This document shows, piece by piece, positions 1-64,000 of a DNA stretch of 64,000 bases. The notes beneath the pieces are model-generated. The model was not told where the DNA came from, searched no databases, and worked only from the letters and a program-made list of their open reading frames with translations. The position numbers were made by a program, and so were the translations under genes. Each line of letters begins with the position of its first letter. Position 1 is the stretch's first letter. This stretch comes from an uncultured Acidobacteriia bacterium (GTDB lineage: Bacteria > Acidobacteriota > Terriglobia > Bryobacterales > Bryobacteraceae). The stretch lies in the NCBI GenBank assembly GCA_903851195.1, contig CAINNJ010000055.1:124001-188000 (forward strand), read 5' to 3'.

Positions 1-1
1 C

Positions 2-253
2 GGGGCTAAAGTGGTTCCGGTGAATCTTCCCGCCGCGCGCGAAGAAGCAATCGCGCTGGCGGGATTCCAGGCGCACACCGACGACCCTCGCACCGATGGC
101 GGCTTTCTCTTCGGACGCCTCCACGGGTCACTCGTGCCGCACGCGAATCCTGTCTCCACGGCATTCGCGATACAGGCCCTCGAAGCGTGGCGCGCGTTCG
201 AAGAAACAACGGAAGCCGGAGTTGAAGATCCGTGCCGGCTGCCTCCCATTTGA
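2..253 (+). CDS. C-terminal fragment of an alpha-toroid (terpene-cyclase-like) protein, partial
   Basis: The reading frame is open from the first bases of the window and ends with TGA at 251-253, so this is the 3' end of a gene that starts outside. The visible 83 residues include a DGGF turn followed by a helix of the form NPVSTAFAIQALEAW, which resembles a repeat of the squalene-cyclase/prenyltransferase alpha-toroid fold. The stop lies 22 bases inside the next gene, so the two are probably one operon. Neighbouring glycosyltransferase suggests a cell-surface or polysaccharide context. Function is not known; the fold assignment rests on one repeat and is tentative. Confidence 0.55.
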   Translation, partial: GAKVVPVNLPAAREEAIALAGFQAHTDDPRTDGGFLFGRLHGSLVPHANPVSTAFAIQALEAWRAFEETTEAGVEDPCRLPPI

Positions 254-2898
254 CGAAAGTCGCGGTCGTCTTCGCCTCGGGCATGGCGGAACAAAACCGC
301 GTGCTGATCGATCGCTTCGCCGCGGCGCACCCCGAACTGCCCCTCCACGTCGTCGCTGAATTCCAGCCGCATCGCGGCGAGTGGATCCCCTGGCACGTCT
401 TGCGCCCCGCGGAGGAGAACCTTTCCTCCATCCGCGCCGCGCTGGCGGGCTGCAAGATCGAAGCCGCCGCCATGGCGCTGGCCCAGGGCACTGCATTGGG
501 CGAAATGCGTACCGCGGCGCTGCGCCTGGCGCGACGCTCGCTCACCGCGTTCGATGAAGACTTCCGGGAAGTCCGCGGCGCGGGACTGCGTCTCTTCGAA
601 CTGCGCGGCAAAGCCGGCAATGCCTCCGCGACCGCCGGTCGCTGGTTGCGAAAACTCTCGCACCCGGCCGAAGGCGAGATCCCCCTGCGTGCCCGCCTCG
701 CGCAATTCAAAGGTCTCACCGCCAACCGGCTCCGCCGCGCCGGCCAGGAAAAATCCCTGCCCGCCGCAAAGACCACGCCCGGAATCACCACGCCCGGAAT
801 CACAGTCGTCGTCCCGAGCCGCGACGGCCGTGAACTCCTGGCCACCATGCTGCCGGCCCTGTTGCCACAACTGACGCGCGGCGAGATCATCGTCGTCGAC
901 AACGGCTCGTCCGACGGCACCGCGCAGTGGCTGCAAACCGCGTATCCCGGCGTCCAGGTCATTCAGAACCGCACCCCGCTCTCCTTCGCGCGCGCCGTGA
1001 ACGCGGGCATCGCCCAGGCCCGCTTCCATCGCACTCTGCTGCTCAACAACGATATGGTGGCGGAACCCGGCTTCATCGCCGCGCTGGAAGCCGCCTTCGA
1101 CCGCGTGCCCGATCTCTTCTGCGCCACCGCCCAGATCTTTTTCCCCCCCGGCGTTCGCCGCGAGGAAACCGGAAAGGCCGTCTGGCGCAGGGAAAACCCG
1201 CTCGATTTCCCCATGCGCTGCGACGACCCGCTTCCCGGCGAAGACCTCACCTGGGTCTTCTACGGCAGCGGCGGCTGTTCGCTTTTCGATACCGCAAAGC
1301 TCCGTGAACTCGGTGGCGTCGCCGAAGTTTACGACCCCGCCTACGTCGAAGACATGGATTTCGGTTATCGCGCCTGGAAGCGCGGCTGGCCCACCGTTTT
1401 CTGCGCCGGCGCGAAAGTGGAACACCGCCACCGCGCCACCACCTCCCGCTTCTACACGCCCCGCCAGCTCGATTTCTTTGTGGAACGTAACTACCTGCGC
1501 TTCCTGATCCACGCGATCGGCGAACCGGAGTTGTTCGGCGCGCTCTGGCTCTCCGCCATCCGCCGTTTGCAGTTGCTGGCCATGAATGGCAGCGCGGCCG
1601 CGCTGGACGCCCTGCGCAAGGTGCCGCGCATCGGCGCGCGTCCTCCAGCCGCCGCCGGACTGCTCAGCGAGGCCGAAATCTTCGCCCTGGGCAATGGCGA
1701 CGTGAGCTGTTTCCCCGGCGTGGAACCACGCGGACGCAAGACCATCCTCATCGCCAGCCCGTACCTGCCCTTCCCGCTTTCCCACGGGGGCGCCGTGCGG
1801 ATCTTCAATCTGATGACGCAGGCCGCACGGACGTACGACCTGGTCCTGATGGCCTTCTGCGACGAGGCCGCCGCGCCCCCGCCGGAGCTGCTGGAACTGT
1901 GCTGCGAAGTCGTGCTCGTCCGCCGTCACGGCAGCCACTACCGGCGCAACACCGTGCGTCCCGACGTCGTTGAAGAGTTCGACCAGCCCACCTTCCGCGC
2001 CTGCCTGAAGCAGACCGCGCAGCGCTGGAAGCCCGCCGTGATCCAGCTGGAGTTCACGTGGATGGCGCCGTACTCCAACGCCTGGCCCGCCGCGCGCACC
2101 CTGCTGATCGAACACGACATCACCTTCGACCTGCAGGAGCAGTTGCTCGCCGGAAGCACCGAAACCGGCGCCGCGCGCTGGGAACTGGAGCAGCAGACGC
2201 AGAAGTGGCGCAGCTTCGAGACGCGTATCTGGGGCACCGTCGATTGCGTGGTCACCATGTCCGCCAAAGACGCCGCCGCCGTGAAGGGCGCAAAGGCCGT
2301 GTTCACCCTGCCCAACGGCGTGGATTGCGATCGCTTCCGTCCCTCGCCGCTTCCCCCCGAGCCCGGGCGTCTGCTCTTCATCGGCTCGTTCCGCCACCTG
2401 CCAAATCTGCTGGCGCTGGAATTCTTTCTCAAAGACGTGTGGCCGCGCCTCGGAACCGGCTTCCGCCTGCACGTCATCGCCGGCGCGAATCCCGAGTATT
2501 ATCTGGACTTCTACCGCCAGCGCGTCACCGTGGACCTCTCGCAGCCCGGCATCGAACTCGAAGGCTTCGTCAGCGACGTGCGCCGCGCCTATGAACAGGC
2601 CGAAATCGTCCTGGCGCCGCTGACCGCCTCCGCCGGCACCAACATCAAAGTTCTGGAAGCGATGGCGATGGGCCGCGCGGTCGTCAGCACGCCCGCCGGC
2701 GTGAACGGGCTGGATCTCTCGCCCGGCGACGACGTTCTGGTGGAAGCCGGCCCCGAACGTTTCGCCGCGGCCATTCGCGCTCTCCGGGATGATCCCGCGC
2801 GCCGCCGTCGCGTGGAAGAACACGCCCGCGCCACCGCCCTGCGCTTCGACTGGGCCTCGATAGGCGAACAGCAGCGCGCACTCTACGAACAGGCTTAA
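232..2898 (+). CDS. Fused glycosyltransferase, GT2 plus GT4 domains
   Basis: An 888-residue protein starting at GTG and overlapping the upstream gene by 22 bases. Residues 1-180 are not recognised. From about residue 187 a GT2 fold begins (ITVVVPSRDG, then VVDNGSSDGT, then LLLNNDM as the DXD-like metal site near residue 272, and a YVEDMDFGYR segment of the rhamnosyltransferase type). From about residue 502 a second, GT4/GT-B fold begins (ILIASPYLPFPLSHGGAVRI) and ends with the nucleotide-sugar motif around GTNIKVLEAMAMGRAVVSTP near residue 800. Both catalytic halves look intact. It probably adds two sugars in surface polysaccharide or glycan assembly. A 15-base tandem repeat near 770-800 encodes TPGITTPGIT at the start of the GT2 domain. 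Confidence 0.85.
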   Translation: MPAASHLTKVAVVFASGMAEQNRVLIDRFAAAHPELPLHVVAEFQPHRGEWIPWHVLRPAEENLSSIRAALAGCKIEAAAMALAQGTALGEMRTAALRLARRSLTAFDEDFREVRGAGLRLFELRGKAGNASATAGRWLRKLSHPAEGEIPLRARLAQFKGLTANRLRRAGQEKSLPAAKTTPGITTPGITVVVPSRDGRELLATMLPALLPQLTRGEIIVVDNGSSDGTAQWLQTAYPGVQVIQNRTPLSFARAVNAGIAQARFHRTLLLNNDMVAEPGFIAALEAAFDRVPDLFCATAQIFFPPGVRREETGKAVWRRENPLDFPMRCDDPLPGEDLTWVFYGSGGCSLFDTAKLRELGGVAEVYDPAYVEDMDFGYRAWKRGWPTVFCAGAKVEHRHRATTSRFYTPRQLDFFVERNYLRFLIHAIGEPELFGALWLSAIRRLQLLAMNGSAAALDALRKVPRIGARPPAAAGLLSEAEIFALGNGDVSCFPGVEPRGRKTILIASPYLPFPLSHGGAVRIFNLMTQAARTYDLVLMAFCDEAAAPPPELLELCCEVVLVRRHGSHYRRNTVRPDVVEEFDQPTFRACLKQTAQRWKPAVIQLEFTWMAPYSNAWPAARTLLIEHDITFDLQEQLLAGSTETGAARWELEQQTQKWRSFETRIWGTVDCVVTMSAKDAAAVKGAKAVFTLPNGVDCDRFRPSPLPPEPGRLLFIGSFRHLPNLLALEFFLKDVWPRLGTGFRLHVIAGANPEYYLDFYRQRVTVDLSQPGIELEGFVSDVRRAYEQAEIVLAPLTASAGTNIKVLEAMAMGRAVVSTPAGVNGLDLSPGDDVLVEAGPERFAAAIRALRDDPARRRRVEEHARATALRFDWASIGEQQRALYEQA

Positions 2899-3455
2899 CG
2901 GATCAGCGGCAAATAAGCGGGAACGCGCTTCCGCCATTCCTCAAACTGTTCGCCAAAGCGCCCCGCAAGCAGGTTGTCTTCCACCCGAACGCGAATCTCC
3001 GTGCCCGCAATCGCCAGCGCCATCGCGATCGGCCACCCCGGCAACGTGCCCACGAAAGCGATGTCCATGGCCAGAATACAGAGGACCGACAGATAGATGG
3101 GATGTCGCACCACACGGTAAGCGCCGGACTGGATCAGCTGGTGATCGGTGTTCAGGCCGGCGTCGATTCTCCACTGCCTGCCGAGATTGCCCACGGCGGT
3201 CCACGAGAGGGTTGCCGCCGCAACGCCAAAAAAGATGGCGATCGCGGCGCGCCACGGCTCCAGAGGCGTTTTCCACATCTTCGGCCCGTGCGCGTTCGCG
3301 ATCAGATACGCAAGTGCCACAAACAGGAGGCCGACGCGCGCCCTCGGATCGATGCGCGCCGCCTTGCCCTGGCCGCGCGAGCGATTCAGGATAAACGGCG
3401 TCACCCACGTCGCCCACGCGACCGCGAGCATAAGTAAACGGTATTCCGCCCTCAT
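2895..3455 (-). CDS. Isoprenylcysteine carboxyl methyltransferase-like membrane protein
   Basis: A 186-residue integral membrane protein. It has hydrophobic segments near the N-terminus and the conserved C-terminal pattern of the ICMT/PEMT methyltransferase family: GAYRVVRHPIYLS, then a glutamate-rich segment EIRVRVEDNLLAGRFG and a WRKRVPAYLPLI ending. Family members transfer methyl groups from S-adenosylmethionine to lipid-like substrates; bacterial substrates are mostly unknown. The ATG was chosen because it overlaps the stop of the LytTR regulator gene by four bases (ATGA) and puts the first membrane helix at the N-terminus. It is the last gene of a three-gene operon and converges on the glycosyltransferase with a 4-base overlap. 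Confidence 0.8.
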   Translation of the reverse strand: MRAEYRLLMLAVAWATWVTPFILNRSRGQGKAARIDPRARVGLLFVALAYLIANAHGPKMWKTPLEPWRAAIAIFFGVAAATLSWTAVGNLGRQWRIDAGLNTDHQLIQSGAYRVVRHPIYLSVLCILAMDIAFVGTLPGWPIAMALAIAGTEIRVRVEDNLLAGRFGEQFEEWRKRVPAYLPLIR

Positions 3456-4231
3456 TCGATTCCCATGGCCTCCTTCAGTTGCCGCGCGCGCTCCCGGCTG
3501 ACATCCCGCTCTTCTCCGTTGGAAAGCTTCACTCTCCACGTGCCGGAGAACCACGGCATCAGTTCCCGCACCATCTCCAGATTCACCAGTTCGCCCCGGC
3601 CGATGCGCAGAAATCCGGCCGGCTGCAGCAGCGTTTCCAGTTCGCCGATCGATTTCTCGATCAGCAGCCGCTCCGTCGCCGTGCACGCGAAAACCAGCTT
3701 CTCCTCGATTTCGATCCGCACGATCTCGCGCAGCGGGAGAATCACGATCCGTTTGCCCCGGCGCGCGGCGAGACGGCGGATCGGCCCGGCGCGCTGTGCC
3801 GCCACCTCCCGGACCGCCGCGGTCTGCGCGGCGTTGCGGTTCGCCAGCCGCTCCCGCACCCGCGTGAGCGCACGTTCCAGCCGCTCCGGCTGCACGGGTT
3901 TCAGCAGATAATCGATCGCATTCGCCTCAAAGGCGCGGACGGCATACTCGTCGTAAGCGGTAGCGAAAACAATCGCGGGCGGCAGCACATTTGAATGACC
4001 ATTCAACTCATTTGGTTGAGCGTTCAACTGCTGCACCACTTCAAAACCGTTCAACCCCGGCATTTCGATATCCAGCAGCACCAGATCCGGCCGCAACTGC
4101 GCGATGCTTTCCAGCGCTTCCAGGCCATTGCACGCTTCCCCCACCAGTTCGAAGTCCGGAAACGACTGCAGCGACCGCCGCAGCATGGAGCGTGCCGCGT
4201 CTTCGTCATCCACTAACAAAGTGCGGATCAT
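3452..4231 (-). CDS. LytTR-family response regulator
   Basis: A 259-residue response regulator. The receiver domain shows acidic residues DDED near the N-terminus, the phosphorylation aspartate D54 in LDIEMPG, the threonine of FATAYDEYAV and the lysine of LLKP. The C-terminal 110 residues are a LytTR DNA-binding domain (RIVILPLREIVRIE, FLRIGRGELVNLEMVREL). It overlaps the upstream kinase gene and the downstream methyltransferase gene by four bases each, so all three are translationally coupled. Residues about 70-85 (NAQPNELNGHSNVLPP) form an extra loop between helix 3 and strand 4 encoded by unusually AT-rich palindromic DNA. Targets are not visible. Confidence 0.9.
   Translation of the reverse strand: MIRTLLVDDEDAARSMLRRSLQSFPDFELVGEACNGLEALESIAQLRPDLVLLDIEMPGLNGFEVVQQLNAQPNELNGHSNVLPPAIVFATAYDEYAVRAFEANAIDYLLKPVQPERLERALTRVRERLANRNAAQTAAVREVAAQRAGPIRRLAARRGKRIVILPLREIVRIEIEEKLVFACTATERLLIEKSIGELETLLQPAGFLRIGRGELVNLEMVRELMPWFSGTWRVKLSNGEERDVSRERARQLKEAMGIE
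3991..4006. repeat. Perfect inverted repeat inside the receiver-domain loop
   Basis: TTGAATG and CATTCAA separated by two bases, inside a roughly 40-base AT-rich stretch (about 3988-4028) in otherwise GC-rich coding sequence. The stretch keeps the reading frame and encodes an extra loop in the LytTR regulator. It could be a small palindromic insertion. Confidence 0.6.
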
Positions 4232-5355
4232 ATCTCGAAACTGAACTCCGTCCATTCCGGATTCCACGCCACCGAAAGCGGTTCCTGCCGGCCCGTAAAG
4301 AGCCGCAGCCGCGCGCGGACGTTTTCCAGAGCGTGGCCGTGACGATAGAGCCGCTCCGGCGCTCCGGGATCGGGATCGTCCGCCGTATTGCGCACCGAGA
4401 CCCGCGTGCGGTCCGCGCCCTGCGCCACCCGAACGGAAATCAGACCGCCCTCGATCCGGCGCGCGATTCCATGTTTCACCGCGTTTTCCACCAGCGGCTG
4501 CAGCACCAGCCCCGGCACCCGCACATCCGGCATCGGCCCTTCCGGCAGTTCCACCCGCAACCGTTTGCGGAAACGCGCCTGTTCGATCGCGAGATAGTCG
4601 CGCACGAAACGCAGTTCCTGATCGAGCGGGACCGACTCCGCCTGCGTGCAGCCCAGCGTGTACCGGAACATATCGGACAGGCTCCCGATCATGCGCTTCG
4701 CCGTCGCCGGATCGTCGTCCACCAGCGCGGAAATCGTGTTCAGCGTATTGAAAAAGAAGTGCGGATTGATCTGCGACTGCAGCGCGAGAGCCTGGGCGCG
4801 CGCCGTCTCGATCTCCTTCAGGCTCAGTTCCGCCTGCGCCTTTTGCACCTGCCCCTTCAACTGAATAAATGCCCCGATCACCAGGGCGAGAATGCCTCCG
4901 ATAATCCCGTCCAGCAGCACGACCTGCCAGAAATAATGCATTTCCATCCTGATCACCGTGCCGCCCATCCATTTGTTAATCGAGACGGCCAGCACGAAGG
5001 AGAACGAACTGGCGGCGATGCTGTAAACCGCGCTGATCGTCTTCGCGATGGCGCACGGGTAACCGGCCAGCTTCGCTTTCAGCCACGTGTTGCCCAGTCC
5101 GAGAAAGATGTAAAACGTCAGAGCCCAGATCACCCCGGTTGCGCAACTCCAAAGCAGCGCAGTGGGATCCCGCACCAGCACCAGCGGGTCGTGGCCGCCC
5201 ATGAGCATGAAAAACGCGGCGAAGACAGGGCCCGTCGCCAGACCCCACACGCCACACTTCAGCAGCAGCAGCGGAACCTCCCGAAGGTGCGGCGTGCGGC
5301 CGCTGAACTGAAAGCAGGAGAGAACCCACCGGATCGGATTTGGCCGGACTGGCAT
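4228..5355 (-). CDS. LytS/YehU-type sensor histidine kinase
   Basis: A membrane sensor kinase, 375 residues if started at the ATG at 5355; the frame is open further to an ATG at 5529. The longer N-terminal part is arginine-rich and not like a protein of this family, so the shorter start is preferred, with no clear ribosome site for either. Several hydrophobic segments precede a short coiled coil and the His_kinase domain of the LytS type (LQSQINPHFFFNTLNTISALV, with the phosphorylated H in NPHFFFN), followed by an ATPase domain with LQPLVENAVKHGI as N-box and GHALENVRARL near the C-terminus. Its stop overlaps the LytTR regulator start (ATGA), so the pair is a two-component system. The signal sensed is unknown. 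Confidence 0.85.
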   Translation of the reverse strand: MPVRPNPIRWVLSCFQFSGRTPHLREVPLLLLKCGVWGLATGPVFAAFFMLMGGHDPLVLVRDPTALLWSCATGVIWALTFYIFLGLGNTWLKAKLAGYPCAIAKTISAVYSIAASSFSFVLAVSINKWMGGTVIRMEMHYFWQVVLLDGIIGGILALVIGAFIQLKGQVQKAQAELSLKEIETARAQALALQSQINPHFFFNTLNTISALVDDDPATAKRMIGSLSDMFRYTLGCTQAESVPLDQELRFVRDYLAIEQARFRKRLRVELPEGPMPDVRVPGLVLQPLVENAVKHGIARRIEGGLISVRVAQGADRTRVSVRNTADDPDPGAPERLYRHGHALENVRARLRLFTGRQEPLSVAWNPEWTEFSFEI

Positions 5356-5856
5356 ACCAACAGTCTGGAGCAAAACCCGCGCGAAGCGTACAGTTTTCCG
5401 ACGGACAGCGGCAACGGAAGGCCCACCGGTCGATTCCTCCTCCCGAAATCCCGGTGACAGCCCACGCAAAAATCTGAGCCGCCACATTCCAAACCACTTA
5501 ACCGCATTTCCCGCCCGCCCCGAATTCATCTCTCAACCCGCCCCGCGCTACAACGAAGGCATAAGAGCGGGTCGCCCCCATCTGTGACCAGCTCGCGAAA
5601 ACCGCGGCATTTCCTCGAGGCTCTGCTCCGGATAACGCATTAAAGATGGTGGGGTAGGCGCTGCCATCTCATGCGGCCGGGGTTGAGCCTGTCCCCGATA
5701 TGCTCTGCGCGCGGAGCATCAGGCTGTTTTTGCAAACAAAATGGCCGATGCCGCCGAACGTTACTGCCGAACTCTGCCCGCCGGCCTCGACCCGCGCCAA
5801 TTGGCTTCGCATTTTCAAATCAACAAGTCCCCAACAGGGGTCAGCGATAATTAACC
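5356..5856. other. Region between divergent operons, with a stem-loop
   Basis: No convincing gene. The first part may be the longer N-terminus of the LytS-like kinase. At 5700-5719 there is a hairpin (ATGCTCTG, loop CGCG, CGGAGCAT) followed after seven bases by five T residues at 5727-5731, which has the shape of a weak + strand terminator though no + strand gene lies before it. GATAAT at 5847-5852 resembles a -10 element just ahead of the PhzF-like gene. Confidence 0.35.
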
Positions 5857-6645
5857 ATGCCAGTTCCCATCATTCAGGTCGACGCCTTCACCGCCCATCC
5901 CTTCGGCGGCAATCCGGCGGCAGTCTGCGTCCTCCAGGAACCCCGCGACGAACGCTGGATGTCCCGCGTCGCCATGGAAATGAATCTTTCCGAAACCGCC
6001 TTCCTGCACCCCATCGCGGATGGCTACCTGCTCCGCTGGTTTACCCCCGCCGTCGAAGTCGATCTCTGCGGTCACGCCACCCTCGCCAGCGCCCACGTCC
6101 TCTGGTCCGAAGCCCATATCGACCCGAACGCCACCGCTCGCTTCCACACCAAAAGCGGCCTCCTGACCTGCAAAAAGAAGGGCTCCTGGATTGAAATGGA
6201 TTTTCCCGCCAAACTCGAACAACCCGCCGAAGCCCCGCCGCGTCTCGCCGAAGCGCTGGGCGCCGAACCGAAATACGTGGGCAAGAACCAGTTCGACTAT
6301 CTCATCGAACTGGCCGACGAACACACCGTCCGGACTCTGAAGCCGCAGCACCATCTGCTCCGCGACCTCCCCGTGCGCGGTGTCATCGTCACGGCCCCCG
6401 GCTCGGGTGAGTACGACTTCGTGTCCCGCTTCTTCGCTCCCGGCTCCGGCATCGATGAGGACCCGGTCACCGGCTCCGCCCACACCGCCCTCACGCCCTT
6501 CTGGGCCGCGCGCCTCGGCAAGACAGAGATGAATGCCTTCCAGGCCTCCCCCCGCGGCGGCCACGTCAAAGTTCGTCTGGAAGGCGATCGCGTCTGTCTC
6601 GCCGGACAGGCTGTCACCGTTCTCCGCGGGGAGTTTCTCGCTTGA
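5857..6645 (+). CDS. PhzF-family isomerase/epimerase
   Basis: A 262-residue protein of the PhzF (diaminopimelate-epimerase-like fold) family. The start shows IQVDAFTAHPFGGNPAAVC and the catalytic glutamate lies in MNLSETAF. Further family marks are FTPAVEVDLCGHATLASAHVL and the second-half copy GIDEDPVTGSAHTALTPFW, SPRGGHVKV. Length matches the family. Most members outside phenazine pathways have unknown substrates, so no pathway is claimed. The gene overlaps the next small membrane protein at TTGA (start TTG at 6642, stop TGA at 6643-6645), which places it in an operon with a sodium:solute symporter. No ribosome site is obvious before the ATG. Confidence 0.9.
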   Translation: MPVPIIQVDAFTAHPFGGNPAAVCVLQEPRDERWMSRVAMEMNLSETAFLHPIADGYLLRWFTPAVEVDLCGHATLASAHVLWSEAHIDPNATARFHTKSGLLTCKKKGSWIEMDFPAKLEQPAEAPPRLAEALGAEPKYVGKNQFDYLIELADEHTVRTLKPQHHLLRDLPVRGVIVTAPGSGEYDFVSRFFAPGSGIDEDPVTGSAHTALTPFWAARLGKTEMNAFQASPRGGHVKVRLEGDRVCLAGQAVTVLRGEFLA

Positions 6646-6794
6646 AACTCTCTTCCCAAATCACCCACGACATCCACGATTCTGAACCGCCCCCCATCCT
6701 CGGCACCTGGGCCAGGGTGAATATCGCAGTGCTCTGCTGGCTGGCGTTCCTGATTCTGCTGGCCTGGGCCTTCACCGAATACTTCTCCGCATGA
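6642..6794 (+). CDS. Small single-span membrane protein paired with symporter
   Basis: A 50-residue protein starting at TTG, which overlaps the PhzF stop, and ending at TGA, which overlaps the symporter ATG (ATGA). Translation gives a polar 20-residue head ending PPPILGTWARVN and one hydrophobic segment (IAVLCWLAFLILLAWAF) with a short FTEYFSA tail. The double coupling and the pattern of a LGxW motif before one membrane span argue for a real gene. The head-plus-span layout is what one sees in small proteins encoded ahead of SSS symporters. It may be an accessory subunit of the symporter; that is inference. Confidence 0.75.
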   Translation: MKLSSQITHDIHDSEPPPILGTWARVNIAVLCWLAFLILLAWAFTEYFSA

Positions 6795-8494
6795 CGCCTC
6801 TTGACTGGATTGTGATGGCGATCACCATCGTCGCGATACCTGCGTTCGGACTCTGGAAGGGCCGGGGCAGCAACACCGTGAACCAGTACCTGCTCGCGGG
6901 TAAGACCATGCCGTGGTACGCCATGGGCCTTTCCATCATGGCCACCCAGGCCAGCGCCATTACCTTCATCGCCACCACCGGCCAGGCCTATGTGGACGGC
7001 ATGCGCTTCGTGCAGTTCTATTTCGGACTGCCGATCGCCATGGTCATCCTCTCCGCCACCGCCGTCCCGATCTTCCACAAATCCGGCGTCTACACCGCCT
7101 ACGAATACCTGGAAAAGCGTTTCGACGCCAAGACCCGCGCCCTCGCCGCCGTTGTTTTCCTGATCCAGCGCGGCATGGCCGTCGGACTCTCCATCTACGC
7201 TCCCGCCATCGTGATGAGCGTGATCTTCGGCTGGCCGGACCGCGTGACAACTCTGATCATCGGCATTATCTGCGTCGTTTACACCACGAAAGGCGGCATC
7301 CCCGCCGTCACCTGGACGGACGTGCTCCAGATGACGATCATCTTCTCCGGCCTGATCCTCGGCCTGGTCACTGTCGTCTCTCTCATGCCCCGCGGCGTCA
7401 GTTTCACCGATGCCGTCTATCTCGCCGGCGCCGTCGGGAAACTCAACGCGGTCGACCTCAAATTCGACCCGAATAACCGATACAACCTCTGGAGTGGGCT
7501 GATCGGCGGCTCGTTCCTCGCCCTCGGCTATTTCGGCTGCGACCAGTCCCAGGTGCAGCGCTATCTCACCGGCAAATCGGTCGCGCAAAGCCGCCTCAGC
7601 CTGCTCTTCAACGCCACCGCCAAAGTGCCGATGCAGTTCTTCATCCTCTTCGTCGGCGCCATGGTGTTCGTTTTCTATCTCTTCATCCAGCCGCCCATGC
7701 TGTTCGAGAAGAACGCCATGAAAACCGTCGCGGCGCTGCCCGGTTATCAGGCCGCGCAAAGCCGTTTCGATGCCGCCTGGAACCGCCGGACCACCGCCGC
7801 GCAGGCGCTGAACGCCGCCCGCAAACAGGAAGCCGCCCGGCCTCTTTCCGCCGCGCTCGCCGAATATCGCGCCGCCCAGACCGAACTCGACGCCGCGCGG
7901 AAAAACGGGATCGAGCTTTACGAGAACTCGCAGAATAAGGGCGTGCTGAACCCCGTAAAGTTCAACGATACAAACTATATATTCCTGTCTTTTGTCACAA
8001 AATATTTCCCCGTGGGCTTTGTCGGCCTGGTCATCGCGGTGATTTTTACCGCCGCCATGTCGTCGAGTTCGGGCGAGCTGAACTCGCTCGCCGCCGTCAG
8101 CGTCATGGATATTTACCGCCGCCACTTCCGCGCCGGCGCCACCGACCGGCATTACCTTCTGGTCTCCCGCCTGTTCACCGCGATGTGGGGCGTCTGGGCC
8201 GTCGTTTTCGCGCAGTACGCGAAATATCTGGGTTCTCTGGTGGAGGCCGTTAATCAGGTCGGCTCTTTCTTTTATCCCGTCCTGCTCGGCGTTTTCGTGC
8301 TGGCTTTCTTTTTTCGCCGCGTGCGGGGTTCCGCCGCTTTCTGGGCCATGCTCGCCGGGGAATGCGCCATTGTCGGCTGCGCCGTTTTCACCAGAATCGC
8401 TTTTCTCTGGTACAACGTAATCGGCGCGCTGGTGGTGGTGGCCTTCGGATTATTATTCTCGATCGGGAAAAAACGCGCGCCGGCTGCCGAATAA
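6791..8494 (+). CDS. Sodium:solute symporter (SSS family)
   Basis: A 567-residue transporter with many hydrophobic segments. The N-terminal half shows the SSS pattern (YLLAGKTMPWYAMGLSIMATQASAITFI; GLPIAMVIL; YTAYEYLEKRFDAKTRALAA) and the later ALGYFGCDQSQVQRYLTGKS and AAMSSSSGELNSLAAVSVMDIYRR, the latter being the conserved sodium-site helix. Between the two blocks about 85 polar, alanine-rich residues (roughly 305-395) form a probable coiled-coil insertion. Substrate cannot be deduced. It shares an operon with the small membrane protein and the PhzF-like enzyme. Confidence 0.9.
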   Translation: MTPLDWIVMAITIVAIPAFGLWKGRGSNTVNQYLLAGKTMPWYAMGLSIMATQASAITFIATTGQAYVDGMRFVQFYFGLPIAMVILSATAVPIFHKSGVYTAYEYLEKRFDAKTRALAAVVFLIQRGMAVGLSIYAPAIVMSVIFGWPDRVTTLIIGIICVVYTTKGGIPAVTWTDVLQMTIIFSGLILGLVTVVSLMPRGVSFTDAVYLAGAVGKLNAVDLKFDPNNRYNLWSGLIGGSFLALGYFGCDQSQVQRYLTGKSVAQSRLSLLFNATAKVPMQFFILFVGAMVFVFYLFIQPPMLFEKNAMKTVAALPGYQAAQSRFDAAWNRRTTAAQALNAARKQEAARPLSAALAEYRAAQTELDAARKNGIELYENSQNKGVLNPVKFNDTNYIFLSFVTKYFPVGFVGLVIAVIFTAAMSSSSGELNSLAAVSVMDIYRRHFRAGATDRHYLLVSRLFTAMWGVWAVVFAQYAKYLGSLVEAVNQVGSFFYPVLLGVFVLAFFFRRVRGSAAFWAMLAGECAIVGCAVFTRIAFLWYNVIGALVVVAFGLLFSIGKKRAPAAE

Positions 8495-8525
8495 AGCAAC
8501 GAACTCGCGGAATTCCTGTATCATA

Positions 8526-9425
8526 ATGATTCGGATTTCCATGAATATAGCGCGATACTGCTTCGCCGCCGCGGCCAGCGCGGCGGCATGGGCGCTCGGA
8601 TCCCGCTTCCCGCGCCTCGGCCTTGCGGCGGCCGTATGCGCCGGCCTCCTCATCGCGTTCGTGGCGGGGCGTCTCCGCCTGCCTTCCCGCGGGATTTCCA
8701 ATATCTCCGGGGCGGGCATCTGGGCGGTGGACAGCGCGGGTCTGATCACCTGGTCGAACCAGTGGATCGCCGAGACTCTCGGTTTCCCGCCGGCCGGTCT
8801 CACGGGTAGGAAACTCGAGGATTTTCTCTTTCCCGCCGACATCTCCGCCGAGAGAATCCGCTTCGACAATCGCCGACCCGGCGTTCCGGACCAGTTCGAC
8901 CGCCGTCTCCGCCACGCCAACGGATCCGAAGTCTGGCTTCTCACCAGTTCCGGCGCGCTTCCCTCGCCGCGTGGCACGCGGGACGTCGTGCTCTCCGTCA
9001 TGATCGATATCACGGAGCGCAAGCAGGCTGAACTCGCGCTCCGCCTTTCCGAACGCCGTTTCCGGAATCTGTTCGAGAACATCATCGACGGCGTCTACCA
9101 GACCACGCCGGACGGCCGCATCATCGCCGCCAATCCGATGCTGCTCCAGATGCTCGGCGTCTCGAGCGAGCGCGAACTGAACGAAGTGGTGGCCGTCGAT
9201 CTCTATGTCGATCCGGGCATCCGCCGTCGGCTCACCGGGCGTCTGGAGCGCGAGGGCAGCTTCCGCAACGTCATTTACGATCTGCGCCGCCGCGACGGAC
9301 ATACCATTACCGTCCGCGAAAACGCGCGGGTCGTCCGCGACGAGGAAGGCAATGTCCTCTATTACGAAGGCACGTTAACGGACATTACGCACCAGCGACC
9401 GGAACTCGTCAGGAGCTTCCGGTGA
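8526..9425 (+). CDS. Membrane-anchored double-PAS protein without output domain
   Basis: A 299-residue protein with an N-terminal membrane region (about residues 8-45) and two PAS domains (about 60-165 and 175-292). The first ends with the PAC-like VMIDITERKQAELALRLSERRF; the second contains IDGVYQTTPDGRIIAANPMLLQMLG and GTLTDITHQ. No histidine kinase, GGDEF or other effector follows; the frame stops at 9423-9425 and the next gene is infC. It may be a free sensor, or a kinase gene that lost its 3' part. The ATG at 8541 is an alternative start: CATAAT at 8522-8527 could be a -10 element ahead of it. Confidence 0.75.
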   Translation: MIRISMNIARYCFAAAASAAAWALGSRFPRLGLAAAVCAGLLIAFVAGRLRLPSRGISNISGAGIWAVDSAGLITWSNQWIAETLGFPPAGLTGRKLEDFLFPADISAERIRFDNRRPGVPDQFDRRLRHANGSEVWLLTSSGALPSPRGTRDVVLSVMIDITERKQAELALRLSERRFRNLFENIIDGVYQTTPDGRIIAANPMLLQMLGVSSERELNEVVAVDLYVDPGIRRRLTGRLEREGSFRNVIYDLRRRDGHTITVRENARVVRDEEGNVLYYEGTLTDITHQRPELVRSFR

Positions 9426-9456
9426 GGTGGCGGTGGACAAAGCTTCGTGTTACAGC

Positions 9457-9484
9457 TAGACTAATGAATATGTTGGGGCATAAT
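9457..9484 (+). promoter_or_regulatory. Candidate infC promoter with very short leader
   Basis: TAGACT and CATAAT separated by 16 bases. The -10-like hexamer ends 11 bases before the infC ATG, and no Shine-Dalgarno sequence lies in between, so the transcript could be leaderless or nearly so. The -35 match is weak. Confidence 0.3.
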
Positions 9485-9495
9485 CTACTCACCGC

Positions 9496-10161
9496 ATGAT
9501 TCCAGGCCGCAATTTTCCGCCTCGAAAGCCCAGTCGCCGAGAAAACGTCAACGAATCGATTCGTGCCAGGGAGGTACGCGCGGTCTTCCCCGATGGCACC
9601 GCTGAAGTAATGCCCACTGCCGCCGCTCTTCGCAGAGCGCAGGAACTGGGTCTGGATCTGGTTGTGGTGTCTCCCACGGCCGTCCCTCCGGTGGCCAAGG
9701 CGATCGATTACGGTCATTATCAGTACGAACTCAAGAAAAAGCAGCACGAAGCGAAGAAGAAACAGCATGTCGTCCAGGTAAAGGAGCTGAAGTTCCGTCC
9801 CAATACCGACGATCATGACTACGATTTCAAAAAGAATCACGCCATCCGCTTCCTTCAGGAAGGCAACCGCGTCAAAGCCGTGGTGCAGTTTCGCGGACGT
9901 GAGATCGCTCACACGGATCTCGGTCGAAAACTGCTCATTCGGTTCGCGGACGATCTGCTCGCTTACGGCGCCGCCGACGGCGCTCCCCGCATGGAAGGCC
10001 GTAACGCCCATATCCTGCTGAGCCCGGTGAAGGCCGTGGTGAAGTCGGAAAAACCGGAGAAGTCGGAAAAACCGGAAAAGCCGGAGAAGACCGAGAAGCA
10101 GCCCAAGCCGGAGGCCGCTAAACCCGCATCCGCCGCCACTGCCGAGCAACCCCGGCAATAA
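9496..10161 (+). CDS. infC: Translation initiation factor IF-3
   Basis: A 221-residue IF-3. The N-terminal domain shows VNESIRAREVRAVFPDGT and LGLDLVVVSPTAVPPVAKAIDYGHYQYE; the C-terminal domain shows VKELKFRPNTDDHDYDFKKNHAIRFLQEGNRVKAVVQFRGRE and ends at HILLSPVK. About 40 extra residues follow, a KPEK-repeat tail rich in lysine, glutamate, proline and alanine. IF-3 binds the 30S subunit and checks start codons. The usual partners rpmI and rplT do not follow; a polytopic membrane protein gene starts seven bases later. The gene starts with ATG rather than the AUU used in enterobacterial infC. Possible second copy in the genome cannot be excluded. Confidence 0.93.
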   Translation: MIPGRNFPPRKPSRRENVNESIRAREVRAVFPDGTAEVMPTAAALRRAQELGLDLVVVSPTAVPPVAKAIDYGHYQYELKKKQHEAKKKQHVVQVKELKFRPNTDDHDYDFKKNHAIRFLQEGNRVKAVVQFRGREIAHTDLGRKLLIRFADDLLAYGAADGAPRMEGRNAHILLSPVKAVVKSEKPEKSEKPEKPEKTEKQPKPEAAKPASAATAEQPRQ

Positions 10162-10168
10162 GCGGCCG

Positions 10169-12130
10169 ATGCCGTTCTTCCGGGCCATCAGGTATCCCCG
10201 GCTGGTTTATCCGCTGGTGGTCCTGGCCGTGAACCTTGCCATCGTCTGGAGGCTGTTCCGGACGGAATATCTCGACCAGTTGCCCTCCATCGAGGGGGCC
10301 TTTATTGCTTTGGACCGTTACATATTCCGGCACTGGCCGGTCTATGACTGGTTCCCGCTTTGGTACGGTGGCTTCCCTTTTTCGCGAACGTACCAGCCCG
10401 CGTTCCACTATTCGGTGGCGGCGCTGGCGAAACTCTCCGGTCTGAGCGTCCCGAGCGCTTACCACGCTCTTGCCGCCGTGACTTACTCGCTGGGCGGGGT
10501 CGCGTTCTACTACCTCGCCCGGGTGCTGACCGGCGACCGAGGCATGGCACTCGGCGGCGCCCTGGTGTTCTCTCTGTTCTCCCCCTCCGCGCTGCTGATT
10601 CCTGCCATTCGCCATGATCTCGACGGCTTATGGCATGCCCGCCGTCTCCAGGCGATGGTCGAGTACGGCGAAGCTCCCAACATCACCGGCATCACGCTGG
10701 GCATGTTCGCGCTGGCTTTGCTGCACCGGGCGGTTTCTTCACAAAATCAGCCCAGGCCCGTGCTCCGCTATCTGTTCGCCGCGCTCGCCATCGCCGCGAC
10801 TGCCGCCACGAACTGGCCGGCAACGGTCGCTTTGGCGCTCGCCATCTTCGCCTATGCGGTGGCCCATCCGGCGCGCCTGCCCCGCATGGCGATCGCCGGC
10901 GCCATGGCCTATGGACTCGCCGCGCCATTCGCCTTGCCCTCAACCATCGTCTCCACTTTCGCGAACGCCGACGTGATCGGCGACGGCCCCACACACGGCC
11001 CGGCCCGCTGGATCTCGCTCGGCCTCCTGCTCGTCCTCATGGCCGTCCTGCGCGCCTGCCGTGCCAACTTCGCGGTGCTCTACGCCACACTCCTGGTCTG
11101 GATCGTCGTCTCCGCCGGCTGGTTCAACATACGGCTGCTGCCCCAGGCCATGCGCTTCCACGTGGCCATGGAGATCGCGCTCGTGCTGGGCGCCACGGTG
11201 TTCCTCCACTGGCTCTGCGCGCGCCGCCCGAACCTTCGGATGCCCTTCGCCATCGCCACCGCCGCCTTCTGTCTGCTGCAGTTCTTTCACTATCGCGACT
11301 ACGCCCGCCATCACCTGCTCAAACGCCTCGACTTCCCGAAGACCCTCGAATACCAGGAAGCCCGCTGGTTCGACCAGAACGTGAAGACCGGCCGCGTGCT
11401 CGCGCCCGGCACCGTCTCGTTCTGGATGAATGCGGTGACCGAGACGCCGCAGACGGTCGGCTGCTGCGAACAGTCCGTCCTGAGCAAAGTGGACTTCATC
11501 CTCTCCTATGTGACCGCCGCCGGGTACCGCACCGACGCCGAATCCGCCGACTACACGCTGCTCTGGATGAAGGCCTGGGCCGTGCAGGCGTTCTCCATCG
11601 GCGGCCCCGCCACCCGCGAGCATTACAAGGCGTTCAGCTTCCCGAACCGCTTCCGCGACCGCTTCCCGATCCTCTGGAGCAGCGGCGACGACTACATCTA
11701 CCGCATTCCGGAGCGCGCGCCGGATCTCGCCCGCGTCGTCCCGGCAAGCGCGCTGGTCGTCCACGCGCCCGATAATGGAATCGACGACCGCGAACTCCGC
11801 CCGTTCGTCAAGGCTCTCGACGACGACAATCTGCCGGTGCCGTCGTACAGGTCCGAAGACGCGAACCACGCCGTCGTCCGCGGCAGCCTGCAGCCCGATC
11901 AGGCCGTGTCGATGGCCGTGAGCTACCACCCGGGCTGGAGCGCATCCGTCAATGGCCGCGCCGTCCCGCTGCATGCCGATGGACTCGGCCTGATCGCGGT
12001 GGAGCCGCACTGCGCGGGAGACTGCACCATCCGCCTCGCCTGGAGTCCGGGCCCGGAGCCGGCACTGGCCTGGGCGGTGTTCGGCCTCACGCTCACGGGC
12101 GCGCTTGCGTTAGCATTTATCAGGAGGTGA
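10169..12130 (+). CDS. Polytopic membrane protein, PTPS-related/GT-C-like
   Basis: A 653-residue protein with about ten to twelve hydrophobic segments in the first 400 residues, beginning at the N-terminus, and a soluble C-terminal domain of roughly 230 residues ending with a last hydrophobic helix. The YGGFPFSRTYQPAFHYSVAALAKLSGLS segment after an early acidic residue pair recalls the 6-pyruvoyl-tetrahydropterin-synthase-related membrane domain and GT-C glycosyltransferase or YfhO-like proteins. It may transfer sugars or lipids at the membrane, which is not proven. It lies seven bases after infC, and its stop codon overlaps the strong AGGAGG ribosome site of the next gene. Confidence 0.7.
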   Translation: MPFFRAIRYPRLVYPLVVLAVNLAIVWRLFRTEYLDQLPSIEGAFIALDRYIFRHWPVYDWFPLWYGGFPFSRTYQPAFHYSVAALAKLSGLSVPSAYHALAAVTYSLGGVAFYYLARVLTGDRGMALGGALVFSLFSPSALLIPAIRHDLDGLWHARRLQAMVEYGEAPNITGITLGMFALALLHRAVSSQNQPRPVLRYLFAALAIAATAATNWPATVALALAIFAYAVAHPARLPRMAIAGAMAYGLAAPFALPSTIVSTFANADVIGDGPTHGPARWISLGLLLVLMAVLRACRANFAVLYATLLVWIVVSAGWFNIRLLPQAMRFHVAMEIALVLGATVFLHWLCARRPNLRMPFAIATAAFCLLQFFHYRDYARHHLLKRLDFPKTLEYQEARWFDQNVKTGRVLAPGTVSFWMNAVTETPQTVGCCEQSVLSKVDFILSYVTAAGYRTDAESADYTLLWMKAWAVQAFSIGGPATREHYKAFSFPNRFRDRFPILWSSGDDYIYRIPERAPDLARVVPASALVVHAPDNGIDDRELRPFVKALDDDNLPVPSYRSEDANHAVVRGSLQPDQAVSMAVSYHPGWSASVNGRAVPLHADGLGLIAVEPHCAGDCTIRLAWSPGPEPALAWAVFGLTLTGALALAFIRR

Positions 12131-12134
12131 ACGC

Positions 12135-13712
12135 GTGTCCCTTTCGAAACCGGCCGGACGGCTGACCCGGAGAAATCTGCTTCGTTCCACCGCTGCTCTG
12201 GCAGCCGCGGAGGCCGTGGGCGTACCTGAAACCGAGGCGCAGGCGGCGCCGCTCGAGATGAGCGCGAACCTCTACCCGTCCATCGGCGTGAAACCGGTGG
12301 TCAACTGCCGGGGCACCTTCACCATCATCACCGGCTCGCAGTCGCTGCCGGAAGTGAAGAAGGCCATGGAACTGGCGTCGCACAGCTATGTCCACATGGA
12401 TGAGCTGATGGAGTCGGTGGGCAGGAGACTCGCGGAACTGACGCAGGCCGAGTGGGGCATCGTCACCAACGGCTGCGCGGCCGCGCTCGCCCATGCCACC
12501 GCGGCCTGCATCACGGGCGGCGATCCGGAAAAGATGCAGCGCATGCCGGACCTGACGGGCATGAAGAACGAGGTCATTGTGCCCCGTTACGCGCGCAACG
12601 TCTATGACCACGCGGTCCGCATGACCGGCGTGAAGATGATCGAAGTCGACACCGCGGCGCAGTTCGAAGCGGCCGTCGGACCGCAGACCGCGATGGTGAT
12701 GATCATGTCGGGCCCGGCGGCGGAGAAGGGCGAACTCTCGATTCCGAACGCCTGCGCGCTGGCCCGGAAGCACAACGTCCCGGTGATCGTGGACGCCGCG
12801 GCCGAAGAGCTCAAAATTCCCAACATCCACCTGCAGAACGGCGCGCACATGGTCGCGTACAGCGGCGGCAAGTGTCTGCGTGGACCGCAGGCGGCCGGGC
12901 TGCTGCTGGGGCAGAAAGACCTGCTGCAGACGGCTTGGGTCTGCAGCGCGCCGCACCACGCTTTCGGCCGGTCCATGAAGGTGGGCAAGGAAGAGATCAT
13001 GGGCATGCTGGCGGCCGTCGAGATGTGGACGAAGCGCGACCACGCGGCCGAGTGGAAGGAGTGGGAAAGCTGGCTCGACCACATCTCCGACGCCGCCATG
13101 AAGACGCCGGGAATCTCGAAGAAGATTCTGCAGCCCGAGGATCTCTCGAACCACGCCCCGGTGCTGCAACTGAGCTGGGATGCGGCGAAACTCGGCATCA
13201 CGGGCAATGAGGTGGAAGCCCTGCTGCTCAACGGCACGCCGCGCATCGTGGTGGCCGGATCGAGCGGAAACCGGCGCGATATGAGCCGTCCGAGCACGCT
13301 GCGCGTGATGCCTTACATGATGCAGCCGGGCGATTACAAGATCGCGGCCGATGCCATTCATAAGATCCTCGCGAATCCGCCGAAGTTCGAGACGCTGGTG
13401 ATCCCGCCGCCCGGCGTGGATGTCGCCGGAACCTGGAACGTGGACCTGAAGTTCCTTTCCGGGACGGCGAAGCATCAGCTCACGATTCAGCAGACCGAAG
13501 GGAAACTCAGCGGCACGCACAAGGGCGAGACCATTGCCGGCAGCGTGAGCGGAGCCGTCGAAGGCAAGACGGTGTCGATCCGGAGCTCGCAGAAGATCCA
13601 GGGGACGTCGCTCTCGTTCGTGTTCACGGGCGTTGCTGACGGCGACACAATCCGGGGCACGGTCACGCTGGCCGAGTACGGGAAGGCCGATTTCGTCGCG
13701 CACCGGGCGTAG
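12135..13712 (+). CDS. Tat-exported SelA-like PLP-dependent enzyme with C-terminal beta domain
   Basis: A 525-residue protein starting at GTG, seven bases after AGGAGG at 12122-12127. The N-terminus carries a twin-arginine signal (RLTRRNLLRSTAALAAAEA) followed by an alanine-rich stretch. Residues about 45-425 match the SelA/DgaE-type aminotransferase fold: IGVKPVVNCRGTFT, WGIVTNGCAAALAHATAAC, VIVDAAAE for the cofactor aspartate, and YSGGKCLRGPQAAGLLLG with the probable PLP lysine. The final 95 residues (GTWNVDLKFLSGTAKHQLTIQQTEGKLSGT...) form a beta-rich lipocalin-like domain. Substrate unknown; selenocysteine synthesis is unlikely for an exported protein. Confidence 0.85.
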   Translation: MSLSKPAGRLTRRNLLRSTAALAAAEAVGVPETEAQAAPLEMSANLYPSIGVKPVVNCRGTFTIITGSQSLPEVKKAMELASHSYVHMDELMESVGRRLAELTQAEWGIVTNGCAAALAHATAACITGGDPEKMQRMPDLTGMKNEVIVPRYARNVYDHAVRMTGVKMIEVDTAAQFEAAVGPQTAMVMIMSGPAAEKGELSIPNACALARKHNVPVIVDAAAEELKIPNIHLQNGAHMVAYSGGKCLRGPQAAGLLLGQKDLLQTAWVCSAPHHAFGRSMKVGKEEIMGMLAAVEMWTKRDHAAEWKEWESWLDHISDAAMKTPGISKKILQPEDLSNHAPVLQLSWDAAKLGITGNEVEALLLNGTPRIVVAGSSGNRRDMSRPSTLRVMPYMMQPGDYKIAADAIHKILANPPKFETLVIPPPGVDVAGTWNVDLKFLSGTAKHQLTIQQTEGKLSGTHKGETIAGSVSGAVEGKTVSIRSSQKIQGTSLSFVFTGVADGDTIRGTVTLAEYGKADFVAHRA

Positions 13713-13734
13713 ACCGTGCTAATCTCAGGGCGGC

Positions 13735-15198
13735 GTGTCGATTCCTGTCGACCTGCGCGGCGTCGTCGAACGTTTCGTGGCCGGAGCAGCGCAGCCCGCG
13801 TTGCTCGATCCTGGTGAAGAGCCGTTACGGCTGATTGCGGAGCAGTGGAGCCTTTCCGAGTGGAACGGGAGGCTGATGCTGCAGGCGTGGGATGCGCAGC
13901 GCAATCTGGTGCGGAAGATTGTTGGTCTGAAGGAGCAGAAGCGCGACCGGTTGTCGCTGGTCACGGAGCGCTTCCCGAAGGCCGTGGGTGAACTGCAGAT
14001 TGCGGACCTGGGCGCGCCGCTCGGCCTCGAACTGGAACGCCGCACGTCGCGCATCGCGTTTCGGGACCGCTTCCGGCTGCTGCTGGCGCGCGAGTTTCCG
14101 GGCTGGCGGATCGAGGAGATCAGCGCGGAGACCAATCTGGAAGCCAGCCTCTCGCCGACGTATGTGCGGGGCTTTCTGCGGCTGGGCAGCACGGGCATTG
14201 CCGTGATGGCCGCGCCGCCGGAAACGGACGCCGCCGGCATGGTCGCGTTCGGGCTGATCTGGCTCGATCATCTGCGGCGTAGGGAGAAGGGCCTCGGCAT
14301 TCAGCGGTTGCTGTATTACGCGCCTTTGGGCCGTGAGTCCGAAGCCGCGTTCCGGGCGGGACTGATCGATCCGGGCGTGGTGCGGTGCGAACTGTTCGCG
14401 TACGACGCCAAAGACCGCGTGGGGCCGGTGGACTTCGGCGACGCGGGGAATGTGGTATCCACGCTGCCGCCCTGCATCCGCCCGGTTGCGCCGAACGTTG
14501 CGCCGCCCGTGTTCCCGGACATGCCGGATGTCGAACGGGTGCAGCAGAGCGACGGGACCATCAGTCTCCAGGTACGCGGGCTGGAGTTCGCGCGCTGGCG
14601 GGCGGGGAAGCTTTCCTGTGGCATCGGGCGGCGGAAGCGCTGTTCCATGGACACCGTGATCGCGATGGCGCGCGAGGTAGCGCGGGTGCGCTGCGAGGGC
14701 GCCGCGGACGCGCAGCACCCGCTCTACACGCAGTTCCCGGAGGGCTGGCTGGAGGCGCAGGTGCGGGCGAATCCGCAGGCGGTGGACGCCTCATTGTTGC
14801 CCCGGCCGATCTACGGGCAGGTGCCGGTTTTCGGGGCTCCGGACCGGGGCGTGATCGATCTGCTCGGCGTTGACCATACGGGACGGCTGGTGGTGATCGA
14901 ACTGAAGGCGACGGCCGATCTGCAATTGCCGTTTCAGGCGCTCGATTACTGGTTGCGCGTCCGGAAACACCTGCTGGCGGGGGACTTCGAGAGGCTTGGC
15001 TATTTCGGCGGCGTGCCGATCCGGCGGGAAGCCCCGCGGATTCTGCTGGTGGCGCCGTCGCTGGAGTTTCACTCGACCAGCGAGGTGATTCTGGGGTGCC
15101 TCGCGCGGCAGATCGAGATCACGCGGGTGGGTCTGGGGGCGGGGTGGCGGAAGGAGTTGCTGGTGATGTTCCGGCTGCGCGGGGCGGAGCGTCCGTAA
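13735..15198 (+). CDS. Hypothetical protein with C-terminal NucS/PD-(D/E)XK-like nuclease domain
   Basis: A 487-residue protein starting at GTG 22 bases after the previous stop. The first 300 residues are not recognised. The C-terminal part (about 370-480) contains GVIDLLGVDHTGRLVVIELKATADLQLPFQALDYWLRV, with the D-x(n)-ExK arrangement of PD-(D/E)XK nucleases and the look of the NucS/endonuclease family. It could act on DNA in repair or defence, or be a non-nuclease scaffold. Its 3' end overlaps the opposing methyltransferase gene by 80 bases. Confidence 0.7.
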   Translation: MSIPVDLRGVVERFVAGAAQPALLDPGEEPLRLIAEQWSLSEWNGRLMLQAWDAQRNLVRKIVGLKEQKRDRLSLVTERFPKAVGELQIADLGAPLGLELERRTSRIAFRDRFRLLLAREFPGWRIEEISAETNLEASLSPTYVRGFLRLGSTGIAVMAAPPETDAAGMVAFGLIWLDHLRRREKGLGIQRLLYYAPLGRESEAAFRAGLIDPGVVRCELFAYDAKDRVGPVDFGDAGNVVSTLPPCIRPVAPNVAPPVFPDMPDVERVQQSDGTISLQVRGLEFARWRAGKLSCGIGRRKRCSMDTVIAMAREVARVRCEGAADAQHPLYTQFPEGWLEAQVRANPQAVDASLLPRPIYGQVPVFGAPDRGVIDLLGVDHTGRLVVIELKATADLQLPFQALDYWLRVRKHLLAGDFERLGYFGGVPIRREAPRILLVAPSLEFHSTSEVILGCLARQIEITRVGLGAGWRKELLVMFRLRGAERP

Positions 15199-16015
15199 CG
15201 GGTTTGCGGCCCCAGACCTGGGCGAGGGTGTACATCGTGAAGGAGGCGTCGGGACGGCGGAGGTGTTCGCGGCAATCGGCGAGCAGTTGCGGGAATTCGG
15301 CCTCGGTGAGCAGGCCGAGGCGGAGGACGGTGCCCCGAAGCGATTCGACAGTGGACGGAAGATAGTCGATCATCGGGTCCTGGGCGCGGACGCCGAGGAT
15401 GCAGGTTCGGTACTGGACGTCTTCGAGTCCGGTGGCGTGGACCACGGAGTAGAGGCGGCGGGCGAGGCGAAGGTCGGCACCGACACCGGCGAAAGCACCG
15501 AGGAGTGCGTGTTTGAGGCGGTCCCAGGCGGGGTGGGGCGGATCGCAGTGGAGGGTCTCGGCGTCGGGCTCCTGGAGGGCGACGATGCCGCCGGGGCGGG
15601 TGACGCGGATGGCTTCGTCGAGGAGTTGGCGCTCGGGAACGCCCGCCGTGCTGGCGACGAAGCGGAGATGGACAAGGTCGAAAGTGTTGTCGGGGAGGCC
15701 GGATCGGCAGGCGTCGCCCTGCTGGAAGGTGGTATTGGCCGGTGCCGTGGCGCGGGCGTGATCGAGGAAGCCGGCGTTGCGGTCGAGGCCAAGGACACGG
15801 CCGGTGGGGCCTGCGAGGGGGCTGAGAAGCGAGGCAATGCCGACCGGTCCGCAGCCGAGGTCGAGGCACGACCAGCCTTCGCGGACTCCGATGAGGCGGA
15901 GCATGTGGAGGGTGTCGGGCGCCATCGCTTCGCTCTGGATGCGGAGGCGTTCGATTTCGTGCTGGTGGGTTTCGAGAGGGTAATTGCCGGAGAAGGCGGG
16001 CGGGGCTGAGGGCAC
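15119..16015 (-). CDS. Class I SAM-dependent methyltransferase
   Basis: A 298-residue protein with the Methyltransf_11/25 pattern: motif I CLDLGCGPVGIASLLSPLAG, the acidic loop GLDRNAGFLDHA, GDACRSGLPDNTFDLVHLRFV, and IRVTRPGGIVALQEPD. Residues after about 270 are a proline/alanine-rich tail translated from DNA that also encodes the end of the opposing gene. The substrate is unknown. The N-terminus YPLETHQHEIERLRIQSEAM is typical of this type of methyltransferase. Confidence 0.85.
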   Translation of the reverse strand: MPSAPPAFSGNYPLETHQHEIERLRIQSEAMAPDTLHMLRLIGVREGWSCLDLGCGPVGIASLLSPLAGPTGRVLGLDRNAGFLDHARATAPANTTFQQGDACRSGLPDNTFDLVHLRFVASTAGVPERQLLDEAIRVTRPGGIVALQEPDAETLHCDPPHPAWDRLKHALLGAFAGVGADLRLARRLYSVVHATGLEDVQYRTCILGVRAQDPMIDYLPSTVESLRGTVLRLGLLTEAEFPQLLADCREHLRRPDASFTMYTLAQVWGRKPVTDAPPRAAGTSPATPSATPPPDPPA

Positions 16016-16064
16016 CGGTTTATGTTACCGAAGGCACTGCTTTGAGTTGAAGTTGCATGGTGAC

Positions 16065-16313
16065 TCAGTCGTGTGGAGTGTTACCGAATTCTCCGGGGTG
16101 CTTGCCAAACAGGAGGCAACGAATGGCGCGCCGCGCTGCCGCTGCTTCACGGGCCAGAGGGCATCGATTGGGAAGGTGTTCCAGAGAATACAGGGAACCG
16201 ATGAGTCCCTCGAACCATTTCGGCCCCCGAACCGGAGCCCTTTCGACCACCCAATCAAAGATCTGATTGGCGTCGGCCCTTGCTGAATCAGCGAGGGCGA
16301 TCTGGTAAGCCAC
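16065..16313 (-). CDS. RelE/ParE-type toxin, C-terminally truncated
   Basis: An 82-residue protein that begins like a ParE/RelE-family toxin (ADANQIFDWVVERAPVRGPKWFEGLIGSLYSLEHLPNRCPLA) and continues to RAIRCLLFGKHPG. The family then normally runs through a YRILF-like strand to a final HIRHG-type strand; here the frame instead ends with EFGNTPHD. None of the three frames downstream restores the expected strands, so the toxin is probably truncated and may be inactive. It overlaps the antitoxin gene by 26 bases. Confidence 0.65.
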   Translation of the reverse strand: MAYQIALADSARADANQIFDWVVERAPVRGPKWFEGLIGSLYSLEHLPNRCPLAREAAAARRAIRCLLFGKHPGEFGNTPHD

Positions 16314-16587
16314 GCTGCTTACGAAACTCCAGTTCGAACACTTCTAACGGCGTGACCCGTCCGGCTTCGACGTCGGCTACTCCGCGCTCTATTCCTTCAA
16401 GCGCTTCTAACTGGTCGATGCGGTCGAGAATTTTCTGGTATGAAGCGGCATCCTGCACGACAATTTCGGCCTCGCCGTCGATCGTCAGGAAGAGCGGAAG
16501 TCCGGTGTCACGCATTTGATCGACGAAGGTGGTCGTGTTGAGTTTGAAATCGCTTAGCGAGTGGATGTCTTTGCCGATGTCGAGCAT
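16288..16587 (-). CDS. Phd/YefM-like antitoxin
   Basis: A 99-residue protein. The N-terminal half (IHSLSDFKLNTTTFVDQMRDTGLPLFLTIDGEAEIVVQDAASYQKIL) is the DNA-binding Phd/YefM fold and the C-terminal half is the helical toxin-binding tail. The ATG at 16587 was chosen over an in-frame ATG 21 codons upstream because it follows CAGGTGG at ribosome-site distance and starts the known fold. It precedes and overlaps the truncated toxin. Such antitoxins usually repress their own promoter. Confidence 0.75.
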   Translation of the reverse strand: MLDIGKDIHSLSDFKLNTTTFVDQMRDTGLPLFLTIDGEAEIVVQDAASYQKILDRIDQLEALEGIERGVADVEAGRVTPLEVFELEFRKQRGLPDRPR

Positions 16588-16670
16588 GCGAACCACCTGC
16601 CTACAATTTACACTGAATCTGATACTGTCGGATCCGCAGTGTCCCGGCACTGAAAATTTCCCACCTTCCC

Positions 16671-16698
16671 TGTAATTCCCGCCCCCCTCTCCGGTCTA
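16671..16698 (+). promoter_or_regulatory. Candidate ECF-type promoter for the sigma factor operon
   Basis: TGTAAT and GGTCTA separated by 16 bases, resembling ECF promoters of the TGTAAC-16-CGTCTA type. It ends nine bases before the ATG of the sigma gene, so the message would be nearly leaderless. Position in front of an ECF sigma gene suggests autoregulation. Confidence 0.4.
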
Positions 16699-16707
16699 CC
16701 CTTGTGA

Positions 16708-17256
16708 ATGCAACTGGCGACTGGAGCACAAACAATTCCCTCCGTGCCGAATCCTCAACCGTTTCCCGCAGCCGGGCCGGGCGCGCTGGAGCGCGCCTTT
16801 GACGCGCACCACGCGATGGTGTTCCGCACGGCGTACCGGGTGACGGGCAACGCCGCCGATGCGGAAGACGTGCTGCAAACCGTCTTCCTGCGGCTGGCGG
16901 GGCGGGATCTTTCGGCGGAGGTGATCGAAAACCCCGAGGGGTATCTGCGGCGGGCGGCGGTGAACGCCTCGCTCAACCTGATGGAGCAGCGGGCGCGAAA
17001 GAATATTCCGCTCGAAAGCGCGCCGGAACCGCATGCCAGGGCCGATCAGACGGATCTGCGCGAGGTGCTGCGGCTGGCCCTGGCCACGCTGGGCGGGCGC
17101 ACCGCGGAGATGTTCGCGCTGCGGTTCGTGGAAGGGCATTCGAACGGGGAGATCGCGGAGATGTTCGGGGTGTCCTCTCTGGTGGTCGGTGTCACGCTGC
17201 ACCGGGCGCGCAAACAACTACAAAAAGAAATCACGCAGGCAGGGGGTCTCAAATGA
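16708..17256 (+). CDS. ECF-family RNA polymerase sigma factor
   Basis: A 182-residue sigma-70 family protein with region 2 (FDAHHAMVFRTAYRVTGNAADAEDVLQTVFLRLA) and region 4 (LATLGGRTAEMFALRFVEGHSNGEIAEMFGVSSLVVGVTLHRARKQLQKE), and no regions 1 or 3, so it is an ECF type. The stop overlaps the start of the FecR/zinc-finger protein (ATGA). The operon continues through four ABC transporter genes, suggesting that the sigma factor controls a transport or envelope response. Confidence 0.93.
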   Translation: MQLATGAQTIPSVPNPQPFPAAGPGALERAFDAHHAMVFRTAYRVTGNAADAEDVLQTVFLRLAGRDLSAEVIENPEGYLRRAAVNASLNLMEQRARKNIPLESAPEPHARADQTDLREVLRLALATLGGRTAEMFALRFVEGHSNGEIAEMFGVSSLVVGVTLHRARKQLQKEITQAGGLK

Positions 17257-19673
17257 AGCTCGACAAACTTATCCAGGACATTCGGGACCAGGAACCGGGA
17301 GAGGCGGAGATCGCGGCGGCGGCGGAACGGGTCCGGGCGCGGCTGTTTCCGCGGGAAGCGGCGGGCATTCCGACCGGCACGATTCGCAGTTGCGCGGACT
17401 TCACCTCACTGATCCCTTCCTATCTGGCGGGGACGCTGGACGGCGGGCGGAAACTGCTGTTCGAGGTCCACACGCGGGAGTGCGTGGGCTGTCGCCATGC
17501 GCTGGCGGAGGCGCGGGAGGGCGCTCGTAAGGTGGTCGAGTTCCGGCCGCGTATGTCGGCGACGAAGACCTACGCGCCGTGGGCAATTGCGGCGGCGGCA
17601 CTGGTGGCGGTCGGCGGGACGGCGTACTGGGGTCTGACGGAGTATCCGGCGCTGGGCGGCGGGCCGCGGGCGACGGTGGATTCGGTGGAAGGGGCGCTCT
17701 ACAAGGTCGCCGGCAACGCTCTGACGCCGCTCGCGCCGGGCGCCGAACTGGCGGAGAACGACGCGGTGCGGACGGCGAAGAACTCGACCGCGGTGCTGCA
17801 TCTGAACGACGGCTCGCGCATTGAACTGAACCAGCGGGCGCAGATTTCCGTTACCAGAAGCTGGAGCGGATCCACGATTCATCTGGGAATGGGGAACATC
17901 ATCGTGGAGGCGGCGAAGCAGCGGCGCGGCTCGCTGCAGGTGGCGACGGCGGATTGCAACGTCGCCGTGAAGGGCACGGTGTTCTCGGTGGATGCGGGGA
18001 CGAAGGGGTCGCGCGTGGCGGTGGTGGAAGGCACGGTGTGGGTGGACCACGGGCAGAAGCACGACGTGCTGCATCGCGGGGATCTGACGGCGACGTCGGC
18101 GGACATGGGGCCGGTGCCGATCCGGCAGGAGTTCGAGTGGAGCCGCAACCGGGATCAGTACCTGGCGCTGCTCGGGGAGTTCGGTGAGATCCGGCGGCAG
18201 ATTGCGGCGATTCTGCCGCCCGGACTGCGGTACCAATCGACACTGCTGCGGTTACTGCCGGCGAATGTGGCGGCGGTGGCGGCGATTCCGAACCTGGGCG
18301 GGACGATCGCGCAGGCGAGTCAGATTTTCCATGACCGTCTGAAGCAGAGTGAGGCTCTGGCGGCGTGGTGGAATCAGCGTCCGGCGGCGGAGCGGGCTCA
18401 GCTGGAGACGGTGATTCAGCAACTGCAGACGGCGAGCGCGTACCTGGGTGACGAGATCGTGATCGCGGTGACGGCGAGCGGCGGGCAGACTTCGCCGGTG
18501 ATTGTGGCGCAGCTGACGAAGCCGGGGCTGGACGCGTTCCTGAAGGCGCAGTTTCCGGATCAGGTCTGGGACGGGCACATGCGATTCGACAACGGCCTGT
18601 TCGTGGCGGCGAAGGATCAGGCGGCGCTGGACAGTATCGGGAAGGCGACGGGCGGGAATGCGGCGCTGCTGGCCAAACTGGCGCCCGCGTATCAGCAGGG
18701 GGCCGGGTGGTTGTTCGGCGCGGATCTGGCGGCGATGCCCCAGGCGCGGCCCGATATCAAAGGCTCGTCGGATGCGCGGTTTATCGTGGCGCAGAGCCGG
18801 ACCGTGGCGGGTGTGACGGAGAACCGGGCGTCGGTGACGTTTTCGCAGAACCGGCAGGGTGTGGCGTCGTGGCTCTCGGCGCCCGGGCCGATGGGATCGC
18901 TGGAGTTTGTGTCGCCGGATGCGAGCTTCGCGGCTTCCATGCTGCTGAAGAATCCCGCTCTGATTGCGGATGACATCACGGGCATGATGGCGAAAGCTTC
19001 GGGTGGCGCCGACCCGGGCCTGCTGGATTTCAAAGCCGACCTGGCGAGCGTTTTCGCGGGGGAAGTGACGATCGCGATGGATGGGCCGCTGCTGCCGTTC
19101 CCCAGTTGGAAGATCGCGGCGGAGGTCTATTATCCGGACCGGCTGCTGGCGTCCTTCGGGAAGCTGGTGTCGGCGTTCAATGCCAGACCGGGGCATGACA
19201 AGACGGGCGATCTGAAGCTGACGCAGACGGAGACGGACGGGCGGGTGTTCTATAAGCTGCAGTTCGAGAAGCTGCCGTGGGAGGCCGACTGGACCTTCGT
19301 GGACGGGTACTGGCTGGCGGCGGCGAATCATGAACTGCTGGTGCGGTCGATTCAGAACCGCCAGACCGGCTTCACGCTGCCGAAGTCGAACGCGTTCCGG
19401 TCGCAGTTGCCGCACGATGGGTATGCGGATTTCTCGGCGGTGGTGTACCACAACCTGGGGCAGCAACTGGCGCCGGTGTTCGAACTGCTGAACACGAAGC
19501 CGACGGGGCCTCTGGCGAACGGGGACACGCCGGGCGTGATCTGTTTCTGGGCGGCGCCGGACCGCATCGATGTGGCGACGGTAGGCAATATCCTCGGGAT
19601 GCGGCTGGAATCGCTGCTTTCGATGCAGGGCGCGGGGCCACTCCAGATGATGAACATGAGGGCGGCCCGATGA
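17253..19673 (+). CDS. Anti-sigma-like protein with zinc-finger, FecR domain and large C-terminal region
   Basis: An 806-residue protein. Residues 46-85 resemble a zf-HC2 anti-sigma zinc finger ([18 protein letters not shown], with H-x3-C-x2-C). One membrane span follows at about 108-125 ([22 protein letters not shown]). Residues about 140-285 are FecR-like ([68 protein letters not shown]). The last 500 residues ([33 protein letters not shown] onward) are a periplasmic region of unknown family. It probably holds the sigma factor at the membrane. Coupled by 4-base overlaps to the sigma gene upstream and the ABC ATPase downstream. Confidence 0.8.
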
Positions 19674-20587
19674 CGCATCCGGTGATTGAGCTTGCCGATC
19701 TGCATGTGAAGATCGGCAAGCGGGAGATTCTGCGGGGGCTGAATCTGGAACTGCGCGGATTGACGGTGGGGCTGCTGGGCCCGAACGGGGCGGGGAAGAG
19801 CACGCTGATCAATACGCTGCTGGGATTCTGGAAGCCGACTTCGGGCACGGCGCGGGTTTACGGGCACGACGTGCGGACGGAGGCGCGAAAAATCCGGTCA
19901 CTGATCGGCTATATGCCGGAAAACGACAGCTTTATCGCGAATATGCCGGCGATTTCGTTCGTGCGGATGGCGGCGGAGCTTTCGGGGCTGCCGTCCGACG
20001 CGGCTTTGGAGCGGGCGCATGAAGCGTTGTTTTACGTCGGGCTGGGCGAGGCGCGGTATCGCAAACTCGGCGCCTATTCGCTGGGCATGAAGCAGATGGC
20101 GAAGCTGGCGCAGGCGATTGTGCACGGTCCGAAGCTGGTGATTCTGGATGAGCCGACTAACGGGCTGGATCCGCAGGCGCGGCTGCGGATGATCAAACTG
20201 ATTCAGGAAATGCGGGCACTGGGAACCATGAATCTGATGATCTGTTCGCATCTGCTGCGGGATATCGAGGAGACTTGCGAAGAGGCCGTGATTCTGAAAG
20301 CCGGACAGGTGGTGCATTACTCGAATCTGGAAGAAGAGAGGGCTTCGAACCGCCGCTTCGTGGAGATCGAGACGGAGGGCGACGACGGCACCTTCGCGGA
20401 CGCGATCGAGCTGCTGGGGTGTGCGTGCGCGGTGACAGGGCCGGGGAAGATTAAAACAGTGCTGCCGGAGGGAATCGAGGTGCGGGATATTTACCGGCTG
20501 GCGGCGGATCGGGATGTGCAGTTGCGGAGGCTGAACTTCCGGCGCGACAGTCTGGAAGACATTTTCCTGAAAGCTATGGAGAGATAA
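19670..20587 (+). CDS. ABC transporter ATP-binding protein (ABC-2 type)
   Basis: A 305-residue ATPase with Walker [10 protein letters not shown], a LGMKQ signature ([17 protein letters not shown]), Walker [14 protein letters not shown] and switch histidine in [10 protein letters not shown]. The C-terminal 90 residues are the extra domain of drug/lipid-export ATPases. The ATG overlaps the stop of the anti-sigma gene. It should energise the permease that starts two bases after its stop. Confidence 0.92.
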
Positions 20588-20589
20588 GC

Positions 20590-21450
20590 ATGGCTGTTTA
20601 TAAACGGACTTATCGGGGCTATAACGGACCTCTTACCCATCCGGCGTGGCGGTTCCTGGTGCTGCAGCGGTATGCGTTCAAGGCGGTTTTCAAGTCGCGG
20701 TTTTTGCTGGTGGGTTATGTAGGGTGTTTTTTCGCGCCGCTGCTGGCGATCTGTCTGTTGTATCTGAACCAGAATTCTTCGGTGCTTGCGCTGGTGGGAC
20801 AGAAGCCGGGGTTCCTGAAGATCGACGCCGGGTGGTTCATGAATTTCCTGACGGCCCAGAGCGTTCTCGCGGGGATTGTGACGGCGTTCGTAGGACCGGG
20901 TCTGGTGGCGCCGGATCTGGCGAACGGGGCATTGCCGATTTATCTGAGCCGGCCGTTTTCGCGGGTGGAATACATACTCGGGAAGGGGATGGTCCTCGGA
21001 AGTCTAATCGGGTCCATTACTCTGCTTCCTGTCCTGCTGATGTTTGTGATTCAGAGTTCGCTGGCCGGGTATGACTGGTTCAATAAGAACCTGTATCTGG
21101 GGAATGCGATTATTCTGAGCAGCCTGCTGGTGATGTCGGTGTTTATTCTGCTGGGACTCGCGATGTCGGCTTTCGTGCGCTGGCGCATTGTGGCGGGGGC
21201 GCTGGTGCTTGCGGTCTTCGCGGCGGGCAAGGGTTTCGGGGCGGTGATTAACAACGTGATGCGGACATCGGATGGTTATTACCTGGATCTGCAGTATTTG
21301 CTGACCACCGCGGCGACCGATTTGTTTGGGCGGACCGCGGAGGATGCTCCGATCGCTCCGTGGAGCGCCTGGCTGGCGATCCTGACATTTTGCGGATTGC
21401 TGCTGTTGCTGATCAATCGGAAGTTGCGGGTTTGTGAGGTGGCCGGATGA
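20590..21450 (+). CDS. ABC-2 type transporter permease
   Basis: A 286-residue membrane protein with about six hydrophobic segments. The start [38 protein letters not shown] is typical of ABC-2 permeases of this kind, and [29 protein letters not shown] is the conserved cytoplasmic loop. It lies between the two ATPase genes and overlaps the second by four bases. Substrate unknown. Confidence 0.88.
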
Positions 21451-22385
21451 GCGCTCACATCGTCCTCGAAAATATCAGTAAGTTCTATGGTGAAGTCTTA
21501 GGGGTGAATAAGGTCAGCTTGTCCATCCCGCCAGGGATTACGAGTCTGGTGGGCCCGAACGGGTCGGGTAAGACGACACTGATGAATTTAATGGCGGGCC
21601 TGCTGCAACCGACGCGGGGCCGCCTTTCCGTTTGCGGGCTGTCGCCGGACGATCCGGAAAAATACTTTCGCGTCGTGGGATATGCAACGCAGTATGACGG
21701 GTTTCCGCGCGGGCTGACGGGCTGGCAGTTCGTCCACAGCTATTTGCGGCTGTTTGGTTTCAAGCCGGCGGATACGGAGCGGCTGGCGTGGGAGGCAATT
21801 GACCGCGTGGGGCTGCGGGACGCCGCGCCGAGAAAAATCGCGGGATACAGCAAGGGAATGCGGCAGCGGATCAAGCTGGCGCAGGCGATCGCGCACCGGC
21901 CGCGCGTGCTGGTGCTGGATGAGCCGCTGAACGGCCTCGATCCTCTGGCGCGCGCCGAGACGATTGCGCTGTTCAAGGAGTTAGGCCGCGAAGGCTCGCA
22001 TGTTCTGATTTCGAGTCATATTCTGCATGAAGTGGATCTGATTTCGGATCAGGTCGTGATGATGAGCCAGGGATATGTGGTGGCCGAGGGACAGATTCGC
22101 GGGGTGCGCGGGGAGATCTCCGAGCAGCCCATGCAGGTGCTGATCCGGTGTGATAAGCCCGAGCATCTGGCGTCGCAGTTATTCCAGCATTCGCAGGTAG
22201 TGGAGGCGAAGGTGCATGCTGACCGGGCGGGGTTGCTGGTGCGGACGCATCATGCGGAGAGCTTTTATAAGCTGCTGAATCATATTGCGCTGAACGGGGT
22301 GCAGATTGAGTCGGTGGCGCCGGCGGACGACGATGCCCAGTCGATTTACGAATATCTGATCGGGGCCGAGGAGACGACGAAATGA
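21447..22385 (+). CDS. ABC transporter ATP-binding protein (ABC-2 type)
   Basis: A 312-residue ATPase with Walker [10 protein letters not shown], signature [15 protein letters not shown], Walker [14 protein letters not shown] and [27 protein letters not shown]. It is a second ATPase in the operon, distinct from the first, coupled by 4-base overlaps to both neighbours, and probably partners with the downstream permease. Confidence 0.92.
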
Positions 22386-23221
22386 GTTTGTGGAACCGGC
22401 AGATTCTGGCGATTATGCGGATCGACTTAGCGAAGACGTTTTTCGCCAGGCGGGGTTTGTGGATTTATTTGCTGGCGCTGGCTCCGGCGGTGCCGATGTT
22501 TCTGCACGGTCTCTTCGATCATAAAGCCGACCTGCAGGGCGATTTCGGGCAGGACGTGCAGATCTTCGCGGGGATTTTTCAGTTCTTCTTTCTGCGGATC
22601 GCGATTTTCTTCGGATGCGTGGGGATTTTCATGAACCTGTTCCGCGGGGAGATGGTGGATAAGAGTCTGCACTATTATCTGCTGGGTCCGGTGCGGCGGG
22701 AAGTGCTGGTAATCGGTAAGTTTCTCTCGGGGTTAGTGGCCGCGGTATCGATCTTTTGCGGGGCCGTGGTGGTGCAGTGGGCCTGCATGTTCTGGCACCA
22801 GTCCGGAGAACTGATGCGGTCTTATATGTTCAGCGGACCGGGCGGGTCGCATCTGATGTCTTATGTGGTGGCGGCGGCGCTGGGGTGTCTGGGGTACGGG
22901 AGTGTGTTTCTGGCGGCGGGGGTGCTGTTCCGGAATCCGCTGGTGCCGGCGGCCGTGATTCTGGTGTGGGAAGGGGCGAACGGAATCCTGCCGGCGCTGC
23001 TGAAGAAGATCAGCGTGATTTATTGGCTGAAGTCGATCTGTCCGATTTCGATTCCGGCGCCTAAGAACGCGGGGAACGGGATTTTTAATTTGCTGATATT
23101 CGATATCGATCCGGCTCCGGCGAATGTGGCCATGGTGAATCTTATTTTGCTGGCGGGGTTCGTGGTGGTCTGGGCGGCGATGCGGGCGCGGCGGATTGAG
23201 ATCGGTTACGGGACGGAGTAG
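22382..23221 (+). CDS. ABC-2 type transporter permease
   Basis: A 279-residue membrane protein with about six hydrophobic segments and the ABC-2 loop [31 protein letters not shown]. It is the last gene of the sigma-factor operon. Its final codons, encoding [18 protein letters not shown] and the stop, are repeated exactly 347 bases downstream as part of a tandem duplication. Confidence 0.88.
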
Positions 23222-23273
23222 AAGAGGCTCTTTCGACCTGTCTCGGTCCGATATACTCGGAGAAGATAAGTCC

Positions 23274-23468
23274 ATGACCATCGACGAGCGTATCGAGGCG
23301 TTGACCACGAATCTGGAACTCGCGTTTCGCGATATCCATGAGCTCAAAGAACTCGCTTACGAGCTCAAAGAACTCGCGCACAAAGATGGCGAGAACATCC
23401 GGGCGCTGGCCAGAATCGCGGAAGCTCATCAGCAGCGAATTGAACACCTTGAGGACGGCCGGGCCTAA
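23274..23468 (+). CDS. Coiled-coil microprotein, copy 1
   Basis: A 64-residue charged, helical protein (MTIDERIEALTTNLELAFRD...) with leucine and alanine spacing of a coiled coil. GGAGAAG lies ahead of the ATG and GATATACT upstream may be a -10 element. It contains the segment ELKELAY followed by ELKELAH, that is one heptad more than copy 2. The stop codon lies in the loop of a hairpin. Function unknown. It follows the ABC operon on the same strand. Confidence 0.65.
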   Translation: MTIDERIEALTTNLELAFRDIHELKELAYELKELAHKDGENIRALARIAEAHQQRIEHLEDGRA

Positions 23469-23478
23469 GGCCCCGTCC
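23453..23478. terminator. Stem-loop at the end of microprotein 1
   Basis: GGACGG pairs with CCGTCC and an inner GGCC pairs with GGCC, with the TAA stop codon in the loop and a 3-base bulge. There is no T run, so it may be a structural end for convergent transcripts rather than a classic terminator. A base pair differs from copy 2 in a compensatory way (G-C here, A-T there). Confidence 0.4.
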
Positions 23479-23618
23479 CGCTGGAACCGGACTACCTGCT
23501 CTCGGAGGGCAGTGGTCTGGGCGGCGATGCGGGCGCGGCGGATTGAGATCGGTTACGGGACGGAGTAGAAGGGCTCTTTCGACCTGTGTGGTTCCGATAT
23601 ACTCGGAGAAGCTTCTCC

Positions 23619-23792
23619 ATGACCATCGACGAACGTATCGAGGCGTTGACCATGAATCTTGAGCTCGCGTTTCGCGATATCCATGAGCTCAAAGAACTCG
23701 CGCACAAAGATGGCGAGAACATCCGGACGCTGGCCAGAATCGCGGAAGCCCATCAGCGCCGAATTGAACACCTTGAGGACGGCCGAGCCTAA
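23619..23792 (+). CDS. Coiled-coil microprotein, copy 2
   Basis: A 57-residue paralogue of the protein at 23274-23468, lacking one heptad (DIHELKELAHKDGENIR instead of two ELKELA units) and with a few substitutions (T12M, A-to-T, Q-to-R). ACTCGGAGAAG lies upstream of the ATG. Reading frame kept despite 21-base indel, which supports coding selection. Function unknown. Confidence 0.65.
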   Translation: MTIDERIEALTMNLELAFRDIHELKELAHKDGENIRTLARIAEAHQRRIEHLEDGRA

Positions 23793-23804
23793 GGCTCGCC
23801 GTCC
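23777..23804. terminator. Stem-loop at the end of microprotein 2
   Basis: A 12-bp stem with one bulged C and the TAA stop in the loop (inner CGAGCC pairs with GGCTCG). Located between this gene and the converging spermidine-synthase-like gene. No T run follows. Confidence 0.45.
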
Positions 23805-23817
23805 CCCTGGAACCGGA

Positions 23818-26265
23818 CTACCTGCTTTCGGAGGGCAGGCTCGCCAGAAGCGTTTGCAGGTTGACGGGCGAACCGGTGAATACAGCAGTCGGCGACTTAC
23901 GGTATTTCAGCATTTGCCGGTACAAATAATCTTCGAGATTCGAGTTAATTCCCCAGCCGGCTAAGTAACTCAGCTTCAGATCCCCGTCGGTGTTCACGGC
24001 GGCATCCTTCACGTAGGGCGCCAGGTCGGCGGCGCTGCCGGTGTAAGTGGAAAAGAGATCGAAGAGATTCATGACGCCGATGTCGCGGAGCGACTGGCGC
24101 ACGGTCTCGTGCTCGGGCAGGCTGTAGCGCTGCTGGACGGTGTCCAGATCGATCTTCAGCGGCGTCAGTTGTCCCATGAAGACCATGTCGTAGCCCTGGC
24201 CTTCGCGCAGATTGGCCCAGACGGAGCCGTACGGGAAGGCGTCGAAGAAGGTCTTCAGCTCGCTCTTAATAGTGGGCTCGTCGGTTTCATAGAGCGGCAC
24301 ATAAAGAGAGAAATAGCCGCCGGGGTTGAGGTGTTGTTTGACGGACTCGAAATATTCCTTCGAATAGAGCGCCGCGGTGCCTTTGACAAAGACATCGAGG
24401 GGATCGGAGGCGATGATGTCGAACTTATCGGTGGTTGTGAGTAAGTAGTGGCGTGCGTCGTCGAAGACGATGTGGGTCTTCGGGTTGAGCGCGACCCGAT
24501 AATCCTGATCGCCAAAGTACTTCGTGGAAGCGGGCGGGATGACAGGCTCGATCTCACAGACGGTGATCTTCTCAATCCCGGGGTAGCGGGTGAAGGTGCC
24601 GGCAGAGACGCCCGCGCCGAAGCCGATGCCGAGCACGGATTTCGGATTCGGATGCAGCAGGGCGGGCAGGTGGCCGACCATGCGCTGCAGTTTCATGTCG
24701 AAAATCTCGGTGGTGGCTTCCACGTGGCCGTTGACGTTCACGTAGACGGTGCCGTTGTTCCAGCGCGAGATGGCGACGGAGGAGTTGCGGCCTTCCTTCG
24801 TATAGAGAATGGTGGAATCACCTTTGTTGATGGCCATGCGGCGGCCATAGGCGATGAGTTCGCCGGGGATGGGATCCATGCTCCAGGTAACGCCGGCGCA
24901 GAGGAGAAGGACCACGCCGATGAGTGCCCAGGAGCCGAAGGATTTCTTCATCACCGGGACGATGGCGACCAGACCGCTCAGGACCGCGACGACGAGCAGC
25001 AGTTGTTCGGTCTGCTGCGTGCCGATGCCGGGGATGAGAACGAGGCTGACCAACAGCGCTCCGACGATGCCGCCGAGAGTGTTTGCGGCGTAAACGCCTC
25101 CGGCGGCGCGGCCGGGATCCTGACCGGGGCGCGCGACGGCGGCGCAGGCGAGCGGGAAACTCGCGCCCCAGAAGAGCGTGGCGGGCAGGATGGCCCAGAT
25201 GCAGCGCTTCAGATCGAGCTGGTACATGTGCCAGGGGTTGGCGGTGAGCAGGATATCGTCCTGCCAGTAAGGGAGCGAGTTGACGATGGCCCACGCTGTC
25301 CAGGCCATGCCGGCGGCGAGCAGAATCTGGCACCAGCCGAGCGCGGACTGCGGTTTGATGCGGCGCAGGAGACCCGAACCGGCGGCGCTGCCGATGGCGA
25401 GTCCGCCGAGGAAGACAGCCAGGATGATCGAGAAAATGTAGACGGTGGCCAGCAGGAGCATGCCGAGCAGGCGGGTCCAGACCACTTCGGCGCCGAGCGC
25501 GGTGGCTCCGGAGAGGGCGATGGTGAGGTAGACGGGCCAGTTGCTGGTGGCAGGCGCGGCGGGGTCGGCGTCGGTCAGGCCGGAGGGGGGCGTGTGAGGC
25601 GCGGGGGCGGAGACCATGCCGGCCATCAGATAGCTGATGGCGGCGACGGCGAGGTTGATCGCCATGGCGGCGTAGATGCCGGTCGCCATGTTGTAAACGC
25701 GCAGCAGCCAGAAGCCGGCCAGGAGGCAGCCGCAGACGGCGCCAAGGGTGTTCGCTCCGTAAAGGAAGCCCCACCAGGCGACACCTTCGCGGGTGCCTTC
25801 AATCCAGCGGATGATGGCGGGAAGTGACGCGCCCATCAGGATGGTCGGGAGGAGCATGCAAATGGCGGCGAGCAGGCCGCGGAGCAGCATGCCGGGGAAG
25901 CCGCTTTCCGCACCGATGACATAGACGTGACTCAAATAAGGCAGGCCGAGTTGCACGAGCAGAGCCGATACGGCGATGCCGGCTTCGAGAGCCGCGTAGA
26001 TTTTGAGGGGGTGCAGCGTCCATTGCTGACGCGGAAACCACAGGCTGCCGATGCAAAGGCCACCCATATAGGTGGCGAGCAGAACGCCCATGGAGACGGA
26101 AGTGGAGCCGATGGCGAGCTGCAGGCTCTGGTACCACACGACTTCGTAAATGAGGGCGGAGCACCCGCTCAATGCAAACAGGATGAGCAGGACCGGCAAA
26201 TAGCCGGGCGTTTTCGAGGGTGATTCAAGGTGCAACTGCGGGGTTGCCGTAGGGGCAGAACTCAA
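23818..26265 (-). CDS. Fused MFS-like transporter/spermidine-synthase-like protein
   Basis: An 815-residue protein. It starts at TTG with GGAG six bases ahead. The first about 490 residues form two blocks of hydrophobic segments with the N-terminal signature LLILFALSGCSALIYEVVWYQSLQLAIGSTSVSMGVLLATYMGGLCIGS of the fused MFS/spermidine synthase family. Residues about 540-740 are a SpeE-like Rossmann domain (VLGIGFGAGVSAGTFTRYPGIEKITVCEIEP, VFDDARHYLLTTTDKFDIIASDPLD). These proteins probably do not make spermidine; function is unknown. Its last codons lie in the repeat of the tandem duplication. Confidence 0.85.
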   Translation of the reverse strand: MSSAPTATPQLHLESPSKTPGYLPVLLILFALSGCSALIYEVVWYQSLQLAIGSTSVSMGVLLATYMGGLCIGSLWFPRQQWTLHPLKIYAALEAGIAVSALLVQLGLPYLSHVYVIGAESGFPGMLLRGLLAAICMLLPTILMGASLPAIIRWIEGTREGVAWWGFLYGANTLGAVCGCLLAGFWLLRVYNMATGIYAAMAINLAVAAISYLMAGMVSAPAPHTPPSGLTDADPAAPATSNWPVYLTIALSGATALGAEVVWTRLLGMLLLATVYIFSIILAVFLGGLAIGSAAGSGLLRRIKPQSALGWCQILLAAGMAWTAWAIVNSLPYWQDDILLTANPWHMYQLDLKRCIWAILPATLFWGASFPLACAAVARPGQDPGRAAGGVYAANTLGGIVGALLVSLVLIPGIGTQQTEQLLLVVAVLSGLVAIVPVMKKSFGSWALIGVVLLLCAGVTWSMDPIPGELIAYGRRMAINKGDSTILYTKEGRNSSVAISRWNNGTVYVNVNGHVEATTEIFDMKLQRMVGHLPALLHPNPKSVLGIGFGAGVSAGTFTRYPGIEKITVCEIEPVIPPASTKYFGDQDYRVALNPKTHIVFDDARHYLLTTTDKFDIIASDPLDVFVKGTAALYSKEYFESVKQHLNPGGYFSLYVPLYETDEPTIKSELKTFFDAFPYGSVWANLREGQGYDMVFMGQLTPLKIDLDTVQQRYSLPEHETVRQSLRDIGVMNLFDLFSTYTGSAADLAPYVKDAAVNTDGDLKLSYLAGWGINSNLEDYLYRQMLKYRKSPTAVFTGSPVNLQTLLASLPSESR

Positions 26266-26343
26266 TGGGGACTCCGAAGGGTGTAGCGTACCACGCGGTG
26301 CGCGTCATCAATCGTAAACAAACATCAACGAACGCGGATCAAT

Positions 26344-27552
26344 TCAGATGCGCGGTCCGTTTAAATCCGTTCCCGGATCTAACGCGCGAATGGGGGCGGC
26401 GGCGGCCGCGCGGTTCGTCTGCGGCATCTGCCAGGTGAAGAGATTGCTGACGGAGTAATTCCAGACCGCGCTCAGAATGGTGCCCGCGAGCGCGGCAAAA
26501 TACCAGTGCGCACCCGACCGCAACAGGCTGCCCGAGATGGTGACGTTGGCCCAGGCGCCAAAGGAACAGGCCAGCCAGAAGCTGAGGAGGCCCAGCATTA
26601 CATAGCCGCCGCGGAGTCTGCGATCGCGATAGGTGATGAGGTTATTCAGAAAAAAATTGCCCGTCATCGCGGTGAATGTCGCCCAGGTCTGCGAGGCCGC
26701 GAAGCCCAGATGCATCCGGACAAAGAGCAGCGAGAGGCAGGCAAAGTTGACCAGCAGTCCCAGTGCTCCGACCAGGGTAAACACCACGAAGCGAGTGGGG
26801 AGCGCCCCTCCGGTCAGCTTATTCAGAAGCAAAAACAGATATTCGCCGATGACGTTCACGTCCAGCTTGCTTTTTCCGTGAATTCGGTTGCGGAAAGTGT
26901 AGCCGGTCTCGCCCACGCGCACGGGACGCCTGCTGCTGGCGAGCATATCGACCAGAATTTTGAAGCCGCCGCCGTGCAGGTCGCGAACCACTTCCAGAAA
27001 AAAAGTCCGCCGCAGCAGGAAGAAGCCGCTCATGGGATCGGTCAGTTCACAGCGCGTAACCAGACGGCTGATTCTGCGGCCCAGACCGCTTAAAAACACC
27101 CTTTTAGCGGAAAAGTCCGACATACTGCCGCCATCGGCGTTGCGGGTTGCAACCACGATATCGAGCGCCTCGCCACGTAGTTTTCTCAGCATTTGTGGCA
27201 GAATTCGCTCATCGTGCTGCAGATCCGCGTCCATCACGGCGACGCAGCCGGCGGGTGTGGCCAGGATGCCTTCGATGCAGGCGGAAGAGAGGCCGCGGCG
27301 GCCGATGCGCTGGATGAGGCGGATTCCGGGGTCGGCGAGCGCGAGAGAACGAACCATTTCGGCCGTGCCGTCGGGAGAATCGTCATCGACGAAGATAATT
27401 TCGAAGTCGAGACCGGCCAGGGCGGCGGAGAGGCGGGCCGTGATCTCGGCTACGTTGTCTCTCTCGTTAAACGTGGGGAGGACGACCGCGAGATCGAGAT
27501 TCCGGTGCGGGAGTGCTTCGGCCGGCCCGGCGCTCTGGAGGTTTTGCGGCAT
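26344..27552 (-). CDS. Dolichol-phosphate mannosyltransferase-like GT2 with C-terminal GtrA domain
   Basis: A 402-residue protein. Residues 20-240 are a GT2 of the DPM1 type (DLAVVLPTFNERDNVAEI, IIFVDDDSPDGTAE, AVMDADLQHDERIL, DPMSGFFLLRR). Residues about 250-380 are a four-helix GtrA-like membrane domain (TRFVVFTLVGALGLLVNFA... NFFLNNLITYRDRR... WNYSVSNLFTW). Together they make polyprenyl-phosphate sugars and probably move them across the membrane. It is divergent from the ArnT-like gene that would use such a donor. Confidence 0.9.
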   Translation of the reverse strand: MPQNLQSAGPAEALPHRNLDLAVVLPTFNERDNVAEITARLSAALAGLDFEIIFVDDDSPDGTAEMVRSLALADPGIRLIQRIGRRGLSSACIEGILATPAGCVAVMDADLQHDERILPQMLRKLRGEALDIVVATRNADGGSMSDFSAKRVFLSGLGRRISRLVTRCELTDPMSGFFLLRRTFFLEVVRDLHGGGFKILVDMLASSRRPVRVGETGYTFRNRIHGKSKLDVNVIGEYLFLLLNKLTGGALPTRFVVFTLVGALGLLVNFACLSLLFVRMHLGFAASQTWATFTAMTGNFFLNNLITYRDRRLRGGYVMLGLLSFWLACSFGAWANVTISGSLLRSGAHWYFAALAGTILSAVWNYSVSNLFTWQMPQTNRAAAAAPIRALDPGTDLNGPRI

Positions 27553-27568
27553 ACCGTCGTATTTGCGA

Positions 27569-27574
27569 ATTATA
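27569..27574 (-). promoter_or_regulatory. Candidate -10 element for the GT2-GtrA gene
   Basis: On the minus strand this reads TATAAT, a perfect -10 hexamer, 16 bases ahead of the ATG at 27552. The -35 region is poor. The resulting leader would be shorter than about ten bases and no ribosome site is seen. Confidence 0.35.
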
Positions 27575-27659
27575 CCTGCCGGTGTCCGGGAACGAAATAT
27601 GAAAGTTCAAAAAAGGGAGAGGCGAAACCCTTGCTATCATTGGTCGAATTGCCGATTTT

Positions 27660-29582
27660 GTGCTGATAACTCAGGAAAAAACACGCCCCGCCGCGATCGC
27701 CGCGCCCCCCGTGAAGATGGTTTGGCTGCTCTTTCTGGCGATCTTCGCGGCCGTACAGGTCGCTTCGCTGTTCACCCCTCCGCTGATGGACGACGTGGAT
27801 GCGGGGCATGCGCAGGTGGCGCAGCATTTCGCGGAAAGCGGCGACTGGGTTACCGCGAAGACCAACGGGATCCGTTATATCGAGAAGCCGCCGTTGCCGT
27901 GGTGGCTGGTGGCGATCGTCTACCGCGTGGCCGGCCAGAATTCGTTCGCAACCCACTTGCCGAATGCGCTGGCCATGCTGGGGCTGACGTGGCTCGCGTG
28001 GGTCTGGGCCCGCCGTGCCTGGGGCGCACGCGCGGGCCTTTATGCGGGGCTCAGCGTGCTGACCGCGATGGGACCTTTTTTGTTCACCCGGTTCATTATC
28101 CCGGAAGCAATCCTGAGCCTTTTTTTGCTGATCGCGCTTTATGGAATGCTGACGGGGATCGAATTCCGGCAGCCTGCGCGCTTTTACTGGTCGTGGGCCA
28201 TGGTCGGGCTGGCCATGCTGATCAAAGGGATGATTGCACCGGTATTCTTTGCCGGCGCGGCGATTCCTTACTTATTGATTACCGGGGAGTGGCGCCACTG
28301 GCGGACCTGGAAACCGGTTTCCGGACCACTGCTGCTGCTCGCGATCGCGGCGCCGTGGCATATTCTTGTCGGCCTGGCCAATCCGGACCAGGGGCATGCT
28401 GTCGGCAATCATCCGACCGTCGGGAACGTGCATGGTTTCTGGTGGTTTTATCTGGTCAATGAGCATTTCCTGCGCTTCTTCGGACAGCGCTATCCGCACG
28501 ATTACAATAAGCTGCCGTTTGCCGCCTACTGGCTGCTTCACATCGTCTGGCTGTTTCCATGGAGTCTGTTCCTGCCCGGTTTGTTGTGGGCGGCGTGGAA
28601 GATGCGCGGCCGGTGGTTCGCGCAGGTTCGGGATGTCCGGATCGACGGCGAGCGAAGGTTTCGCGTACGGTCAGCGTTGCTTTTAACTGTATTTTCCGCG
28701 TTCACTCTGCTGTTTTTTTCGATATCGACGAATCAGGAGTACTACACTTTTCCGGTTTGGCCGCCGCTGCTGATGCTCACTGCCGCCGCGGTGGCGGGGG
28801 TTGAGGAAGGGGACGCTCCGCTTTTTTCGAAAGCCTGGCTGCGTGGCGGGCAGGGCGTATTCGCCGTGATCGGCGTGCTGGTGTCGGTGGCGCTCGCGTG
28901 GGGTTTGTGGGATTCCCGCAATTTGCCGTATGTGTCCGACATCGGGGTCCTTCTGGCGCATCGGGCCGTGGCCGGGTATACGCTCTCGATGTCGCATTTT
29001 TTCGATCTGACCGGTCCGTCGTTTGCGGCGCTGCGTCTGCCTGCCGGACTGGCGGCGATCACGCTGGTGGTGGGTCCTTTGCTGGGCTGGGTGCTGCGCC
29101 GGCGAGGAAAGGATCTGGAGGCGACCATCAGCATAGCCGTGACCGCTTCGGTGTTCCTGGTAGCGGCCCACATTGCTTTTGCCCGCTTCGAGCCGATGCT
29201 GAGTTCCAAACAGTTCGCCGATACCATCGTGCGAAGAGGTTCGCCGGCCGATTCGTTCATCATCATGGGCGAACAGTCCGACGCTTCTTCGGTGATTTTT
29301 TACACGCACAATTTCCTGCGAAAGCCGGCTTTGCTGGTTTATCCGCGATGCGGGCAGCACGGGGAAGGTTCGACGATCCTGTGGGGTTCCTGTTATCCCG
29401 ACGCCCCGGATATTTTCTACAGCGACGAACGGCTTTCCCAGAGCTGGGGGACTGGCGAGCGCAAATGGCTCTTCGCGCAGGACGAAAACCGGACGAAAGC
29501 CGAACGGCTGCTGGGTGGCCGTCTGTATCTGGTGCAAACTCTGGCTGACAAGGCTCTCTGGACGGACCGGGCGCTGAAGTAG
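27660..29582 (+). CDS. ArnT-like glycosyltransferase (GT83), membrane
   Basis: A 640-residue protein with about twelve hydrophobic segments and the GT83 signature just after the first span: PPLMDDVDAGHAQVAQHFAESGDWVTAKTNGIRYIEKPPLPWWL. These enzymes move sugar from a polyprenyl-phosphate carrier onto lipid A or another acceptor on the outer face of the inner membrane. The start is GTG at 27660; an alternative is the ATG about twenty codons later, ahead of the first span. The divergent GT2-GtrA gene could supply the donor. Confidence 0.88.
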   Translation: MLITQEKTRPAAIAAPPVKMVWLLFLAIFAAVQVASLFTPPLMDDVDAGHAQVAQHFAESGDWVTAKTNGIRYIEKPPLPWWLVAIVYRVAGQNSFATHLPNALAMLGLTWLAWVWARRAWGARAGLYAGLSVLTAMGPFLFTRFIIPEAILSLFLLIALYGMLTGIEFRQPARFYWSWAMVGLAMLIKGMIAPVFFAGAAIPYLLITGEWRHWRTWKPVSGPLLLLAIAAPWHILVGLANPDQGHAVGNHPTVGNVHGFWWFYLVNEHFLRFFGQRYPHDYNKLPFAAYWLLHIVWLFPWSLFLPGLLWAAWKMRGRWFAQVRDVRIDGERRFRVRSALLLTVFSAFTLLFFSISTNQEYYTFPVWPPLLMLTAAAVAGVEEGDAPLFSKAWLRGGQGVFAVIGVLVSVALAWGLWDSRNLPYVSDIGVLLAHRAVAGYTLSMSHFFDLTGPSFAALRLPAGLAAITLVVGPLLGWVLRRRGKDLEATISIAVTASVFLVAAHIAFARFEPMLSSKQFADTIVRRGSPADSFIIMGEQSDASSVIFYTHNFLRKPALLVYPRCGQHGEGSTILWGSCYPDAPDIFYSDERLSQSWGTGERKWLFAQDENRTKAERLLGGRLYLVQTLADKALWTDRALK

Positions 29583-29632
29583 ACCTCCGGCACATTCTCG
29601 CGGACGGCGGAGTTTGGTACTATATCGCCCGG

Positions 29633-30871
29633 ATGTATACAAGTCTTACCAGGCGAGTCTTTTGGAGCAGAGCGGGTGCGCTCTTGTGCTTTTCGTCCTT
29701 CCCGCAGTCTCTTTCGGCCCAAAATAACACAAAGCCTGCGGCAAACTCGGTTGCCCCTGGTGTTCCGTCCTCAGGTTCAGGTGAAGCTGCAGTTAAGGCC
29801 GCTATCATCACGGCATCGTTCACGGTTGGCGGAATTCTGTTCAAGGACTTACTCCTTAAGCTGTGGGAGGAACGTCGGGCCTTACAACGCGAAGAAAGCG
29901 CTGTTTACGACCGGTATTCGAAACCCCTTGCGGCCTCGGCCTGTTCACTCCTGATCCGATTGAACGAGATCGTGCTGCAGAAGCATCGTCCCGTATATCT
30001 CAAGTCGGCCGGTTTCCTGGATGGAAAGGGGCAGGGGTCCGCATTCCGCGTTTACAAGAAGCTGAGTACGCTTTACCGGTTAGCAACTCTGATTGGCTGG
30101 ATCCGAGCCTGCCGTCGGGAATATTCTTTCGTTCGGGTCGCCGCGAGCCGGAAAAATGAGCGGATCGACGAAGCTATAGCGGCTTTCGAGAAGGCGCTGG
30201 CTGACGGAATTTGGGTGGAGCGGGAGCGCGTACTTCGTCTCGTCGACGTGTGGAAGCTGCAACAGGTAACTGAGGTCGAAAAAGATGCCGGCCGGCTTGA
30301 GGAATTGGGTGTTCTGGTGGATAATGCCATCTACGACAATCTGGAATCGAACAAAGCGGCAGAACTCTTCGAGCTTGACCCCGCCGGGCAACAGAAAATT
30401 TGCGTCGAAATTGCCGGACTGTTGGCCAGACAACTCAATACGAATCCCGTGAGTGAAGCCATGATGAAGGTTACATGGCCCGTTGCGTTTGGGATCCTCT
30501 CGATGCGTGAAGCATGGATTTACAAAGACTGGCAGGATGCGATCGGCGACATGATGCTACGGCGAGTAGAAGGCGAAGACAGAAAATTCGAGGTCTTGGG
30601 ATTTTACGAATTTGAAAAGCTGTGCAGCTCCACGGATCACGAACAACGTCCACTGATCCAGCGTCTTGCCGATATTCTTGATCAGCTTGACCTGAGTATC
30701 ACACAGGATCGCTTTGACGCGCGGCCAAGGCAACTGCGGGCGCTCGCGCGCGCCAACGCAAATCTCGTTCAGGCGATGCATGCGGCGCAGAGTTCTTCGG
30801 GCGTTATTTCTGATCGATTACTGGACCTGGCAAAGACCGTCCTCGACAAAGTAAAAGCGGAAAGGCTCTGA
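29633..30871 (+). CDS. Hypothetical protein with N-terminal signal and one membrane span
   Basis: A 412-residue protein not recognised. The N-terminus looks like a signal sequence (TRRVFWSRAGALLCFSSFPQSLSAQ), a Ser/Pro/Gly-rich stretch follows, then a hydrophobic segment at about 55-72 and a charged alpha-helical region (LLLKLWEERRALQREESAVYDRYSKPLAASACSLLIRLNEI) to the end. Base composition is clearly lower in GC than its neighbours, which suggests recent gain. It sits between the ArnT-like gene and the converging polysaccharide-export permease. No known defence or metabolic family is evident. Confidence 0.7.
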   Translation: MYTSLTRRVFWSRAGALLCFSSFPQSLSAQNNTKPAANSVAPGVPSSGSGEAAVKAAIITASFTVGGILFKDLLLKLWEERRALQREESAVYDRYSKPLAASACSLLIRLNEIVLQKHRPVYLKSAGFLDGKGQGSAFRVYKKLSTLYRLATLIGWIRACRREYSFVRVAASRKNERIDEAIAAFEKALADGIWVERERVLRLVDVWKLQQVTEVEKDAGRLEELGVLVDNAIYDNLESNKAAELFELDPAGQQKICVEIAGLLARQLNTNPVSEAMMKVTWPVAFGILSMREAWIYKDWQDAIGDMMLRRVEGEDRKFEVLGFYEFEKLCSSTDHEQRPLIQRLADILDQLDLSITQDRFDARPRQLRALARANANLVQAMHAAQSSSGVISDRLLDLAKTVLDKVKAERL

Positions 30872-30895
30872 TCATGTTTGACTGAGAGTGGCTGC

Positions 30896-32119
30896 TCAGA
30901 TAAGGTCGGCGAAACTCTTGCGGAGTTTGTAGAACCAGGCGTGTCCCAGCAGAAAAATCAGGACGGCGGAGAGGGAGAACCACGCCAGTGAGGGCCAGTC
31001 CGGCGCGCTGGATTCGAGAAGAGTGGCGCGGTAGGAGTGGACCAGGATGAAGATCGGGTTCTTGTGGATGAACGGGGCGGCGAAGGCGGGCAGATCTTTT
31101 TCGGAGTAGAAGATCGGCGTCAGGAACATGAGCACCGTGAGCAGGTAGCCGATGATCTGGCCGAGGTCACGGGTGAAGACGCCGAGGGCGGAGAGGAACC
31201 ACGAGAGTCCCGCGGTGAAGAGGATTTGCGGGACGATCACGAGCGGCAGGTAGAGCACGGTGAGCGGGACGCGGCCGCGAATCAGGAGCAGCGCCAGCAG
31301 GAACAGGAGCAGGCCGAAGAACTCGGTGACCAGGCCGGAGACGACGACGTTGACCGGCAGGGTTTCCACCGGGAAGACCAGCTTTTTGATGAAGTTGCGG
31401 TGATCGAGCAGAACGAAAGGGGCGCGTCCGGCCGCTTCGCTGAAGGCGAGCCAGGGGAGCATGCCGGCCAGGAAGTAGAGGGCGAAACTGGTGCGGCTGG
31501 GGTCGTTGCCGAAGCGGGTGCGCATCACGATGCCGAAGACGAAGAAGTAGGTCAGCATCAGCATGAGCGGGTTCAGGATGGCCCAGAAAGCGCCGCCGAA
31601 AGACCCGGTGTAGCGGCTCAGGACGTCGCGGCGGACCAGAGTCCGGATGAGGCTGCGATGCTTCCACAACGTTTCGAATGGCAGTGTGAAGGCGCGGGCC
31701 AGGCTGCGGCCGAGGCGTCTGCGGCGGACGGCGCTACGGTCGGTGACTTTGAAGCCACGGAGAACGGTGACGCCGTCTTCGGACACCGACAGGGTGACCA
31801 GGAGGAACGGCCAGCCTTGTTCGTAGCGCCAGGCGACATGTTCCTGCAGGACAGAGATATAGACGCTGTACTCGCCGGGTTCGGGCGGGGTGGCGATGTG
31901 CAGTTCGAGGGCGTGGGTCGCGCCGGGGGCGAGATCGAGGGGGTGGCGCGCGCCGTCCACGACGAGAGTGCCAGTGGGGTCGTCAAAGATGTGGAAGCCG
32001 GCGGCCCAGCCTTCGCGGGCGATCCAGGGGTCGGGCGACTGGTTGCCCAGAGTGGCGCGGATGTGGAGGGTGCGGCCTTCGAGTGTTACCTGAGGGTTGT
32101 CGAAGGAAGCGTTACGCAT
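30896..32119 (-). CDS. Wzm-like polysaccharide ABC permease with N-terminal Wzt-type domain
   Basis: A 407-residue protein. Residues 1-125 form a beta-rich domain (VTLEGRTLHIRATLGNQSPDPWIAREGWAAGFHIFD... GEYSVYISVLQEHVAWRYEQG) like the C-terminal sugar-binding domain of Wzt. Residues about 145-407 are the ABC-2 permease of O-antigen/teichoic acid export (FETLWKHRSLIRTLVRRDVLSRYTGSFGGAFWAILNPLMLMLTYFFVFGIVM, then six hydrophobic segments). No ATP-binding Wzt gene is seen next to it. It overlaps the following glycosyltransferase gene by eight bases. Role: export of a surface polysaccharide, probably deciding which finished chains are accepted. Confidence 0.82.
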   Translation of the reverse strand: MRNASFDNPQVTLEGRTLHIRATLGNQSPDPWIAREGWAAGFHIFDDPTGTLVVDGARHPLDLAPGATHALELHIATPPEPGEYSVYISVLQEHVAWRYEQGWPFLLVTLSVSEDGVTVLRGFKVTDRSAVRRRRLGRSLARAFTLPFETLWKHRSLIRTLVRRDVLSRYTGSFGGAFWAILNPLMLMLTYFFVFGIVMRTRFGNDPSRTSFALYFLAGMLPWLAFSEAAGRAPFVLLDHRNFIKKLVFPVETLPVNVVVSGLVTEFFGLLLFLLALLLIRGRVPLTVLYLPLVIVPQILFTAGLSWFLSALGVFTRDLGQIIGYLLTVLMFLTPIFYSEKDLPAFAAPFIHKNPIFILVHSYRATLLESSAPDWPSLAWFSLSAVLIFLLGHAWFYKLRKSFADLI

Positions 32120-34121
32120 ACAACCAGTTGGGCCAGCGGTTCACGAGGGGGCCGGCTTTGCGTCCGACAGCGTAGATGCCGTCGCCGCGGAGGTTGTGGC
32201 TGAGCATGTAGCGTTCGAGCAGGTGCGTCACCCAGCCCAGTTCGGGATGCGGAGTGTCCAGGAATTCGCCGGTTTCCAGGCGGACCAGGTCAAAGCCCGA
32301 CTCGGTCAGCAGGTGCTGGATTTCCATGGGGACGTACTCGCGGTTGTGGCGGGCTTCGGCTTCCTCGTCCGGCTTGCGGGGGCGGATGTAGGCCGGGAAA
32401 AAGGCCGGGTGATAGCCGAGCAGGATCGCAGAGACGGCGCGCAGGGAGCCAGCGTTGGGCGTGGTGAGGACGAGGTGGCCGCCAGGTTTCAGGATGCGGT
32501 TGATCTCGCTCATCATGTGCATCGGGTCTTCGAAGAGGTGTTCGATGAGTTCGCAGCAGAGAACGGTGTCGAAGGACGCGTCGGGGTAGGGGTAGATGTG
32601 GTTTTCGGCGTCGAAATGATCGACGTCGCATTCGAAGACCTCGCCGGATTCCGAGGTGAGGACTTTGTGGTCGACACGGCCGGGGGGGCCGTAATAGCAG
32701 CCGCGAACGATGCCGTAGCCCAGGGTGAAGTGCAACGCCGGCGTCATTTGCATGTAGGCCCCCATCTCCAGAATGGATTTCGAGGCGTCGCCGCGGGGGG
32801 TGATTTCCAGGGTGTGGACGAAGCGGGACTTGTGAATGTTGGCGTAGGTCCGGCTTTCCGGCTGGACCCAGGTGGTGATCGCTTCGATGGCGACGAGGGG
32901 CGGGGCAGCGACTGGCGGTTCCTTCTGCGTCGGGGTCGGCGTCGGGGTCGGTTCCGGTTCGGGTTCAGCGTCGACGACTGCGGGCGGTTCGGGCGGAGGC
33001 GGGGCAACGACCGCTTCAAGAGGCGCAGTCCCGTGGTGGACCTGATCGAGGAATTCGACGTAGCGGTCGGCCACGACTCCCCAGTTGCATTCCCGTTCCA
33101 CCCAGTTCTGAGCGCGGGCGCCCATGGCGCGGGCGAGGTCGGGGCGGGAGACAAGCGTATTGAGGTATTCGAAAATCAGGTCTTCTTCGTGGGGGCCGAT
33201 GGGGACCTTGAGGCAGACGTCGTCCGGGAGTTCCGCGAAAGATCCAATATCGCTGACGATCACGGCTTTACCCAGGCCGAGGGCGCGCTGCAGGCTGCCG
33301 GAGGTTTCGCCGACGGTCGGATAACGCAGGTTCAGGATGATGTCGCAGGCGCCCATGTAGTCCACGAACTTTTCGATGGGCACGAAGCCGACGATGCGGA
33401 CATGGTCGCGCAGGCCGAGGGTGCGGATGAGCTGGTCGACGGGGAAATCGGGGTGAGGCTCGCCGACGAGGATCATGCGAACGCGGGGGTCCAGGCGGAC
33501 CAGGCGGCGCAGGGCGCGGAGGGACTCGGCGATCCGCTTGTATGGCTTCAGGTATCCGAAGGCGCCGATGAGCGGGGTGGTTTCGTCGAGGCCGAGCAGG
33601 TGGCGCGTGGCGAGGCGGTCCGTGCGGGGGATCCACGCGCCGTGCGGGATGACGGCGATGGGGCCGTTGAAGCCCTGCGTGCGCGTCTCGCGGGCGACGA
33701 AGTGGCTGTGGACGATGACGCCGCGGGAGGCTTCGAGGACGCGGCGGGTCATGGCCAGGCCGTCGTAGTCCGGGCCGATTTCGAGGCGGCGCACGCGCTG
33801 AGCGAACTGGAGGGCGGCGGGTCCGCCGTTCCGTTCCACCTCCGCCATGTAGCCGTCCCAGTCGCCGCGTTTGATGGTGACGTGGGCGATCAGATGGTGC
33901 AGGTTCGCTTCGTGCATAACGAGGACGCCGGGGTGACGGAGGGCGGTGTCGTAGACGAAGTCGTGATGCGGGTTGTTGCCGAGATGGTAGAGGGCGATGT
34001 CGAACTTGCCGGGGTCGAACGGTTTATCCGGACTGTCGAAGACCGTGACTGCGGCGCGTTTCGCCATTTCGGCGACGAGGGCGCTGGAATAATCGGCAAT
34101 ACCACTCTTCGATGGCGGCAT
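32112..34121 (-). CDS. GT4 glycosyltransferase fused to a SAM methyltransferase
   Basis: A 669-residue protein from the first ATG. Residues 1-365 are GT4 (PPSKSGIADYSSALV near the start; IPHGAWIPRTDR; IGAFGYLKPYKR; FVDYMGACDIILNLRYPTVGETSGSLQRALGLGKAVIVSD). Residues 370-400 are a flexible Pro-Glu-Thr linker (PEPEPTPTPTPTQ). Residues 440-669 contain a methyltransferase with FECDVDHFDAENHIYPYPDASFDTVLCCELIEHL and EINRILKPGGHLVLTTPN. The family usually begins with AFFSPxPPSKSG, and those codons (AAFFSPMPPSKSG) lie in frame upstream, reaching ATT at 34149-34151; the real start may therefore be that ATT (see findings). It probably adds and caps sugars in the polysaccharide. Confidence 0.85.
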   Translation of the reverse strand: MPPSKSGIADYSSALVAEMAKRAAVTVFDSPDKPFDPGKFDIALYHLGNNPHHDFVYDTALRHPGVLVMHEANLHHLIAHVTIKRGDWDGYMAEVERNGGPAALQFAQRVRRLEIGPDYDGLAMTRRVLEASRGVIVHSHFVARETRTQGFNGPIAVIPHGAWIPRTDRLATRHLLGLDETTPLIGAFGYLKPYKRIAESLRALRRLVRLDPRVRMILVGEPHPDFPVDQLIRTLGLRDHVRIVGFVPIEKFVDYMGACDIILNLRYPTVGETSGSLQRALGLGKAVIVSDIGSFAELPDDVCLKVPIGPHEEDLIFEYLNTLVSRPDLARAMGARAQNWVERECNWGVVADRYVEFLDQVHHGTAPLEAVVAPPPPEPPAVVDAEPEPEPTPTPTPTQKEPPVAAPPLVAIEAITTWVQPESRTYANIHKSRFVHTLEITPRGDASKSILEMGAYMQMTPALHFTLGYGIVRGCYYGPPGRVDHKVLTSESGEVFECDVDHFDAENHIYPYPDASFDTVLCCELIEHLFEDPMHMMSEINRILKPGGHLVLTTPNAGSLRAVSAILLGYHPAFFPAYIRPRKPDEEAEARHNREYVPMEIQHLLTESGFDLVRLETGEFLDTPHPELGWVTHLLERYMLSHNLRGDGIYAVGRKAGPLVNRWPNWLYA

Positions 34122-34150
34122 CGGAGAGAAAAACGCGGCGTGTAGAGGAA

Positions 34151-34873
34151 TCAGCGGACCAGCTCCATCGAGAACTTGCCCAGGGCGAGGGGCACGGTGA
34201 CCAGAAGAGGGGTGCGGGCGGCGTCGCGCGCGAAATAGAGCTCAAAGCGCAGGCTGGACGACGGGCCTTTCAGGTCACAGACGATTTTATCCGTAAGGGC
34301 GGGTTTGCCGCCGATCTGCACCGTTTCCGGGCCCACGTACTGCAGAGACGATTCATAGATACCGCCGAAGAGGATCTGCTGGGCGGGCGGGACGCGGCCC
34401 TGGCCCATTTCGCGGCGGGCATAGAAGAGCAGCGTCAGGGCGTCTTTGGTGCAATCCGGGACGGAGAATTCGCTTTTGCCGCCGCCGTTTGTCGTCACGC
34501 GGGTCACGGAGGCGTGGGAGCGATCGATGGTTTCCTTCTCGCCGCCTTTGCGCGGGCCGTGCACGAACTCTTTTGAGAAGTCGGCGCTGCAGAAATCGGC
34601 GTTGGCGTGCGAGAGGTAGGTGTCTTTGACGTCGAAGCCGGGGATGCTGGCGTCGATGGCCAGTTCGAAGCGCCATGTGGAAGCGGCTTTGGCGGCTTTC
34701 AGGTGGACGTTGCCCAGGCTGGCGCCGGTGGGCCAGGCGATCGAGTAAGTGAGATTTTCGTCGGTGAACGGAAAGCCCGTCAGCGTGGGAGGCGCGGCGG
34801 CCGCCTTTCCCTGACTGGCGAGGGCAAGGACGGCCCCGGCCAGCATCATTGCCTGCAGACTTTTTCGGTTCAT
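34151..34873 (-). CDS. DUF3108-like secreted protein
   Basis: A 240-residue protein with a signal peptide (MNRKSLQAMMLAGAVLALASQGKAAA) followed by the DUF3108 pattern (FPFTDENLTYSIAWPTGASLGNVHLKA, YARREMGQGRVPPAQQILFGGIYESSLQYVGPETV... LRFELYFARDAARTPLLVTVPLALGKFSMEL). The ATG at 34873 was chosen because it begins the signal peptide; the frame runs further upstream but overlaps the previous gene. Function unknown. It sits in the glycosyltransferase operon, with the previous stop five bases before its ATG, and its own stop TGA overlaps the possible ATT start of the next gene. Confidence 0.75.
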   Translation of the reverse strand: MNRKSLQAMMLAGAVLALASQGKAAAAPPTLTGFPFTDENLTYSIAWPTGASLGNVHLKAAKAASTWRFELAIDASIPGFDVKDTYLSHANADFCSADFSKEFVHGPRKGGEKETIDRSHASVTRVTTNGGGKSEFSVPDCTKDALTLLFYARREMGQGRVPPAQQILFGGIYESSLQYVGPETVQIGGKPALTDKIVCDLKGPSSSLRFELYFARDAARTPLLVTVPLALGKFSMELVR

Positions 34874-34877
34874 GGAT

Positions 34878-36044
34878 TCAGCGTTTGCGCAGCGACTCCG
34901 CCATGACGACGTGTTCGGCGGGAGAAGGGTTCCGCTGCCGTTCGCCGACGATCTCCGCATACACATCCAGCGTAGCCCGCGCGCTCTTCTGCCAGCTGAA
35001 GGCTGCGGCGCGCTGCAGGCCCAGGCGTTCCATTCGGGCACGGAGTTCGGGATTCAGCAGAATATCGGCGATGGCGCGGGTGATTTCGGCGGGGTCGCGT
35101 GGATTGAAGAGCAGACCGGCGCCGTCCGCCACCTCCGGCATGGCCGAGGTGTTGGAGCACGCGACGGCGCGGCCGCAGGCCATGGCTTCGAGAATCGGCA
35201 GGCCGAAACCTTCGTAGAAGGAGGGGAAGACGAAACAGTCGCAGGCGTTGTAGAGATCGAGAAGTTCGGCGTCACTGACAAAGCCGGTGAAATGGATGCG
35301 ATCGGTGAAGCCGGAGGTGCGGGCGGCGGCGTGGACGCGCGGGGTAAACCAGGTTTCCTTGCCGGTCAGCACGAGGTGGTGCGGGAGGTGCGGGTGGGCG
35401 CGCAGCAGGGCGGCGAAGGCTTCGATGAGGCCGATCTGGTTCTTGCGCGGCTGCAGATCGCCCACGGAAAAGATGAACGGGGCGGTGAAACCGAGGCGCT
35501 CGCGGACGGCGAACTGGGCCTTGTCGCGGCCGATCACGCGGAATTCCGGATTGGCGGCGTTGGGGATGACCCGAACCTTGTCGGGTGAGACGTCGTAGGC
35601 GCGCAGGATGGCGTCGCGGGAAAATTCGCTCACCGTAAGGATGCGGGCGGCGTGCTGGACCGTTCTGGCCACGGTGAAACGGAGTTGCGAGCGGCGGACA
35701 GTGGTGAAGTACTCAGGGTGTTCGAGGAAGCTGACATCGTGCACGGTCACGACCACGGGTACTCGGGTGAGGAGTGGCGCGGTGTACTGGACGTGGATCA
35801 GGTCGGGCTGGTCCGCTCGGGTGAGGCGTGATAATCCCCAGCCAAGACGAGAGTAGGGGTTCGAGGAGACGTAGCGAACGCCGAAGCGTTCCGGGATGAA
35901 CTGTTCGGCGGCTTTTTCGGAGATGTAGGCGAGAAATTCGGAGTGGCGGTCAAGTTCCGCGAAGCTCCGCAGGAGGCTGCGCACGTACACCTCATTCCCG
36001 GTAAGGTGACGGCCGATCGCGTGTGCGTCAACGGCGAAGCGCAT
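34878..36044 (-). CDS. GT4 glycosyltransferase
   Basis: A 388-residue GT-B enzyme: MRFAVDAHAIGRHLTGNEVYVRSLL at the start, VTVHDVSFLEHPEYFT, FIFSVGDLQPRKNQIGLIEAFAALL, and LYNACDCFVFPSFYEGFGLPILEAMACGRAVACSNTSAMPEV with the E-x7-E motif. Its start codon overlaps the stop of the upstream gene by one base (TGATG). Confidence 0.9.
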   Translation of the reverse strand: MRFAVDAHAIGRHLTGNEVYVRSLLRSFAELDRHSEFLAYISEKAAEQFIPERFGVRYVSSNPYSRLGWGLSRLTRADQPDLIHVQYTAPLLTRVPVVVTVHDVSFLEHPEYFTTVRRSQLRFTVARTVQHAARILTVSEFSRDAILRAYDVSPDKVRVIPNAANPEFRVIGRDKAQFAVRERLGFTAPFIFSVGDLQPRKNQIGLIEAFAALLRAHPHLPHHLVLTGKETWFTPRVHAAARTSGFTDRIHFTGFVSDAELLDLYNACDCFVFPSFYEGFGLPILEAMACGRAVACSNTSAMPEVADGAGLLFNPRDPAEITRAIADILLNPELRARMERLGLQRAAAFSWQKSARATLDVYAEIVGERQRNPSPAEHVVMAESLRKR

Positions 36045-37294
36045 CAGAAGTTTCCAGTATAACGGTTAAGTGTTTCAGGCCGCGTAAGTTGCAGGTCCCG
36101 CTCCAGACTGTGCCAGGCTGCCTCCCACGTGTAATACCGCTCAAAGGTTTTACGGCCATACTCTCCCAAACGTTGCCGCAGATACGGGGTTTCGAGCAGA
36201 TGCAGAAGCTGGCGGGCGAAATCGGATGGTGTCTCGGCGAGCAGAATGTTTTCACCATTTCGTGTTTCCAAACCCTCTGCCGCGAGAGGAGTTGCCAAAA
36301 CGGGACGGGCGACCGACCAGGCTTCCAGAATCTTGATGCGAGTGCCACTGCCGGCGCGAAGGGGCGCGATCACCAGGCTGGCGGCGGCGATTTCGGGGCG
36401 GGCGTCCGGGACAGCGCCAGTGACTTCGATGTTTTTATCGCTCGGGAGGAACTTGCGGATGAACTGGTCACCACGGCCGACCAGTTTCAGGCGCGGGCGG
36501 TTCTTCGCGGTGTTGCAGCCGGCAAGTACGGCGGGCCAGATTTCGGTTACCAGGAATCGAACGGCATCGATGTTGGGGTGGTATTCGAAATTGCCGGAGA
36601 AAACGACGTCCACGCCGTTGGTCATGTCCATTACGGGCGAGGGTGCAGCAATGCCCGGAAGCGCGTTCGGGTACACGGTAATGGTTGCCGAGGGTGCGAT
36701 CGCGAGACCGGCGCGGCGATCGGCCTCCGACGTGGCAAGCACCCGGCTGAAGCGGGGAAGTAGTTCTGCTTCAAGAGTTTGGCTGGCACTGGCAAAGCGG
36801 CGGTGGCCGGCTCTCACCAGCCCTTTGGACGAGGTAGCGCAACGCTGGTGGAGCATCGACTCCACATTGTGCAGATCGAGCACCGTTTCCCGGCAGGCGA
36901 GTTTCACTTCTGTAATGTAAGGCGCAAGCCAGAAATGTTCTATGACACCGAGATCGTAGCGGGTGCCGCCGATGGCTCGGGTGATTTCCGGCCCCATGCC
37001 GCTAAGGCGGTCAATCAGCGGGGGGATTCCGGCGATGGCGCGGCGGGCGTTCCGCATATAGCGTGCGACGAGTCCCCTGCCGTGGCGAGGAAGCGGGATG
37101 ACCTTTTGCGAGCGGACCAGGCCGGGTGGCAGAAGGGCCGGTTCGCCGCTTTCCGAGAAGAGAATGAGGTCCACCTGGGCAAAGCGGGCGAAGAAGTGGA
37201 GGAGGGAGGCGGTCCGGTACGCGCCGCCACCGTGGAGCGGGTAGGGCGCCTCGGGTGAAAGAAAGAGGACAGAGGACATCTGTCCGGAATTCAT
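36044..37294 (-). CDS. GT4 glycosyltransferase
   Basis: A 416-residue GT-B enzyme of the PEP-CTERM/Alr-like kind: SSVLFLSPEAPYPLHGGGAYRTASLL at the start, VIEHFWLAPYITEVKLACRETVLDLHNVES, VDVVFSGNFEYHPNIDAVRFLVTEIWP, and LVIAPLRAGSGTRIKILEAWSVARPVLATPLAAEGL. The ATG at 37294 was chosen because it overlaps the upstream stop by four bases; the frame is open further but reads arginine-rich. Base composition dips slightly in this gene. Confidence 0.88.
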   Translation of the reverse strand: MNSGQMSSVLFLSPEAPYPLHGGGAYRTASLLHFFARFAQVDLILFSESGEPALLPPGLVRSQKVIPLPRHGRGLVARYMRNARRAIAGIPPLIDRLSGMGPEITRAIGGTRYDLGVIEHFWLAPYITEVKLACRETVLDLHNVESMLHQRCATSSKGLVRAGHRRFASASQTLEAELLPRFSRVLATSEADRRAGLAIAPSATITVYPNALPGIAAPSPVMDMTNGVDVVFSGNFEYHPNIDAVRFLVTEIWPAVLAGCNTAKNRPRLKLVGRGDQFIRKFLPSDKNIEVTGAVPDARPEIAAASLVIAPLRAGSGTRIKILEAWSVARPVLATPLAAEGLETRNGENILLAETPSDFARQLLHLLETPYLRQRLGEYGRKTFERYYTWEAAWHSLERDLQLTRPETLNRYTGNF

Positions 37295-38358
37295 ACGCCG
37301 ACCCCGACGAGTTCCGCATAGAGGGCTCGGGTTTCGCGGGCGGTGCGCGCCCATGAAAAAGATGCCGCGCGGGCGAGACCGGCAGCCCGGAGTTCGGCGC
37401 GGAGTTCCGGCTTCGCGGCCAAGTTCCGCAGCGCTGCCGCCATTTCGGCGACGGATGAGGCTTGCAGGGCGGCGTTCCCGGATACCTCGGTCACGGCGGG
37501 GTCGCGGGAGGTCAGGACCGGACAGCCGCACTGCATGGCTTCGAGCACGGGAAGGCCGAAGCCTTCGTAGTGGGTCGGATAGGTGAAGGCAAGGGCGCGG
37601 GAGTAGAGAGGCGGCAGATCGCAGTCGGGTAGTTCCCCTAAAAAGCTTAGACCGGGTTCCGGGGGCGGGGGAACGAAATCCGGGCGAAGGCGGCCGGCGA
37701 GGAGGAGGTCGGCGCCGGTTTCGTGGCGGGTGGCGCGCCAGGCTTCAATCAGGGCGGGGATATTTTTGCGCGGCTCCAGGGTGCCCACATAAAGAAAGAA
37801 CGGCCGGTGGGGGGCCGCGGATGGGGGGGCGGGCACGAAAAGAGGGGAGGCGGCAAGAGGGACCGCGCGTACGCGATCGGGCGGCACGCCGAAATGGGCG
37901 ATAATCTCGCTTCGGACGGCCTGGCTGACGGTGAGAATGAGGCGGGCGCGGCGAAGACGGATCAGCCAGGGGGTGCGGGAACGAACGCGGCTGGGGCCCC
38001 GGTGCCATTCGGGATTGCGCCAGGGCGAGAGGTCGTGGATGGTCAGAATCGCGGGGGTACGGCCGAGGTAGGGGACTTCAAAGTTGGTGCCGTGAAAAAG
38101 TTGGGCGCCGGTTTCTCGCAGGGCGATGCGGACACCGTGCAGCCACCACTTTCCGGACAGACCGCGGTTGCCGCCCGACACCGCCGGTTTCAGCAGATTC
38201 GGGGGCGCGGCGGCGGGCAGCGCGAAACCCTGGTCGGAGAGCAGCACATACGTATCTTCGGGGAATTCCCGCGCCAGCGCCAGAGAGAGTTCGGAGACGT
38301 AGCGGGGAAGTCCCCCGGAGGTAAGGATCAGAGGCGTCGCGTCGACGGCGATCCGCAC
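37291..38358 (-). CDS. GT4 glycosyltransferase
   Basis: A 355-residue GT-B enzyme starting at GTG directly after the stop of the RmlC-like gene. Motifs are MRIAVDATPLILTSGGLPRYVSELSLALA, LTIHDLSPWRNPEWH, FFLYVGTLEPRKNIPALIEAW and YPTHYEGFGLPVLEAMQCGCPVLTSRDPAVTEVSG. Part of the polysaccharide operon. Confidence 0.9.
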   Translation of the reverse strand: MRIAVDATPLILTSGGLPRYVSELSLALAREFPEDTYVLLSDQGFALPAAAPPNLLKPAVSGGNRGLSGKWWLHGVRIALRETGAQLFHGTNFEVPYLGRTPAILTIHDLSPWRNPEWHRGPSRVRSRTPWLIRLRRARLILTVSQAVRSEIIAHFGVPPDRVRAVPLAASPLFVPAPPSAAPHRPFFLYVGTLEPRKNIPALIEAWRATRHETGADLLLAGRLRPDFVPPPPEPGLSFLGELPDCDLPPLYSRALAFTYPTHYEGFGLPVLEAMQCGCPVLTSRDPAVTEVSGNAALQASSVAEMAAALRNLAAKPELRAELRAAGLARAASFSWARTARETRALYAELVGVGV

Positions 38359-38916
38359 CTACTTATGCTGCAACTCCCAGTCGTAGTTGATGTCCGGATC
38401 GTTGTGGGCGATACGGCCCTCGTCGGCGGGGTTGTAGAAACGATCGGTCGCGTAGACCAGCATGCTGGGCGCGGTGCCGATGACCTTGTAGCCGTGCGCG
38501 ATACCCGGCGGAATGAGGATCTGCCACGGGCGTAGCTGGCCGACGTAGATGGTGTTTTTCCAGCCGAAGGTGGCGGAATCCGGGCGCAGATCGGCGAGCA
38601 CCACCTGGAGCATGCCGGTTACGGGCGTCCAGCAATCGGTCTGGTGCTTGTGGAAGTGGAACGCTTTGATGATTCCGGGATAGTTGTGCGCGGCGGAGAT
38701 TTGCGTGGTCTCCTTCGGAAAATCGGCCGCGAGGCCTTTGCCGATGCGCTGCACTTCGAGGAAGTAGCCGCGGTCGTCGGGCCAGATGGCGATGGAGGCG
38801 ATTTTGATGCCCGCGATGAGTTTCGGGGAATCGGGCGAGAGAATGACGTCGCCGATGCCGCGCTGGCAGTGCGGGATTTTGATGGCGATTTCCGTGGCGG
38901 TTTGCATGGGTCTCAT
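38359..38916 (-). CDS. rfbC: dTDP-4-dehydrorhamnose 3,5-epimerase-like protein
   Basis: A 185-residue cupin of the RmlC type: DDRGYFLEVQRIGKGLAADFPKETTQISAAHNYPGIIKAFHFHKHQTDCWTPVTGMLQVVLADLRPDS, GWKNTIYVG, WQILIPPGIAHGYKVIG. The initial histidine-rich HFHKHQTD segment corresponds to the catalytic H of RmlC. It starts at ATG 38916, overlapping the stop of the rfbA-like gene by four bases. With rfbA-like neighbour it points to a dTDP-sugar route (rhamnose-like); the rfbB and rfbD genes are not in the window. Confidence 0.82.
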   Translation of the reverse strand: MRPMQTATEIAIKIPHCQRGIGDVILSPDSPKLIAGIKIASIAIWPDDRGYFLEVQRIGKGLAADFPKETTQISAAHNYPGIIKAFHFHKHQTDCWTPVTGMLQVVLADLRPDSATFGWKNTIYVGQLRPWQILIPPGIAHGYKVIGTAPSMLVYATDRFYNPADEGRIAHNDPDINYDWELQHK

Positions 38917-39671
38917 TCTCCGTGCGAAGTGTCGGTGGCCGGAGTTGCCGCGGCACCGCGGGTCTGCTGCACCAGGTTGGCGGCGCGCATCAGGGAATCG
39001 AAGGTTCCGGCGTCGGTCCACCAGCCATCGAGGAAGGAATACGTCATGGTGCCTTCCTTGATATAGGCGTTATTCACGTCGGTAATTTCCAGCTCGTTGC
39101 GTTTGGAGGGCTTGCAGGTGCCGATTTTCTCGAAAACGCTGGCATCGTACATGTAAATGCCCGTCACCGCGAAATTGGTCTTCGGCACGGCGGGCTTCTC
39201 TTCGATGCCGGCGACGCGGTCGCCGTCGAACTCGGCCACGCCGAAACGGCCGGCGTCATGCACTTCTTTCAGCAGGATGCGCGCTCCGCGTTCCTGTTGC
39301 CGGAAGGCGTCCACGGCTCCCTTGATGCTCTTCTCGACGATGTTATCGCCCAGAATGACGCAGATGGGCTGGCCGTCGGCGAAATGTTCGCAGAGCCCCA
39401 GGGCCTCGGCAATGCCGCCTTCTCCTTCCTGGTAGGTATAGGCCATGTGCTTCAGCCCAAAGTCCTTTCCATTGGCGAGAAGCCGCAGGAAGTCGCCCGA
39501 GTTCCTGCCGCCGGTCACCACCATGATGTCTTTTATGCCCGCATCGGCAAGCGTCTGGATCGGGTAATAGATCATCGGCTTGTCGTAAATCGGGAGCAGG
39601 TGTTTGTTGGTGATTTTTGTGAGAGGAAACAGCCTGCTGCCCGTTCCGCCCGCCAGCACGATACCCTTCAT
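38913..39671 (-). CDS. rfbA: Glucose-1-phosphate thymidylyltransferase-like nucleotidyltransferase
   Basis: A 252-residue sugar nucleotidyltransferase: MKGIVLAGGTGSRLFPLTKITNKHLLPIYDKPMIYYPI at the start (the GGTGSRL pyrophosphorylase motif), ICVILGDNIVEKSI, RVAGIEEKPAVPKTNFAVTGIYMYD and WTDAGTFDSLMRAA. The ATG at 39671 starts the motif directly. It is the short form lacking the extended C-terminal part of RmlA. It is divergent from the cupin gene, 27 bases apart. Confidence 0.85.
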   Translation of the reverse strand: MKGIVLAGGTGSRLFPLTKITNKHLLPIYDKPMIYYPIQTLADAGIKDIMVVTGGRNSGDFLRLLANGKDFGLKHMAYTYQEGEGGIAEALGLCEHFADGQPICVILGDNIVEKSIKGAVDAFRQQERGARILLKEVHDAGRFGVAEFDGDRVAGIEEKPAVPKTNFAVTGIYMYDASVFEKIGTCKPSKRNELEITDVNNAYIKEGTMTYSFLDGWWTDAGTFDSLMRAANLVQQTRGAAATPATDTSHGE

Positions 39672-39698
39672 AGGAAAACAATAGGATACTGTTCTCAA

Positions 39699-40046
39699 AT
39701 GGACCATTACAACTGGACCTTGGTTATTGAAGAGAGATTAAACCCGCAGGTGACGAGGCAGGCGATCCACACGGAGCACATGACGATCGCGAAGCTTCGG
39801 ATGGAAAAAGGGGCAATTGTGCCGCTTCACCACCACATTAACGAGCAGGTGACCATGCTGGAATCGGGCCTGCTGCGGTTCGAAATGGAGGGAAAAGATA
39901 TTTTTGTGAAGGGCGGCGAAGCGCTGCGGATTCCGCCCGACGTGCCTCACCTGGTGGAGGCGATGGAAGATTCGGTGGCGACGGACCTGTTTTCGCCGCC
40001 GCGGGCGGACTGGATCCGCGGCGACGACGCGTATCTGCGGAAGTAA
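39699..40046 (+). CDS. Small cupin-domain protein
   Basis: A 115-residue single-cupin protein: MTIAKLRMEKGAIVPLHHHINEQVTMLESGLLRFEMEGKDIFVKGGEALRIPPDVPHLVEAMEDSVATDLFSPPRADW. The HHH, E and distal H residues of a metal-binding cupin are present. The gene starts 27 bases from the rfbA-like gene on the opposite strand and converges on the ArnT-like gene. Substrate unknown; the position suggests a sugar or metabolite related to the polysaccharide pathway. Confidence 0.82.
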   Translation: MDHYNWTLVIEERLNPQVTRQAIHTEHMTIAKLRMEKGAIVPLHHHINEQVTMLESGLLRFEMEGKDIFVKGGEALRIPPDVPHLVEAMEDSVATDLFSPPRADWIRGDDAYLRK

Positions 40047-40053
40047 GACTCGC

Positions 40054-41922
40054 TCAGTGATTGGTATAGACGGTCTTGCCGCCGCTGCCGGCGACGGGAT
40101 GGAGCGCCTGCGCGCCGACTAAATCGGTGAGGTGTTGCCGCTTTTCGTCTTCGGAAGCCACATACCAGCGGTCGGGGGAGTTCCAGCGTTCCACGAATCC
40201 GGCGTCCCCGATGAAGACAGGCGGGGCGCCGGGGGCGTAGGAACCGTACTCGAGGTTGTTTTTGCGGCCGTTCAGGATCAGGGCCGAGCGGTTGGTGTAA
40301 AAGAAGAGCCCCGACATCTCGTAGTAGGGATCGTCGACGATCAGCCCGCCGGCGGGCGCCTGGTTGAGCGCCTGAGCGAGGGGGTAAGAGCCGAGGTAGG
40401 GGTCGAAGGCGATCAGGGCGACGCGGGCAGCCTGGAAAAAGAGAACCATCATCACGGCGAGAGACAGGGCGGCGCGGCGGCCGCGGAAGGCGAAGGTTCC
40501 AACGGCGCCGACCAGCATCGCGAGGCCGGCGATGGCGAGGGGCAACCGAAGATAGGCGAAAGACCGCACGGTGAGGTCGCCCATGTGGCCGAGCGAGAGG
40601 GTGTAGGCGCCGGGGTTGCGAGTGAGCGCGGTGGAGATATCGCCGGGAGTGGGATAGCCCCAACTGGCCACGAGCAGGCCCACGATGACCACGAAGGCGA
40701 TGGCGGCGATGGCACCGGCGGAGCGGATACACCAGTTCCAGGCGCGCTCGCCCGATTCCGCCATGGCGCTGCCGAGCAGTATGGCGAAGGCCGGGTAGGC
40801 GGGCATCGAGTAGTATTCCTGGGTGGTGGACAGGGCGAAGAAACCCATCACCATGCCGATCCAGCAGAGGGCCAGGAGGCGCATCCGCGAGGCACGGTCG
40901 GGCTGGCGGTAGCGGAGTCCGGCGGCGCGAAAGAAAAAGGCGCTGAACGGGAAGAACCACGCGAGATGGAAGAGCCAGAAGAGCGAGCGCGGCACGGTGT
41001 CGTAGTCGCGGGGGTAGCGCAGGTTCAGGAAGCGGAGGATGTGCTCGTTGAAGAAGTAGAACCAGAAGAATCCGCGGTAGGATCCGGATTCGCTGTGCAT
41101 GGTGAAGTCGAAGTAAGGCGGATTGCGGAGGGTCGCCAGCACATGCCAGGGGGCGGCGATCAGCAGCATCACGCCGATGCCGGGCAGGATGCGGAGGCGG
41201 CTCCAGGCCGCGCGCTTCTTCCAGAGTCCGCTGAATAGTAAGTAAAAGAAAGCCGCGCCGAGGGGGAACACGGCGGCGATCAGGCCTTTGAGCAGCATGC
41301 CGACGCCGATGCCGGCCCAGGCGGCGAGCGCCCAGCGGGAGGCGTGCGCTTCGTCCGGTTCAATGGCCCGGAAGAAGGCCCAGAGCGTGAAGGCGATGGC
41401 CAGAGTCAGAACGACATCCGGAATCAGGATGCGCGTGAAAAGCCAGAGGCCCAGACAGGTGGTGAGACTCAGGCCCGCGTAAAAGCCGGTTTTCGGGCCC
41501 ATGGCCCAGCCGGCCATGCGGGTCACGAGCCAGCAGAGCAGGATGGTGGAGAAGGCGATGGGAAGGCGGGCGGCCCAGTCGTGTTCGCCGAAGATGGCCA
41601 TGGAGACGGCCATCATCCAGTATTTCAGCGGCGACTTTTCCAGGTATTTGACGCCGTCGAGCTGCGCGGAAACCCAGTCGCCGGAGTGCAGCATGTTCCG
41701 GGCGATCTGGCCCTGCACGGCGTCCACGTCGTCCATCAGCCGGGGCGGGCTGATGACGGAAGTCAGGCAGATGATGAGGGCGAAAACAAGAACGATCAGC
41801 TCGCCGCGGCGAAAACTGCCGGTCCACTGAAGCTCTCCCGGTCCCCGGCTGGCGTCAGGCTCGCGGGCGTCACTTCGATGTTCCATCTTTTCAGCCAAAG
41901 GAAGAGTGTCAGGAGACCCCAT
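40054..41922 (-). CDS. ArnT-like glycosyltransferase (GT83), membrane
   Basis: A 622-residue protein with about twelve spans and the signature PPRLMDDVDAVQGQIARNMLHSGDWVSAQLDGVKYLEKSPLKYWM after the first span, closely parallel to the ArnT-like protein at 27660. Both starts, ATG 41922 and ATG 41886, place the gene inside the end of the upstream asnB-like gene (overlap 127 or 91 bases); no ribosome site decides between them. It should transfer a sugar from polyprenyl phosphate outside the membrane. Confidence 0.87.
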   Translation of the reverse strand: MGSPDTLPLAEKMEHRSDAREPDASRGPGELQWTGSFRRGELIVLVFALIICLTSVISPPRLMDDVDAVQGQIARNMLHSGDWVSAQLDGVKYLEKSPLKYWMMAVSMAIFGEHDWAARLPIAFSTILLCWLVTRMAGWAMGPKTGFYAGLSLTTCLGLWLFTRILIPDVVLTLAIAFTLWAFFRAIEPDEAHASRWALAAWAGIGVGMLLKGLIAAVFPLGAAFFYLLFSGLWKKRAAWSRLRILPGIGVMLLIAAPWHVLATLRNPPYFDFTMHSESGSYRGFFWFYFFNEHILRFLNLRYPRDYDTVPRSLFWLFHLAWFFPFSAFFFRAAGLRYRQPDRASRMRLLALCWIGMVMGFFALSTTQEYYSMPAYPAFAILLGSAMAESGERAWNWCIRSAGAIAAIAFVVIVGLLVASWGYPTPGDISTALTRNPGAYTLSLGHMGDLTVRSFAYLRLPLAIAGLAMLVGAVGTFAFRGRRAALSLAVMMVLFFQAARVALIAFDPYLGSYPLAQALNQAPAGGLIVDDPYYEMSGLFFYTNRSALILNGRKNNLEYGSYAPGAPPVFIGDAGFVERWNSPDRWYVASEDEKRQHLTDLVGAQALHPVAGSGGKTVYTNH

Positions 41923-43739
41923 AGATGATAGCCGGCGTTGATGCGCTTATCCGTATGATTCTTAATCAGCGATTCGGTTGCGTGGAGATCGAAGATGCCG
42001 GCCTGGCGAATAGCATCGGAACTTACTGTGTCGCGCAGAAGGCCGAGCAGGGGTCCGCGGAACCATTCATGGGCGGGGATGTCGAGGCCGCGTTTCTTCC
42101 GGTTCAGGATGGAATCCGGGAGTTTGTTTTCCATCACCTTCTTCAGGATGAGCTTCTGTTCCGAGCCGCGGATCTTGAAGCGTTCGGGAAGGCGGGCGGC
42201 GAATTCGACGATGCGGTGATCGAGCAGCGGCGGGCGGACTTCGAGGGAGTGCGCCATGCTCATGCGGTCGACCTTATAGAGCAGATTGTCCTGCAGGTAA
42301 TAGCGCTGGTCGAGCAGCATGAAGCGGTTCAGAAAGCCGACATCGCCGGCGTGCGGAAGACCTTCATAGAGCGCGCGGGGATGATGGCCGTTCGAGTTCG
42401 GCAGCAGCGCCAGCTTTTGCTGTTGGGAGAACGCCCCGTTCCAGAAAAGGTGGGCTTCGTCGGGGTGCAGGAGAGAACCTTCGAGCCAGCGCTTGAGTTT
42501 GTACTCGAAACCGATTTTTTGGTCGGAGACGGGAAGCACGGAATGGGCGGTTCGCAGCGCCGCGCGGCGCAGGATGCCGGGAACTTTGCGCAGGGGCCGG
42601 GCGAGCTGGTCGGCGCGATAGGTGAGATAGCCGCCGAAGAGTTCGTCGCCGCCTTCGCCGGAGAGCGCCACGGTGACATGCCGGCGGCTCATTTTCGAGA
42701 GAAACCAGACGGGCAGCGCGCCCGCGTCCGCGCCTGGTTCGTCCGAGTACCAGGCGAAATCTTCAATGGCGGAGGCGACTTCGGAGGCGCGGTTCAGTTC
42801 GAATTCGTGGTGGTCGGTGCCGTACCGCTTCGCGACATCGCGGAAGTAGACGCTTTCGTCGCAGCTCTTGTTTTCAAAAGAGATGGAGAAGGTCTTGAGC
42901 GGGCGCGCGCCGAGTTCGGCGGCGTAGTGGAGCAGGGTGGAGGAATCGAGTCCGCCGCTGGCCCAGATGCCGAGAGGAACATCGCTGACGAGGTTCTCGC
43001 GGACGGCGTCGCGCAGCAGGCCGTCGAGTTCCGCGACGGCGGCGGCTTCGCTCATGCGCGGGTCCGGCGCGGAGTCGATTTTCCAGTAGCAGGTGAGCGT
43101 TTCCCGACCATCGCGCCATTCGAGGAAGTGGCCGGAGGGCAGCTTTTCAATGCCTTCGACCAGGGTGCGCGGGCTGGGGACGTAGTTGAGCGAAAGGAAG
43201 TCCTGCAGGGCGGCGTGGTCGAGACGGCGGGTGACGCGGGGGTGAGCGAAGATGGCTTTGAGTTCCGATCCGAAGATGATGTCGCGGCCGGTGCGGCGGA
43301 GGTAAAGGGGCTTGATGCCCATGCGGTCCCGCGCGAGGACGAGGCGCTTATCGGGGCCGGACCAGATGGCGAGCGCGTACATGCCGCGGAAGCGCCGGAA
43401 GCAGTCGGTATCCCATTCGAGGAAGGCACGGAGGGCAACTTCCGTATCGCAGGAGGAGCGGAAGCGGTGTCCGCGGGCTTCCAGTTCCCGGCGCAGCTCC
43501 AGGAAGTTGTAGATTTCGCCGTTGTAGACGATGGCGGTCTGCCCGTCGTCGGACCGGACCGGCTGTTCGCCGCCGTCGAGATCGATGACCTGGAGGCGGA
43601 CGGCGCCCAGCGCGATGTCGGGGGTGGAAAAAGTGCCCTGCTGATCGGGGCCGCGATGCGCGATGGAGTCGGTCATCCGGTGGATGACGGATTCATCTAC
43701 AGTTCTGCAAGTCTGCGTATATCCGGCAATGCCGCACAT
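41796..43739 (-). CDS. asnB: Asparagine synthase (glutamine-hydrolysing)-like protein
   Basis: A 647-residue protein. Cys2 after the start methionine (MCGIAGYTQ) is the glutaminase nucleophile; the glutaminase domain runs to about residue 200 (AIVYNGEIYNFLELRRELEARGHRFRSSCDTEVALRAFLEWD). The synthase domain has the PP-loop ASGGLDSSTLLHY and ELFGGYLTYRADQ. The last 30 residues beyond the usual end overlap the ArnT-like gene. AsnB paralogues in polysaccharide clusters often amidate sugar acids rather than make asparagine. It follows a well-matched promoter and a leader hairpin. Confidence 0.9.
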   Translation of the reverse strand: MCGIAGYTQTCRTVDESVIHRMTDSIAHRGPDQQGTFSTPDIALGAVRLQVIDLDGGEQPVRSDDGQTAIVYNGEIYNFLELRRELEARGHRFRSSCDTEVALRAFLEWDTDCFRRFRGMYALAIWSGPDKRLVLARDRMGIKPLYLRRTGRDIIFGSELKAIFAHPRVTRRLDHAALQDFLSLNYVPSPRTLVEGIEKLPSGHFLEWRDGRETLTCYWKIDSAPDPRMSEAAAVAELDGLLRDAVRENLVSDVPLGIWASGGLDSSTLLHYAAELGARPLKTFSISFENKSCDESVYFRDVAKRYGTDHHEFELNRASEVASAIEDFAWYSDEPGADAGALPVWFLSKMSRRHVTVALSGEGGDELFGGYLTYRADQLARPLRKVPGILRRAALRTAHSVLPVSDQKIGFEYKLKRWLEGSLLHPDEAHLFWNGAFSQQQKLALLPNSNGHHPRALYEGLPHAGDVGFLNRFMLLDQRYYLQDNLLYKVDRMSMAHSLEVRPPLLDHRIVEFAARLPERFKIRGSEQKLILKKVMENKLPDSILNRKKRGLDIPAHEWFRGPLLGLLRDTVSSDAIRQAGIFDLHATESLIKNHTDKRINAGYHLWGLLTLFLWLKRWNIEVTPASLTPAGDRESFSGPAVFAAAS

Positions 43740-43757
43740 GAAGTTTTCACCCTCGAG

Positions 43758-43777
43758 CTCCGGATCCCCACCCGGAG
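43758..43777. promoter_or_regulatory. Leader hairpin of the asnB-like gene
   Basis: A 6-bp perfect stem (CTCCGG and CCGGAG) with an eight-base loop in the leader between the promoter and the ATG at 43739. It is close to the ribosome site GAGGGTG. It may tune translation; no riboswitch was recognised. Confidence 0.35.
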
Positions 43778-43803
43778 GTTCCCGCCTTAGCGAGAGATAA
43801 ACA

Positions 43804-43832
43804 AACTATAACGTTTTGATGCGAGGCGTGCA
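43804..43832 (-). promoter_or_regulatory. Sigma-70-type promoter of the asnB-like operon
   Basis: On the minus strand this reads TTGCAC, 17 bases, TATAGT, a good match in spacing and -10. Predicted start lies about 58 bases ahead of the ATG. The 300-base region 43740-44042 between the asnB-like gene and the next gene contains this promoter, the leader hairpin and the terminator of the neighbour and nothing else that I recognise. Confidence 0.5.
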
Positions 43833-43972
43833 ATATTTCATACAAAAAGATGGACTGCGACCGTAACTTTTCTCGTTTCGCAGTGTTGGGGGTGCCTCGA
43901 ACCGAACAGCTTTTCTACAGGATAGTCATGTTTCGCGAGTGTGACAGGGTAGATTGAGGAATTTTAAGGGGC

Positions 43973-44010
43973 AAAAAACGGCGGGGGACAGATGGAACTG
44001 TCCCCCGCCG
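43973..44010 (-). terminator. Rho-independent terminator of the DUF5666-like gene
   Basis: Read on the minus strand, a perfect 13-bp GC-rich stem with a six-base loop (43979-44010) is followed immediately by six U residues (complement of the six A at 43973-43978). It starts about 30 bases after the stop at 44043. Confidence 0.88.
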
Positions 44011-44042
44011 GGAAGAATCGACCTGAAGTCGGGAAAAGCGGA

Positions 44043-45332
44043 TTAGTTTCCGCCGCCGCCTTCACCACCGCCGCCGCCCATGTTCCAGCTGCCGGCGAGG
44101 GGATCGGCGCCGTTGCTGGGAGCCGCGCGGAGGATCGGTTCGACGCCGGCGACCAGTGCGGTCGCGGTGAGTTTGGCGGCGTCGTTTCCGGTGGCTCCGG
44201 TAACGATGATGGAGTCGCCCGCTTTCAGTTCGGCGAGGGTAATGGAGGGCTGCTGTTCGATGATGCGGCCGATATCCATGCCGCCCCGTCCGCGACCGCC
44301 ACCGAAGCCGCCGCGTCCGCCGCCCGGTCCACCGGGTCCGCCAGGTCCGCCCGCGCCAGGCGCACCCGGCGCATTGGCGGGCATGCCGGGAGCGATTCCC
44401 GCGTTACCGCCCGGCGCCGGAGGTCCGCCAGGACCACCCGGACCGCCGGGTCCGCGACCGCCGCCCGCGCCGCCGCGACCGCCGCGAGCCTGCTGGTAGG
44501 AAGGGTTCAACTGCATGGCGACCATCAAAGCCGCCTGATCGGAGAATTTCTTGAGCGAGGTGTCGGCGCGAAGGGCGATAACGACGGGCTTCTTCGAGGC
44601 GGTTTCCGTGCCGCTGATCTGGTTCGCGGCGGTGTCGATCGATTTGACCTGCACGCCGATCGTCTTGAATGAGCCGAAGCCGATGCTGTCCGCCTTGATC
44701 TCGCTCAGGTCGGCGTTCTTCTGGCCGAGGACGCGAAGCTGGTCGCCGGTCTTGATCTGCTCCAGTTTGCCCGGTTCGTACTTGCCGGAGTCGGGGTTGT
44801 AGCGCTGGTAGTCCACCTTGCCCGCGATGTTGAGAGCAACTTCTTTCGGGGTGGGGCTGCCGGGGACTTTGGTGGTGAACTTCAACTGTTTGGCGCCGGC
44901 ATCGACGGAAGTGACCAGGCCGGTGGTGGCGTTCTTCCACTCTTCCTGCGTCTTCTGGATGCGCTGGGCGATGTCGGACTGTTTCGTGAAGATGATGGTG
45001 CGGGCAGGCTTGCCGGTGGGATCCGCAGTCAGCACGCGGGCAATCACTTTGTCGCCGGCTTCAATGTCTTTGGATTCGGCCGGGGTGGCCTTTTTGACGT
45101 CGGTTTCGCCGGCGGGGATGCGCATGAAAGAGGTGCGCTCGTCAAATTTAACGGTGGTGTCCTCGCCTTTATCGGACTTCACCGAGACGACCTTGGCGGC
45201 CGCGTCTGCCTTGGTTACGGTGCCGCTCACGCTGACGTAGGGCGATGCTTTGGCCGCCGCGGCATCCTGGGCCGAAAGTGGAGCGACGGCTCCCAGCAGC
45301 GATACGAAAACCGAAAAGACAACTCTTCTCAT
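44043..45332 (-). CDS. Secreted DUF5666-like protein with collagen-like Gly/Pro-rich segment
   Basis: A 429-residue protein with a signal peptide (MRRVVFSVFVSLLGAVAPLSAQ). Residues about 30-280 contain repeats of a beta-rich unit of the type VSGTVTKADAAAKVVSVKSDKGEDTTVKFDERT and ITGTxTS... as in DUF5666 proteins. Residues about 285-380 are made almost only of G, P, A and R (GGPGGPGGPPAPGGNAG and GPGGGRGGFGGGRGRGG), then a return to the beta pattern and a Gly-rich tail. The ATG at 45332 starts the signal peptide. It is a single-gene unit with a clear terminator. Function unknown. Confidence 0.75.
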   Translation of the reverse strand: MRRVVFSVFVSLLGAVAPLSAQDAAAAKASPYVSVSGTVTKADAAAKVVSVKSDKGEDTTVKFDERTSFMRIPAGETDVKKATPAESKDIEAGDKVIARVLTADPTGKPARTIIFTKQSDIAQRIQKTQEEWKNATTGLVTSVDAGAKQLKFTTKVPGSPTPKEVALNIAGKVDYQRYNPDSGKYEPGKLEQIKTGDQLRVLGQKNADLSEIKADSIGFGSFKTIGVQVKSIDTAANQISGTETASKKPVVIALRADTSLKKFSDQAALMVAMQLNPSYQQARGGRGGAGGGRGPGGPGGPGGPPAPGGNAGIAPGMPANAPGAPGAGGPGGPGGPGGGRGGFGGGRGRGGMDIGRIIEQQPSITLAELKAGDSIIVTGATGNDAAKLTATALVAGVEPILRAAPSNGADPLAGSWNMGGGGGEGGGGN

Positions 45333-45409
45333 ATTGCCAGTATGGCGGGAAAATACCCCGAAATGTAACCGCATCCCGGCCGGCGAGGGTAATTAAAGGT
45401 AAAGGGCGG

Positions 45410-45625
45410 TCAGGACGCGGTGGGGCGCGCCGAGTGGCGCCACGGACCGGGGGAGGTGACCGGCACGGGATCCCGGCGCAGCTGTCGCAGGCGGTCCAGA
45501 CTGGCGCGAGCGTCTCTCTCCGCGTGGTGGCGCGTGGAGGTTTCCATGGCGATGCAAGCCCACAGAAGAAGAACCGCGACCGTCATGGCTCGCAGGCCGG
45601 TTTTGGTGATTCCGAAAAGTCGCAC
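45410..45625 (-). CDS. Small membrane protein
   Basis: A 71-residue protein from GTG at 45625 (the frame opens earlier at 45670). It reads VRLFGITKTGLRAMTVAVLLLWACIAMETSTRHHAERDARASLDRLRQL and then a proline-rich tail: one membrane span preceded by a basic segment and followed by a charged helix. A purine-rich AGGG lies upstream. Function unknown. Moderate support because there is no homology check. Confidence 0.55.
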   Translation of the reverse strand: MRLFGITKTGLRAMTVAVLLLWACIAMETSTRHHAERDARASLDRLRQLRRDPVPVTSPGPWRHSARPTAS

Positions 45626-45846
45626 CGTTTCTGTACCCTGGCCGCAGTAGCGGCAGCAGCGGTGAAGCAATCGGCGTGCCAGGCGCTGAAGGCCGAAAAA
45701 CCGAAGCCATTCTCAGCTCACTCGGGTGCTCACTCGGGCACACACCGGCACGGCTGTGCCGTCGTGGCACAGTTCACGGGATCTTAATGGTCTAACCCTT
45801 GATTTTCAACACAGGAAGCGTCATATCTGATGCAGGGAGAGTTTTT

Positions 45847-46089
45847 ATGAGAAGGATCATGCTTGTTGTTTCGTTGCTTGGATTTACGGCAACTTCGACG
45901 GCTGCGGCGGTCCTGCCGTTTCCCTGGGCAAAGGCACGTCCGAAGGTGGCGTCGGAAATGAAGCCGAAGCGGGTGGCTTATCACGGCAGTCCGGGGTTCT
46001 CGTCGGCCGGGCGATTACGCTTTCCGGGTTCGGGGCAGGTACCATCCGGTGCCGCCGGGAAATCCCGCGGAAGAAGAGCGGACCGGTAA
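45847..46089 (+). CDS. Small secreted basic protein, possibly frameshifted
   Basis: An 80-residue frame with GGGAGAG ahead of the ATG and a clear signal-like start (MRRIMLVVSLLGFTATSTAAAVLPFPWAKARPK). The last 35 residues are G/S/R-rich and look less natural than the same DNA in another frame, which reads RPGDYAFRVRGRYHPVPPGNPAEEERTGKRRPTEA and stops at 46109-46111. One indel near 46000 would join the two. Function unknown. Confidence 0.5.
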   Translation: MRRIMLVVSLLGFTATSTAAAVLPFPWAKARPKVASEMKPKRVAYHGSPGFSSAGRLRFPGSGQVPSGAAGKSRGRRADR

Positions 46090-46307
46090 GCGGCGGCCGA
46101 CAGAGGCCTGAATGCACCACGTGGTGGTTGAAAACCACCGGGGTCGGTTTTCATGTTGTTTTCCTGCGCCGCGTCCCGAAGCACTGTTCACAACCGGACA
46201 CTTCTTTCCCATCGTCGGACAAAACGCGTCCGAAATCCTGCGGCTAAATCCTTTCAAATGAGTGGTTTGTGATTGGTGGCAGGGCTGCACCACACAATCC
46301 CGCAATC
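46090..46307 (+). promoter_or_regulatory. Control region of the ABC efflux operon
   Basis: Contains CGGACA at 46195-46200 and 46216-46221, 21 bases apart (two helical turns), the second being part of a perfect palindrome TCGGAC-N7-GTCCGA at 46215-46233. A short hairpin (GGTGGTT, GAA, AACCACC) lies at 46123-46139. The repeats are candidate binding sites for the NtrC-type regulator of the operon. Confidence 0.4.
46274..46289 (+). promoter_or_regulatory. Candidate sigma-54 (-24/-12) promoter
   Basis: TTGGTGGCAGGGCTGCA: GG at 46275-46276 and GC at 46287-46288, separated by ten bases as in sigma-54 promoters. Match outside these bases is partial (TGG and TGCA fit, the CAC does not). It would start transcripts about eight bases ahead of the adaptor ATG at 46308, which has no ribosome site. 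Confidence 0.3.
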
Positions 46308-47594
46308 ATGGACGTACAACGCCAGGGTGTCAAGAAGCGCAAGGTAATCCGCCGGACTATTTTCGGCGTTGTTCTGGTGGGCGCGCTGGCCGGCGCCGCC
46401 TACGGCGTGAAACAGCTGAAGCCGGCGCTGCCGAGCGTGGATGCGGGCACGGTCTGGCCCGACACGGTGAAGCGGGGGCCGATGCTGCGGCAGGTGCACG
46501 GGCTGGGGTCGCTGGTGCCGGAGGAGGTGGTGTGGATCTCCTCGGTGACGGATGGCCGGGTGGAGAAGATCTACATCCAGCCGGGCACGCTGGTGAAGCC
46601 GGACACGGTGATCATGCAACTCTCGAATCCCACGCTCACACAGGGCATGGTGGCGGCGGAGTTCGATCTGAAACAGGCCGAAGCGAATCTGCAGGATCTG
46701 AATGTCACGCTGCAAAGCACCACCTTCGATAAGCAGGCGGTGGCGGCGCAGGTGGCGAGCGACCTGAGCGACGCGAGGCTGGCGGCGGATCGCGATGCGC
46801 AGCTTTCGAAGCTTGGATTGATTCCGGAACTGGACGTGAAGCTGTCGCAGAGCAAGGCGAAGCAGCTGGAGTTTCGCAATCAGCTGGAAGAGAAGCGGCT
46901 GGGAATCATTCACCAGTCGGTTGAGGCGCAGTTGGCGGCGCAGAAGGTCAAGATCGATCAGCTGAAGGCCGCGTACGCGCTGAAGCAGCAGCAGGTGGAG
47001 CAGTTGCGGGTGCGGGCCGGCGTGGCCGGGACGCTGCAGCAGCTAGGCAGCGCGAGCGCGGCGGGCGCGAACGGGCCGCCGCTCGAATCCGGCCAGAACG
47101 TGACGGCGGGCGCGATTCTGGCGAAGGTCGCGCAGCAGAACCGGCTGAAGGCGCAGGTGAAGATCACGGAGACCGAGGCGAAGGACATCGCGATCGGGCA
47201 GCCCGCGTCGATCGACACGCGCAACGGCATCATTCCGGGCAAGGTGATCCGCATCGATCCTTCGGCGGTGAACGGGACCGTGCTGGTGGATGTGGCGCTG
47301 CAGGGCGCGCTGCCGGACGGGGCGCGGCCGGATCTGAGTGTCGACGGCACCATCGATATCGAGCGTCTCAACGATGTGATGTATGTCGGCCGGCCAACGG
47401 TGGGCCAGCCGAACAGCACGGTCACGATGTTCCGCTACGACCCCGATGGAAAAACGGCCACGCGGACCACCGTGAAACTGGGGCGCGCCTCGGTCGGTTC
47501 CATCGAAGTGCTGAGCGGTTTGAAGGTGGGCGATAAGGTGATTCTGTCGGACATGAGCCAGCAGGATTCACACGACCGCATTCGTCTGAATTAA
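46308..47594 (+). CDS. Efflux periplasmic adaptor protein (HlyD/MacA-like)
   Basis: A 428-residue protein with an N-terminal membrane anchor (VIRRTIFGVVLVGALAGAAYG), the lipoyl-like part (VTDGRVEKIYIQPGTLVKPDTVIMQLSNPTL) and its second half (VRAGVAGTLQQL...), a long coiled-coil hairpin between them (about residues 110-230) and the beta-barrel region to the C-terminus (VLSGLKVGDKVILSD). The ATG at 46308 is preferred to an in-frame start 13 codons upstream because it begins a normal N-terminus. First gene of the efflux operon; it would link the inner membrane permease to an outer membrane channel, which is not seen here. Confidence 0.88.
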   Translation: MDVQRQGVKKRKVIRRTIFGVVLVGALAGAAYGVKQLKPALPSVDAGTVWPDTVKRGPMLRQVHGLGSLVPEEVVWISSVTDGRVEKIYIQPGTLVKPDTVIMQLSNPTLTQGMVAAEFDLKQAEANLQDLNVTLQSTTFDKQAVAAQVASDLSDARLAADRDAQLSKLGLIPELDVKLSQSKAKQLEFRNQLEEKRLGIIHQSVEAQLAAQKVKIDQLKAAYALKQQQVEQLRVRAGVAGTLQQLGSASAAGANGPPLESGQNVTAGAILAKVAQQNRLKAQVKITETEAKDIAIGQPASIDTRNGIIPGKVIRIDPSAVNGTVLVDVALQGALPDGARPDLSVDGTIDIERLNDVMYVGRPTVGQPNSTVTMFRYDPDGKTATRTTVKLGRASVGSIEVLSGLKVGDKVILSDMSQQDSHDRIRLN

Positions 47595-47640
47595 GCGTTT
47601 TGTTTGCGAACGGATGGCGGGCCCGCACCGTCTGATACGG

Positions 47641-47690
47641 AATGGACGCATGGCGTCCGCAAGAGAATGGATGCATTGCGTCCGCAAGAT
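47641..47690 (+). repeat. Two tandem 25-base repeats between adaptor and ATPase genes
   Basis: Copies at 47641-47665 and 47666-47690 match in 22 of 25 positions. Each contains a 6-bp inverted repeat around ATG or ATT (GGACGC, ATG, GCGTCC in the first; GGATGC, ATT, GCGTCC in the second, where one base pair becomes a G-U-type wobble). They directly precede the AAGGAG ribosome site of the next gene. Confidence 0.7.
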
Positions 47691-47702
47691 AAGGAGAAAT
47701 GA

Positions 47703-48425
47703 ATGGAAGCTTCCACGAACGGCCGCGACTCGCTGATCCATCTGGACGGAGTCACCAAGGTCTTTGTTACCGACGAGGTCGAGACGCACGCACTGGCGGG
47801 AATCCACCTGAATATCACGCGCGGTGAGTATGTTTCGATCACCGGGCCTTCCGGCTGCGGGAAGTCGACGCTGCTGGCGATTCTGGGGCTGCTCGATACG
47901 CCGAGCAATGGCTCTTACACGCTGAACAGCCAGGCGGTGGCGAATCTGAAAATGCAGGAGAGGGCTCGCATTCGCAATCGCGAGATCGGGTTCATTTTTC
48001 AGGCGTTCAATCTGATTGGCGATCTGAACGTTTACGAGAACGTGGAACTGCCGCTGACATATCGCGGGATGCCTTCCTCGGAGCGGAAGAAGGCCGTGAT
48101 GGAGGCGCTGGAGAAGGTCGGGATGTCGCATCGCGTGAAGCATTATCCGTCGCAGCTCTCGGGCGGTCAGCATCAGCGCGTGGCGGTGGCGCGGGCGCTG
48201 GCGGGAAGCCCTTCCGTGCTGCTGGCGGACGAGCCGACGGGGAACCTGGATTCGGTGAACGGCGAGGCCGTGATGGGGCTGCTGAAAGATCTGCACCGCA
48301 ACGGGGCGACGATCGTGATGGTGACGCACGATCCGCGGTATGCGAGCTTCGCGGACCACACGATCCACATGTTCGACGGCCGGATTGTGGAAGAGAGCGG
48401 CGGCGCGGGCGCGGCGATTCATTAG
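47703..48425 (+). CDS. ABC transporter ATP-binding protein (MacB/LolD-like)
   Basis: A 240-residue ATPase of the LolD/MacB type: Walker A SGPSGCGKST (GPSGCGKS), LSGGQHQR signature, Walker [13 protein letters not shown], and TIVMVTHDPRYASFADHTIHMFDGRIVEE. AAGGAG lies seven bases ahead of the ATG. It energises the FtsX-type permease that follows 26 bases later. Confidence 0.92.
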   Translation: MEASTNGRDSLIHLDGVTKVFVTDEVETHALAGIHLNITRGEYVSITGPSGCGKSTLLAILGLLDTPSNGSYTLNSQAVANLKMQERARIRNREIGFIFQAFNLIGDLNVYENVELPLTYRGMPSSERKKAVMEALEKVGMSHRVKHYPSQLSGGQHQRVAVARALAGSPSVLLADEPTGNLDSVNGEAVMGLLKDLHRNGATIVMVTHDPRYASFADHTIHMFDGRIVEESGGAGAAIH

Positions 48426-48451
48426 GCGTTGACGGACAGGCGTTGCCGAAA

Positions 48452-50959
48452 ATGGACAACTTTCTCAAAGATCTGCGGTACGGGTATCGCACGCTGCTGC
48501 GGAATCCGGGTTTCACGGCGGTGGCGGTGGTGTCGCTGGCGCTGGGAATCGGCGCCAATACCGCCATTTTCAGTTTCCTGAATACCGTGCTGCTGCGGAA
48601 CCTGCCGGTGCGGGAGCCGGAGCGGCTGGTGATCTTTGGAGAAGGCCGGGGGCGGGGCATTTACGGCGGTCCTCCGGATTCGGCGATGGAGTTGTTCGGG
48701 TGGGACCAGTATCAGAATTTCCGCAAACAGAATCAGGTCTTCGAGGATGTGGCGGCGATCAACAGTTCACCGGCTCGACTGTATCTGACGATGGGCGGGG
48801 AAAACTCGTCGGGTCTGCCGGAGGCCGCGCAGGCGAATCTGGTGAGCGGCAATTTCTTCGATATGCTCGGCGTGCAGCCGGCGGCGGGGCGGTTCTTCCA
48901 CGACAGCGCGGACGCCGCTTTGGGGGCCAGCCCGTGGGTGGTTCTGAACGACGGTTACTGGGAGCGGCGTTTCCACCGGTCGCAACAGGCGATCGGGCAG
49001 CCGGTTCGCATCGGGGATCGTTCGTATACGGTGATTGGCGTGGCTCCCCGCGGGTTCTTCGGGACGAAGGTGGGCGAGTCGCCGGACCTGTGGCTGCCGG
49101 TTTCCATGCAGGACCAGATGCCGGGTTCGCCGAAGCTGCTGAACGAGCGGCTGATGCAGTTCCTGTACGTGATAGGGCGGATGAAGCCGGGCGTCACGAT
49201 GCAGCAGGCGCAGGCGAATGTGAACGTGCTTTATCAGCAGATGCTGCCCGGCGAAGTGGGGCCCAATCCGCAGCCGGACGACATGGAACATATCCGGCAC
49301 GCCAAAGTCATTCTGACGCCGGGTGACAAGGGGCTTGCGGGGCTTCGGTACACGTACAAGACGCCGCTGCAGATCCTGATGGTGGTGGTGGCGCTGGTGC
49401 TGCTGATTGCGTGCGCGAACGTGGCGAATCTGCTGCTGGCGCTCTCCGCGCGGCGGCGGAAGGAGTTTGCGTTGCGGGTCGCGATGGGGGCGGCGCGGAG
49501 CCGGATCGTGCGGCAGTTGCTGACGGAGAGTGTTCTGCTCTCGGCGTCGGGCGGACTGCTGGGCGTGCTGTTCGCGTCGGCCGGAGGGAAGTTGCTGGTG
49601 CATCTGATCTCGACCGGGCCGCGGGCCTTGCCACTCGATTTTGAACTGGACGGCCGGGTGCTCGCGTTCACGGTGACGCTTTCGGTGCTGACCGGGATCC
49701 TGTTCGGACTGGTGCCGGCGCTGCGGGCGAGCCGTCTCGATCTGAACTCGTCGCTGAAGGAAGGCAAGGCGAGTATGTCGTCGCCGGGCAAGGTGACGTT
49801 CGGGCGCGGCCTGGTGGCCGGACAGGTGGCTTTATCGCTGGGGCTGCTGGTGACGGCGGGGCTGCTGCTGCACAGTTTTCAGAATCTGATTTCGATCGAG
49901 ACGGGCTTTGAGCGGCAGAACGTTTTGTTGTTCAAGCTGGATACGGAGGCGTCGCTCTACTCGAAAGACCAGAGGCTGATCAGCCTCTACGGGCAGATCG
50001 AAGAGAAGATTTCGCATCTGCCGGGAGTGGGTTCGGAAGGCGTCAGCCTGATGGCTTTCAACGAAGGGCGGCGGCAGACCACGTTCACGGTGCCGGGGCT
50101 GAATCTGCCGGAGCAGATGCGCCTGACTTGTGAGAATTTCGTGAGCGCGGGCTATTTTCCGGTGCTGCGGATTCCGCTGCTGCTGGGACGGTCGTTCACG
50201 CCTTCAGACACGCTGAAGTCGCCCATGGTGACCGTGATCAGCGAGACGTTCGCGAACAGGATTTTCGGCAACCCGGCCAATGCGCTGGGGCGCACCGTGA
50301 ATCTGGACGGGGAAGAAAAGCCGGTGCAGATTGTCGGCGTGGCGCGCGACGTGAAAGCGCAGAACGTGCGGGACAAGGACATGATGATGGCTTATCGCTC
50401 GGTCTATCAGGTGCCCGATTACATGCATACGCTGGCGGTGCGCGTGACCGGCGATCCGGCCCAGGTGGCTGCGGGGGTTCGGCAGATCATCCACGGCGCC
50501 GAGCCGAATCTGCCGATTCGGTGGACCACGACGCTGGCCGACGAGGTGAGCAATTCGCTGGTGACGGAGCGGGCGATCGCGCAGCTCTCCACATTCTTCG
50601 CGGTGCTGGCGCTGGCGCTTTCGGCGATCGGGCTGTACGGGACGATCTCATTCGCGGTGGCGCGGCGGACCAGTGAGATCGGCATCCGCATGGCGCTGGG
50701 CGCGCCGCGGGTGGGCGTGGTCGGCATGGTGCTTCGGGACGCCATGCTGCTGACCGGCGCCGGAATCGCAGTGGGGCTGCCGCTGGCTTTAGTCGTGACG
50801 CGTGAGATGGGGTCGATGCTTTACGGGTTGGGGACGGTCGATGTGGTGACGGTGATCGGGTCGGTGCTGGCGCTGAGCGCGGTGGCTGCGTTTGCGGGGT
50901 ACCTGCCGGCGCGGCGGGCGTCGAATGTGGATCCCATGGTCGCGCTACGTTATGAATAG
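48452..50959 (+). CDS. ADOP/MacB-type FtsX-domain permease
   Basis: An 835-residue protein with the ADOP plan: N-terminal MDNFLKDLRYGYRTLLRNPGFTAVAVVSLALGIGANTAIFSFLNTVLLRNLPV, a large MacB periplasmic domain, an FtsX block with spans near residues 310-430, a second MacB periplasmic domain and a final FtsX block ending in LPARRASNVDPMVALRYE. The ATG at 48452 is preferred to the TTG at 48443, since MDNFLKDLRYG is the usual family start. Unlike most ADOP genes it stands between two ATPase genes. It probably moves lipids, drugs or peptides out of the periplasm. Confidence 0.9.
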   Translation: MDNFLKDLRYGYRTLLRNPGFTAVAVVSLALGIGANTAIFSFLNTVLLRNLPVREPERLVIFGEGRGRGIYGGPPDSAMELFGWDQYQNFRKQNQVFEDVAAINSSPARLYLTMGGENSSGLPEAAQANLVSGNFFDMLGVQPAAGRFFHDSADAALGASPWVVLNDGYWERRFHRSQQAIGQPVRIGDRSYTVIGVAPRGFFGTKVGESPDLWLPVSMQDQMPGSPKLLNERLMQFLYVIGRMKPGVTMQQAQANVNVLYQQMLPGEVGPNPQPDDMEHIRHAKVILTPGDKGLAGLRYTYKTPLQILMVVVALVLLIACANVANLLLALSARRRKEFALRVAMGAARSRIVRQLLTESVLLSASGGLLGVLFASAGGKLLVHLISTGPRALPLDFELDGRVLAFTVTLSVLTGILFGLVPALRASRLDLNSSLKEGKASMSSPGKVTFGRGLVAGQVALSLGLLVTAGLLLHSFQNLISIETGFERQNVLLFKLDTEASLYSKDQRLISLYGQIEEKISHLPGVGSEGVSLMAFNEGRRQTTFTVPGLNLPEQMRLTCENFVSAGYFPVLRIPLLLGRSFTPSDTLKSPMVTVISETFANRIFGNPANALGRTVNLDGEEKPVQIVGVARDVKAQNVRDKDMMMAYRSVYQVPDYMHTLAVRVTGDPAQVAAGVRQIIHGAEPNLPIRWTTTLADEVSNSLVTERAIAQLSTFFAVLALALSAIGLYGTISFAVARRTSEIGIRMALGAPRVGVVGMVLRDAMLLTGAGIAVGLPLALVVTREMGSMLYGLGTVDVVTVIGSVLALSAVAAFAGYLPARRASNVDPMVALRYE

Positions 50960-50968
50960 CCGGAGAGA

Positions 50969-51670
50969 ATGCCAACCCCACTGATCCAACTCAGGAATGT
51001 CGAACGTTTTTATCAGAACGGGCCGACACGGACTTACGTGCTGCGGCGCATCGACATCGACATCAATGAAGGCGATTTCATTACGATCATGGGGCCTTCG
51101 GGGTCCGGTAAATCGACGCTGCTGAATCTGATCGGCATGCTGGACAGCGGGTGGTCGGGCGAGTACCATCTGCTGGAGCATCCGGTGCACAAGCTGAATG
51201 CGAAGCAGCGGATCGAACTGAATAAGCGTTATATCGGCTTCGTTTTTCAGAGCTATCATCTGCTGGACGATCTGACGGTGGCGGAGAATCTGGACGTGCC
51301 GTTGTCCTATCGCAATGTGAAGAAATCGGAGCGGGCCTCGCTGGTGGCGGATTCGCTGGATCGGTTTCATATTGTCGGGAAGAAGGATCTGTATCCGAGC
51401 CAGCTTTCGGGCGGGCAGCAGCAACTGGTGGCGATCGCGCGGGCGGTGATTGCGAGTCCGAAGCTGATTCTGGCCGATGAGCCGACGGGGAATCTGCATT
51501 CGGCGCAGGGCGAAGAGATCATGCAGCTGTTTAAGAAGCTGAACGGCGAGGGCACGACCATCATTCAGGTGACGCATTCCGAGCGGTGCGCGGAGTACGG
51601 CGACCGCATCATCAATCTGGCGGACGGCTGGCTGGCCGGCGCGGCGCCGCAGACGGGACAGCGCGCGTAA
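50969..51670 (+). CDS. ABC transporter ATP-binding protein (MacB/LolD-like), second copy
   Basis: A 233-residue ATPase: Walker [26 protein letters not shown], Walker [14 protein letters not shown] (LHS in place of the usual LDS) and [26 protein letters not shown]. It starts ten bases after the permease stop. It is clearly a paralogue of the first ATPase, with a different signature and Walker B surroundings. Confidence 0.9.
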
Positions 51671-51675
51671 TCCTC

Positions 51676-53031
51676 ATGGGGGCTCCCCGTATTCTGATTG
51701 CCGACGATCAGCCGGACGTGCTGGAAGCCCTGCGCCTGCTGCTGAAGCCGGAAGGGTTCCAGACGGAGCAGGCGAACTCGCCTTCGGCGGCGCTGGATTT
51801 GATTGAGACGCGGGATTTCGACGGCGCCATCATCGATCTGAACTACGCGCGCGATACGACGTCCGGCGCGGAAGGGCTGGATCTGCTGAGCGCTCTGCAG
51901 ACGCGCGATTCGCTGCTGCCGGTCATCGTGATGACGGCATGGGGCAGCGTGGATATCGCGGTGGAGGCGATGCGGCGGGGGGCGCGCGATTTTATCCAGA
52001 AGCCGTGGGAGAACGCGCGGGTGCTGGCCATCGTCAAAACACAGGTGGAACTGGGGCGCGCGCTGCGGACGGCGCGGAAGCTGGAAGCCGAAGACCGGGT
52101 GCTGCGGGCGGTGGACCGGCCGGTGTTTATCGCGGAATCCCCGGCGATGAAGCAGGTGCTGCGGATTATCGGCGATGTGGGGCCGTCGGATGCGAACATC
52201 CTGATCACCGGGGAGCCGGGGACGGGGAAGGAAGTGGTGGCGCAGACCATCCACGCGGTGTCGCAGCGGAGTAACCGGCGTCTGGTGGCGGTGAATGCGG
52301 GCGGGTTGTCCGAAGGCGTGTTCGAGAGCGAACTGTTCGGGCATGTGCGCGGGGCGTTCACGGATGCGAAGGCGGACCGCATCGGGCGGTTCGAACTGGC
52401 CGACGGCGGGACGCTGTTCCTGGACGAAATCGCGAATATCAGCGGCACGCAGCAGGCGCGGTTGCTGCGCGTGCTGCAGACCGGCGAACTGGAGCGGGTG
52501 GGCTCGTCACGGACCATCAAGGTGGACGTGCGGGTGCTTTCGGCGACCAATGCGGAACTGGGCGCGGAGGTGGCGGCGGGGCGGTTTCGGGCCGATCTGC
52601 TGTACCGGCTGAATGCGATCGAGATCCATCTGCCGCCGCTGCGGGAGCGGCGCGAGGACATTCCGGCGCTGGCCAGTTTCTTTCTTTCGAACTATGCGGT
52701 GAAATATCGCAAGCAGGTGAGTTCGTTCGACAGCGCGGCCATGCGGGCCATGCTGGAGCACGACTGGCCGGGCAATGTGCGCGAACTGCAGCACGCCATC
52801 GAGCGGGCCGTGTTGCTGGCGCAAAGTGACAAAATACAGGCAGCGGATTTCGGACTGCGCGGCGCGCGCACGCCGCAGCGTCTCGAAGAACTGAGCCTCG
52901 AACAGGTGGAAGCGTTGCTCATCCGGAAGGCGATGGCGCGGTATGAAGGCAATGTCAGCAAGGCGGCGAACGCGCTGGGGCTGAGCCGGAGCGCGCTTTA
53001 TCGACGGCTGGACCGCTACGGGATCGCTTGA
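51676..53031 (+). CDS. NtrC-type response regulator with AAA+ domain
   Basis: A 451-residue regulator: receiver (ILIADDQPDVLEALRLLLKP, phosphorylation aspartate in GAIIDLNYARD, VIVMTAWGSVD, and the lysine in FIQKPWENA), AAA+ domain with Walker A GEPGTGKE, GGTLFLDEI Walker B and WPGNVRELQHAIER, and an HTH_8 of Fis type (NVSKAANALGLSRSALYRRLDRYGI). The sigma-54 contact loop reads GAFTDA instead of the near-invariant GAFTGA. The ATG at 51676 was chosen because it starts the receiver domain; the frame is open upstream. Together with the kinase it should control the efflux operon. Confidence 0.9.
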   Translation: MGAPRILIADDQPDVLEALRLLLKPEGFQTEQANSPSAALDLIETRDFDGAIIDLNYARDTTSGAEGLDLLSALQTRDSLLPVIVMTAWGSVDIAVEAMRRGARDFIQKPWENARVLAIVKTQVELGRALRTARKLEAEDRVLRAVDRPVFIAESPAMKQVLRIIGDVGPSDANILITGEPGTGKEVVAQTIHAVSQRSNRRLVAVNAGGLSEGVFESELFGHVRGAFTDAKADRIGRFELADGGTLFLDEIANISGTQQARLLRVLQTGELERVGSSRTIKVDVRVLSATNAELGAEVAAGRFRADLLYRLNAIEIHLPPLRERREDIPALASFFLSNYAVKYRKQVSSFDSAAMRAMLEHDWPGNVRELQHAIERAVLLAQSDKIQAADFGLRGARTPQRLEELSLEQVEALLIRKAMARYEGNVSKAANALGLSRSALYRRLDRYGIA

Positions 53032-54368
53032 GACGAAAGACTTCGAAAAAGCGCTGGCTCAACTTTGAGCGCAGACTTTTTATCCTGGCCCTTTGCGCGG
53101 GCGCGCCGGCGCTGATTGCGACCGCGATTCTGCTGTCGATTGACGACTACGCGCCGGGCACGCGCTGGACAGTAGGCACGATTCTGCTGCTGGCCTGGGT
53201 GGGTTTCGCGGTGTCCGTGAAAGAGCGCTTCGCGTATTCCATGCGAACGCTGGCGAATCTGCTGGGCGCCTTGCGGGACGGCGATTTTTCCTTCCGGCTG
53301 CGCATGGACGATCGCGGCAGTCTGGGCGAAGTCTACGCGCAGATTAACGAGATGGCGGAGACGCTGCATGAGCAGCGGTTGGGCGCGATGGAAGCGACGG
53401 CGCTGCTGCAGAAGGTGATCAGCGAGATCGACGTGTCGATTTTCGCGTTCGATTCGGGCGGGGCGCTGCGGCTGGTGAACAAAAGCGGAGAGCAACTGAT
53501 TCAGTTGCCGGCGGAACAGGCGATGGGGGAATCGGCGGAGCATCTGGGACTGGCGCCGTATCTGACGGGTCCGGCTTCCTTCGTGACGCGGGCGGTGTTT
53601 CGCGGCGGGGCGGGGCAGTGGAGCGTGCGGCGCGGGGACTTCCGGGAGAGCGGGCAGCCGCATCAGTTGCTGGTGCTGTCGGATATCACGCGCCCGTTGC
53701 GTGAAGAAGAGTTGCATGCGTGGCAGCGGCTGGTCCGTGTGCTGGGGCATGAGATCAATAATTCGCTGACGCCGGTGAAGTCTTTGTCGTCGAGTCTGCT
53801 GACGCTGGTTTCGCGGGAGCCGCTGCCGGAGGACTGGCAGGAGGATGTGCGCTCCGGGCTGAATGTGATTTCCAACCGGTGCGACGCGCTGAACCGCTTC
53901 ACGGGCGCTTATGCGCGGCTGGCGCGGTTGCCGCAGCCAAAGCCCCGGCCGATGCGCGTGGCCGAGTGGGTGGACCGGGTCGTGCGCCTGGAGCAGCGGC
54001 TGACGGTGCGGGTGACGGCGGGACCTGAGGTGACGATCCGCGCGGATCCGGATCAGCTGGATCAGTTGCTGATTAACATTGTGCGCAATGCGGTGGACGC
54101 GACGCTGGAGCGGATGGGCGAGCGGGGCGCGGTGTCGCTCGAATGGCGGGAGAGTTTACGGGGAGTGGAGATCCTGGTGGATGACGAGGGGCACGGGATC
54201 GCGAATCCGGCGAATCTGTTCGTGCCGTTCTTTACGACGAAGCCGGGCGGGTCGGGGATCGGATTGTTTTTGAGCCGGCAGATCGCGGAGGCTCATGCGG
54301 GCACGGTGACGCTGAAGAACCGCACGGGGGCGACGGGTTGCCGGGCCTGTATTACGCTGCCGTTGTAA
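53028..54368 (+). CDS. Sensor histidine kinase, NtrY/KinB-like
   Basis: A 446-residue membrane kinase starting at TTG, which overlaps the regulator stop (TTGA). Two spans (about 20-40 and 48-65) enclose a short loop; then HAMP-like and PAS regions, and the HisKA H-box VLGHEINNSLTPVKSL, the N-box DQLLINIVRNAVDATL and G-boxes VDDEGHGI, TTKPGGSGIGLFLSRQIAEAHAG. The last residues, GCRACITLPL with the stop, are encoded by a 37-base sequence found again at 56344-56380. Confidence 0.92.
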   Translation: MRRKTSKKRWLNFERRLFILALCAGAPALIATAILLSIDDYAPGTRWTVGTILLLAWVGFAVSVKERFAYSMRTLANLLGALRDGDFSFRLRMDDRGSLGEVYAQINEMAETLHEQRLGAMEATALLQKVISEIDVSIFAFDSGGALRLVNKSGEQLIQLPAEQAMGESAEHLGLAPYLTGPASFVTRAVFRGGAGQWSVRRGDFRESGQPHQLLVLSDITRPLREEELHAWQRLVRVLGHEINNSLTPVKSLSSSLLTLVSREPLPEDWQEDVRSGLNVISNRCDALNRFTGAYARLARLPQPKPRPMRVAEWVDRVVRLEQRLTVRVTAGPEVTIRADPDQLDQLLINIVRNAVDATLERMGERGAVSLEWRESLRGVEILVDDEGHGIANPANLFVPFFTTKPGGSGIGLFLSRQIAEAHAGTVTLKNRTGATGCRACITLPL

Positions 54369-54372
54369 GCGA
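54336..54372 (+). repeat. Direct repeat, left copy (37 bp)
   Basis: Perfect direct repeat with 56344-56380. It encodes GCRACITLPL, the stop codon and a few more bases. It marks the left side of the AAA/TOPRIM cassette. Confidence 0.95.
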
Positions 54373-54439
54373 TCGTGCGCAGTCGCGGATACCAAAAACT
54401 TTGAACCAATGGTTAGACTCTAAGTTCGCACATTTGCAA

Positions 54440-55624
54440 ATGCTCAGCCGTATCAAGATAGAATCATTTAAATCCCTGGAAGATGTCGAGATCGATCTTG
54501 GTCTCGTCAACGTCTTCGTGGGCGCCAACGGGAGTGGAAAGAGCAATCTCCTCGAAGCGATCGGAGTGATTTCCGCGGCTGCGAGCGGGCGTGTGGACGA
54601 TGAGGCTCTGATGCGGCGCGGAGTTCGCCCCGGGCTGCCGCAGCTTTATAAGTGCGCACTGATCGGCGCGGCAAAGACTCCGCACATCGTTTTCTCAGCG
54701 GAGAATGAAGATGCCGCTTACAAGGTTAGTCTCTTTAACCCGATGAAGGACCCCCAGCCGGCATGGCGCTATCACACCGAATCGTGGCGCAGTGCTGACC
54801 GGGAACTCGCGGGCCGGTCGCACCGGATGAAATCGAAGCCCAATCCGGAGGCCGGCTTCGCGGCTTTGAAAGCCCTGGAACTGCCGGCCGGAGACCCGGC
54901 GCTGGCTTTACTCGATCTTCTGCGAAATTACGCGATCTACGAGCCGAATACGCCAACCCTGCGGGGCGCCACGCCGGAACGGCAACCCCGGGAGCCTTTG
55001 GGCTTGTCCGGGGGAGGCCTGCCCCAGGCCGTTCATTCTTTGGTTCGCGCGTCTCGCCGCGACGAGGAACTCGAAGCGCTGTTTAATGGTTTTTGCGAAC
55101 TGATCGACTGGGCGCGCTCCGTCGATTCGGCTTCAGCGTCGGACATTCCTCTTTCTCCTTCGGCCGCCACGTCGAACCAGGTCGTTCGGTTTGTCGATCA
55201 GTTCATGAAGTCCGGCCGGAACGTACTCTCCGGCGCGGATGCGAGCGAGGGCGCTCTTTACGTACTGTTTGCCGCGGTGCTTGCCCTTGATGAACGAGCG
55301 CCCCGGTTGCTGGCAGTCGATAATGCCGATCACGGTCTGAATCCCCGACTTGCGCAGGCCCTTATCGGCCGGATCTGCGACGGCGTGCTCAGGGCGAAGG
55401 TATCCCGACAGTTGCTCCTGACGAGTCACAGCCCGCAGGTGCTTGACGGACTGCCGCTCCGTGACGACCGTGTGCGGCTTTTCACTGTCTCACGAACGAA
55501 TACCGGTCGAACGGTGGTTCGCCGTGTGGAGGTCGACGACGAACTCATGAAGATGGGCCGGGAAGGATGGACGCTGTCGCGTTTGTGGGTGATGGGGCAC
55601 CTGGGCGGCGTGCCGAATGTCTGA
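54440..55624 (+). CDS. RecF/OLD-like AAA family ATPase (AAA_21 type)
   Basis: A 394-residue SMC-like/ABC-type ATPase: MLSRIKIESFKSLEDVEIDLGLVNVFVGANGSGKSNLLEAIG with Walker A G28-S35, and the C-terminal part ALYVLFAAVLALDERAPRLLAVDNADHGLNPRLAQALIG, LLLTSHSPQVLDGL with D-loop-like and H-loop-like elements. The Walker B acidic pair reads DN rather than DE, which may be a feature of this subfamily. The ATG at 54440 was chosen because it starts the strand-loop of the family; the frame continues upstream into the kinase end. It overlaps the TOPRIM gene by eight bases. It likely acts with that partner on nucleic acid, perhaps as an anti-phage sensor. Confidence 0.85.
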   Translation: MLSRIKIESFKSLEDVEIDLGLVNVFVGANGSGKSNLLEAIGVISAAASGRVDDEALMRRGVRPGLPQLYKCALIGAAKTPHIVFSAENEDAAYKVSLFNPMKDPQPAWRYHTESWRSADRELAGRSHRMKSKPNPEAGFAALKALELPAGDPALALLDLLRNYAIYEPNTPTLRGATPERQPREPLGLSGGGLPQAVHSLVRASRRDEELEALFNGFCELIDWARSVDSASASDIPLSPSAATSNQVVRFVDQFMKSGRNVLSGADASEGALYVLFAAVLALDERAPRLLAVDNADHGLNPRLAQALIGRICDGVLRAKVSRQLLLTSHSPQVLDGLPLRDDRVRLFTVSRTNTGRTVVRRVEVDDELMKMGREGWTLSRLWVMGHLGGVPNV

Positions 55625-56327
55625 TCCCCTGCGGATCGGTTTTGTGGTGGAGGGGCCTACCGACCGCGTGCTTCTGGAAGCAATCGTCTCCCGCCTGCTG
55701 GATGGACGGGAATACGTTCCGGAACAACTGAGCCCTGAGTTATCGGAAACCTTTGCTCCTTTAAGCGGCGGCGGATGGACTTCGGTGTATCGTTGGTGCC
55801 GACAGGCCGCGAGTCAGGCGGGGGACGCATTGCACGGCAATCCGCTGTTGCGACGCTTTGACATGCTGATTGTCCACGCAGATGCGGATGTGGCGGGCAG
55901 AAGCTATCGTGACGACCAGCGGATTGCCGATGCGCCCCGCGACCTGCCTTGCGAGCGGCCGTGTCCGCCCGCTTCCGATACCACACACGAACTGCGGGAG
56001 GTCATGCAGGGCTGGATGGGAGCGTTGTCCAGCCAGTCCAATCTGGTTCTGTGTACGCCGTCAAAATCGATTGAAACGTGGATATTGGTTGCTCTCTATC
56101 CGGAAAATCCGATTGCGCGCGACCCCCACGTGGAGTGCCGCCCGAATCCCGACGCGCAACTGCAGAATGCCCCGCTCGCGGGGAGAATGATCCGCGGGGG
56201 AAAAAAGGATCGCAGGATGTATCGGCAACGCGCCAGGGAGGTGGCTGCCGCGTGGGACGTCGTTACGCAACGCTGCCCGGAAGCCGCGAGGTTCTCTGTC
56301 GAGGTCAGGATCACACTGGCAGGTTGA
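55617..56327 (+). CDS. TOPRIM-like protein (DUF4276-like) partner
   Basis: A 236-residue protein. Its start RIGFVVEGPTDRVLLEAIVSRLL has the TOPRIM glutamate (EGPTD, E12) and MLIVHADADVAG supplies the DxD (D89, D91). TPSKSIETWILVALYPEN resembles the PxxSIExWLL segment of DUF4276 proteins. A nucleolytic effector role is likely by analogy with other ATPase/TOPRIM pairs such as OLD and PARIS. The stop lies 16 bases before the right repeat. Overlap of eight bases with the ATPase suggests one operon and equal production. Confidence 0.75.
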   Translation: MSDPLRIGFVVEGPTDRVLLEAIVSRLLDGREYVPEQLSPELSETFAPLSGGGWTSVYRWCRQAASQAGDALHGNPLLRRFDMLIVHADADVAGRSYRDDQRIADAPRDLPCERPCPPASDTTHELREVMQGWMGALSSQSNLVLCTPSKSIETWILVALYPENPIARDPHVECRPNPDAQLQNAPLAGRMIRGGKKDRRMYRQRAREVAAAWDVVTQRCPEAARFSVEVRITLAG

Positions 56328-56343
56328 GACGGGCGCTCCGTTC

Positions 56344-56380
56344 GGTTGCCGGGCCTGTATTACGCTGCCGTTGTAAGCGA
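56344..56380 (+). repeat. Direct repeat, right copy (37 bp)
   Basis: Perfect copy of 54336-54372. In-frame continuation to the left reads TGAPFGCRACITLPL instead of TGATGCRACITLPL, that is, an alternative, complete kinase end. Confidence 0.95.
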
Positions 56381-56516
56381 ACCCTCCTGACGCATCGGAA
56401 CACTCAATCCGAACAGCCGGGTGCCCCGTAGTTGCAGATGAAGTCGCAGCACGAAGTCACGCGGCTCGGCTCTACAGGCTATGCCTGAAGAGTTGTGAAA
56501 ACATCCGGGGACCTGA

Positions 56517-57299
56517 ATGCGAGTTATACAACGTGGGTTACTCACAACCCTTTTCCTGACTGCAATTCCGCTTTCCGTCTTTAGTCAAAGCACCAGCTTC
56601 ACGACGGCGTCGGCGGGCAACTGGACGCCGATCGTGGCTCCCGATTCCATCGCGGCCGGGTTCGGCAGCGGGCTGGCTGCCTCCACTACGAGTACGACAA
56701 CGTTGCCGCTCTCCACAACACTGGGCGGCGCCACCATCACGATCACGGACCGCACGGGCAAGAAGCTGCCCGCACAGCTGTTTATGGTCTCGCCGGGTCA
56801 GATCAACTATTTGATTCCGGCTGCCGCGGCGATCGGTCTTGCGACCGTCAGCGTCGCCGCCAATAACAGCACCTTCACGGGGTCGGTGGACATTTCCAAT
56901 GTGTCACCCGCCATCTTTACCGCGAACAACACGGGCTACGGAGTGCCGGCGGCCCAGGTACTCAGTGTCGGCACGGATGGGAAAGGGACGCTCTCCGCGC
57001 CTTACCAGCCGGGCATCTTTGGTTTCACGACGAAGCCTGTCGATATCTCCAGCGGGAGCGTTTACCTCGTGCTCTACGGGACAGGGTTGCGGCGTCACTC
57101 CGCGATCCCGGTCAAGGCGTCCATCGGAGGCATCAGTGTTCCGGTGGCCTTTGCCGGCCCGCAGGGCACACTGCCGGGGCTGGATCAGGTGAATCTGGGA
57201 CCGCTTCCAAAGTCTCTGTCCGGTAAAGGTTCCGACGTGAATCTCATTGTCACGGTGGACGGCAGTCCGGCCAATATCACGCGCGTCGCCATTCAGTAG
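56517..57299 (+). CDS. Secreted protein with TIGR03437-like Solibacter C-terminal domain
   Basis: A 260-residue protein with a signal peptide (MRVIQRGLLTTLFLTAIPLSVFSQ) followed by NWTPIVAPDSIAAGFGSGLAASTTSTTTLPLSTTLGGATITITDRTGKKLPAQLFMVSPGQINYLIP and IFTANNTGYGVPAAQVLSV... LYGTGLR. This is the typical pattern of the TIGR03437 domain that is abundant in Solibacter-type Acidobacteria. Unlike the usual location at the end of long proteins, here it is essentially the whole protein. It is probably cell-surface or secreted; function unknown. It is followed, 40 bases later, by a ferritin-like gene. Confidence 0.85.
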   Translation: MRVIQRGLLTTLFLTAIPLSVFSQSTSFTTASAGNWTPIVAPDSIAAGFGSGLAASTTSTTTLPLSTTLGGATITITDRTGKKLPAQLFMVSPGQINYLIPAAAAIGLATVSVAANNSTFTGSVDISNVSPAIFTANNTGYGVPAAQVLSVGTDGKGTLSAPYQPGIFGFTTKPVDISSGSVYLVLYGTGLRRHSAIPVKASIGGISVPVAFAGPQGTLPGLDQVNLGPLPKSLSGKGSDVNLIVTVDGSPANITRVAIQ

Positions 57300-57338
57300 C
57301 TGTCCAATATTTTGAAAGAAAATCAGGGGATCACAATC

Positions 57339-58160
57339 ATGACGAATCAGATGTTTCCTGCGGACCGGAGATCGTTCGCGAAGCAGTTGGGTCTGGCCAG
57401 CGCGGGTATTGCGGCCTTTTTCGCCGCGGCCGAAAAGGGCATGGCGGCCATTACGGACGTGGATATCGTGCAGTTCGCTCTGAACCTCGAGTATCTGGAG
57501 GCGGAGTTCTATACGGTCGCGCGGACGGGCAAAACCATCGACAGCATGGGTATCGGGATCGATGGCACCGGTCCGACGGGGCCAACGACGGGCGGACAGA
57601 AAGTCACGTTTATCGAGAATTCCACGCTCGCGATGTCGGCGGACCAGATTGGAGCGGACGAGCGCGCCCACGTGGCGCTGCTGCGCAAGACGCTGCAGTC
57701 GCTGGGAATTCAGCCGGTGGCCAAGCCGATGATCAATCTGAACGCTCTGGGCACCGGGTTCGAGAGCCAGGAAGCGTTTATCGCACTGGCGCGCGCTTTC
57801 GAAGATGTGGGCGTGAGCGCTTATGGCGGCGCGGCGCCACTGATTCAGGACAAGACGATTCTCGGCGTGGCGGCCCGCATTCTGGCCACCGAAGCGGAGC
57901 ACACCGGAAATCTTCGTCTGCATGCCGCGCTTTATCAGGCGCAGACGAAAGCGCTGGACGCGGTAGACATGCCGCCGCTGCCCACCGGGATGAAGTACAT
58001 TTCGGTGGACAGCAACGGTCTGACGGCGGTGCGGACGCCGGGCCAGGTGCTCAACATCGTGTACGGCGGTCAGGTGAATGCGGTGAGCGGCGGCTTCTTC
58101 CCGATGGGTGTCAATGGCGGCATTAACATGTCGTCGGCGGCTGCCACCGCGACTTCCTGA
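57339..58160 (+). CDS. Ferritin-like domain protein with Tat-like signal
   Basis: A 273-residue protein from ATG 57339, behind an AGGGGA ribosome site (alternative start nine codons upstream). The N-terminus DRRSFAKQLGLASAGIAAFFAAA is a twin-arginine-type signal. The body (DVDIVQFALNLEYLEAEFYTVARTG, ADERAHVALLRKTLQSLG, EAFIALARAFEDVGVSAYGGAAPLI, ILATEAEHTGNLRLHAALYQ) is the Ferritin_2 four-helix pattern with Glu and His residues as in di-iron or dessication-related proteins. It may protect from oxidative stress. Pairs with the upstream TIGR03437 gene. Confidence 0.85.
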   Translation: MTNQMFPADRRSFAKQLGLASAGIAAFFAAAEKGMAAITDVDIVQFALNLEYLEAEFYTVARTGKTIDSMGIGIDGTGPTGPTTGGQKVTFIENSTLAMSADQIGADERAHVALLRKTLQSLGIQPVAKPMINLNALGTGFESQEAFIALARAFEDVGVSAYGGAAPLIQDKTILGVAARILATEAEHTGNLRLHAALYQAQTKALDAVDMPPLPTGMKYISVDSNGLTAVRTPGQVLNIVYGGQVNAVSGGFFPMGVNGGINMSSAAATATS

Positions 58161-58188
58161 GAAAAGCTATTTGAGCCGGGCCTCGACT

Positions 58189-60738
58189 TTATTTAAGCCG
58201 TGCCGCGATTTCGGCGTGCGCTTTTTCGGAGTCGCGGATGACGTCGGGTGCGGTTAAGAAGCCGCCGCTTTTGAGCTGATCGTAAAAATGGGCGGCGCGC
58301 CGCCAGGCTTCGGTAGCGGCCTCTGTATTGCCGAGTGCGGTTTCGATGGCGGCGAGTCGGCTCTCATGGGTGGCCAGGTTGATGCGCACCGGCACGCCTT
58401 TGGGATCCACCTCGAACAGCTTGCGCTGCAGAGCGAGGGCTCTCTGGATGCTGGCGAGGGACTGCTGTTTATCGCCCTTGTTCAGCAGCACGAGAGCCCT
58501 TTCGGAATAGTTGCCGGCCAGCATGGAGCGGCTGCGGGCGTCGCGTTCGTCCAGTGCGATAGCGCGCTCGCGGAGCGCGATGGCGTCATCGAAGTGGTCA
58601 AGCGCTTCCTGGTAGCGCTTCAGGGCGCCTAACGACACGCCGAAGAAATGGTGCGTGCTGGCCATTTCGAAGTCGATCTGCGTTTCGTTCCAGGGGATGG
58701 CGGCCAGGCTCTTCTGGATTTTGAGCGCCTCGGCGAGATCCACCAGGGCGGCTTCGGAGCGATTGTCCTGGGCCTCCACCAGACCGAGATGATAGCGGAC
58801 CATGGCGAGGTTGCGCTGGGAATCGCGGTCCGCGGGATCCGCCGCGAGCTTCTCGCGAATCGGCACGGCGTTGCGCAGCGTGGCGATGGCTTCGTCGGCT
58901 TTCCCCGCAATGTTGAGACCGGTGGACAGGCTGGCCCAGGTATCGGCGAGCAGCACCTGATACTCGCGATTTCCCGGAACCTGCGCGGTCAGGGACAGCG
59001 CGATGGCGAGCGCTTTGCGGTCCAGCACCTCCATGTCGCGGACGCTGCCGGCGCGGCTGGTCATCAGGCTTCCCACCAGGTAGCTGGAGGCCAGTTCGTA
59101 CTGGGCGGTGAGATCGGAGGGCTGCTCGGCGGCCAGAGCTTCGCGGATAATACGGGCAGTTTGCCAGGTTTTCAGGGAGTCCGCGGACTGGCCGATGGTG
59201 CCGAGCAGATTGGCGAAACGCTCGCCGGCCAGCGCGAGGGAACGGCGTGTTTCGCGATCCTGTCCGGCATCCCTGGCGAGGCCGTTCAGATAGAGAAGAG
59301 ACTTGCGGAGCAGGGCCTCGCGGGCGGGCAGGGAGCCGGGCAGCCGCGAGATGTTGTCGTGCAGGTCGAAGAGCAGAGTGGCGGCGAGCTTCCGGTCTTC
59401 GTTGACGCGGACAGACAGCCGGCGCGCCTGCCAGACAGCGGCCACGGTGGACACGCAGAGCAGACAGGTCAGAATGGCGGCCGTGCCGACGCCAAGGCGA
59501 TGGCGGCGAACGAATTTGAGCGCGAGGTAAATGACGGTGTCGCCCGCGGCCCTGACGGGGCGGCCGTCGAGGTAACGCTGCAGTTCGTCGCTGAACTGAT
59601 CGACCGAGAGATAGCGCCGGTCGGGCTCTTTCCGAAGGGCAAAACCGAGAATGTTATCGAGATCGCCGCTGAGCTGACGGCGCAGACCGTCCGCCGTGGT
59701 CCGGCGGCTGCGGGCCAGATGATCGGCTTCCGCGGCGTCCTTCGGCTTGCTGGCCGCGGCTTCGCTGGCGCGCATCGGTTCGCGCTCGCAGATCAGCGTG
59801 GTGGCGTTCTCCCACGTGACGCTGTCCACGCGGTAGGGACGATAGCCGGTGAGCAGGCGGAAGAGGACGACACCCAGCGAATAGATATCGGTCGCAACGC
59901 CCACATGTTCACCCCGGATCTGTTCAGGGCTGCACCAGGCGGGCGTGCCGACGCGTTCCGAGGTCATAGTGAGTTCGCCGCTCTCGCCCGTGTTGGGCTC
60001 AAGAAGTTTGGCGATGCCGAAATCGAGCAGTTTGGGAATGCCGTCTCCGGTAACCAGGATGTTGTCGGGCTTCAGGTCGCGATGCACGATCAGGTTGCGA
60101 TGCGCGCAGGAGACGGCGTCACAGACTTTGCGGAAGATGGCGACGCGTTCCCGGACGCTGAGTTGCCGCTCATCGCAGTAGCGCGTGAGCGGCATGCCGG
60201 GCACGTATTCCATGACGAGATACGGCTGGCCGGAACTGGTCTTGCCGCCATCGAGCAGGCGGGCGATGTTGGGGTGTTCGAGGCGGGCGAGAATCTGGCG
60301 TTCCTGACGAAAACGATCGAGCAGGATACGGGAATTGAAACCGCGGCCGAGAATTTTGACGGCGGCCTCAATGCTGAACTCGCCGTCGCCCCGCGTGGCT
60401 TTATAGACGGCGCCCATGCCGCCGCGGCCGATTTCTTCGGTGAGCAGCCACTCACCGGCGCGCGTGCCTTCCAGACTGCCTTCGGATGACGAAGGGGAGT
60501 TCGCTGCGCCGGAAGCCGGGCCGGAGACCAGCGAGACGATGGAGCCACGCACCAGAGACGTGATTTCGCGGTTGCCGCCGCCGTCGGCAGCCAGCAGGCT
60601 TTCCACTTCGGCGCGGAGTTCCGGTTGCGCGAAGCAGACGGTCGCAAGGTACTGCTCCCGGGCGGGGCCGGAAAGCTCGACCGCCACCAGAAAAATTTCT
60701 TCGATCCGCTTCCAGTCGTCCGTATTCTGCAACACCAC
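58189..60738 (-). CDS. Serine/threonine protein kinase with TPR-like C-terminal region
   Basis: An 849-residue protein from GTG 60738 (GTG 60735 and TTG 60732 are alternatives). Residues 1-80 are the acidobacterial kinase N-terminus (DWKRIEEIFLVAVELSGPAREQYLATVC). The kinase domain (about 95-365) has GRGGMGAVYKA, the lysine in AAVKIL, HRDLKPDNILVT and DFGIAKLL. A membrane span follows at about 410-432 (GVGTAAILTCLLCVSTVAAVW). The extracytoplasmic region of 400 residues consists of TPR-like helical repeats. It should phosphorylate proteins in response to a periplasmic signal. The gene diverges from the oxidoreductase with 72 bases between. Confidence 0.9.
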   Translation of the reverse strand: MVLQNTDDWKRIEEIFLVAVELSGPAREQYLATVCFAQPELRAEVESLLAADGGGNREITSLVRGSIVSLVSGPASGAANSPSSSEGSLEGTRAGEWLLTEEIGRGGMGAVYKATRGDGEFSIEAAVKILGRGFNSRILLDRFRQERQILARLEHPNIARLLDGGKTSSGQPYLVMEYVPGMPLTRYCDERQLSVRERVAIFRKVCDAVSCAHRNLIVHRDLKPDNILVTGDGIPKLLDFGIAKLLEPNTGESGELTMTSERVGTPAWCSPEQIRGEHVGVATDIYSLGVVLFRLLTGYRPYRVDSVTWENATTLICEREPMRASEAAASKPKDAAEADHLARSRRTTADGLRRQLSGDLDNILGFALRKEPDRRYLSVDQFSDELQRYLDGRPVRAAGDTVIYLALKFVRRHRLGVGTAAILTCLLCVSTVAAVWQARRLSVRVNEDRKLAATLLFDLHDNISRLPGSLPAREALLRKSLLYLNGLARDAGQDRETRRSLALAGERFANLLGTIGQSADSLKTWQTARIIREALAAEQPSDLTAQYELASSYLVGSLMTSRAGSVRDMEVLDRKALAIALSLTAQVPGNREYQVLLADTWASLSTGLNIAGKADEAIATLRNAVPIREKLAADPADRDSQRNLAMVRYHLGLVEAQDNRSEAALVDLAEALKIQKSLAAIPWNETQIDFEMASTHHFFGVSLGALKRYQEALDHFDDAIALRERAIALDERDARSRSMLAGNYSERALVLLNKGDKQQSLASIQRALALQRKLFEVDPKGVPVRINLATHESRLAAIETALGNTEAATEAWRRAAHFYDQLKSGGFLTAPDVIRDSEKAHAEIAARLK

Positions 60739-60774
60739 TCAGGTAACATTGTGCCTGAAGAGGCCGCGCAGCGA

Positions 60775-60780
60775 TATAAT
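60775..60780 (+). promoter_or_regulatory. Candidate -10 element of the oxidoreductase gene
   Basis: TATAAT, a perfect -10 hexamer, inside GCGAT-ATA-ATCGC, a 5-bp-arm inverted repeat. The -35 region is not convincing. The ribosome site GGAGG (60801-60805) and the TTG at 60811 follow. Confidence 0.35.
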
Positions 60781-60810
60781 CGCAGGCGGATACTCAAAAG
60801 GGAGGCTGTG

Positions 60811-62310
60811 TTGGCCTACAATTTTTCCAGACGTTATTTCTTTTACGGTTCGTTGCTCGCCGGCGCCATTCCGAGCAAAGGTTTCGGGAGTGTGCCGTCG
60901 CTCAAGGCGGCCGGTTACAAATCCCCCAACGAGAAACTGAACATCGCCTCGATCGGCTCGGGCGGCAAGGCCGCCAGCGACATCGCGGGCTGCGCGCACG
61001 AGAACATTGTGGCGCTCTGCGACGTGGACGAAAAGCGGGCCGCGCAGGTCTTCAAGAAGTATGAGAGCGTACCGAAGTTCAAAGATTTCCGGAAGATGCT
61101 CGACGAGAAGGGCAAAGACATCGATGCCGTGATCGTGACGATTCCGGATTTCATGCATGCGACGGCGGCCGTTTGGTGCATGGAGCGCGGCAAGCACGTG
61201 TATGTGCAGAAACCGCTGGTGCGCACGGTGTGGGAAGCCCGCCTGATGCAGGACACGGCCAATAAATACAAGGTCGCGACGCAGATGGGCAACCAGGGCT
61301 ACTCGAACGAAGGCACCCGGCAGGTGGCCGAGATGGTGTGGGCGGGCGAGATCGGCAACGTGAAGGAAGTGCACGCCTGGACGGATCGTCCGTGGTGGCC
61401 GCAGGGGCTGACCGAAATCCCGGCGCCCGATGAAGTGCCTTCGACGCTCGACTGGGATCTGTGGCTGGGCAACTCCGAGAAGCGTCCGTATACGTCGGGC
61501 GGCAAGGGTTATCCGAACGATTACGGGAACTTCTATCAGCCGTTCAACTGGCGCGGGTTCTACGACTTCGGTTGCGGCGCGCTGGGCGACATGGCGTGCC
61601 ACATTCTGGGCGCTCCGAACATGGCGCTGAAACTGGGCGCGCCGACGAGCGTGGAGTGCGTGTCGAAGGAAGGCACCAGCAATTTCATGTTCCCGAAGAA
61701 GTCGGTAATTCGTTACGACTTCCCGCAGCGGGGCAGCATGCCGCCGGTCTCGATCTTCTGGCACGACGGTCTGAAGGAAAGCCCGAAGGTGGCCGGCGTT
61801 CCCGAAGGCGAACTGCTGGGCGATCTGCCTTCGCGTCCGCGTCAGCAGGGCGCGGCACCCCGGCCGCAGCAGGCGCCGAACGGCTATGTCGGCAGGATCT
61901 TCAACTGGGAGCAGTTCCAGGACGCGCTGGCTCCGGACGCGCGCAGTTCCGGCCCGAACGGCAGTCTGTTCGTCGGCGACAAAGGCATGATCACGACCGG
62001 CACGTATGGCGAGCAGACGCGTCTGCTGCCGGCGGCCGAGAAGATGAAGGACTACAAGTTCCCCGAGCAGTTCCTGACGCGGTCGCCCGGTCACTATCGC
62101 GACTGGATCCGGTCCGCGAAGGGCGGGGATCCGTCGTGCTCGAACTTCAACGTCGCGGTGCCGTTTGTCGAGTGGATGCTGCTCGGCGTGATCGCGCTGC
62201 GCGTGGACGGCAAGCTCGAATGGGATGCGGCGAAGGGCCGGTTCACGAACAATGCGGAGGCGAATAAGTTCCTGAAGCCGACGTATCGGAAGGGCTGGAC
62301 GCTCAGTTAG
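60811..62310 (+). CDS. Gfo/Idh/MocA-family oxidoreductase with Tat signal
   Basis: A 499-residue protein. The TTG at 60811 was chosen because GGAGG lies five bases before it, while GTG three bases earlier is too near. The N-terminus FSRRYFFYGSLLAGAIPS is a twin-arginine signal. The Rossmann part (LNIASIGSGGKAASDIAGCAHENIVALCDVDEKRAAQVFKKY, VIVTIPDFMHATAAVWCMERGKHVYVQKPL) fits the NAD(P)-binding fold of the family, and EIGNVKEVHAWTDRPWWPQG starts the substrate domain. The motif EKPL is VQKPL here, with the lysine kept. Exported members act on sugars or sugar acids in the periplasm; the substrate is unknown. Confidence 0.9.
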   Translation: MAYNFSRRYFFYGSLLAGAIPSKGFGSVPSLKAAGYKSPNEKLNIASIGSGGKAASDIAGCAHENIVALCDVDEKRAAQVFKKYESVPKFKDFRKMLDEKGKDIDAVIVTIPDFMHATAAVWCMERGKHVYVQKPLVRTVWEARLMQDTANKYKVATQMGNQGYSNEGTRQVAEMVWAGEIGNVKEVHAWTDRPWWPQGLTEIPAPDEVPSTLDWDLWLGNSEKRPYTSGGKGYPNDYGNFYQPFNWRGFYDFGCGALGDMACHILGAPNMALKLGAPTSVECVSKEGTSNFMFPKKSVIRYDFPQRGSMPPVSIFWHDGLKESPKVAGVPEGELLGDLPSRPRQQGAAPRPQQAPNGYVGRIFNWEQFQDALAPDARSSGPNGSLFVGDKGMITTGTYGEQTRLLPAAEKMKDYKFPEQFLTRSPGHYRDWIRSAKGGDPSCSNFNVAVPFVEWMLLGVIALRVDGKLEWDAAKGRFTNNAEANKFLKPTYRKGWTLS

Positions 62311-62316
62311 TTCTTG

Positions 62317-64000
62317 TTATTGGCGAGGGCCGGAGATTGCCAGGGCGATGGTTGCCCAGGCAGTCCCGGCCATCGAGATCCACTGGTCGTGGTCGTAGGG
62401 GAAGCCGCTCTGGAAGTAGGGCTGTAATTTCGGCGCGCGGCTTCGGACGAACCAGGAACCATCCTCATGCTGCGTCCGCAGCAGAAATTCCACACCTTTT
62501 CGATAGACCGGATCCGTGGGGGCCAGAATACCGGCTTCGTGCAGCGCGTAGAGCGTCTGCCCGGTGGCGTAGGAATCCGGCGGGAGATACGGGTTCTGAC
62601 GCCAGCCGCCCTCCGATGTTTGCTGTGCCGCCAGCTTCCTGCCGAGCGCCTGCAGCGTGCTGGTTTTTTCGCCGGCGCGGAGCAGGCCGAGCAACTGCAT
62701 GACGGCTTCTTCGTTGTAGACGGGCTGCGCTTTGACGAGCCAGCGGCGGGCGGCGTCGATATGGGAATCGATATCGGCCTGTCGTCCCGGCCATTTAAAC
62801 GCCGCGAGGGCACGTACCGCGAGACCGGTGCGAACGATGTCGCCATCCTGCATGGGGGCGCGGGCGGCCGGGGAAGGCCCGGCGCGCTGCACGGCGCCGC
62901 CGCGAATCCAGCTGCCATCCGCCATCTGCTCGCCCAGCATGTTGCAGACAATTGCGTCCGTGATGGCGTCGGGCGCGTAGCCGGCAGCTTCGAAGTGGAG
63001 CATGACGTAGACCAGGGTGTCGATTCCGCCACCGCCGTCATAACGCTGCAGCAGCCGGTCGGCGCTCTTGACGTAAGATGCCCGCAGGTCGGCGAGTTGC
63101 GACTTCAGGCCCGGTTCGTCGACGCTGTAGCCCTGCGCGCGGGCGACTTTGGCGGTGAGAGCGGTGAGGTTCTGGGCATGGCACGCGACGCAGCCTCCGT
63201 TCTTCAGAAACGACGCACTGACGCTTTGGAGCAGCGGCAGGCTCTTCGTTACGGCGCCGGCGGCGGTGCGAGCGGATGAAGTCGGGGGCAGCGCGGCATC
63301 CGGCGGCAGCGGGGTGGCGTGCAGCAGGGTCAGAATGTCCGGGCGGGCATATTTCGAGGCCCAGTCCCCGGCGGTTTGGGAGGTGGAATCTTTGGTGGCG
63401 GGGTCGGCGCCGGCTTTCAGAAGCAGACGCACGATTTCGGGATTTTGCGCCTCGGCGGAGACCGCATAGTGCAGGGCGGTGCGGCCGCGAATGTCTTTGG
63501 GGTCCACACGCGCCCCGGCGCGGAGCAGGGTATCCACGATGGAGGGCGGTCCGTAGATGGAGGCGAGCATCAGCGGCGTGTAGTAGCCGAGATCGATGGG
63601 TCCGCGCAGGACATTCACCGGATCTTTGGCCGAGGCTTCATTGACACGCGCGCCCTTCGCCAGCAGCAGGCGGACGGATTCCGGATCGCCGTTGCCGGCG
63701 GCGTTCATCAGGGGCGTGAAGCCGAGAGTTTCGTCCTTGGCGTTGACGTCGAGACCGTTTTCGAGGGCGATCCGGACCTGACGGGGGTTGCAGGCTGCCG
63801 ATGCCGCGAGCAGGAAAGTGAGGCCGTGGTTGTCGGTGGCGTGGACGTCGGCTTTCCGGGAGAGCAGCAGGTTCACCACGTCGTCGGATCCGTTGTGTAC
63901 GGCGGCAAGCAACAGGGCCGTGCGGCCGGTGCTGGATTTGGCGTTGACATCCGCGCCGTGATCGAGCAGAAAGCGAACTTTGGCGGGCTCGGTGACGCTC
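62317..64000 (-). CDS. Ankyrin-repeat, c-type cytochrome and alpha-toroid fusion, partial
   Basis: The gene runs beyond the end of the window; the visible 561 residues start in the middle (SVTEPAKVRFLLDHGADVNAKSSTGRTALL...). About six ankyrin repeats (for example TPLMNAAGNGDPESVRLLLAKGARVN) come first. Then GGCVACHAQNL gives a CxxCH heme-binding site at 63178-63192. The last 230 residues contain toroid repeats of the terpene-cyclase type (IVCNMLGEQMADGSWIRGG, QQTSEGGWRQNPYLPPDSYATGQTLYALHEAG, RTQHEDGSWFVRSRAP). The stop lies six bases from the oxidoreductase stop. It is exported if the missing N-terminus carries a signal. Function unknown. Confidence 0.8.
   Translation of the reverse strand, partial: SVTEPAKVRFLLDHGADVNAKSSTGRTALLLAAVHNGSDDVVNLLLSRKADVHATDNHGLTFLLAASAACNPRQVRIALENGLDVNAKDETLGFTPLMNAAGNGDPESVRLLLAKGARVNEASAKDPVNVLRGPIDLGYYTPLMLASIYGPPSIVDTLLRAGARVDPKDIRGRTALHYAVSAEAQNPEIVRLLLKAGADPATKDSTSQTAGDWASKYARPDILTLLHATPLPPDAALPPTSSARTAAGAVTKSLPLLQSVSASFLKNGGCVACHAQNLTALTAKVARAQGYSVDEPGLKSQLADLRASYVKSADRLLQRYDGGGGIDTLVYVMLHFEAAGYAPDAITDAIVCNMLGEQMADGSWIRGGAVQRAGPSPAARAPMQDGDIVRTGLAVRALAAFKWPGRQADIDSHIDAARRWLVKAQPVYNEEAVMQLLGLLRAGEKTSTLQALGRKLAAQQTSEGGWRQNPYLPPDSYATGQTLYALHEAGILAPTDPVYRKGVEFLLRTQHEDGSWFVRSRAPKLQPYFQSGFPYDHDQWISMAGTAWATIALAISGPRQ

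Follow-up and report, generated by a model that had tools for sequence, protein, structure and literature searches.

Two genes that match the candidate defence pair PDC-M31A/B were found immediately behind a sensor histidine kinase gene in the window, the whole stretch of 64,000 nucleotides analysed here, and are flanked by a 37-bp direct repeat whose left copy contains the end of the kinase gene. On balance, we favour the reading that the M31 pair was inserted at this place by illegitimate recombination with no dedicated recombinase, the 37-bp repeat being the footprint of a target duplication. Given the series of M31 loci compared below, the interpretation as an insertion appears well supported, and the window looks like one case of a known insertion style, as comparable footprints accompany some of the similar modules of other bacteria, there at other genes.

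Positions 54336-54372 and 56344-56380 are identical at 37 of 37 bases in direct orientation with a spacing of 2008 bases, which reproduces both the coordinates and the displacement given in an earlier sequence-only reading of the window; the chance expectation for exact pairs of such length in the window is about 1.6e-12 from base composition alone. The left copy (54336..54372, forward strand) is the real kinase end, as had been proposed, and coincides with the end of the ORF at 53028..54368 (forward strand), which was identified by a Pfam HATPase_c match (1.1e-16) and weaker HAMP and PAS matches. It comprises the final 11 kinase codons including the stop (33 nt, encoding GCRACITLPL) and 4 nt beyond, where seven further bases had been counted. 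The right copy (56344..56380, forward strand) is an isolated fragment of the kinase end. A continuation of this copy upstream, read as ‘TGAPF’, had been taken for more of a displaced kinase; 35% of random 20-mers from the window are at least as similar to the kinase as the 20 nt upstream, a chance-level similarity that does not speak for any further stretch of displaced kinase. An NtrC-type regulator gene precedes the kinase, and ORFs resembling ABC-transporter genes were also seen before it by eye. The next gene on the right, outside the insert, encodes a Soli_cterm protein (56517..57299, forward strand; NCBIfam TIGR03437, 5.1e-30).

The 37-mer was then sought in the rest of the 7.72-Mb genome with up to three mismatches tolerated, and only its two copies were found. 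A scan of 896,556 bases of the genome (11.6%) for exact direct repeats of at least 24 bp at a spacing of 0.9-6 kb returned four groups. Two of them fall within a single tandem pair of Gfo/Idh-like genes, the third is a repeat of 26 bp on contig C4, and the fourth is the kinase-end repeat, the sole exact pair of at least 30 bp at this spacing outside the tandem paralogue. Lower GC content had been cited as a sign of insertion and fails as one: the GC fraction is 0.608 in the insert and averages 0.629 (sd 0.025) over windows of 1971 bases (n=124), 24 of which are equal to the insert or lower.

Apart from short margins, the insert between the repeats (54373..56343, 1971 bp) consists of the two M31 genes, and the further ORFs listed within it all overlap these genes. 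The two family-matched genes fill the interval, and neither a recombinase, as had been observed earlier, nor an insertion sequence was seen in it. The PDC-M31A gene (54440..55624, forward strand) encodes an AAA_21/RecF-SMC-like ATPase of 394 aa with the Walker A motif GANGSGKS; its start codon, placed from homologues, lies 71 nt behind the kinase stop. The protein matches PADLOC model PDLC04570 over its full length (residues 1-394; 8.2e-155, 514 bits) and Pfam AAA_21 at 5.3e-19. The PDC-M31B gene (55617..56327, forward strand) overlaps the M31A gene by 8 nt, ends 16 nt before the right repeat copy, and encodes 236 aa, of which residues 1-232 match PDLC04571 (1.4e-67, 226 bits). The adjacent, overlapping genes and the matches over the whole or nearly the whole length of both proteins correspond to PDC-M31, a candidate system in PADLOC-DB v2 whose prefix PDC we take to mean candidate defence system; the term PDC-M31 was not found in the literature searched. 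The two genes are accordingly named here as a candidate anti-phage module, with a function assigned from the protein families.

In an alignment of 65 M31B sequences, E12 is invariant and D16, D89, and D91 are conserved in at least 90%. The Pfam Toprim model matched 1 of the 65 members (E 0.031), and a PDB sequence search with the alignment gave no match at E ≤ 1, so that a TOPRIM label for this possible effector is a weak prediction. The pair resembles PARIS (AriA/AriB) in combining an AAA ATPase with a small partner, and M31A matches an AriA model at 2e-19. It differs in that the match of M31A to the PDC-M31A model is far better and in the partner: at E ≤ 0.1, M31B matched three PDC-M31B models and, weakly, one HEC-01B model, and did not match any AriB model.

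M31A is sporadic among the relatives of the window's genome, with matches at E ≤ 1e-60 in 4 of 237 genomes of the family and in none of the 18 other genomes of the genus. The closest M31A seen, at 75% identity, is on a Verrucomicrobia MAG contig, versus 54-55% for the other three of the window's own family, which suggests that the pair was acquired by horizontal transfer. Each of the four family genes lies directly behind a co-oriented ORF, a different one every time, and at L269 and L270 the stop of the upstream ORF overlaps the M31A start codon. Among these family members, repeats were found at the window and at L075 (L268 is the same place as L075), and the best repeat scores at L269 and L270, scored apart from the loci described below, were only 10 and 14. 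Two scans of viral contigs for carriage by phages returned no confirmed M31 relative. A distant M31B is present in one plasmid record and one phage record.

The kinase locus was also compared in relatives, as the sequence-only reading had proposed. Kinase matches at E ≤ 1e-60 were obtained in 25 of 60 relatives searched, and in these the stretch of up to 0.9 kb behind the stop showed no DNA match to the insert (best local score 14); the right flank of the window was equally unmatched. The M31 proteins were absent by tblastn from the kinase loci of the nine relatives tested. Recombination between kinase paralogues, which had been offered as a source of the repeat, found no counterpart in the genome, since, of the 28 own-genome candidates (out of 65) that were scored, none but the kinase had a match at E ≤ 1e-60, and a close-paralogue event is therefore without support. 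One of the 25 relatives with the kinase (G007) carries a 31-nt repeat at the kinase end, with copies about 128 bp apart and, as far as the sequence was followed, no M31 after it, which gives some substance to the view that the repeat in the window arose by a local accident, either tandem duplication or assembly error, unrelated to the arrival of the M31 pair. This view is judged very improbable, as the repeats tightly flank the M31 pair and such an arrangement is far above the local background at other M31 loci.

These loci were the best 80 of 239 confirmed relatives from a scan of genome contigs, most of which carry MAG titles, together with the window, L031, and L054 (83 in total). Enough flanking sequence was available for 78 of them, and L060, L081, L096, L100, and L134 were left out. 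With 400-bp flanks and a local direct match score of at least 18, closely placed repeats were detected at 11 of the 78 loci and at 8 of 1179 pseudo-sites (Fisher p ~1e-9), the pseudo-sites being taken from 63 of the same loci and mutually non-independent, with all eight positives from two loci. A wider test was positive at 17 of the 78 loci and for 7 of 1500 cross-paired flanks. The 67 loci with no closely flanking repeat at the threshold count against the explanation favoured here. Two of the 11 positives were dropped, L126 as an AT-rich simple repeat and L107 for its resemblance to a dispersed cyanobacterial repeat. The nine trusted loci are the window, L055, L063, L069, L070, L075, L083, L084, and L095.

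The trusted repeats are copies of neighbouring sequence and are mostly unrelated from locus to locus, only one of the 36 pairwise comparisons (L055/L084, score 27) showing likeness and all others scoring ≤9. The repeat copies the end of a DUF4159 gene at L075, the end of an ATPase gene on the opposite strand at L083, the 3' end of a tRNA-Leu gene at L063, and, at L095, 57 bp comprising the end of an S4 gene, its stop, and the next start codon. At L055, L084, and L069, apparent hsdR starts or an hsdS end are copied (mostly judged by eye, with an HSDR_N match for the downstream ORF at L055), and the 158-bp stretch repeated at L070 has no assigned source. Five of the nine trusted repeats are thus at a 3' end. 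At L095, the junction is uninterrupted and has a single copy in three relatives, and this comparison of sequences demonstrates that an insertion took place there and duplicated 57 bp.

For the window itself, no syntenic empty site was found among the 19 genomes of the genus, its own included, in a search with the right-hand flank, which outside its own genome gave short or weak matches only. The cassette had been described earlier as an insertion, and this description stands by way of the PDC-M31 match, the sporadic M31A, the 25 relatives with no match to the insert behind the kinase, the repeats at other loci, and L095, with the empty site missing; insertion at this very site is thus something that we infer, and the same applies to the route of recombination and to the role in defence.

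Gene 3' ends, including tRNA ends, are classic integrase targets and harbour integrative elements in tRNA genes as well as in protein genes, and in the case of e14 at icd the gene end is supplied by the element. The insert in the window shares with such elements a repeat at a 3' end and a gene left intact. Site-specific integration at the kinase 3' end, with a tyrosine recombinase that acts in trans or has been lost since, the 37-mer as att core, and the kinase end restored, would account for the repeats at gene 3' ends in the window, L075, L083, and L095 and for the tRNA-Leu end at L063, and 15 Phage_integrase matches were obtained in the window's genome. A linked integrase, however, was found neither on the window's contig (C55), where there was no Phage_integrase match, nor near the M31 loci, where no tyrosine recombinase was detected in the 80 loci or the window with a home-made profile of uncertain sensitivity, built from 14 own-genome sequences and run on ORFs of at least 80 aa. 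The repeats of different loci are unrelated except for L055/L084, and those of L055, L069, and L084 look like duplicates of hsdR starts or hsdS ends. Integration with the 37-mer as a dedicated core site, the course proposed in the sequence-only reading, thus lacks support, and an integrase acting in trans or lost afterwards is regarded as possible and rather unlikely.

The differences between repeat copies bear on the origin of the displaced gene ends. At L075 and L095, all 6 codon differences among the 28 codons compared are synonymous, a pattern that the gene ends of two functional alleles seem to fit better than does the decay of one duplication; it would favour either one-sided homologous recombination or, as in the integrase reading, a substitute gene end borne by the element. 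This pattern is absent from L083, where a synonymous change is accompanied by a V/I change, and from L061, a locus positive in the wider tests only, with 4 synonymous and 5 nonsynonymous differences. The window copies are identical, so that no decision between one and two source alleles is possible there. In one-sided homologous recombination, DNA of a relative already bearing M31 behind the same gene would be joined by homology within that gene and by illegitimate recombination at its far side, so that the gene end of the recipient comes to lie downstream. The process is described as homology-facilitated illegitimate recombination in the available part of PMC3240628 and is proposed for displaced effector gene ends of Vibrio cholerae in that of PMC5361080, and both call it rare. 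For the window, it is given little credence, as its copies are identical and the lack of M31A in the 18 other genomes of the genus means that no donor was seen.

A control with ParE toxin genes gives no sign that the footprint is special to M31, as 2 of 30 loci had a repeat versus 13 of 78 M31 loci, a difference that is not significant (p=0.23). The 30 loci were from the same phylum and were examined with 700-bp flanks in a test similar, though not identical, to that for M31, with cassette bounds set by guess 350 nt out in either direction; any repeat in 1.5-kb flanks was present at 5 of 30. By eye, one of the two ParE positives resembles a comparable footprint. Such footprints could well be a general property of small accessory modules. 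A second control family, Abi_2, was present in 4 of 396 genomes, too few for use.

Under the favoured explanation, a donor fragment would join the chromosome at a gene end by illegitimate recombination or template switching, and a target stretch of tens to ~200 bp would be duplicated on joining, a step for which a dedicated recombinase should not be needed. The duplication would leave the kinase intact on the left and a fragment of its end on the right, and transcription of the co-oriented gene upstream probably benefits the inserted module. The ATPase may sense infection and unleash its partner, perhaps a TOPRIM nuclease, in rough analogy to PARIS. A much bolder alternative, which is considered highly improbable, is that the M31 pair moves itself as a minimal defence unit, in which the ATPase and its TOPRIM-like partner make staggered breaks at gene ends, tens to hundreds of bases apart, the repair of which would insert the pair with a long target duplication; if this were true, immunity genes and mobility machinery would be the same two proteins.

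Long, variable target duplications are described for restriction-modification systems in the available parts of PMC3031569 and PMC1643837, and insertion with long target duplication is attributed in citing papers to Nobusato et al. 2000 and Furuta et al. 2010. As far as these sources go, the likeness lies in the long and variable direct duplication of the target that accompanies the insertion of small selfish or defence genes; the genes there are those of restriction-modification systems, whereas here they are the PDC-M31 pair in several phyla. The present loci would add a candidate anti-phage pair to the modules that seem to move with long target duplication and no obvious recombinase. The repeat footprint makes insertion events countable and points to a way in which small defence modules may enter ordinary chromosomal operons and restriction operons that are not part of recognised mobile elements.

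The upstream neighbour ORF is on the M31 strand at 58 of the 76 loci with neighbours long enough to score. An HsdS domain was found in 11 of 76 upstream neighbours and an HsdR N-terminus in 4 of 60 downstream neighbours, so that M31 lies next to restriction genes often, not mainly. On an Enterobacter plasmid, M31 is located beside SAVED, ThiF-like, and Mov34/MPN genes.

At L070 (6700-7760), one of the trusted loci at which a direct repeat hugs the PDC-M31A/B pair (M31, a candidate anti-phage gene pair), two pieces of the upstream region are joined in the downstream duplicate. Another part of the same genome holds a sequence 67% identical to the segment absent between the joined pieces. The left copy looks as if it gained an insert later.

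An additional M31 copy lies at L194 (G456:C51, 11853-13999) in the genome that holds the trusted locus L083. Its highest-scoring flanking repeat reached only 15, where 18 or more was counted as a repeat, and two tyrosine-recombinase-like ORFs are located about 2.5 kb away. At L069, the M31 pair occurs twice in tandem (282-4421; second pair identified by eye), and the short ORF between the two pairs seems to be an in-frame fusion of an HsdR start to an HsdS end. Pieces like this HsdR/HsdS ORF adjoin M31 at L055 and L084, with RhuM genes close by.

No M31 is present in the stretch covered at L037 (G007:C106), where 31 nt that include the 3' end of the orthologous sensor histidine kinase gene are repeated about 128 bp onward. 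In the window's own genome, a 26-bp direct repeat at L206 (G000:C4:186520 and 191456) brackets 4.9 kb with two Phage_integrase fragments (190307-190754). Among the ParE toxin control loci, L246 and L252 are flanked by long direct repeats; judged by eye, the repeat at L246 resembles the start of a gene that has been duplicated. Gfo/Idh-like paralogues with a protein identity of 75% stand in tandem in the window (60625-62310) and at L034 (4280-5830).
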